The notes below the pieces were generated by a model. The model was not told the DNA's origin. It was given only the letters and a program-made list of their open reading frames with translations, and searched no databases. Shown piece after piece: positions 1 to 38,100 of a stretch of 38,100 nt of DNA. Location of the stretch: the NCBI GenBank assembly GCA_937867305.1, contig CALMKJ010000123.1:1-38100 (forward strand). Reading direction: 5' to 3'. The position numbers were made by a program, and so were the translations under genes. Origin of the DNA: an uncultured Ectothiorhodospiraceae bacterium (GTDB lineage Bacteria; Pseudomonadota; Gammaproteobacteria; JAABTG01). Within the stretch, counting starts at the first letter, position 1. Each line of letters opens with the position of its first letter.

Positions 1-1
1 T

Positions 2-37
2 CCGGTAGTCCGGTAGTCCGGTAGTCCGGTAGTCCGG
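2..37. repeat. Octanucleotide tandem repeat at window edge
   Basis: The unit CCGGTAGT occurs four times head to tail and is followed by a fifth partial copy (CCGG). The first base of the window is a T that would end another unit, so the array probably continues upstream. It lies about 70 bp before the comEC start and is not inside any open frame I can support. Confidence 0.8.
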
Positions 38-104
38 AAGGCGGGGAAACCGGCGGGCCACGGGGCAGGGGTCGAGCGGAACGGCCGGCCGCGCGCTGGG
101 GAAG

Positions 105-2453
105 GTGCGCGCGGGCGGCAGCGGCGCAGGAGCGCCGTCACACGGGACGCAGGGAAGCGTGCGCACAGGGGTTCTCGCCTTTTTTGCCGGGGTGCTGGCG
201 GCCCTGCAGCTCGCCGAGCTGCCGGACCTGCGGCTGTGCTGGCTGTTGCCGGTCGCCCTCGGGCTTGCTGCGGCGAGCCGAATCGGGCGCCTGCCGGCCC
301 TCCTGGTGGCCGGTTTCCTGTGGACCGTCCTGCGGGCCTCCCTCGCCCTGTCCGGGGCATTGCCCGCCGAGCTCGAGGGGCGAGACCTCACCCTCGTGGG
401 CACCGTGGTCGGCGTTCCCGAACGCGAGGACCGCTCCCAGCGCTTCGAGCTCCGCGTGGACGAAGCCTCCGGGGACGGCAGCGGTTGGCGGCTTCCCGCG
501 CGCGTACGGCTCGACTGGTACGACTCGGCGCCTGCGCTGGTGCCTGGCGAGCGCTGGCGCCTGACGGCCCGCCTGCGGCGTCCCAAGGGGCTCGCCAATC
601 CCGTGGGCTTCGACTACGAGGCCTGGCTGCTGCTGCGTGGGGTGCGGGCGACGGGCTACGTGCGTCCCGGGGCCGGGGACGAGAGGCTGGGCGCGGCAGG
701 GGGCGCGCTCCTGTCCCGCTTGCGGACGGTCCTGGCGGCAAGGATCGACGGGGCGCTTGGCGCACACCCACACCGCGGCGTGGTGAAAGGGCTCGTCGTC
801 GGTCTCACGGCGGAGGTGTCGCAACGCCAGTGGGAGGTCTTTCGCGCCACCGGCACCACCCATCTGATGGCCATCTCCGGGTCGCACGTCGTCCTCGTGG
901 CAGCCGCGGCCTACGCGGCGACGCGCAGGCTGTGGGCCTTGGGAGGGAGAATCGCCCTGCGGGTGGCGGCGCCGAAGGCGGCGGCCCTTCTCGCCATGCT
1001 CGCCGCCGCCGGATACGCCGGGCTCGCGGGGCTGTCCGTACCCACCCAGCGGGCGGCAGTCATGGTCGGTCTCGTTCTGGTGGCGCGCGCCTGGCGAGGC
1101 CGGGTGTCGGCCTCGCACGCGCTGGCCCTGGCGCTGCTCGCCGTGCTGCTCGCAGACCCCCTGACGCCCCTCTCTCCAGGGCTCTGGCTCTCGTTTCTCG
1201 CCGTCGGGGTGCTGGTGTTGATCTCCCTGCCGAGCGGCGCCGAGCCGGGGTTGTGGGGGCGCTGGGGCAGGCCCCACGTGCTCGTGGCCCTCGGGCTCCT
1301 GCCCGTCACCCTCGCGCTTTTCGGCGAGAACCCCTGGCTCGGTCCCCTGGCCAATGCCGTCGCCGTGCCGTGGGTGGAACTGCTGGTCGTGCCCACGGCC
1401 CTCGTGGGTGCGCTGATCACCCTTTTGTGGCCGGACGCGGGTGGGCTGCTGCTGCGGTGGAGCGCGTGGGCGATGGACGGGCTCTGGCCCCTGCTCGAGT
1501 GGGTGGCCGGGCTCGACTGGACCTACCGTGGGCCGGTGGGGACCGGGACCGCAGCCCTGGTTGCGGCGGGCCTCGGGGCCCTGGTCGCCCTCCTGCCCCG
1601 GGGAGTCCCGGGACGCTGGGTGGGGCTGCTGGGGTTCCTCCCCCTCCTGTTGCCCAGTCCCGCACGCCCTGCGTTGGGAGAGGTCTGGCTCACGCTCCTC
1701 GACGTGGGACAGGGGCTCGCGGCCGTGGTGGAGACGGCCGGCCACACCCTGGTCTACGACACCGGGCCACGGTATGGCCCGGGGCGGGACGCCGGAGGCT
1801 CGGTCGTCGCGCCCTTTCTGCGCCACCGAGGTCTCTCCCGGGTGGACGTGCTGATGCTGAGCCACTCGGATACCGACCACGTGGGCGGCGCGGCCTCGCT
1901 CCTGCGGGCGGTTCGCGTGGACGCCCTCGTGGGGAGCGGAGCGGCAGGCCGAGACCCCACAAGCCCCTGCCGGGAGGGGGACGGGTGGTCCTGGGACGGG
2001 GTGGACTTTCGGGTGCTGCATCCCCCCACCCCGACCGAGAGGAGGGGCAACGACGCGTCCTGCGTCCTGCGGGTGGAGACGGCGGACGGAAGCCTTCTGC
2101 TGCCCGGGGACGTGGAAGCGGCAGCCGAGGCCGAGCTGGTGGCCTCCCGGGCGGCCAGCCTGCGTGCCGACGTGCTGGTCGTGCCCCACCACGGCAGTCG
2201 GGGCGCCTCCTCCCGGGCCTTCGTGGCCGCCGTGCGCCCGCGGCACGCGCTCGTCTCGACCGGCTACGGCAACCGCTTCCATTTCCCGGCCCGCGAGGTA
2301 CTGGCCCGTTACCGCGCCCTCGGGGCGTCGGTCCACGACACAGCGCAAACCGGGGCGATCACGGTGCGCATGGGGGCGGAAGGGCGCACGGAGATACGCC
2401 ACCATCGGGTGGAGCATCGACGGTTCTGGCACACGCCCCTGGCGACACCCTGA
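105..2453 (+). CDS. comEC: ComEC/Rec2 family DNA internalization protein
   Basis: Inner-membrane channel thought to carry single-stranded DNA into the cytoplasm during natural transformation. The 782-residue product has the full ComEC layout. A hydrophobic N-terminus is followed by a soluble DUF4131/OB-like segment (about 90-200), a multi-spanning competence domain (about 220-510, starting near GLVVGLT and the GSHVVL stretch) and a C-terminal metallo-beta-lactamase-like domain from about 530. The latter carries the metal motif H587-S-D-T-D591-H592 and a later PHHGS. The start is uncertain: GTG at 105 has a G-rich tract directly touching it, and an in-frame GTG at 159 behind AGGGAAG would also keep the first membrane segment. 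It heads the comEC-exbB-exbD-lpxK-ycaR-kdsB cluster known from pseudomonads. Nothing looks broken. Whether the organism is competent cannot be told from this gene alone. Confidence 0.93.
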   Translation: MRAGGSGAGAPSHGTQGSVRTGVLAFFAGVLAALQLAELPDLRLCWLLPVALGLAAASRIGRLPALLVAGFLWTVLRASLALSGALPAELEGRDLTLVGTVVGVPEREDRSQRFELRVDEASGDGSGWRLPARVRLDWYDSAPALVPGERWRLTARLRRPKGLANPVGFDYEAWLLLRGVRATGYVRPGAGDERLGAAGGALLSRLRTVLAARIDGALGAHPHRGVVKGLVVGLTAEVSQRQWEVFRATGTTHLMAISGSHVVLVAAAAYAATRRLWALGGRIALRVAAPKAAALLAMLAAAGYAGLAGLSVPTQRAAVMVGLVLVARAWRGRVSASHALALALLAVLLADPLTPLSPGLWLSFLAVGVLVLISLPSGAEPGLWGRWGRPHVLVALGLLPVTLALFGENPWLGPLANAVAVPWVELLVVPTALVGALITLLWPDAGGLLLRWSAWAMDGLWPLLEWVAGLDWTYRGPVGTGTAALVAAGLGALVALLPRGVPGRWVGLLGFLPLLLPSPARPALGEVWLTLLDVGQGLAAVVETAGHTLVYDTGPRYGPGRDAGGSVVAPFLRHRGLSRVDVLMLSHSDTDHVGGAASLLRAVRVDALVGSGAAGRDPTSPCREGDGWSWDGVDFRVLHPPTPTERRGNDASCVLRVETADGSLLLPGDVEAAAEAELVASRAASLRADVLVVPHHGSRGASSRAFVAAVRPRHALVSTGYGNRFHFPAREVLARYRALGASVHDTAQTGAITVRMGAEGRTEIRHHRVEHRRFWHTPLATP

Positions 2454-2480
2454 GGCGGTCTCCCCGGACCGCAGGTGGGG

Positions 2481-2489
2481 TGCTAGAGT
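2481..2489 (+). promoter_or_regulatory. Candidate extended -10 element before exbB
   Basis: TG-C-TAGAGT lies in the comEC-exbB gap, about 32 bp before the exbB GTG. It fits an extended -10 (TGn plus a 4/6 hexamer), but I see no convincing -35. It would let exbBD-lpxK-ycaR-kdsB be transcribed without comEC. Confidence 0.3.
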
Positions 2490-2520
2490 TACGCGTCACA
2501 CAGGGAGGGGGACTGGCTCC

Positions 2521-3153
2521 GTGTACGAAATCATCAAGGCGGGTGGCTGGGTCATGTGGCCCATCCTGATCTCCTCGGTCGTGGCCACCGCCATCGTCCT
2601 CGAGCGTCTGTGGACGCTGCGCAGGACCCGCATCGCCCCGGCTGGCCTGGTGCTCCAGGTCTGGCAGTGGGCGCGCGAGGGTAAGCTCGACGCGCGCCGG
2701 GTCCAGTCGCTGCGTGAGGAGTCGCCGCTCGGCCGGCTGCTGGCCACGGGGATCCTGAACCGGCACCACGGCCGCGCGGTGATGCAAGAGAGCATCGAGG
2801 ACGTGGGCCGCCTCGTCATCCATCAACTCGAGCGATACCTGAACACGCTCGGCACCATCGCCTCCATCACGCCGCTGCTCGGCCTCCTGGGCACGGTCTT
2901 CGGGATGATCCGGGTCTTCAACGTGATGACCCTGAAAGGCGTGGGCGACCCGTCGGCCCTGGCGGGCGGTATCGGCGAGGCCCTCATCACCACGGCCGCC
3001 GGCCTGCTGGTGGCCATCCCGGCGCTCGCCTTCTACCGCTACCTGCGCGGGCGGGTGGACGAGCTCGTGCTGGTGATGGAGCACGAGGCGATGAAGCTCG
3101 TGGAGGTCATGCAGGGGCAGCGCGAGCGCGACGGAGAGGGCCTCCCGCTTTGA
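2521..3153 (+). CDS. exbB: Biopolymer transporter ExbB (MotA/TolQ/ExbB family)
   Basis: Proton-channel subunit that pairs with ExbD to convert proton motive force into work at the cell envelope. The 210-residue protein has three membrane segments in the family pattern: residues 10-30, about 110-130 (GTIASITPLLGLLGTVFG, the MotA/TolQ signature) and about 152-172 (EALITTAAGLLVAIPALAF). A large cytoplasmic loop lies between the first two. GTG at 2521 was chosen because a strong Shine-Dalgarno (AGGGAGGGG, 2502-2510) lies about 10 bp upstream and the product then begins like other family members; the frame is open further upstream inside comEC. The stop overlaps the TTG of exbD by 4 bases, so the pair is translationally coupled. 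The TonB-partner and TolQ-like roles cannot be separated by sequence alone; the comEC/lpxK neighbourhood matches genes usually named exbB. Confidence 0.9.
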   Translation: MYEIIKAGGWVMWPILISSVVATAIVLERLWTLRRTRIAPAGLVLQVWQWAREGKLDARRVQSLREESPLGRLLATGILNRHHGRAVMQESIEDVGRLVIHQLERYLNTLGTIASITPLLGLLGTVFGMIRVFNVMTLKGVGDPSALAGGIGEALITTAAGLLVAIPALAFYRYLRGRVDELVLVMEHEAMKLVEVMQGQRERDGEGLPL

Positions 3154-3581
3154 AGCTCCGCAGAAAGAGAAACGACGAGGCACCGGAGCTCGTTCTCGTT
3201 TCCCTCATCGACGTGGTCCTCTCGCTGGTCATCTTCTTCATGGTGACCACGACCTTCAACCGCCTGGCCCCGATCGAGATCAGCCTGCCGGAGTCGAGCG
3301 CCGACCCGCGCGAGAAGCCGGAGCAGGCCATCGAGGTGAGCATCGACGCCCAGGGGCGCTACTACGTCGCGGGTCGAGAGCTCGTCAACACCCAGGTCGA
3401 GACCCTGAAGAGAGGGTTGCTGGAAGCGGCCACCGGGCGCACGGCCCCGCCGGTCGTGCTGAGCGCGGACGCCAGGACCCCGCACCAGGCGGTGATCACG
3501 GCCCTTGACGCGGCCCGGCAGGCCGGTCTCAACCGGCTCACGTTTGCCACCGCTCAGCGCGCCGACGAGGGTGGCCGCTGA
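3150..3581 (+). CDS. exbD: Biopolymer transporter ExbD (TolR/ExbD family)
   Basis: Partner of ExbB. It is a single-pass protein with a short cytoplasmic N-terminus and a periplasmic domain. In its 143 residues a basic start (KLRRKR) precedes one membrane helix (about 15-35) that holds the conserved aspartate D21, needed for proton coupling in this family. A TolR/ExbD periplasmic fold follows (about 45-140, including the SADARTPHQAVI region). The start is TTG at 3150, overlapping the exbB stop (TTGA). GGAGAGGG at 3133-3140 is a fitting Shine-Dalgarno. The 3' end overlaps the proposed lpxK start by 11 bases, so exbB, exbD and lpxK are probably one transcript. Length and residues are typical. 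Confidence 0.9.
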   Translation: MKLRRKRNDEAPELVLVSLIDVVLSLVIFFMVTTTFNRLAPIEISLPESSADPREKPEQAIEVSIDAQGRYYVAGRELVNTQVETLKRGLLEAATGRTAPPVVLSADARTPHQAVITALDAARQAGLNRLTFATAQRADEGGR

Positions 3582-4650
3582 TCCCACGAGGCTCGCCCGG
3601 GGTGCACGCCACGGCCCGGACCGCTGGGGGCGGGCCCTGGAGCGCCGCCTCACCGCGTGGGCCGAGCGGGTCTGGTACGGAAGGCTTCCTCTGGGTGTGC
3701 TGCTGGCGCCGCTCGGCTGGGTCTACTGCGCAGCGGCCTCGCTGCGCAAGCTGGCCCCTGGCGTCGGCCTGGTGCGGCGGCTGCGCTTGTCGGTGCCGGT
3801 CGTGGTCGTCGGCAACCTGACGGTTGGCGGAACCGGGAAGACCCCCCTGGTCGTCTGGCTCGCCCGCACGCTGTGTGAGGACGGCCTGCACCCCGGAGTG
3901 CTCGCCCGGGGCTACCGGGGGAAGGCGAAGGACTGGCCGCGTGTCGTGGGGCCCGACAGCGACCCCGCCCAGGTGGGCGACGAGCCGGTGCTGCTTGCGC
4001 GCCGCACGGGATGCGCCGTCGTGGCCGGTCCCGACCGTGTCGCCGCCGCCCGGCGACTCCTGGAGACCGGGCCCTGCGACGTGGTGCTGTGCGATGATGG
4101 CCTGCAGGATCCATCCCTCGCCCACGACGTGGAGATCGTGGTGCTCGACGGGGTGCGCCGACTGGGCAACGGGCGGTGTCTGCCCGCGGGGCCGCTGCGC
4201 GAGAGCGCCCGGCGGCTCGCCGAGGTCGACCTGGTCGTGTGCCGGGGGGAGCCTCGGACCGGCGAGTTCGGCATGGCCTATCGGCCCGGTATCCCCCGGA
4301 ACGTGGACGACGAGGCGCGGGAGCGGGGCTTTGCCGAATTCCGGGGGGAGACGGTCCACGCGGTGGCCGGTGTGGGGAATCCCGAGGGGTTCTTCGACCT
4401 CCTGCGAGGGGAGGGTCTCTCGGTGGTGGAGCACCGCTTCCCGGACCATCACGCCTTTGCCCCGGGTGATCTCGATTTCGGTGATTCTCTGCCGGTCATG
4501 ATGACGGAGAAGGACGCGGTCAAGTGCCGGGGGCTCGCGCGCGGCAGGGCATGGTACGTACCGGTGGACGCCGTTGTGGACGAGGCACTCTGCGGGCGTC
4601 TGCGCTCGTTGCTGGCAAGAGGAGGGGAACGTGGACAAGAAACTGCTTGA
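3571..4650 (+). CDS. lpxK: Tetraacyldisaccharide 4'-kinase LpxK
   Basis: Phosphorylates the 4' position of the lipid A disaccharide at the inner membrane, the sixth step of the Raetz pathway. With the GTG at 3571 the protein has 359 residues, somewhat longer than the 328 of E. coli; an in-frame start at 3505 deep in exbD is less likely. Features: a hydrophobic N-terminal anchor ([16 protein letters not shown]), the P-loop [11 protein letters not shown] (81-91), GDEP with D137 (the counterpart of the catalytic aspartate), DDGLQ (175-179) and FPDHHAF (D292, H293). The residue after DDGLQ is D180, where most homologues have histidine. It overlaps exbD by 11 bases and ycaR by 20 bases. The neighbouring kdsB belongs to the same lipid A/Kdo pathway. 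The usual partner msbA is not in this cluster, as in pseudomonads. Confidence 0.92.
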
Positions 4651-4813
4651 GATCCTCGTGTGTCCGGTCTGCAAAGGCCCGCTCACGTACCGCAGGGCCG
4701 AGCTGGAGCTCGTGTGCTTCGGCTGCCGGCTCGCGTATCCGATCCGGGACGAGATCCCGGTCATGCTGGAAGAGGAGGCCCGGACCCTGGGGCCCGACGA
4801 AAAGCGCGACTAG
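4631..4813 (+). CDS. ycaR: Trm112-like small zinc protein YcaR (UPF0434)
   Basis: A 60-residue protein with two cysteine pairs, C11-P-V-C14 and C29-F-G-C32, expected to bind one zinc ion, followed by the family's [11 protein letters not shown] segment. The family resembles Trm112, the eukaryotic methyltransferase activator; its bacterial role is not settled. The start is GTG at 4631, behind an excellent GGAGGGG at 4621-4627; the frame is open further upstream inside lpxK but without a ribosome site. It overlaps the end of lpxK by 20 bases and lies 3 bases before kdsB. The order lpxK-ycaR-kdsB is widely conserved in gammaproteobacteria, which supports the call. Confidence 0.92.
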
Positions 4814-4816
4814 CCC

Positions 4817-5587
4817 ATGACGGCGTTCACGGCCGTGATCCCGGCGCGCCTGGCCTCCACGCGCCTGCCACGCAAGGTGCTGCTGGAGATCGGCGGCAAG
4901 CCGATGGTGCGTCACGCCTACGAGCGAGCCCTCGCGAGCGGCGCGGCGGAAGTGATCATCGCCACGGACGACGAGGAGGTCGCCGGGGTCTGCGCGGCGT
5001 TCGGGGCGGACGTGCAATTGACGGGGAGGCATCATCGCTCGGGGACCGATCGGATCGCCGAGGTGGCGGCGCTGCGCAGGCTCCCGGAAGACCGGATCGT
5101 CGTCAACGTGCAGGCGGACGAGCCGCTGCTCCCGCCGCCCCTGGTGCGCCAGGCGGCCGAAGACCTGGAGGCCTTTCCTGGGGCGGGTCTGGCGACGCTC
5201 TGCACACCCATCACGAGCCGAGCCGAGGTCTTCGACCCGAACGTCGTGAAGGTCGTGCTGGACCGTGAGGGCTTCGCGCTCTATTTCAGCCGGGCACCCA
5301 TCCCCTGGCACCGGGAGGGCTTCCGCGAGAAGGCGCTGGGGTTGGTGGTGGGCGTGCCCTACCTTCGCCACGTAGGGCTCTACGCCTATCGCGTGGGGAC
5401 CCTGCAGCGCCTGTCAGCCGAGCCCGCGGTCCCCCTGGAGCAGGCGGAATCCCTGGAACAGCTGAGGGCCCTCGCGGTGGGGGTGCGGATCCACGTGGCG
5501 CTCGCGGCGGAGCCTCCCGGTATCGGGGTGGATACGGCGGACGACCTGGAGCACGTGCGGCGGCTGCTCGAAGCGCGCATGCGCTGA
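4817..5587 (+). CDS. kdsB: 3-deoxy-manno-octulosonate cytidylyltransferase (CMP-Kdo synthetase)
   Basis: Cytoplasmic enzyme that activates Kdo with CTP to give CMP-Kdo for lipopolysaccharide inner-core assembly. The 256-residue product shows the nucleotidyltransferase loop IPARLASTRLPRK (8-20), the ATDDEEV segment (49-55), SGTDRIAEV (75-83) and the metal/nucleotide motif VQADEP (98-103). The length equals that of E. coli-type enzymes. ATG at 4817 lies 3 bases after the ycaR stop. It is the last gene of the envelope cluster; a good intrinsic terminator follows about 50 bp downstream. Confidence 0.96.
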   Translation: MTAFTAVIPARLASTRLPRKVLLEIGGKPMVRHAYERALASGAAEVIIATDDEEVAGVCAAFGADVQLTGRHHRSGTDRIAEVAALRRLPEDRIVVNVQADEPLLPPPLVRQAAEDLEAFPGAGLATLCTPITSRAEVFDPNVVKVVLDREGFALYFSRAPIPWHREGFREKALGLVVGVPYLRHVGLYAYRVGTLQRLSAEPAVPLEQAESLEQLRALAVGVRIHVALAAEPPGIGVDTADDLEHVRRLLEARMR

Positions 5588-5635
5588 CCGCGACGACCGC
5601 TGAGGCCGGCCATCGGCTCGCCGCAGCGGAACAGC

Positions 5636-5659
5636 CCCGGCGCTTTGTCGCGGGTTTTT
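5636..5659 (+). terminator. Intrinsic terminator after kdsB
   Basis: CCCGGCG (5636-5642) pairs with CGCGGG (5649-5654) around a CTTTGT loop with one bulged G, and five Ts follow at once (5655-5659). It ends the comEC-kdsB transcript before the phosphatase gene. Confidence 0.65.
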
Positions 5660-5828
5660 ACATTTCCGTACCCTGCGGTCTCGGAGTGTGACGCAGGCCG
5701 CGGAATCTGCTCGGATTCCCGAAGTGAGCACAGAACTTGCTTCGGTCGGCGGCAACGCCCGGCCCGAAGTGTTCGGGACGAGCGTCGAACGGTTCGCCCC
5801 ATCCAGAATCCTGCCGCTCGACGAGGCC

Positions 5829-6587
5829 ATGTTCGACATCACCGCCTGTGCGGAGAACCCTGCCGTGATCCGCTTCCGCCGGAACGAGCGAGGGCGGGAT
5901 TTCGTCGTGGGGGATATCCACGGCATGTTCGGGCATCTCGAGGCCCTGCTGGCCCGTACGGGATTCGATCCGAGGGTCGACCGGCTCTTCTCGGTGGGTG
6001 ACCTCGTGGACCGGGGACCCGCGTCCCGGGACGCGCTGCGCTGGCTCTCCTGCGGGTGGTTCCACGCCTGCCGCGGCAACCACGAGCAGTTGGCCATCGA
6101 CTCCGTGCTGCCGGACGAGCTCGACCACTGGACTCAGTACAACGGCGGGGCCTGGTGGATGCGGCTCTCGCGCCTCGAGCAACGGATGTTCCGGGACGCC
6201 TTCCTCGCCCTACCGCTCGCGATGGAAGTGGAGACCGATGCCGGCCTGGTGGGGATCGTGCACGCGGACATCCCGCCCGCGCTGAGCTGGGAGCGATTCA
6301 CGGGGTTGCTGGCCGCGGGGCACGCGGACGCGGCGCTCTATGCGCTGTCCTCGCGCTATCGCATCCAGGCTGACAGGGACCGGCTGGGACCGGTCGATGG
6401 CGGGGTCGTCCGGGTTTACTGCGGGCATACGCCGGTGCGCGAGCCGCTCGCGATCGACAACGTCCACTTCATCGACACGGGCGCCGTGTACGCGCAGGAC
6501 GGATACGGCGACGCGCGCCTGACACTCATCGAGATCCAGCCGGAGCCCCATCGGGAGAGCTCCATCCGCTGCGACCTGTACCTCTGA
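5829..6587 (+). CDS. PPP-type serine/threonine phosphatase / metallophosphoesterase
   Basis: Predicted di-metal phosphoesterase of the PrpA/lambda phosphatase/ApaH group, acting on phosphoproteins or small phosphoesters. In the 252-residue form starting at ATG 5829 the motifs run in family order: GDIHG (28-32), GDLVDRG (57-63), RGNHE (82-86), then a metal histidine in VHAD and a second in GHTP, with FIDTGAVY near the end. The frame is open up to a GTG at 5688. I did not use it because the extra 47 codons have clearly more A/T at third positions than the rest of the gene and no domain; neither start has a well-spaced Shine-Dalgarno. It stands alone after the kdsB terminator and converges on infA. 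The substrate cannot be told from sequence. Confidence 0.85.
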   Translation: MFDITACAENPAVIRFRRNERGRDFVVGDIHGMFGHLEALLARTGFDPRVDRLFSVGDLVDRGPASRDALRWLSCGWFHACRGNHEQLAIDSVLPDELDHWTQYNGGAWWMRLSRLEQRMFRDAFLALPLAMEVETDAGLVGIVHADIPPALSWERFTGLLAAGHADAALYALSSRYRIQADRDRLGPVDGGVVRVYCGHTPVREPLAIDNVHFIDTGAVYAQDGYGDARLTLIEIQPEPHRESSIRCDLYL

Positions 6588-6648
6588 GCCTCGATGGGGC
6601 CCAGCGGGAGAGAGGGGACGTCCGGGGGTTGGCCGGAAGGCGGGGCGG

Positions 6649-6867
6649 CTATCGGGCGCGGTAGGTGATCCGGCCCTTGCTCAGGTCGTAGGGTGTGAGC
6701 TGCACGGTCACCCGATCACCCGTCAGGATCCGGATGTAGTGCTTGCGCATCTTGCCGGAGATGTGTGCCGTGACCACGTGGCCGTTGTCGAGCTGCACAC
6801 GGAACGTGGTATTGGGCAGGGTCTCGACGACCATGCCTTCCATCTCGATTGCATCTTCTTTTGCCAT
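6649..6867 (-). CDS. infA: Translation initiation factor IF-1
   Basis: Small OB-fold factor that blocks the ribosomal A site during initiation. The 72-residue protein begins [11 protein letters not shown] and carries the typical [29 protein letters not shown] and [18 protein letters not shown] stretches; the length equals E. coli IF-1. The start is ATG at 6867 (minus strand), although the frame is open upstream. A short inverted repeat (6877-6895) lies just before it. It sits downstream of trxB-aat-bpt in the same direction, as in Pseudomonas, but the gene on its far side is a phosphatase rather than clpA. Confidence 0.97.
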
Positions 6868-6876
6868 GAGTCTCGA

Positions 6877-6895
6877 CGGCCTTCTTCGCAGGCCG
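6877..6895 (-). promoter_or_regulatory. Small hairpin in front of infA
   Basis: CGGCCT and AGGCCG form a 6-bp stem around a 7-base loop, 10 bases upstream of the infA start. On the minus strand the only purine-rich tract that could serve as ribosome site (AAGAAGG) falls in the loop and 3' arm, so the hairpin could mask it. Confidence 0.3.
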
Positions 6896-6998
6896 CGTAG
6901 TGTGCCAGAAGCGGTGATGGGCCGAAAGGCGCGGGCCGGGTGCGGCATGGCGGTTGGGGGGCGTCCGGCCGCCCTGCCGCAGACCCGGACGGCGTTCC

Positions 6999-7718
6999 TC
7001 AGGGCGGCTCGCGCGTCCAGACGCCCTCGCGCAGGAGCTCCAGCGGCCGGTATTCGGCCTTGTAGCGCATCTTCGGCGATTCCCGGACCCAGTAGCCGAG
7101 GTATAACCATTCGAGTCCGAGCCGCCGCGCCTGCTCGATCTCCCAAAGCACCACGAAGACCCCGGGACTGCGGCCCGCCGCGTCGGGGTCGAAGAACGTG
7201 TAGACCGCGGAGAGGCCGTCCTCCAGCCGGTCCACGACACCGACGGCGAGGAGCCCCGCCGCCGTTCGAAATTCATAGAACGTGGTTTCCGACCAGGGGC
7301 TGGTGAGAAGCTCGCGGCACTGACCGGGCGTCGGCGCATCCATGCCCCCACCCGCATGGCGCGTCTTCACGTAGCGGGCGTAGAGGGCGTACTGCTCGGA
7401 GGTGAGCGTGGGTGCCAGCGCGCTCACCTGCACGTCGCCGTTGGCCCGCCAGGCGCGACGCTGGCTGCGCCGGGGCCGGAATTCCCGTACGGGGATGCGC
7501 ACCGGAATGCAGGCGTCGCAGCCGGGGCAGTGCGGCCGGTAGACATGGGGCCCGCTGCGGCGAAAGCCCTGGCGGGAGAGGGCCGTGAAGGTGACGCGGT
7601 CGGGGGAGGCCCCGGGGTGCGCGAAGACGGTCACCGCCTCCCGCCCTTCGAGGTAGCTGCACGCGTGCGGGGGTGTCGCGAAGAAGGCGATGGGCTCGGC
7701 CTCGGCGTGCGGTCTCAT
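6999..7718 (-). CDS. bpt: Aspartate/glutamate leucyltransferase Bpt (bacterial ATE-like)
   Basis: N-degron enzyme that transfers leucine from Leu-tRNA to proteins with N-terminal Asp or Glu, marking them for ClpS/ClpAP. The 239-residue product has the family's N-terminal cysteine region ([16 protein letters not shown]), the R/K-rich [11 protein letters not shown] part, a GNAT-like core with YFEF-type strands ([18 protein letters not shown]) and the C-terminal [10 protein letters not shown]...[12 protein letters not shown], which is highly typical. Its ATG at 7718 overlaps the stop of aat by 4 bases (ATGA), so the two transferases are translationally coupled. Older annotations call this family arginyl-tRNA-protein transferase (ate); the bacterial type is generally a leucyltransferase. 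Confidence 0.93.
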
Positions 7719-8416
7719 GCCGGCTGGCCGGGCGGCGCGAGAACTGGCCCCGGGACCTCGCACCAGGTGTCCAGGTGAGCGAGAAACGCGGTGCGCGGGA
7801 TCTCGACGGCACCCATCCGCGCCAGGTGCTCGCTCGGAACCTGGCAGTCGATCAACCGGAATCCCATCCGGGCGAGGGCCACCAGCGCGACCTTGGACGC
7901 GTCCGGCACCCGGCTGAACATCGACTCGCCGAAGAAGACCCCGCCGAGCGCGACGCCGTAGAGCCCGCCGACCAGGACGCCGTTCTGCCAGGTCTCGACG
8001 CAATGGGCTGTCCCCTCACGGTGCAGCCTGCGGTAGGCGGTGGCCATGTCGTGCGTGATCCAGGTCCCGTCCCCACTGGCCCGGGGCGCAGCGCACGCCT
8101 TCACGACGGAGTCGAAGGCGGTGTCCACCCGGACCTCGAATCGCCCCTGGCGCAGGGCCTTGCGAAGGCTTCTGGACACCCGGATGTCCCCTGGGTGGAG
8201 CACCGCCCGCGGATCGGGTGACCACCAGAGGATGGGCTGACCGTCGCTGAACCAGGGGAAGATCCCCCGGCGATACGCGGCCCGCAGTCGGTCCGGGCTC
8301 AGGTCCCCGCCGAGTGCCAGGAGTCCGTTCGGCTCGGTGAGGGCATGGCTCACCGGCGGGAAGCCATCGGCCGGGGCACCCGCCGGGATGACGTGGGGGA
8401 GGAGGGCTCTCCTCAT
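7715..8416 (-). CDS. aat: Leucyl/phenylalanyl-tRNA--protein transferase
   Basis: Adds Leu or Phe from aminoacyl-tRNA to N-terminal Lys or Arg of target proteins, creating ClpS-recognised N-degrons. The 233-residue form begins at ATG 8416. It shows the family signatures [45 protein letters not shown], then [33 protein letters not shown] and [16 protein letters not shown]. The length matches E. coli Aat (234). It lies 20 bp after trxB and overlaps bpt, giving trxB-aat-bpt-infA in one direction. Both halves of the bacterial N-end rule tagging system are therefore side by side. Confidence 0.96.
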
Positions 8417-8436
8417 CCCGTCCCTTGCCCACCCTC

Positions 8437-9653
<1,217 letters not shown>

Positions 9654-11936
9654 TTGGCGCAGGCAATTCCCAAAAAAACCAACCGGTCGGCGCCCCTGGG
9701 GGCCCATCTCGGCCGTGGACTCCGCGAGGTCCTGTTCATCGTCGGTGGGGTCACCGCCGTCTACCTGTTGGTGTCCCTTCTCAGCTACCACCCGACCGAC
9801 CCCGGGTGGTCCCAGGTCGGCACTGCGGGCCGCGTTGCGAACCGCGGCGGCATTGCCGGGGCCTGGCTCGCCGACGTGGGTCTCTATCTCTTTGGTTATC
9901 TCGCCTACCTGTTTCCGGCGCTGCTGGCTGTGGTGGGCTGGTCCATCTACCGGGGAGGCAGGCTCCCCACTCCCGGCTCGTGGCACGTCGCGGCGAGCCG
10001 GGCGAGCGGGTTCCTGCTGACGCTCACCGCCGGCTCGGGTCTCGCGACGTTGCACTTCGCCGCCCGGGGCCTGCCGCTCGCCGCGGGTGGTGCCCTCGGC
10101 GACGTGGTGGGCAGGGGGCTCGCGGGGCTGTTCAGCCCCCTCGGGGCCACGCTGTTCCTGCTGGCGCTGTTTCTCGTGGGTGTGACACTGTTCACCGGCC
10201 TGTCCTGGTTCGCGGTCATGGACGCGGTTGGGCTCTTCACGATCGAGGCGCTGTCCTGGGTTGCGGGTCTGCCCCGCAGGCTGAGGGAGGCGCTGCGGGC
10301 GCGCAAGGCGAGGCAGGAGCGAGAGACGGTCGTCGCTCGCGCCAAGGCGAAGACCACGCGCCGCGCGCCACCCCGGATCGAGCCCGTCGCCGGTCCCGTG
10401 CAGCCGAGCGTTCGGGTCGAGATGGAGCGGCAGGTACCCCTCTTCGAGCCTTCGGGCGAGGGCGGGCTGCCGCCGTTGTCGTTGCTCGACCCCGCGCCCG
10501 TCTCCCAGACGCCCATCGGGAAGGCGGCCCTGGAGGCCATGTCCCGGCAGGTCGAGGTCAAGCTGCTCGACTTCGGGATCGAGGTGCAGGTCGTGGCCGT
10601 GCACCCGGGGCCGGTGGTCACGCGCTTCGAGCTCCAGCCCTCGCCGGGCCTGAAGGTCAGCCGCATCAGCGCCCTCGCGAAGGACCTGGCGCGCTCGCTG
10701 TCGGTGGTGAGCGTGCGCATCGTCGAGGTGATCCCGGGGAAATCGGTCATCGGCCTGGAGATCCCCAACGAGCACCGGGAGCTCGTGGTGCTCAGCGAGA
10801 TCCTGAAATCCAAGGAGTACGACGAGCTCTCCTCCGCGGTCGCGCTCTCGCTCGGCAAGGACATCGGGGGGCGCCCGGTGGTGGTGGACCTCGCGCGCAT
10901 GCCGCACCTGTTGGTGGCCGGCACGACCGGTTCCGGGAAGTCGGTGGCCATCAACGCGATGGTCCTGAGCCTGCTCTACAAGTCCTCCCCGGCCGAGGTC
11001 CGCCTCATCCTGGTCGACCCCAAGATGCTGGAGCTCTCGGTCTACGAGGGGATCCCGCATTTGCTGGCGCCGGTCGTGACCGACATGAAGGAGGCGGCGA
11101 ACGCGCTGCGCTGGTGCGTGGCGGAGATGGACCGCCGGTATCGAGTGATGTCCGCCCTCGGGGTCCGCAACCTCGGCGGGTACAACCGCAAGGTCAAGGA
11201 GGCCTCCTCGCGCGGCAGCCCGCTGCGCGACCCCCTGTTCAAGGGCGGGGAAGGCGAAGAGGTCGCGCTCCTGACGACGTTGCCGCTCGTGGTCGTGGTC
11301 ATCGACGAGCTGGCGGACATGATGATGGTGGTGGGCAAGAAGGTCGAAGACCTGATCTGCCGTCTCGCCCAGAAGGCCAGGGCCTCTGGCATTCACCTCA
11401 TCCTGGCGACGCAGCGACCCTCGGTCGACGTCATCACGGGGCTCATCAAGGCCAACATTCCAACCCGCATCGCGTTCCAGGTCTCCTCGAAGGTGGATTC
11501 GCGCACCATCCTGGACCAGATGGGGGCCGAGCATCTCCTCGGCCACGGCGACATGCTCTATCTCCCGCCGGGGAGCGGCGCTCCGATCCGGGTCCACGGG
11601 GCCTTCGTGTCGGACAACGAGGTCCACCGCGTCGTGGAGCACCTGCGCGCGCACGGCAAGCCGGACTACGTGCACGAGATCCTCCAGGCCGCGGAGGAGC
11701 AGGAGAACGGTGAGGGTGGCGAGGCCGCGGGGGGAGAGAAGGACCCGCTCTACGACCAGGCGGTGGTCATCGTCATGGAGAGCCGCCGCGCGTCCATCTC
11801 GGGCGTGCAGCGACGCCTCAAGATCGGTTACAACCGTGCAGCCCGCATGATCGAAGAAATGGAGCGGGCGGGTCTCGTGGGCCCGCTCCAGTCCAACGGC
11901 AGCCGCGAGGTGCTGGTGCCCTCGGCGCCACACTGA
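9654..11936 (+). CDS. ftsK: DNA translocase FtsK
   Basis: Septal DNA pump that clears chromosome termini during division and activates XerCD at dif. The 760-residue protein has an N-terminal domain with four membrane segments (within about 25-185), a short linker, then the alpha/beta motor with Walker A GTTGSGKS (423-430) and a Walker B region [13 protein letters not shown]. It ends in the winged-helix gamma domain (about 695-755, with [20 protein letters not shown]) that reads KOPS. The linker is short compared with E. coli FtsK, as in most bacteria. The start is TTG at 9654 and has no clear Shine-Dalgarno, but no other start would keep the first membrane helix. lolA, rarA and serS follow in the same direction. 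Confidence 0.96.
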
Positions 11937-11982
11937 GCGCCGCGGCCGGAGCGCCCGTCAACCTCCCCAGGTCCCTGGCTCT

Positions 11983-12615
11983 ATGACTCGCATCCTGAAG
12001 GTCACATTCCTCAGCGTGCTGCTCGCGACGAGCGCCGGCGCTGCCGCTGACGTCGCGCGGCTCAAGACCTTTCTCAGCGAGATGAAATCGCTCGAGGCCG
12101 CCTTCGAGCAGACCGTCGAGGACGAGAAGGGACGCAACCTGGAGAGCTCCTTCGGCCGGTTCTACCTGTCGCGGCCGGGCCGGTTCCGCTGGAGCTACAC
12201 GGTCCCCTACGTCCAGGAGATCGTCTCGGACGGGGAGGAGGTCTGGATCTACGACAGCGAGCTCGCGCAGGTCACGGTGAAGAGTGCGCGCGAGGCGCTC
12301 GCGAATGCCCCGGGGCTCTTGTTGAGCACGAACCGTCCGCTGGAGGCGGAATTCGTCCTGACGGACCTCGGTCGCAAGGGTGACGTGGAGTGGGTGGAGC
12401 TCACGCCGAAATCCACCGACGCGCCCTTCCGCAAGGTGCGCATCGGACTGCGCGGGCGCGACCTGGCAGAGATGGAACTGGCGGACGGCTTCGGTCAGCT
12501 CACCCATCTGCGCTTCAAGGGAGCGATCAAGAACCCGAAGTTGAGCCCCGAGCTCTTCCGCTTCCAGCCGCCCGATGGGGTGGATGTCATGCGCGACCCC
12601 ACCGTGACGCACTGA
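11983..12615 (+). CDS. lolA: Outer-membrane lipoprotein carrier protein LolA
   Basis: Periplasmic chaperone that takes lipoproteins from LolCDE and hands them to LolB at the outer membrane. The 210-residue precursor begins with a signal peptide (about 1-22, ending GAAA-D). The mature part has the LolA pattern: LKTFLSEMKSLEAAFEQTV, then GRFYLSRPGRFRWSYTVPYVQEIVSDGEEVWIYDSELAQV, the RPGRFRW stretch being the family hallmark. ATG at 11983 is 46 bp after ftsK. The order ftsK-lolA-rarA is strongly conserved in gammaproteobacteria. Confidence 0.95.
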   Translation: MTRILKVTFLSVLLATSAGAAADVARLKTFLSEMKSLEAAFEQTVEDEKGRNLESSFGRFYLSRPGRFRWSYTVPYVQEIVSDGEEVWIYDSELAQVTVKSAREALANAPGLLLSTNRPLEAEFVLTDLGRKGDVEWVELTPKSTDAPFRKVRIGLRGRDLAEMELADGFGQLTHLRFKGAIKNPKLSPELFRFQPPDGVDVMRDPTVTH

Positions 12616-12639
12616 GCGCGCCCGTCGCCGAGCCTGGCC

Positions 12640-15346
<2,707 letters not shown>

Positions 15347-15361
15347 CGGCGCGTAGCCGCG

Positions 15362-16750
15362 CTACAGCGCTGCGAGGATCGCGTCGACGCTCTTCTTGGC
15401 GTCGCCGAAGAGCATGCGGGCGTTGTCCTCGAAGAACAGCGGGTTCTCGACCCCGGCGTAGCCGGTGGCCATGCTGCGCTTCATGACGACGACGGTCCGG
15501 GCCTTCCACACCTCCAGCACCGGCATGCCGGCGATGGGGCTGTCCGGGTCGGTCTGGGCGCTCGGGTTGACGATGTCGTTGGCCCCGATCACGAGGACGG
15601 CGTCGGTCTCCGGGAAATCAGGGTTGATCTCGTCCATCTCGAGCACGATGTCGTAGGGCACCTTCGCCTCGGCCAGCAGCACGTTCATGTGCCCGGGCAT
15701 GCGTCCCGCGACCGGGTGGATGGCGAAACGCACCTTGACCCCGCGTGCCCGCAGCTTCTCCGAGATCGCGGCGATGGGGTACTGGGCCTGGGCGACGGCC
15801 ATGCCGTAGCCGGGAACGATGACGACCTGGTCGGCGTCCTTCAGGAGCTGGGCGGTGTCCTCCGCGCTGATCGGGTTGACCTCTCTTCCCTCCGCAACCC
15901 CGGCGGCGGACGTGCCCGTGGGGGTCCCGAACCCACCGGCGATCACGGCGAGGAACTTGCGATTCATCGCCCGGCACATGATGTAGGAGAGGATCGCGCC
16001 GCTCGAGCCCACCAGGGCACCCGTGACGATCAGCAGGTCGTTCGACAACATGAAACCGGTCGCCGCCGCCGCCCACCCGGAGTAGCTGTTCAGCATCGAG
16101 ATCACCACGGGCATGTCGGCGCCGCCGATGGCGATGACCATGTGGATACCGAAGAGGAACGCGAGCAGCGTCATGAGGACCAGGGCCACCAGGCCGCCCC
16201 TCGGGTCCGCCTGCAGGAACTCCCACCCCAGCCAGAGGCTGACGAGCAGCAGCCCCAGGTTCAGCCAGTGCCGCGCCGGTAGCAGCATGGGCCTGCTCGT
16301 GACGATCCCCTGCAGCTTGCCGAAGGCGACGACCGATCCGGTGAAGGTCACGGCGCCAATCAGGACGCCCAGGTAGATCTCGACCTCGTGGATCGTGCGC
16401 TCCACCCCGTGATGCTGCACCGAGGGGTCGAGGTAGCTGGCGAAGCCGACCAGCACGGCGGCGAGGCCGACGAAGCTGTGCAGCATCGCCACCAGCTGCG
16501 GCATCGCCGTCATCACCACGCGTCGTGCGACCACGATTCCAATCACGGCGCCGACGCCCATCGTGACGGCGATCAGGACGTAGGCGTTCACGTGGGGCAG
16601 GGCGAGCGTCGCCACGATGGCGATCGCCATGCCGACCATCCCGTAGAGGTTTCCCCGGCGTGCCGACTCGGGGTGCGAGAGGCCGCCGAGGCTCAGGATG
16701 AAGAGGACGGCGGCGACCAGGTATGCGCTGCTGATCAGTCCCTGAGACAT
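15362..16750 (-). CDS. pntB: NAD(P) transhydrogenase subunit beta
   Basis: Membrane and NADP(H)-binding subunit of the proton-translocating transhydrogenase. The 462-residue protein has about eight N-terminal membrane segments (within 5-265) and a C-terminal NADP(H) domain (about 290-460) with [35 protein letters not shown] and [15 protein letters not shown] family match to E. coli PntB (462 residues) is clear along its length. ATG at 16750 has GAGGA about 8 bp upstream, and it lies 11 bp behind pntA, so the two are one operon. Confidence 0.97.
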
Positions 16751-16761
16751 GGGTCGGTCCT

Positions 16762-18324
16762 CTACTTGCGGAACATCTGCAGCATGCGCTGCGTGACCAG
16801 AAAGCCGCCCGCGACGTTGATCATCGAGAGCAAGACCGCGAAGGCGGCCAGGACCGTGACCAGGCTGGGGAAGGGTCCCGAGATCTGGAGCAGGGCACCG
16901 AGCACGATGATTCCGCTGATGGCGTTCGTCACGCTCATGAGCGGCGTGTGCAGGGCGGGGGTGACGCTCCACACCACCTTGTAGCCGACGAAGATGGCGA
17001 GCACGAACACGGTGAGGTGGTTCAGGAGCTCACGGGGCGCCACGGTGCCGACGGCGAGGAAGGCGAGCGCACCCAGGAGCAGCGCGACGGCCGATCCGAG
17101 GCCGGCGCGCGCGGCCGCCTCCTCTTTCGATGGCTGGGGCGGCTTCGCGGGGACCGGGGGCTTCGGGGGTGCCTTCGAGAGTTTGGGGGCGGGGGGTGGC
17201 CAGGTGATCTCGCCGTCCCGGATGACGGTCGCGCCGCGGATGACGTCGTCCTCCATGTCGACCACGATCCGCCCGTCCTTCGCGGGGGTGAGGTCCGTCA
17301 GCAGGTGTCGCAGGTTGGTCGCGTAGAGCCGGCTCGACTGCGTCGGCAGGCGGCTCGGCAGGTCCGTGTGACCGATGATGGTGACCCCATGGCGCACGAC
17401 CACCTTTCCCGGCTCGGTGAGCGCGCAGTTGCCGCCCTGCTCGGCGGCGAGATCGACGATCACGCTGCCGTCGGCCATGGACTGCACCATCTCCTCGGTG
17501 ATCAGCTTGGGGGCCGGCTTCCCCGGGATCAGCGCGGTCGTGACGATGATGTCGACCTCGCGCGCCTGCGCGGCGAAGAGTGCCATCTCGGCCTTGATGA
17601 AGGCCTCGCTCATCACCTTCGCGTAGCCACCCGTCCCGCTGCCTTCCTCCTCGAAATCCAGCATGAGGAACTCGGCCCCCATGCTCTTCACCTGGTCCTT
17701 CACCTCGGGCCGGGTGTCGAAGGCGCGCACGACCGCACCCATGCCGTGGGCGGTGCCGATGGCGGCGAGGCCCGCCACGCCCGCGCCGATGACCAGCACC
17801 TTGGCCGGCGGGACCTTGCCCGCCGCGGTGATCTGTCCGGTGAAGAAGCGCCCGAAGTGCCCCGCGGCCTCGATGATGGCGCGGTAACCCGCGATGTTGG
17901 CCATCGAGGAGAGGGCGTCGAGCTTCTGCGCCCGGGAGATGCGGGGCACGCTGTCCATGGCGATGACGGTGGCCTTGCGCGCGGCGAGCCGCTGCATCAG
18001 CTCGGGATTCTGGGCGGGCCACAGGAAGCTCGCGAGCGTGGCGCCCTCCCGCAGCAGTTCGGCCTCGTGCACGCCGAGCGTGGGGTGGGGCTCGGGTGCG
18101 CGGACCTTCAGGACGACGTCGGCCGAGGCCCACAGGGCCCGGGTGTCGGGCACGATCTCCGCCCCGGCTTCCCGGTAGAGGTCGTCCGAGAAATGGGACA
18201 GTGCCCCGGCGCCGGCCTCGACGGACACCGGGAAACCGAGCTTGACGAGCTCCCGGACGGACTCTGGCGTCGCCGCCACGCGCGCCTCGTTTTCGTGGAT
18301 CTCCCGCGGAATTGCGATTCTCAC
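16762..18324 (-). CDS. pntA: NAD(P) transhydrogenase subunit alpha
   Basis: NAD(H)-binding subunit that with PntB couples hydride transfer from NADH to NADP+ to proton entry, supplying NADPH. In the 520-residue chain an alanine-dehydrogenase-like domain (1-380) carries [20 protein letters not shown], the NAD loop [15 protein letters not shown] and the RQD-type loop region [14 protein letters not shown] proline/lysine-rich linker (about 380-410) follows, then three or four membrane helices to the end. It is the single-chain E. coli type, not the split alpha1/alpha2 type. The start is GTG at 18324: AGGAG lies about 9 bp upstream and the product starts exactly at the conserved RIAIPRE. A TATAAT -10 lies about 60 bp upstream. 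Confidence 0.96.
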
Positions 18325-18382
18325 GGCTCGGGTCTCCTCGCTGCCTGTGGGGCGTCTCGAGCCCCCGGTCAGGGGCCGGCGG

Positions 18383-18388
18383 ATTATA
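18383..18388 (-). promoter_or_regulatory. Candidate -10 of the pntAB operon
   Basis: On the minus strand this is a perfect TATAAT preceded by GGC, about 60 bp before the pntA GTG. I see no matching -35 at 16-18 bp, so strength or an activator requirement is open. Confidence 0.5.
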
Positions 18389-18417
18389 GCCGAGACGCAG
18401 GACTCGCTTGTTGCCCC

Positions 18418-18453
18418 AGAAACGACGAAGCCCCGGCGTCGGCCGGGGCTTCG
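18418..18453 (-). terminator. Terminator of the BI-1 family gene
   Basis: A perfect 12-bp inverted repeat, CGAAGCCCCGGC / GCCGGGGCTTCG, with a 4-base loop. Read on the minus strand it is followed by TCGTTTCT, so it fits transcripts from the gene ending at 18480; the plus strand has no T tract. Confidence 0.6.
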
Positions 18454-18479
18454 CATGGGGTCCTGGGGAAGCCGAAGGA

Positions 18480-19151
18480 CTATTCGTCGCCGCCGAAGAC
18501 CCCCAGCAGGTGCAGGAGACTGCTGAAAAGATTGTAGATGGAGACGTAAAGGGTCACGGTGGCGGAGACGTAGTTCGTTTCCCCGCCGTGGATGATCGCG
18601 CTCGTCTCCCAGAGGATCAGCCCGGACATCAGCAGCACGAAGATCGCCGAGACGGCGAGCGAGAGCCCGCCGAGCCCGAACAGGACCGCGGCGAGGCCTG
18701 CCAGGAAGGCGACGAGGATCCCCGCCATGAGGAAACCGCCGAGGAAGCTGAAGTCCTTGCGGCTGGTGACGGCGTAGGCGGACATGGCGACGAAGATGAC
18801 GCCGGTGCCGGCGAGCGCCATCGCCACGACCTGAGTGCCGTTCGGCAGGGCCGTCACGTAGTGGTTCAGGATGGGACCGAGGGTGAGGCCCATGAAGCCG
18901 GTCAGCGCGAACACGAACAGCAGCCCCAGGCTGCTGTTCCGGAACTTGTTCGTGAGGAACAGCAGCAGGAAGTAGCCACCGAGCGTCACCAGCAGGCCGG
19001 GGTGTGGCATGCGGGTGGCCATCGCGATGCCCGCCGTCAGGGCGCTGAACAGCAGCGTCATCGCGAGAAGAAGATAGGTGTTGCGCAAGACCTTGTTGGT
19101 CTCGAGGACCGATTCCATCGGTCGGGTGTAGGCCGGGAAGGTCTGGCTCAT
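18480..19151 (-). CDS. Bax inhibitor-1/YccA family membrane protein
   Basis: Seven-helix inner-membrane protein of the BI-1/TMBIM family. E. coli relatives are YccA, which modulates FtsH, and YbhL; the biochemical role is uncertain (calcium leak in some homologues). The 223 residues hold seven hydrophobic segments from about residue 25 to the end, with short loops, and the family's C-terminal [28 protein letters not shown] stretch, then a tail ending GGDE. The N-terminal [26 protein letters not shown] is typical of the YccA subgroup. ATG at 19151. It is a single-gene unit with a good promoter (19223-19250) and its own terminator. Confidence 0.92.
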
Positions 19152-19222
19152 GTCGTTCTCCGTGCTGGGTTGCGATTGCCCACGGACATCTCAGACTTCG
19201 ATGGACGGCCGGAGGTTCCGCG

Positions 19223-19250
19223 ATGATATCGGGCGCACCGATCCCGTCAA
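19223..19250 (-). promoter_or_regulatory. Sigma-70-type promoter of the BI-1 family gene
   Basis: On the minus strand TTGACG (19250-19245), a 16-bp spacer and TATCAT (19028-type hexamer at 19228-19223) match the consensus 5/6 and 5/6. The expected start near 19216 gives a leader of about 65 bases. Confidence 0.6.
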
Positions 19251-19323
19251 CCCGAGGAGAGCCCGGGCCGGACCTCCTGGGGAGGATTTGCGCTATCCTT
19301 GGCGCTTCCGCCTTTCCGAGAAG

Positions 19324-19413
19324 GGTGGGTTGGCCGAGCGGTTGAAGGCACTAGTCTTGAAAACTAGCAAGGGAGCAATCCCTTCCTGGGTTCGAATCCC
19401 AGACCCACCGCCA
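19324..19413 (+). tRNA. tRNA-Ser (anticodon TGA)
   Basis: A 90-base class II tRNA. The acceptor arms GGTGGGT (19324-19330) and ACCCACC (19403-19409) are followed by G and an encoded CCA. The anticodon stem CTAGT/ACTAG encloses CTTGAAA with TGA at 19358-19360. A long variable arm and the TTCGAATCC T loop fit serine. It reads UCA codons. Confidence 0.97.
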
Positions 19414-19478
19414 TCACCACGCCTCGCAAGGTTGCCAGAAGGCCTTCGCTGGCCTCGTGAGACACCTCGAGCCTGCCG

Positions 19479-20078
19479 TCAATCGCGCCGGTAGGTCCCC
19501 ACGATGTGCGCCCGGCCGATCACGTGCCCCTCCATGGCCTTCTCCAACGTCGCCTTGGTGGGCTTGCCGAGGTCCGGCAGCGCCACGTCGAGGGCATAGA
19601 GCTTGTGGAAGTAGCGGTGGCGCCCGATGGGCGGACACGGACCTCCATACCCCGTGCGCTTCCAGTCGTTCAGACCCTCGCGGGTGCCGGCGGGCAGGTC
19701 GGTCGGTGCCACGGCCTCGGGCAGGCCGCTCGAGTCGGCCGGAAGGTTGTAGAGCACCCAGTGGACCCAGGTCATCTTCGGGGCCGCGGGGTCGGGCGCG
19801 TCCGGGTCGTCGACGATCAGGGCGAGGCTCCTGGTGCCGGCGGGTACCCCGGACCACGCCAGGGGGGGTGATCGGTCCTTGCCATCGCAGGTGTACAGCG
19901 TGGGAATCGCACCCTCGGGTGCAAACGCCGTCGAGGTGATGGTCAGGCTCATCACGCGGTCTCCTCCGGCTGCGCAGGCGGCAGGGCCAGTCGTCGCGAA
20001 CGCCGTCAGGGCGCCGAGCAGCAACAACCCCACCTGTGGTCGGAGGCGCTGCCGCCAAGCGTTCGTGTGACTGGACAT
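19479..20078 (-). CDS. Secreted PEBP/YbhB-YbcL family protein
   Basis: Phosphatidylethanolamine-binding-protein fold, the bacterial Raf-kinase-inhibitor-like family. Its ligand and role are mostly unknown. The 199-residue precursor has a probable signal peptide (about 1-37, with VGLLLLGALTAFATTGPAACA). The fold's conserved elements follow: FAPEGAIPTLYTCDGKDRSPPLAW, SLALIVDDPDAPD, WVHWVLYNLP and GYGGPCPPIGRHRYFHKLYALD. The DPDAP and GPCPP...HRY ligand-pocket motifs are intact. A cytoplasmic start at the internal ATG (VMSLTITS, about residue 43) is also thinkable and would remove the signal. Divergent from the DHOD-like gene; its 3' end faces tRNA-Ser. Confidence 0.9.
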   Translation of the reverse strand: MSSHTNAWRQRLRPQVGLLLLGALTAFATTGPAACAAGGDRVMSLTITSTAFAPEGAIPTLYTCDGKDRSPPLAWSGVPAGTRSLALIVDDPDAPDPAAPKMTWVHWVLYNLPADSSGLPEAVAPTDLPAGTREGLNDWKRTGYGGPCPPIGRHRYFHKLYALDVALPDLGKPTKATLEKAMEGHVIGRAHIVGTYRRD

Positions 20079-20112
20079 GGGATGATGTGTGCGCTCCGCG
20101 CCGTCCTACCGG

Positions 20113-20118
20113 TATCAT
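20113..20118 (+). promoter_or_regulatory. Candidate -10 before the DHOD-like gene
   Basis: TATCAT (5/6) lies 59 bp before the ATG at 20178 in the gap between the divergent genes. No clear -35 is seen at the right distance. Confidence 0.35.
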
Positions 20119-20177
20119 GCTCCGCGGTTCCGGCCAAAGGAAGCCGCCCGTTCCATCCCCTCTCCTCAAGGTGAACT

Positions 20178-21176
20178 ATGGACCTTTCCAGCGATTACCT
20201 GGGTTTCCGGCTCAAGCACCCCGTGATGCTGGGGGCTTCTCCCCTCGTGCAGGACCTGGGCAAGGTGAAGCAGGCCGAGGACGCGGGGGTGTCTGCCATC
20301 GTGATGAACTCCCTGTTCCAGGAACAGATCGAGCACGAGCGGCGGCTCGAGGAGCGTCGCGCGGAGGTCAACGAGTCCTTTGGCGAGGCCCAGAGCTACC
20401 TGCCGGCCTCGAGCGAATACGTGGCCGGTCCTGACGCCTATCTCGAGCAATTACGCAAGGTCAAGGAGGCCGTGGACGTTCCCGTGATCGGGTCGCTGAA
20501 CGGCACGACCCAGGCGGGCTGGCTCGATTATGCCCGGCTCATCGAGCAGGCGGGCGCGGACGCGCTGGAATTGAACGTGTACACCGTGGGCAGCGATCCG
20601 TCCGAGGACTGCTCCACCATCGAGAAGCGACTGGTGGACATGGTGGCTGCGGTGGCCGGCAAGACGACGCTGCCCATTGCGGTGAAACTCTCCCCGAGCT
20701 ACACGGGGCTCTCCCACCTGGCGCGCCAGTTGTCCGCGGCCGGCGCCAAGGGGCTGGTGCTGTTCAACCGGTTCTACCAGCCCGACATCGATCTGGAGAA
20801 ACTGGACGTGTCATTGAAGCTCGAGCTGTCGAGCTCGTCCGAGTTGCTCTCGCGGCTGCGCTGGACGGCGCTCCTGTCCGGTCGCGTCGACGTCTCTCTG
20901 GGGGTGACGGGCGGGGTGCATACGCCCGACGACGCGCTCAAGGCGGTGATGGCCGGCGCGCACGGCGTGCAGGTCGTCTCAGCGGTGCTGAAGAACGGCG
21001 TCGGCGTGGTGACCCGTCTGGTCGAGGGGCTCGACCGCTGGCTCGCCGAGCACGAGTATGCATCCCTGGAGCAGGCCCAGGGCAGCATGAGCCTGTGGCG
21101 CAGCCCCAGGCCGGAGATGTACGAGCGCGGAAATTACATCCGCATCCTGCAGGGCTACTCGCGCTCCTGGCGCTAG
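20178..21176 (+). CDS. Dihydroorotate dehydrogenase-like protein
   Basis: FMN-type TIM barrel related to PyrD (COG0167). The 332 residues include LGFRLKHPVMLGASPLV at the N-terminus, PVIGSLNG, ADALELNVY, LPIAVKLSPSYT (the FMN-site lysine), and a C-terminal phosphate-binding part LGVTGGVHTPDDALKAVMAGAHGVQVVSAVL. The loop after ALELNVY reads TVGSDPSEDC, so the N-x-S-x-P-N stretch with the catalytic Cys/Ser of true dihydroorotate dehydrogenases is absent. It is therefore unlikely to be the pyrimidine enzyme. Close relatives are often found beside pyruvate:ferredoxin oxidoreductase, which is not here. ATG at 20178 has AAGGTG about 7 bp upstream. Monocistronic by position. Confidence 0.88.
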   Translation: MDLSSDYLGFRLKHPVMLGASPLVQDLGKVKQAEDAGVSAIVMNSLFQEQIEHERRLEERRAEVNESFGEAQSYLPASSEYVAGPDAYLEQLRKVKEAVDVPVIGSLNGTTQAGWLDYARLIEQAGADALELNVYTVGSDPSEDCSTIEKRLVDMVAAVAGKTTLPIAVKLSPSYTGLSHLARQLSAAGAKGLVLFNRFYQPDIDLEKLDVSLKLELSSSSELLSRLRWTALLSGRVDVSLGVTGGVHTPDDALKAVMAGAHGVQVVSAVLKNGVGVVTRLVEGLDRWLAEHEYASLEQAQGSMSLWRSPRPEMYERGNYIRILQGYSRSWR

Positions 21177-21285
21177 GGCGGGCGGGGAGACCCGACTGCG
21201 CCAGATCGAGGGCCGCATCCCCGGTACCGGGTGCCCGCGAGCGGGTGGGGTGGCCCGGAGGTGCGGTCTAAGGCAGTGTTTTAGT

Positions 21286-21361
21286 TGGCTCCCCGGGACG
21301 GGCTCGAACCGCCGACCTAGTGATTAACAGTCACCCGCTCTACCGACTGAGCTACCGGGGA
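21286..21361 (-). tRNA. tRNA-Asn (anticodon GTT)
   Basis: On the minus strand the acceptor arm TCCCCGG pairs with CCGGGGA, followed by G and encoded CCA. The anticodon loop CTGTTAA gives GTT, the D arm reads AGCTCAGTCGGTAGAGC and the T loop GGTTCGAGCCC. 76 bases. A clear promoter lies directly upstream. Confidence 0.97.
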
Positions 21362-21373
21362 AAAGCGCGACGT

Positions 21374-21402
21374 ATCCTACTGGCGCCGCGGGAACGGGTC
21401 AA
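21374..21402 (-). promoter_or_regulatory. Promoter of tRNA-Asn
   Basis: On the minus strand TTGACC (21402-21397), a 17-bp spacer and TAGGAT (21379-21374) match sigma-70 5/6 and 4/6. The start would fall about 6 bases before the mature tRNA 5' end. Confidence 0.65.
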
Positions 21403-21476
21403 CTTGAGGAAACCATTCCCGTCGGACGCCTCACTGCCGGGTGCGCCTTCAGACTGACCACGGAGCCTGCGCCCCG

Positions 21477-22664
21477 TCACGCCTGCCCGAGGAACACCGT
21501 GATGCGCTCCATGGCCTTTTCCAGGTTCTGCAGGCTCGTGGCGATGGAAATGCGCTGGAACCCCGGGGCGCCGAAGGCGGAGCCGGGAACGAGCGCGACC
21601 CCGGCCTCGCGCAGCAGCAGGTCCGCGAAGGCCACGTCGTCGGAGGCCCCCGTCGCGCGCATCGCATCCCGGGTGTCGGGGAAGAGGTAGAACGCCCCCT
21701 GGGCGGGGAGGCAACGAACCCCCCGGATGCCGTTCAGGGCCCCCAGGACGTAGTCGTGCCTTGTCTTGAAGGCCCGCACCATCTCCGCGATGAACGCCTG
21801 GTCGCCGTCGAGGGCCGCCTCGGCCGCGACCTGGGCAATGGAGGTCGGGTTGGAGGTGCTCTGGGACTGGATCTTGACCATGGCCCGGATCAGGGGCGCG
21901 GGGCCGGCGGCGTAGCCGATACGCCAGCCCGTCATGGCGTAGGCCTTGGATACGCCGTTCAGCACGACGGTCCGCTCATAGAGGTCCGGCCGGGCCGTCA
22001 GGATGTTCGCGAAGGGCTCGCTGCCCCAGGTGATGTGCTCGTACATGTCGTCGCTGGCGACGATCACGTTCGGGTGCCGGTGCAGGACCTCGCCGAGTGC
22101 CGCGAGCTCGGCCCGCGTGTAGCAGACCCCCGTCGGGTTGGAGGGGCTGTTGATCACCAGCATGCGCGTCTTCGGTCCGATGGCGCGCTCCAGTTGCTCC
22201 GGGGTCAGCTTGAACCCGTGCTCCGCGGTGCCCTCCAGGATGACGGGGGTCCCGTCGGCCAGGAGCACCATGTCGGGGTAGGAAACCCAGTACGGCGCCG
22301 GGATGAGCACCTCGTCCCCCGCGTCGAGCAGGGCCTGGGCGAGGTTGTAGAAGGTCTGTTTGCCGCCCACGGAGACGACGACCTGCTCCGGGGCATAGGT
22401 GAGCCCGTTGTCGCGCTGGAGCTTGCGGATCACGGCCTGCTTCAGGGACGGGATTCCGTCGACCGCCGTGTACTTGGTGAAGCCGCGGTCCAGGGCCTGT
22501 TTGGCCGCGTCCTTGATGTGGGTGGGGGTGTCGAAGTCCGGCTCCCCAAGCCCGAGGTTGACGATGTCCTGACCGGCCGCCTTGAGGGCGGCCGCCCGGG
22601 CGCTCACGGCGAGGGTGGGGGAGGGCTTGATGCGCCGTACGCGCTGGGAGAGGCGTAGTTCCAC
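21477..22664 (-). CDS. PLP-dependent aspartate-type aminotransferase (class I, AAT subgroup Ib)
   Basis: Transfers amino groups between aspartate (or similar amino acids, possibly prephenate) and 2-oxo acids. The 395 residues match the Bacillus/Thermus-type AspC family: [54 protein letters not shown] and the PLP lysine in [19 protein letters not shown], then the carboxylate arginine region [12 protein letters not shown] at 22664 was chosen because AGGA lies about 9 bp upstream and no other start fits. It diverges from uvrB, as in pseudomonads. Substrate range cannot be fixed from sequence; aspartate is the best guess. Confidence 0.93.
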
Positions 22665-22710
22665 GGCTAAGGTCCTGGTGCGTGAAAGGGGTGTCGGTCA
22701 GGGGGGGAAT

Positions 22711-22716
22711 TCTATA
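22711..22716 (-). promoter_or_regulatory. Candidate -10 of the aminotransferase gene
   Basis: On the minus strand TATAGA (overlapping TAGAAT) lies about 50 bp before the GTG start, in the only A/T-rich patch of the divergent gap. No clear -35. Confidence 0.35.
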
Positions 22717-22804
22717 CCAAGCGGGCGCCCACGCCTCCCGGCGCCGGTGGGCCAGGCCTCTGCGCCAGGGGCCACCACGCCGGGTCGGGGACGCCGGCGG
22801 GAGA

Positions 22805-22833
22805 TTGGCCCCCCCAGTGGGGGGCGCTATCCT
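22805..22833 (+). promoter_or_regulatory. Candidate promoter directly in front of uvrB
   Basis: TTGGCC (22805-22810), exactly 17 bp, then TATCCT (22828-22833); each box matches 4/6. Initiation would fall on or next to the ATG at 22841, giving a leaderless message. The spacer is occupied by a dyad C6-AGT-G6 (22810-22824). No LexA-box-like sequence is present here. Confidence 0.45.
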
Positions 22834-22840
22834 GCAGCGC

Positions 22841-24892
22841 ATGTCCAGGCCATTGGAGCTGGTTTCGAGCTACGCGCCATCCGGCGACCAGCCGGATGCC
22901 ATCCGGCAGCTGACCGAGGGGATCGAGTCCGGCCTCGCGTGCCAGACCCTGCTCGGGGTCACCGGCAGCGGCAAGACGTTCTCGGTCGCGAACGTCATCC
23001 AGCGCGTTCAGCGCCCGACCCTCGTCCTCGCGCCGAACAAGACGCTGGCGGCCCAACTCTACGGGGAGATGAGGGAGTTCTTCCCGCACAATGCGGTCGA
23101 GTACTTCGTCAGCTACTACGACTATTACCAGCCGGAGGCCTACGTCCCGTCGACCGACACCTACATCGAGAAGGACGCCTCGATCAACGAGCACATCGAG
23201 CAGATGCGGCTCTCGGCGACGAAAGCGATTCTCGAGCGCAGGGACGTGGTGATCGTGGCGACCGTCTCCGCGATCTACGGCCTCGGCGACCCCGACGCGT
23301 ACATGAGCATGGTGCTGCACCTGGCGCGCGGGCACCTCCTCGACCAGCGGGAGATCCTGCGTCGCCTCGCCGAGCTCCAGTACACGCGCAACGAGATCGA
23401 GCTCTCCCGGGGCACCTTCCGGGTGCGCGGGGACGTCATCGACATCTTCCCGGCGGACAGCGAGCGGGACGCGATCCGCGTGGAGCTCCTCGACGACGAG
23501 ATCGAGTCGCTCGGCTACTTCGATCCGCTGACGGGCGAGGTGCTGCGGAGAGTCCCGCGCCTCACCGTCTACCCGAAGAGCCACTACGTCACGCCGCGCG
23601 AGCGGGTGCTGGAGACGGTGGACGGGGCGCGCGTGGAGCTACGGGAGCGGCTCGAGCAGTTCCACCAGGCGGGCAAGCTGCTCGAGGCCCAGAGGCTGGA
23701 GCAGCGCACGACCTTCGACCTCGAGATGATGCAGGAGCTCGGCTACTGCAAGGGCATCGAGAACTACTCGCGCTACCTCTCCGGGCGCCAGCCGGGGGAG
23801 CCGCCGCCGACCCTCTTCGACTACCTGCCGCAGGACGCGTTGCTGGTGGTGGACGAGAGCCACGTCACCATCCCCCAGCTCGGCGGCATGTACCGGGGGG
23901 ACCGCTCGCGCAAGGAGACCCTCGTCGAGTACGGCTTTCGCCTGCCTTCGGCGCTCGACAACCGCCCGCTTCGCTTCGACGAGTGGGAGAGGCTGATGCC
24001 CCAGGCGATCTTCGTGTCGGCGACGCCGGGCCCCTACGAGCTGGAACGCTCCGGACAGGTCGTGGAGCAGGTGGTGCGGCCTACGGGGCTGGTGGATCCG
24101 GAGATCGAGGTCCGGCCCGCCGCGACGCAGGTCGATGACCTGCTCTCCGAGATCGTGCAGCGGGTGGCGGATGGTGAGCGGGTACTGGTCACGACCCTCA
24201 CCAAGCGGATGGCCGAGGACCTGACCGACTTCCTCGGTGACCACGGGGTCCGGGTACGTTACCTGCACTCGGACATCGAGACCGTGGAACGGGTGGAGAT
24301 CATCCGCGATCTGCGGCTTGGCGAATTCGACGTTCTGGTCGGGATCAACTTGCTGCGCGAGGGCCTGGACATCCCCGAGGTCTCCCTGGTCGCGATCCTG
24401 GACGCGGACAAGGAGGGTTACCTGCGCTCGGAGCGCTCCCTCATCCAGACCATCGGGCGGGCCGCGCGGAACCTCCACGGCAAGGCGATCCTCTACGCCG
24501 AGGGGGTGACGGGCTCGATGCGCCGGGCCATCGACGAGACCGAGAGACGCCGGGCGAAACAGCAGGAGTACAACCGCGTCCACGGGATCACGCCGAAGTC
24601 GGTGGAAAAGGCTGTGGCCGACATCATGGAGGGTGCCAGGGGCGGCCCGGTCCTTGCCGCGGGCCGCTACGCTCGCGTGGCGGAGGACGTCAGCGCATAT
24701 GCCGCGCTCGCCCCCGAACAGTTGAAGAAGAAGGTGTCGGAGCTCGAGGCCCAGATGTACCGGCACGCGGAGAATCTTGCATTCGAAGAGGCCGCGCGGC
24801 TGCGGGACGAGATCCGTCGGATCGAGGACCTGCACCTCGGTATCGCGAAGGAGCCCACGGCCCGGGGGCGCCGGCGCCGGGCGGCGGGTTGA
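22841..24892 (+). CDS. uvrB: UvrABC excision nuclease subunit B
   Basis: Damage-verifying helicase-like subunit of nucleotide excision repair that receives DNA from UvrA and recruits UvrC. The 683 residues include Walker A GVTGSGKT, the beta-hairpin region [31 protein letters not shown] (helicase motif II), helicase motifs [29 protein letters not shown] and QTIGRAARN, and the C-terminal UVR motif (about 635-670, [23 protein letters not shown]). Length is close to E. coli UvrB (673). ATG at 22841 has no Shine-Dalgarno; a candidate promoter ends 7 bases before it. The frame is open upstream to 22682, but homology starts at SRPLELVS. Confidence 0.97.
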
Positions 24893-24978
24893 GCGGTGCC
24901 CCCCGGCGGCGCGCCCCAGACCCCAGCGAGCGCGCGGCGTTCGCGGAGCGGACCCGTCCGGTTGCCCGCGACGCGCGC

Positions 24979-25008
24979 TTGCTCGTCGGGCAGGGATTCC
25001 GCTATCTT
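24979..25008 (+). promoter_or_regulatory. Promoter of tRNA-Val
   Basis: TTGCTC (24979-24984), an 18-bp spacer and TATCTT (25003-25008), followed by a G/C-rich discriminator, as is common at stable-RNA promoters. The tRNA begins 12 bases later. Confidence 0.5.
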
Positions 25009-25019
25009 TACGGCCCCAC

Positions 25020-25094
25020 AGGCGCGTAGCTCAGTGGTAGAGCACTACCTTGACATGGTAGTGGTCGGTGGTTCGATCCCACTCGCGCCTACCA
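25020..25094 (+). tRNA. tRNA-Val (anticodon GAC)
   Basis: Acceptor arms AGGCGCG (25020-25026) and CGCGCCT (25084-25090) with A and an encoded CCA. The D arm reads AGCTCAGTGGTAGAGC; the anticodon stem CTACC/GGTAG encloses TTGACAT with GAC; the T arm holds GGTTCGATCC. 75 bases. Confidence 0.97.
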
Positions 25095-25100
25095 GAAAAC

Positions 25101-25140
25101 AAGGGGTTGGCTGTAGCAGGCTAACCCCTTCGTCGTTTTT
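25101..25140 (+). terminator. Intrinsic terminator after tRNA-Val
   Basis: AAGGGGTTGGCTG pairs with CAGGCTAACCCCTT (about 12 bp including wobbles) around a short loop, followed by CGTCG and five Ts (25136-25140). It separates the tRNA from thrS. Confidence 0.8.
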
Positions 25141-25174
25141 GCCGCTCAGAGAGGCGGCAACGGGGTATCGCCCC
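25141..25174 (+). promoter_or_regulatory. Two small hairpins in the thrS leader
   Basis: GCCGC...GGCGGC (25141-25158) and GGGG-TATCG-CCCC (25162-25174) follow the tRNA-Val terminator and end about 32 bases before thrS. They sit where ThrRS autoregulatory domains lie in E. coli, but the loops do not show an obvious tRNA-Thr anticodon mimic. Confidence 0.3.
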
Positions 25175-25206
25175 TCGACCCGGCCCTGACGAAGTGAGTG
25201 CCTGAC

Positions 25207-27132
25207 ATGCCAATCATCACCCTGCCCGATGGTTCCCAGAAGGCGTTCGACCAGTCGGTGACGGTGGGGGAGGTCGCTGCCGCGATCGGCCCCGGACTGG
25301 CCAGGGCAGCGGTCGCTGGCCGGGTCGACGGCAGGCTCGTGGACACGTCCCATCGCATCGACCGGGACGCCACGCTGGCGATCGTCACCGAGCGTGACCC
25401 CGAGGGCGTGGACGTCATCCGCCACTCCACCGCGCACCTGATGGCGCACGCGGTGAAGGAGCTGTTTCCCGAGACCCAGGTGACCATCGGCCCCGTGGTC
25501 GAGGACGGGTTCTACTACGACTTCTCCCGGGAGGAGCGCTTCCGCCCCGAGGACCTCGAGGTGATCGAGGCGCGAATGAAGGAAATCGCCGGCCGCGACC
25601 TGCCGGTCGAGCGGATCGAGATGCCGCGGGACGACGCGGTGCGCTTCTTCCTCGACCAGGGCGAGAAGTACAAGGCCGAGATCATCGCCTCCATCCCGGC
25701 CAACGAGACCCTCTCGCTCTACCGCCAGGGCGAGTTCGTGGATCTCTGCCGCGGTCCGCACGTGCCCTCCACGGGAAAGCTGCGGGCCTTCAAGCTGATG
25801 AAGCTGGCGGGTGCCTACTGGCGGGGCGACTCGCGCAACGAGATGCTGCAGCGCGTCTACGGGACCGCCTGGGGGAGCCAGAAGGACCTGGACGCCTACC
25901 TCCATCGTCTGGAGGAGGCCGAGAAGCGCGACCACCGCAAGCTCGCCAAGCAGCTGGACCTCTTCCACCAGCAGGAAGAGGCGCCCGGAATGGTGTTCTG
26001 GCACGACCGGGGATGGACCGTTTACCGCCTGGTGGAGCAGTACATCCGGGACGTGATCCGGGAGCACGGCTACACCGAGGTCCGGACGCCGCAGGTGATC
26101 GACCGCTCCCTCTGGGAGCGCTCCGGCCACTGGGACAAGTTCCGGGAGAACATGTTCACCACCCGGAGCGAGAATCGGGACTACGCCGTCAAGCCCATGA
26201 ATTGCCCGGGCCACATCCAGATCTTCAACCAGGGGCTGCGCAGCTACCGCGACCTGCCCCTGAGGATGGCGGAGTTCGGGTCCTGCCATCGCAACGAGGC
26301 GTCGGGGACGCTGCACGGGTTGATGCGGCTGCGGAACTTCGTCCAGGACGACGCGCACATCTTCTGCACCGAAGAGCAGTTGCAGCCCGAGGTCGCGGCC
26401 TTCATCGACCTGTTGTTCCGGGTGTACGCGGACTTCGGGTTCCAGGAGGTCATCATCAAGCTCTCCACCCGCCCGGAGCAGCGCGTGGGGTCGGACGAGG
26501 TCTGGGACCGGGCGGAGCAGGCGCTCGCCGTGGCCCTGGACGGCAAGGGGCTCGAGTGGAAGCTGCAGCCTGGCGAGGGCGCGTTCTACGGGCCCAAGAT
26601 CGAATTCTCGCTGCGGGACTCCATCGGGCGCGTCTGGCAGTGCGGGACCATCCAAGTGGACTTCTCCATGCCTGACCGGCTCGGGGCCGAATACGTGGCC
26701 GAGGACGGCAGCCGAAAGGTCCCGGTCATGCTGCACCGGGCGATCCTGGGCTCCATGGAGCGTTTCATCGGGATCCTGATCGAGGAGCACGCGGGCAAGC
26801 TGCCGGCCTGGCTCGCGCCGGTCCAGGCGGTCGCCCTCAATATCACCGATGGGCAGGCCGACTACGCGCAGGAGGTGGTGAAAGTCCTGCGGAAACAGGG
26901 ATTCCGGGCCGAGTGTGACTTGAGAAACGAGAAAATCGGTCTTAAGATCCGCGAGCATACTCTGCAGCGGGTCCCGTACCTCCTCGTTCTCGGGGGGCGG
27001 GAGCTGGAAAACCGGACCGTGGCCGTTCGCACCCGCAACGGAGCCGATCTCGGGGCGATGCCCTTGGAGGCGTTCGCCGAGAAGCTCCGGGAAGAGGTGG
27101 CGAGCCACGGTCGAGTCGTTCTGGAGGGCTGA
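25207..27132 (+). CDS. thrS: Threonine--tRNA ligase
   Basis: Class II synthetase that charges tRNA-Thr and edits mischarged serine. The 641 residues divide into the TGS domain (1-60), the editing domain with H73-S-T-A-H77, the catalytic core with [10 protein letters not shown] (zinc Cys), [28 protein letters not shown] (motif 2) and [19 protein letters not shown] (motif 3), and the C-terminal anticodon domain. ATG at 25207 was preferred to GTG at 25198 because it gives [11 protein letters not shown], nearly the E. coli N-terminus; GAAGTGAG precedes it. First gene of a tight operon: infC begins 2 bases after its stop. Confidence 0.96.
27123..27128 (+). promoter_or_regulatory. Shine-Dalgarno that fixes the infC start
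   Basis: GGAGGG inside the last codons of thrS lies 6 bases before the AUC at 27135 and too far (57 bases) from the first ATG at 27186. It therefore supports AUC as the true initiation codon. Confidence 0.75.
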
Positions 27133-27134
27133 CA

Positions 27135-27650
27135 ATCACTGCGAAGACGGAGTACCGCATCAACGAGGAGATCACGGCTCGGACGATGCGCGTGATCGGG
27201 CCGGAAGGCGAGCAGGTCGGGATCGTGTCCCGGGAAGATGCTCTCCGGATGGCAGAGGAAGCGGGTGTGGACCTGGTGGAGATCGCGCCCCAGGCGGATC
27301 CGCCCGTGTGCCGGGTCATGGACTACGGCAAGCACTTGTTCGAGGAGAGCAAGCGCAAGGCTTCCGCGCGCAAGAGGCAGCAGCAGGTCCAGGTCAAGGA
27401 GATGAAGTTCCGCCCTGCAACCGGGGAGGGGGACTACCAGGTCAAGCTGCGCAAGCTCGTCGAGTTCATCACCGAGGGCGACAAGGCCAAAGTGACACTG
27501 ATGTTCCGTGGTCGTGAGATGGCCCACCAGGAACTGGGGGTCAAGCTACTACGGAGGGTCGAGGCCGATCTGGCCGAGATCGCGAAGGTGGAGCAGTTCC
27601 CGCGGCTCGAAGGCCGCTTCATGACGATGATGCTGGGACCGAAGAAGTAA
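27135..27650 (+). CDS. infC: Translation initiation factor IF-3 (AUC start)
   Basis: Ribosome factor that keeps subunits apart and proofreads the start codon and initiator tRNA. From the ATC at 27135 the product has 171 residues. The N-domain ([31 protein letters not shown]) and C-domain ([10 protein letters not shown]-like stretch, [26 protein letters not shown]) are both complete. The first ATG (27186) would delete the conserved YRINEEI segment and has no ribosome site. Initiation at a rare AUU-class codon is a known feature of infC, which lets IF-3 repress its own translation; here the codon is AUC. It is 2 bases behind thrS. Confidence 0.93.
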
Positions 27651-27677
27651 CGGATTCGGACCCTGACGATAAAGTCT

Positions 27678-27728
27678 CCGGCGGCGGTCCTGGGCGGGCC
27701 GCGAAACGGGAGCAGTCCCTGCCGCCGG
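27678..27728 (+). promoter_or_regulatory. Candidate L20 operator / leader structure before rpmI
   Basis: A perfect 8-bp repeat CCGGCGGC (27678-27685) / GCCGCCGG (27721-27728) encloses 35 bases in the 108-bp infC-rpmI gap and ends 30 bases before the rpmI ATG. In E. coli ribosomal protein L20 represses rpmI-rplT by binding structures in this region. The match here is by position and fold only. Confidence 0.4.
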
Positions 27729-27758
27729 GGGTAGTAGTCGATAAACAGGAGTGCAGAC

Positions 27759-27956
27759 ATGCCCAAGATGAAGAGTAACCGGGGCGCGGCGAAGCGCTTC
27801 CACGCCACGGGCGGGGGTGGGTTCAAGCGGACCCAGGCCTTTCGCCGCCACATCCTCACCAAGAAGGCGACCAAGCGCAAACGCCAGCTTCGCAGTCCGG
27901 CCCAGGTGGCCGGGACCGACCTGCGGAACGTGCGCGGCATGTTGCCTTACAGCTAA
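27759..27956 (+). CDS. rpmI: 50S ribosomal protein L35
   Basis: Small basic large-subunit protein of 65 residues. [24 protein letters not shown] and the end [11 protein letters not shown] are typical, and length matches E. coli (65). ACAGGAG lies about 7 bases before the ATG. It follows infC after a 108-bp leader and precedes rplT by 15 bp, the universal infC-rpmI-rplT order. Confidence 0.98.
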
Positions 27957-27971
27957 GGGAGGAGGCCGAAG

Positions 27972-29362
<1,391 letters not shown>

Positions 29363-29366
29363 CGTC

Positions 29367-31745
29367 ATGCGCTTCAGCGAACGCTGGCTCCGGGAATGGG
29401 TCTCCCCGCCGCTCGACACGGCGGGGCTCGCCGCGCGCCTGACCGCCGCGGGGCTCGAGGTCGACAGCCTCACGCCGGTGGGGGAGCGCTTCTCGGGCGT
29501 GGTCGTTGGTCACGTGCTCGAGGTGGCCCAGCATCCCGCCGCTGACCGGCTGCACGTCTGCCGGGTCGATGCCGGAGGGGCCGAGCCACTCGTGATCGTC
29601 TGTGGCGCGGCGAACGTGGCGGTGGGCATGAAGGCCCCCACGGCCCTGGTGGGCGCCCGGTTGCCGGGCGGCATGGAGATCCGGCGGGCGAAATTGCGGG
29701 GGGTGGAGTCGTTCGGCATGCTCTGCTCAGCCCGGGAGCTCGGGCTGGCGGAGACGAGCGAGGGGCTCCTGCCGCTGCCCGGGGATGCCCCGGTCGGCCT
29801 CGACGTGGTGACCTATCTCGGCCTCGACGACGTCGCCATCGAGGTGGATCTCACCCCGAACCGCAGCGACTGTCTGTGCGTCGCGGGGGTTGCCCGGGAG
29901 GTGGGAGTCCTGACCCGGCAGCCGGTCCAGAGCGTGACGGTCGAGCCGGTCGCCCCGGTGATCCCCGACACCTTCCCGGTCGAGCTCGAGGCCCCTGCGG
30001 ACTGTCCGCGCTACGTGGGGCGGGTGGTGCGCAACGTCGACCCCGCGGCGCAGACCCCGCTCTGGTTGAGGGAGCGCCTGCGGCGCAGCGGGCTGCGAAG
30101 CATCAGCCCCGTCGTCGACGTGACCAATTACGTCCTCCTCGAGCTCGGGCAGCCGATGCACGCGTTCGACCTGGATCGTCTCTCGGGGGCCATCCGGGTC
30201 CGCCGTGCCCGGGCTGGAGAGTCTCTGACCCTCCTCGACGGCAACCCGCTGAGTCTCGACGAGGACTGCCTGCTGATCGCCGACGACCGGGGCCCCATCG
30301 CCCTCGCCGGGGTCATGGGCGGCCTCGACTCGGGCGTCACCGCCGAGAGTCGGCACATCTTTTTCGAGAGCGCGTTCTTCTCGCCGAGCGTGATCGCGGG
30401 GCGCGCGCGGCGTTTCGGACTGGCGACCGACGCCAGTCACCGCTACGAGCGGGGAGTGGATTTCGAGCTTCAGCGCCGGGCCATCGAGCGGGCCACGGGG
30501 CTCCTGGTGCAGATCGCGGGCGGTGAGTGCGGTCCGGTCATCGATCGGGTGTCACCGGAACACCTGCCCACGAGGGCACCGATCACCTTGCGGGCGGCGC
30601 GGCTGAGCAAGATCCTCGGCATCGCCGTCCCCGACGAAGCGGTGGCCGATGTGCTGAGCCGGCTCGGGTGCCGCGTCGAAGCTCAGCCCGGCGGGTGGAG
30701 GGTCACGCCCCCGAGCTTCCGCTTCGATCTCGCGATCGAGGTGGACCTGATCGAAGAGGTCGCCCGGGTCACCGGGTACGAACACGTACCCAGCACTGCG
30801 CCGGTGGCGCACCTGAACCTGCGCCCCGTCCCGGAGACCCGGGTGCCGCTGGAACGGCTGAGGGGACTGCTCGCCGACCGGGGCTACCAGGAGGCCATCA
30901 CCTACAGCTTCGTGGACCCGTCGCTGCAGGCCATGCTGGACCCCGAGGAAGAGGTGGTCCGCCTCGCGAACCCCATCTCCGCTGACATGGCGGTCATGAG
31001 GACGACCCTCTGGCCGGGGTTGCTGAAGGCGCTGGGGCACAACCAGAATCGCCAGCAGGCTCGCGTCTGGCTCTTCGAATCCGGACTGCGCTTCCGGCGC
31101 CGCCGCGGTGAGACCCTGCAGGAGCCCGTGCTCGCGGGTCTCGCTTCCGGCAGCGCGCTCCCCGATCAATGGGGTCTGTCCCGGCGGCCGGTGGATTTCT
31201 ACGACGTGAAGGCAGACGTCGAGGCGCTCCTCGCTTCAACCGGTGTTGCCGCCGAGTTTCGTTTCGAGCCGACGAGCCATCCCGCGCTGCACCCGGGGCA
31301 GGCGGCCGCGATTTTCCGGGGCGCGGAAGAGGTCGGACGGCTCGGGGCCCTTCACCCCGCGCACTTGCGGTCGCTAGACATCGAGGGCCCCGTCTATCTG
31401 TTCGAACTGGGCCTGGGGCCGCTGCAGCAGGGGGTACTCCCCCGGTTCGCCCCTCTGTCCCGGTTCCCGGCCATCCGCCGGGACCTGGCCGTGGTGGTGG
31501 ACGAGGCCGTGCCGGCAGAGGCGGTGCGCGTGGCGATTGGACAGGCCGCGGGGGATATGCTAAATGACCTTGAGTTGTTTGACGTTTATCGTGGGGAAGG
31601 CATTGAAGGTGGGCGCAAGAGCCTGGCCCTGTCCCTGACCCTTCAGGCGGCGGATCGCACCTTGCTGGACGCGGAGGTCGATGCGGTCGTCAGAGGGGTC
31701 CTGGAAGCGTTGGAAAGGGAATACAAGGCCACTCTCAGGGCGTAG
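29367..31745 (+). CDS. pheT: Phenylalanine--tRNA ligase beta subunit
   Basis: Large subunit for tRNA recognition and editing of mischarged Tyr. The 792 residues run from [18 protein letters not shown] through the EMAP-like tRNA-binding OB domain (about 40-150), the B3/B4 editing region ([39 protein letters not shown]), and the B5 and inactive catalytic-like core ([28 protein letters not shown]). It ends in the ferredoxin-fold anticodon-binding domain ([19 protein letters not shown]). It begins 4 bp after pheS; ihfA follows 2 bp after its stop. Confidence 0.97.
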
Positions 31746-31747
31746 CG

Positions 31748-32053
31748 ATGGCGTTGACCAAGGCGGGCATGGCCGAGAAGCTCTTCGAGGAGCTCGGTCT
31801 GAACAAGCGGGAAGCCAAGGAGATGGTCGAGTCCTTCTTCGAGGAGGTCAGGCGCTCTCTCGAAGCCGGGGACCAGGTCAAGCTGTCGGGTTTCGGCAAC
31901 TTCGACCTGCGTGACAAGAATCAGCGTCCGGGCCGAAACCCGAAGACCGGGGAGGAGATCCCGATCAGCGCGAGGCGGGTCGTCACGTTCCGCCCCGGTC
32001 AAAAACTGAAAACGCGGGTAGAGGCTTATGCTGGATCCGTCGAGCGGCGGTGA
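31748..32053 (+). CDS. ihfA: Integration host factor subunit alpha
   Basis: DNA-bending HU-family subunit that pairs with IhfB. 101 residues: [33 protein letters not shown], then the DNA-arm signature [26 protein letters not shown] with the intercalating proline (RPGRNP). Length is near the E. coli 99. It is the usual gene downstream of pheT, coupled by a 2-bp gap, and its end overlaps the merR-type gene by 26 bases. IHF is the architectural partner expected at sigma-54 promoters such as the one at 36009-36023. Confidence 0.97.
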
Positions 32054-32384
32054 CCTTCCTCCGATCCCGGGGAAGCGCTACTTCACCATTGGTGAGGTGA
32101 GCGAGCTCTGTGCGGTGAAGCCGCACGTCCTCCGGTACTGGGAACAGGAGTTCCCGCAGCTGAAGCCGCTCAAGCGTCGCGGCAACCGCCGGTATTATCA
32201 GCGGCAGGACGTCATCCTGATCCGTCAGATCCGGAGCCTTCTCTACGAGCACGGCTTTACCATCGGTGGGGCGCGTCACAGGCTCTCTGGCGAGGAAGCG
32301 AAGAGTGATCTGAGCCAGAGCCAGCAGATCGTCCGTCAGTTGCGCAGTGAGCTCGAGGAAGTCCTGGAGATCCTCAAGCGCTGA
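32028..32384 (+). CDS. MerR-family transcriptional regulator downstream of ihfA
   Basis: 118-residue DNA-binding protein. The winged helix-turn-helix is [45 protein letters not shown] (about 18-62). A short coiled-coil C-terminus ([21 protein letters not shown]) follows, without a recognisable effector domain or metal cysteines. ATG at 32028 lies inside the end of ihfA, with GTAGAGG just upstream, so the two are co-translated. The same small MerR protein sits behind ihfA in many beta- and gammaproteobacteria; its targets are not generally known. Confidence 0.92.
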
Positions 32385-32429
32385 CGGTCGGCGGCGCCGC
32401 GCGCCGCATGGCCCGGGGCCAATCGTACG

Positions 32430-32458
32430 TTGGGATTTTCGAAGACCTGGTGTACTCT
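32430..32458 (+). promoter_or_regulatory. Candidate promoter upstream of tRNA-Pro
   Basis: TTGGGA (32430-32435), 17 bp, TACTCT (32453-32458). Initiation near 32465 would give a leader of about 65 bases before the tRNA. The inverted repeat at 32458-32482 covers the presumed start site. Confidence 0.4.
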
Positions 32459-32482
32459 ACACGCCCTCGGGAGGGCCGTGTA
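32458..32482. repeat. 11-bp inverted repeat between the merR gene and tRNA-Pro
   Basis: TACACGCCCTC (32458-32468) and GAGGG-c-CGTGTA (32471-32482) form a long stem with one bulged C and almost no loop. There is no T tract directly after it. It may be an operator dyad, a processed leader hairpin or a weak terminator of the thrS-merR operon. Confidence 0.6.
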
Positions 32483-32529
32483 CGAGGTGATCCGTTTCTT
32501 CCCTCCCGCACGGCAAGACACTGCAGACT

Positions 32530-32607
<78 letters not shown>

Positions 32608-32645
32608 TAAATCAATCAGTTGCAGAGAGGGGTGAGAAACCCCAG

Positions 32646-32663
32646 TCGGCGATCAGGCGCCGA
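32646..32663. terminator. Candidate terminator between tRNA-Pro and guaD
   Basis: TCGGCG / CGCCGA with a 6-base loop, followed on the plus strand by TGCATTT. On the minus strand TTTCTC lies a little further on. A second small hairpin GGGGT/ACCCC lies just before it. It could serve both convergent genes. Confidence 0.4.
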
Positions 32664-32669
32664 TGCATT

Positions 32670-33140
32670 TCAATACAAGGTTTTGTCGGTCTTCTCCATC
32701 CAGCCGTCGAACAACTTCCTGGTCTCGGGCATCGGCAGACGCTTCATCGCCACGTAACGCGAGGCGGGGGGCTTGGCCAGTTCCTCGTAGATGAGTCTGT
32801 CGTTGAAACCGATGCGGGCCGCGTCGTGCCGGTCGGCGGCGTAGTACACAGTCTTGATCTGGGCCCAGTAAACAGCCGACAGGCACATGGGACAGGGTTC
32901 ACAGGTGGCGTACAAGACGGCGTTGGTGAGGTGAAACCGTCCCAGTGCCTTGCAGGCTTCACGGATGGCCACCACCTCGGCGTGAGCGGTGGGGTCGTTG
33001 CTGGACGTGACCTGGTTGCAGCCGCGGCCAATGATCGCGCCGTCGAGGACGATGACGGCTCCGAAGGGGCCACCCCGGTTGGCGGCGACACCCTTGAAGG
33101 CCTCTGCGAAGGCTTCTTGCATGAAATTCGCGTGCGACAT
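32670..33140 (-). CDS. guaD: Guanine deaminase (CMP/dCMP deaminase fold, GuaD type)
   Basis: Zinc enzyme that converts guanine to xanthine. The 156 residues carry the deaminase motif H53-A-E55 (SNDPTAHAEVVAIREACK) and P-C83-P-M-C86 (CEPCPMCLSAVYWA). The regions GGPFGAVIV, FNDRLIYEE and the aromatic C-terminus ending in Y closely resemble Bacillus-type GuaD, where the C-terminal swap closes the active site. ATG at 33140 has AGGGG about 9 bp upstream. It stands alone, convergent to tRNA-Pro and divergent from the YaiI gene; no other purine catabolism genes are present. A related nucleoside deaminase activity cannot be excluded. Confidence 0.9.
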   Translation of the reverse strand: MSHANFMQEAFAEAFKGVAANRGGPFGAVIVLDGAIIGRGCNQVTSSNDPTAHAEVVAIREACKALGRFHLTNAVLYATCEPCPMCLSAVYWAQIKTVYYAADRHDAARIGFNDRLIYEELAKPPASRYVAMKRLPMPETRKLFDGWMEKTDKTLY

Positions 33141-33214
33141 GTCTTGGCCCCTGCACCCTCGTTCCTGATCCCGGCGGAGTTCCTTCGGGTCGATGACCCA
33201 CGGGTTTTTCGCTG

Positions 33215-33670
33215 ATGCGGATCTGGGTCGACGCGGACGCCTGCCCCAGGGTGGTCAAGGAGATCCTGTTCCGCGCCGCCGAGCGCTTGCGCGTGTCCCT
33301 GGTCCTGGTCGCCAACCAGCCCGTCGTGGTTCCGCGGTCCCCCCACATCCGCGCCCTGTGCGTTTCGGCGGGCTTCGACGCGGCGGATAACCGGATCGTG
33401 CGTGAGCTCGAGCCCGCCGACCTGGTGGTCACGGCGGACATCCCCCTGGCCGCCGCGGTGCTCGAGAAGGGCGGCCACGTCCTCAGCCCGCGTGGGGAGC
33501 GGTACACTCGCGACAACATCCGCGATCGACTGGTGATGCGTGACTTCATGGAGACACTGCGCAGCAGTGGCATGGTGACGGGCGGCCCCCCGCCACTCTC
33601 GCAGACCGACCGCAAGGCGTTCGCCGACGCGCTGGACCGCTTCCTTGCCGGCGGCGAGGCCGCTCGCTAG
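33215..33670 (+). CDS. YaiI/YqxD family protein (UPF0178, DUF188)
   Basis: A 151-residue protein with the family pattern: [24 protein letters not shown] at the N-terminus, [38 protein letters not shown] and [23 protein letters not shown]. The aspartates in DADACP and TADIPLA suggest a PIN-like metal nuclease fold; function is not established. ATG at 33215 lacks a clear Shine-Dalgarno, but it is the only start that gives the conserved N-terminus. Its stop shares the bases CTAG with the stop of the convergent gene. Confidence 0.93.
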
Positions 33671-34287
33671 CTCGGCCGACCTGCGGGAGGTCGGCCTGCC
33701 AGGCGCACGAGGGTTTCGTGGTCCGGTTCCGGCGCGCTGCAGCGTCGGCAGCGCCCCTGGCCCTGCGGGTAGAGCCGGCCGCACGCCAGGCAGACCCGCT
33801 CCGGACCATCCCACTCTGCCTTCTCGGGCCAGTCGAGCCCGGAAAGCTTGAAGACCCTGTCGCCCGCTCGGAAGTATGCACACAGCTCATCGGGCAGCCG
33901 CAGGGTGACCTCCCCGCCGTCCCGGTTCCTGCCCCGCGAGGGGTTGCTGTCGTGCGGGTGCCCCTCGCGGCGCACCCGCATCTGGGTTGCGCTCACTTCC
34001 TGCACCACCCCGAGCCAGCCCTGCGTCGTCGCCCGCCGGGACCACCGGGCCAGGAGGAAGAAGACCAGGGCCGCGAAGCCGAAGGACGAGAGGACATCCT
34101 GGGTCAGTTCGCCCATCTCCCACCAGATGAGACCCAGGATGGCGGGCAGCATCAGAAGGAAGAAACCCCAGGCGTAGACGCGGGACTGGCGGCCATAGGC
34201 TCGCACCCAGGCCGCTGTCTGTTCCGGAGTCAGCGGGGACGGCTCAGCGCTGGAGCGCGTCTCGAATGCCCTGCTTGGCCTGCTCAA
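33667..34287 (-). CDS. Two-helix membrane protein with C-terminal zinc ribbon, unknown function
   Basis: I do not recognise a named family. The 206 residues show a polar N-terminus, two membrane helices (about 39-58 and 66-83), a polar middle part predicted to be cytoplasmic (90-160, with strand-like [27 protein letters not shown]) and a zinc ribbon C166-x2-C169-x10-C180-x2-C183. The start is TTG at 34287, inside the end of the upstream lipoprotein gene; AAAGGAA lies about 6 bp before it, while later starts lack a ribosome site. The 44-base overlap suggests coupled translation with the lipoprotein. The last codons lie in a perfect 9-bp inverted repeat. Confidence 0.75.
33674..33696. terminator. 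Hairpin at the convergent gene ends
   Basis: GGCCGACCT / AGGTCGGCC, a perfect 9-bp stem with a GCGGG loop, 3 bases after the YaiI stop and inside the last codons of the opposite gene. No T tract, so it may act as a weak bidirectional terminator or as 3'-end protection. Confidence 0.4.
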
Positions 34288-34696
34288 CGAGTTCCTTTCC
34301 CTGCCTGGTCACCGCGCCCTTGACCGCGCTCGCGAGCCCGGGCCGGGTCAGGCTCTTCCCGTCGATCTTCACCTCGGAGGGCGAGGTGGCATAGGCGGAC
34401 AGCGGGTCGCTCAACTGCAGAGCCGTATTCTCCAGTGCGTTGTATTCGTAGTAACACACGGCTTCTCCGTCCCGCCCCTGGGAGGAGTACCGCACCCGCA
34501 CGGCCGCGTGCTCGTATCCTTTCGTCTCGGCATCCGCGCCCTTGATCGTCGCGGACGAGCCGGTCTCGTTCAGCACGATGTCCTTGCAGAGGGTGACGCG
34601 CACGTCTTCCGTCGTTCGCGAGCAGCCGGGGAGCAGAAGTCCCAGGGTGAGGAAGACGACAGGGAAAAGGACCGTGGAACTTCGCAGCTCGCTCAC
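34244..34696 (-). CDS. Small lipoprotein of unknown function
   Basis: A 150-residue precursor with a lipoprotein signal: short charged start, hydrophobic core and lipobox LLPG-C25. The mature part is small and polar, with two further cysteines (LCKD and AVCYYEY) that could form a disulfide, and ends in an amphipathic stretch rich in Lys/Gln ([15 protein letters not shown]). Residue +2 is Ser, compatible with outer-membrane sorting. GTG at 34696 was chosen because AAAGGAG lies 9 bp upstream and the signal peptide then starts correctly; the frame is open further up. It overlaps the next gene by 44 bases. No homologous family comes to mind. Confidence 0.78.
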   Translation of the reverse strand: MSELRSSTVLFPVVFLTLGLLLPGCSRTTEDVRVTLCKDIVLNETGSSATIKGADAETKGYEHAAVRVRYSSQGRDGEAVCYYEYNALENTALQLSDPLSAYATSPSEVKIDGKSLTRPGLASAVKGAVTRQGKELVEQAKQGIRDALQR

Positions 34697-34750
34697 ACGT
34701 CTGGTCTCCTTTGGTAATCGTCGAAAAGCCAGCCAGCCGATGCCCGGCGC

Positions 34751-34779
34751 AGTGTATGACCGGGCCGATGGGGTCACAA
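34751..34779 (-). promoter_or_regulatory. Candidate sigma-70 promoter of the lipoprotein gene
   Basis: On the minus strand TTGTGA (34779-34774), a 17-bp spacer and TACACT (34756-34751); each box matches 4/6. It gives a leader of about 50 bases to the GTG at 34696. Confidence 0.45.
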
Positions 34780-34852
34780 GGGGACGCCTCTGCCCTCATC
34801 TTCCTGCCAGTTCTGTCGGCGGCGGGCGCCTCCACCCTGGCGGTGCGGTCGC

Positions 34853-35968
34853 TCAGGGCCGAGTGAAGTGTGGTGCGCTCAGGGCTAGCGGGGCTCGCCG
34901 GCTCGGGCGGTGCCCACCGCGCCGGCCGGCGAGGAGAGCGGCAAGCCCCCCGCCCAGAAGAGCGGCTGTGGTGGGCTCGGGTACGGGGCGCGGCCCCAAC
35001 GGCCCTGCCGTCGACAACCATTCGGGGACGGTCGCCTGCGTGTCGCTGCCCGACCCTGGGCCCGGCAGGTAGGTGGGGAGGTGTAACCCGCCCGTCTCAA
35101 TCAAGCCTTCCCCGAGCTCCGGCGTGCTCAGAAGGTCCTCCGGGCTCACCGGAACCAGGTTCTGCGTCGCAGGACCACCAGACGGGCCGCCGGAGGGACC
35201 GCCAGACGGGCCCCCGGACGGTCCGCCAGACGGGCCCCCAGACAGGTACCCGGACGGTCCGCCAGACGGGTGCCCATACGGTCCACCGGACGGTCCGCCG
35301 GTCGTGGGCCACGCACGGAGAGCCGGGGAGGGGGGAGCGCCGGATCCCCCGCCCGGCGCTGCCACGGGGTCGGGGGTTGCGGACGGGGAACCCGACCGGT
35401 GGGACCTCGGGGGGTTGCCGGCCCCGGCCGGGGCTTCGGATGACCGGCTTCCCACATGAGGAGCGTCCGGGCCTCGTGCCGAGCGGGACTCTTCCCCCTG
35501 CGCGTCGTTCGCCGGCTCGCTGTTCCCCCGGAGTTGGGGCTCCTTCTCGCCCGGTGAGGTGTTTAGCATCAGGGCCCTCTCGGGGTCCCCCGGGGTCCGC
35601 TCGCCGACCGCGACTCCGACCCCGCCCCTGGCTCCGGCCCTGGTTCCGGCACTGACTCTGGTCCCGGCTCCGGCTCCGGCTCCGGCTCCGGCGACGCGCG
35701 CCGCGTCCGCTGCCTCGGCCGAGTGGTGGTGCCAGCAGACCGTGGGGAGTCGGTCTCTCTGGCCGACCTCCGGCTCGCGGAGAAGGCGTGGATGGGGGGC
35801 CACTCCGGGGTTGAGTGCGGCGATGGCGAGTGGGGGAGAGGCGACGCCCGGGGCCTGTCCGCTGCCCCCGGGTGAGCCGCTGTCGCCGGCAGGCGCGGCC
35901 GGGGCGAGGCACGCCAGGGCCCCCGCCAGCCAGGCACGTCGAATCGAGTCCAGGCAGGTCTGCGTCAT
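34853..35968 (-). CDS. PEP-CTERM sorting-domain protein with Pro-Ser-Gly-Gly repeats
   Basis: Predicted exported, exosortase-processed surface or matrix protein. In the 371-residue form from ATG 35968 there is a signal peptide (about 1-27, ending APA-G). A long low-complexity region follows, rich in Gly, Pro, Ala and Ser: five Ala-Gly pairs at 93-102 and about eleven tetrads of the type GGPS at 224-267. A short more regular part (268-325) leads to the PEP-CTERM tail: V-PEP-TT (329-334), a Gly/Ala/Leu helix and the arginine pair 349-350. Unusually, about 21 residues with further basic residues follow the first RR. An upstream TTG (36013) would place the start inside the sigma-54 -12 box and is rejected. 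No exosortase is present nearby. Apart from the tail I recognise no domain. Confidence 0.82.
   Translation of the reverse strand: MTQTCLDSIRRAWLAGALACLAPAAPAGDSGSPGGSGQAPGVASPPLAIAALNPGVAPHPRLLREPEVGQRDRLPTVCWHHHSAEAADAARVAGAGAGAGAGTRVSAGTRAGARGGVGVAVGERTPGDPERALMLNTSPGEKEPQLRGNSEPANDAQGEESRSARGPDAPHVGSRSSEAPAGAGNPPRSHRSGSPSATPDPVAAPGGGSGAPPSPALRAWPTTGGPSGGPYGHPSGGPSGYLSGGPSGGPSGGPSGGPSGGPSGGPATQNLVPVSPEDLLSTPELGEGLIETGGLHLPTYLPGPGSGSDTQATVPEWLSTAGPLGPRPVPEPTTAALLGGGLAALLAGRRGGHRPSRRAPLALSAPHFTRP
35168..35299. repeat. 12-bp-period tandem repeat inside the PEP-CTERM gene
   Basis: About eleven degenerate 12-bp units (type CCGCCAGACGGG on the plus strand) encode GGPS tetrads with variants GGPY, GHPS and GYLS. 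The reading frame is kept throughout, so copy-number change would lengthen or shorten the protein in steps of four residues. Confidence 0.85.
35663..35692. repeat. Hexanucleotide repeat encoding Ala-Gly pairs
   Basis: Five consecutive GCCGGA-type units (minus strand) encode (AG)5 in the PEP-CTERM protein. Degenerate related codons continue on both sides. Confidence 0.75.
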
Positions 35969-36008
35969 GGGTCGATCTCTGTCTCGCGATACACCTGGTC
36001 GGGGTATC

Positions 36009-36023
36009 TGCAAATTCAGTGCC
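36009..36023 (-). promoter_or_regulatory. Sigma-54 (RpoN) -24/-12 promoter of the PEP-CTERM gene
   Basis: The minus strand reads GGCAC-TGAAT-TTGC-A, with GG at 36023/36022 and GC at 36011/36010. The spacing is exactly 10 bases between GG and GC; against TGGCAC-N5-TTGCW only the leading T is replaced by C. Initiation is expected near 35998, giving a 30-base leader to the ATG at 35968. No sigma-70 boxes compete here. Confidence 0.7.
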
Positions 36024-36055
36024 GATAACTCTCTTTTCTGACGTTCACCATGATT

Positions 36056-36068
36056 TATCAGCGGGTTG
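36056..36068 (+). promoter_or_regulatory. Consensus IHF binding site
   Basis: TATCAG-CGGG-TTG fits WATCAR-N4-TTR at every position. It lies about 58-70 bp upstream of the inferred sigma-54 start, the usual place for an IHF bend between enhancer and promoter. Confidence 0.5.
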
Positions 36069-36117
36069 TAGCAACCCCCTCAGGCCTTTTAGCGAGCGCG
36101 GGCATCCCCGTCTGGAG

Positions 36118-36162
36118 GGACATCCCCGGGTTTCGTGATGGGTTTCGCAGATGTCCTGGACA
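36118..36162. promoter_or_regulatory. Candidate enhancer (activator) dyads upstream of the sigma-54 promoter
   Basis: TGTCC-T-GGACA is a perfect dyad at 36152-36162, and a third copy of the half-site, GGACAT, lies at 36118-36123. They are about 120-165 bp upstream of the inferred start, the typical distance for a bacterial enhancer-binding protein. They could instead serve the divergent LysE gene. Confidence 0.35.
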
Positions 36163-36318
36163 GCACGCGGGGCGAGTGGCGGATTCGTGACACCTCCATC
36201 TCGATACCAAGCCGCCCCGGAAACCTCCTGGTCTAAACTGTGCCGGCCGCGGGGCCCGGTCTCACGGGGGACGGCACGCGGGCGCTCCCGAAACCGGTGA
36301 GGAGAGAGATCCCTGGCG

Positions 36319-36939
36319 ATGCTCGGCGAACTGCTCCAGGTCCTGCTCGTGCTGACCCTCGGGCTGCTCAGCCCTGGCCCTGATTTCTTCCTGGTCCTGA
36401 AGAACAGCCTCGGAGGCAACCGCCGGCGGGCGTACGGGACCGTGGCGGGAATCACCCTGGGCCTGTCCGTGCAGATGCTCGTGGTGTCGCTCGGTTTCGT
36501 CGCCGCGCCGCCCGCGGTGCTCTCGGGGGTGCAACTGGCGGGTGCGGCATTTCTGGCCTATCTTGGGCTCCGTGCCCTGCTCTCGGACCCGGCACGGGCG
36601 AGCGGGGCGGGGCAGCCGGACGGGGCCCAGGCCCAGCCGGGTGCGCGCAGTGGATTCGTCGAGGGGCTGCTGTGCAATCTCACCAACCCGAAGGCCTTTC
36701 TGTTCTTCGTGAGCCTGTTCGCGCAGGTGCTCCACCCCGGAACGCCGCCAGCCTGGCGCGTCATCCTGCCGGTGGCCATCGTGGTGCACGGTGTGGTGGC
36801 CTGGAGCCTCGTCGTCCTCGCGGTGCAGTCGCCACCGGTGGCGAGTCGCCTGCAACGCGCCCAGCGTTGGCTGCCCCGTGCGTTCGGGTTGGCCCTGCTC
36901 GTGCTCGCGGCCTTCGTCGCGTGGCAGGGTCTGTCGTGA
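36319..36939 (+). CDS. LysE/RhtB family translocator
   Basis: Inner-membrane exporter family for amino acids such as lysine, homoserine or threonine. The 206 residues have about six hydrophobic segments. The N-terminal signature LGLLSPGPDFFLVLKNSLGGNRRRAYGTVAGITLG and the middle CNLTNPKAFLFFVSLFAQV are the two hallmark regions. A short variable polar loop (about 93-112) lies between helices 3 and 4. ATG at 36319 has GAGGAGAGAG about 10 bp upstream. Its stop overlaps the GTG of the next gene (GTGA), so both are co-expressed. Substrate unknown. Confidence 0.9.
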   Translation: MLGELLQVLLVLTLGLLSPGPDFFLVLKNSLGGNRRRAYGTVAGITLGLSVQMLVVSLGFVAAPPAVLSGVQLAGAAFLAYLGLRALLSDPARASGAGQPDGAQAQPGARSGFVEGLLCNLTNPKAFLFFVSLFAQVLHPGTPPAWRVILPVAIVVHGVVAWSLVVLAVQSPPVASRLQRAQRWLPRAFGLALLVLAAFVAWQGLS

Positions 36940-38100
36940 CGGCGCGATTCCGGCGTGGTGCGGCGGCGTTGCTGCTGGCCTCGCTCGTCCCCCTGCACGC
37001 CCGCGCGGTGCCCGAGGAATCGGCGATTGCCCTGGGGCTTACCGTACCCCTGGCTCCCGTGATGGCCGCACTCGAGGCCCGGATCCCCCAGGAGGTGCGG
37101 CAGGACCGCTCCTGGCACGACCACGATGGCTTCCAGGTGCGTTATGCCGCGCGGCGCGGGCCGCTCGATCTGCAGGTGCAGGGGAACGTCCTGGTCGTTC
37201 GGACCCTGGTCGGGTACTGGGTCCAGGCACGCAAGACCGTACTGAACAAGCTCACCGTGCGTGGGAGTTGCGGGGTCGACGAACCTTCCCGCGGGGTCCT
37301 GTTGACCCTGACCAGCCGTTTCGGGCTGCGCCCCGACTGGCGTCTGGCCGTCGAGACCACCATCCATCCGCCCCAGTTCCTGAACCCTTGCCGGATGACC
37401 TTCGCCGGCATCGATGTCACGGGGGCGGTTGCCCGGGCGCTGCACGAAAAACTCTGGCAGGAGGCCCGCGAGGTCATCGACCGGGAGGCCCCGAGGCTCG
37501 GTGACCTGCAGGTCCCCGCGACGCTCGCCTGGCGGCGGTTGCATCGCCCCATCCCGATGGAGAATGGCCTCTGGCTGGAGCTCAACCCGGTGTCCGTCTG
37601 GGTGACGCAGCCTGTCGCGGACGGGCGCGCGGTGCAACTGCTCCTGGGCCTCACGGCGCGACCGAGCCTGCGTGAAGGGGTGCCCGCGGAGGGCCTGCCC
37701 GTACCGCCGCTGCCGCCACTGCGGGTGGCACCCGCGGTGGTCCCGAGCCTGGAACTGCCAGCGCGATTGGCGTTGCCCCACGGGGACGCAGAGCGAGTGC
37801 TGCGCTCGGCCCTGGAGGGCCGGCCGCTGGAGTGGGCAGGACGCATGGTCACGCCCACGCGGGTGAGGCTCACCGCCGAGGGGGGCAAGCTGGCGGTGGA
37901 AGCGACGCTCTCCGGCCTGGTCTCGGGGACGGTCCGGCTCGCCGGCGCTCCCGAGTATGACGGGGAGACGGGCGAGTTGTTCCTGCGGGACCTGGACTAC
38001 ATTTTGCGCACCGAGGACGTGGACCTGCAACGCCTGGACCGCGGTCTCCACGAGCTCGTTCGCGGCGTCGTCGCCCAGCGCAGCCGCTGGCCCTTGCGGG
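36936..38100 (+). CDS. DUF4403 family protein, partial (runs off the window)
   Basis: An open frame of 388 codons without stop at the window end. It starts at GTG 36936, overlapping the LysE stop by 4 bases. The product has a signal peptide (MTARFRRGAAALLLASLV, cleavage about residue 24 after HARA). The mature part, beginning near VPEESAIALGLTVPLAPVMAALEARIP, fits DUF4403. It contains long beta-rich segments and two cysteines (GSCGV and NPCRM) that may pair, and a later LFLRDLDYILRTEDVDLQRLDRGL stretch typical of the family's second half. The family is periplasmic or membrane-associated, related to lipid-binding tube-like proteins by fold guesses only; function is unknown. Assigned from my own translation. 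Confidence 0.8.
   Translation, partial: MTARFRRGAAALLLASLVPLHARAVPEESAIALGLTVPLAPVMAALEARIPQEVRQDRSWHDHDGFQVRYAARRGPLDLQVQGNVLVVRTLVGYWVQARKTVLNKLTVRGSCGVDEPSRGVLLTLTSRFGLRPDWRLAVETTIHPPQFLNPCRMTFAGIDVTGAVARALHEKLWQEAREVIDREAPRLGDLQVPATLAWRRLHRPIPMENGLWLELNPVSVWVTQPVADGRAVQLLLGLTARPSLREGVPAEGLPVPPLPPLRVAPAVVPSLELPARLALPHGDAERVLRSALEGRPLEWAGRMVTPTRVRLTAEGGKLAVEATLSGLVSGTVRLAGAPEYDGETGELFLRDLDYILRTEDVDLQRLDRGLHELVRGVVAQRSRWPLR

Follow-up and report, generated by a model that had tools for sequence, protein, structure and literature searches.

The window, by which we mean the whole analysed stretch of 38,100 nucleotides (the entire contig), carries on its minus strand a gene for a 371-residue protein with a predicted signal peptide at one end and a PEP-CTERM tail at the other, preceded by a sigma-54-like promoter match. 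Its features are collected in Table 1.

Table 1. Features at the locus and their positions in the window
Feature	Position	Strand	Basis or remark
PEP-CTERM protein gene, 371 aa	34853-35968	minus	starts with ATG at 35968; last base of the stop at 34853
Predicted Sec signal peptide, residues ~1-27 (RR, AWLAGALACLAPAAPA)	35888-35968	minus	sequence and hydropathy
Second short repeat, 6/18-bp units, AGAGAGAGTRVSAGTRAG	35622-35692	minus	
GGPS-type tetrad array	35168-35299	minus	12-bp units, eleven in all, with a higher-order period of 36 bp
PEP-CTERM tail (PEP motif, hydrophobic stretch, RR)	34919-34987	minus	profile matches
Sigma-54-like -24/-12 site, CGGCACTGAATTTGC	36010-36024	minus	1 mismatch; 42-56 nt upstream of ATG
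Segment absent from congener G001 (gene and promoter region)	34793-36077		50 unrelated bp in G001 instead
Perfect inverted repeat GGGTTG-TAG-CAACCC (plus strand)	36063-36077		3 nt between arms; upstream edge of the G001-absent segment

The protein and its tail

The first-pass annotation, made from the letters of the window, described a frame with a signal peptide, a low-complexity body and a PEP-CTERM end, and our analysis agrees with it. The frame is open for 371 codons from its ATG, the N-terminus (MTQTCLDSIRRAWLAGALACLAPAAPAG) resembles a signal peptide with the classical n/h/c pattern, judged by eye and by hydropathy (maximum at residues 12-28), and Gly, Pro, Ser and Ala together make up 59% of the body. 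An alternative TTG start at 36013 was dropped, since it overlaps the sigma-54-like site.

An ATG frame of at least 371 codons arises in 0.5% of composition-matched shuffles of the segment, so that the length of the frame is by itself modest evidence for the gene. The tail, the predicted signal peptide and the putative promoter, which share one strand and frame, would jointly be stronger evidence than the length. On the other side, GC at the three codon positions (0.76/0.72/0.79) is atypical and the bias towards Gly, Pro, Ala and Ser accounts for only part of this, which counts against the explanation that we favour below.

The tail (PEPTTAALLGGGLAALLAGRR) passes the TIGR02595 profile that had been proposed as a check, with 19.4 bits against a cut-off of 16, and the PEP-CTERM assignment thus stands. 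With PF07589 it reaches 24.3 bits (E 1.7e-4) in a scan of the whole genome and 19.3 bits, slightly below the Pfam cut-off of 20.7, when the protein is submitted to hmmscan alone.

The view that the body resembles no known domain has also held up: neither Pfam nor NCBIfam gives a match in it, no homologue of it was found among 95 relatives, and a search of an 84,980-species genome collection with exact peptide patterns, confirmed by tblastn, returned none. When 369 genomes of the class were searched with the last 104 residues, five weak matches turned up outside the source genome. Four of these, read over their whole length, are similar only in the tail and just before it and have unrelated bodies; the fifth is a PEP-CTERM gene of the congener (L027) with a different body of its own. 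The body is repetitive and species-specific, and it is probably disordered. No homologue of the body offers interspecies codon substitutions against which to test the frame, and this also counts against the favoured explanation.

About eleven GGPS-type tetrads encoded by 12-bp units had been reported, and eleven is indeed the count, in the order GGPS GGPY GHPS GGPS GYLS, five further GGPS, and GGPA. Relative to the consensus of the unit there are 23 codon differences, of which 18 are synonymous and 5 change the amino acid, and in pairwise comparisons of the units 129 of 196 differences fall at third positions. This is the pattern expected of a translated and constrained repeat, and it supports the frame. 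It does not prove it, because antisense frame +1 likewise has its variable repeat columns at third positions.

The upstream region

The site at 36010-36024 is the top sigma-54-type match in the window, and 0.4% of shuffled 200-bp upstream regions score as well. In our opinion this is moderate evidence for a sigma-54 site, and transcription of the gene by sigma-54 seems plausible. The distance lies inside the range given for motif 2 by Haft et al. 2006 (PMC1569441), and -24/-12 sites also precede several other PEP-CTERM genes of the source genome and of the family. RpoN dependence has been demonstrated for a PEP-CTERM gene of Aquincola, pepA (PMC9850573).

Regulation by PrsR is another matter. 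Several other PEP-CTERM genes, L004 and L005 among them, are preceded by a TGTCGG..TTTTACA box that agrees in both sequence and position (32-92 nt before motif 2) with the PrsR enhancer box, motif 1 of Haft et al. Upstream of the 34853-35968 gene the best motif 1 score is 6.4; L004 and L005 reach 22.8 and 25.1, and the sites from which the matrix was built 22.8-29.3. A search for a common upstream motif likewise recovered a PrsR-box-like motif in the other PEP-CTERM genes and not in this one. Given the absence of motif 1, control of the gene by PrsR is not supported. The best PrsR-box-like match of the window (TGTCGCGGGTTTTTACA, score 17.1) lies at 5646-5662.

The sorting system of the genome and the congener

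The first-pass annotation saw no exosortase nearby and regarded the gene as an isolated substrate. For the 38-kb window, and hence the contig, the former is correct: it contains no exosortase. For the genome it does not hold. The assembly (2.80 Mb in 222 contigs) encodes two exosortases: XrtA, on contig 208, scores 356.6 bits (cut-off 208), and one of the XrtD type, on contig 26, scores 590.3 bits (cut-off 400). It also has seven PEP-CTERM tails above the Pfam cut-off, that of the present gene included, which leaves at least six others. Lack of any exosortase in the genome had been named as grounds for abandoning the assignment, and with XrtA and XrtD in the assembly these grounds fall away.

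PrsR (740.9 bits) and PrsK (808 bits) are encoded together with XrtA on contig 208. The genes adjoining XrtA on the same strand encode an XrtA-system deacetylase, an ATPase, an outer-membrane protein, a tyrosine kinase, a chain-length determinant, an export protein and a glycosyltransferase, besides PrsR and PrsK, and by sequence the whole reads as the standard XrtA cluster with its EPS genes. GC3 of these genes (L147:2928-14983) is 0.95-0.97, that of the genes of the window 0.80-0.91. Contamination is unlikely, since the PrsR region is 94% identical to that of the congener.

Neither is the isolation of the substrate gene a puzzle, because Haft et al. found that more than 65% of PEP-CTERM genes seem to make up an operon by themselves, behind a long upstream region, so that stand-alone genes distant from the exosortase are normal for the system. 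According to the same authors, fewer than 10% of these genes match any Pfam family, most show no homology beyond the tail and vary from one congener to another, and for many of them a close relative has no equivalent (PMC1569441). A substrate gene without an exosortase close by is thus not anomalous once the whole genome has been searched.

In G001, the only other genome of the genus in a set with one genome per species, the flanks of the locus are kept at 87-90% DNA identity, YaiI and LysE being 93-94% identical, and the segment from 34793 to 36077 is missing, from which it follows that either acquisition or loss of the gene took place inside the genus. G001 is the only genome with both YaiI and LysE flanks; G002-G004 retain YaiI only. 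Named relatives picked up with YaiI reach no more than 70% identity, which assigns the window to the Gammaproteobacteria/Proteobacteria without pointing to a genus. Between the eight PEP-CTERM frames of the source genome and the eight of G001 we found two full-length orthologue pairs (L005/L044 and L008/L050) and one partial pair (L004/L035). So few pairs would fit a rapid turnover of PEP-CTERM genes, and the absence of gene and promoter together from G001 matches the turnover between congeners described in PMC1569441.

The neighbourhood differs from the congener elsewhere too: 32610-33201 is replaced by ~226 bp in G001. It contains a cytidine-deaminase-like gene (32670-33140, minus strand) directly after tRNA-Pro (32530-32606). 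Two further minus-strand frames, 33667-34287 and 34244-34702 (or 34777), have no Pfam match, and one of them looks lipoprotein-like by eye (LLPGCS).

Interpretation and alternatives

We believe, with a probability of about 80%, that the gene stands alone, turns over rapidly and encodes a substrate of the XrtA PEP-CTERM/exosortase system of its own genome. Transcription by sigma-54 RNA polymerase would start from the -24/-12 site; Sec would export the 371-residue protein and signal peptidase remove its leader. Held by its C-terminal hydrophobic stretch and RR, the protein would then stay in the inner membrane until the XrtA of contig 208 recognises the PEP motif and cuts off the tail, after which the low-complexity GGPS body would be released or handed to the exopolysaccharide matrix. 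By analogy with known substrates, the body may serve there as a flexible spacer or as matrix filling. In short, the product is most likely an exosortase-A substrate that evolves fast and is bound for the EPS matrix.

It can be argued instead that the frame is open by chance in GC-rich DNA, or is decaying, and that it has a PEP-CTERM-like end but yields no functional protein. Long frames arise more readily at 73% GC, and the failure of every homologue search, the atypical codon-position GC, the absence from G001 and the missing PrsR box all agree with such a view. A chance frame would nevertheless have to account for a tail with its E value on a genome-wide scale, for a length rarely reached in shuffles, for the synonymous bias within the repeat, and for a signal peptide, a tail and a sigma-54-like site in the proper place, all agreeing on one strand and frame; we therefore consider it unlikely.

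That the protein is genuine and processed by XrtD instead of XrtA is very improbable. The genome does encode a high-scoring XrtD. Still, a VPLPA-type tail is the type after which XrtD is named, the tail here reads PEP followed by TTAALL, and L008 and L010 of the same genome, with VPLP/PLPA-type tails, suit XrtD better. We give equally little credence to the idea that the segment came in whole as a mobile cassette, one end of which is marked by the inverted repeat; this idea is compatible with an XrtA substrate. The borders of the segment against G001 are sharp, but neither a target-site duplication nor a mobility gene is present, the inverted repeat has no counterpart at the opposite end, G001 carries unrelated DNA rather than an empty site, and gain and loss are not separable without a syntenic outgroup.

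Like the XrtA substrates described by Haft et al. (EpsH/XrtA, TIGR02595/PF07589; PMC1569441), the protein has a predicted signal peptide, a homology-poor body and a PEP motif with hydrophobic stretch and basic tail. It is likewise encoded by a single gene with an intergenic upstream region and a sigma-54-like site, comes and goes between congeners, and shares its genome with XrtA, PrsK and PrsR encoded on another contig. It differs in its unusually Gly/Pro-rich body with the GGPS array, in the lack of a recognisable PrsR box, and in ~19 residues beyond the basic cluster (RR), rather more than usual. What is new is an orphan XrtA-type substrate with a repetitive body; the sorting system itself is already known. 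As a more speculative and rather doubtful extension, the array could be an extensible flexible spacer of a lineage-specific matrix protein, its length tuned by slippage and its gene under sigma-54 control through an activator other than PrsR.

With the PepA flocculation protein (NF033554; Aquincola pepA, PMC9850573) it shares the PEP-CTERM tail, a proposed association with EPS and a sigma-54-type promoter (TGGCAC/CTGCTT in pepA). It is not a full-length PepA: its score with NF033554 is 18.1 bits (cut-off 80), from the last 23 matched residues only, and the body is unrelated. One such gene leaves the picture of the PEP-CTERM system unchanged; it does add to the fast-evolving exosortase substrates a clear case of presence and absence within a genus, promoter region included.
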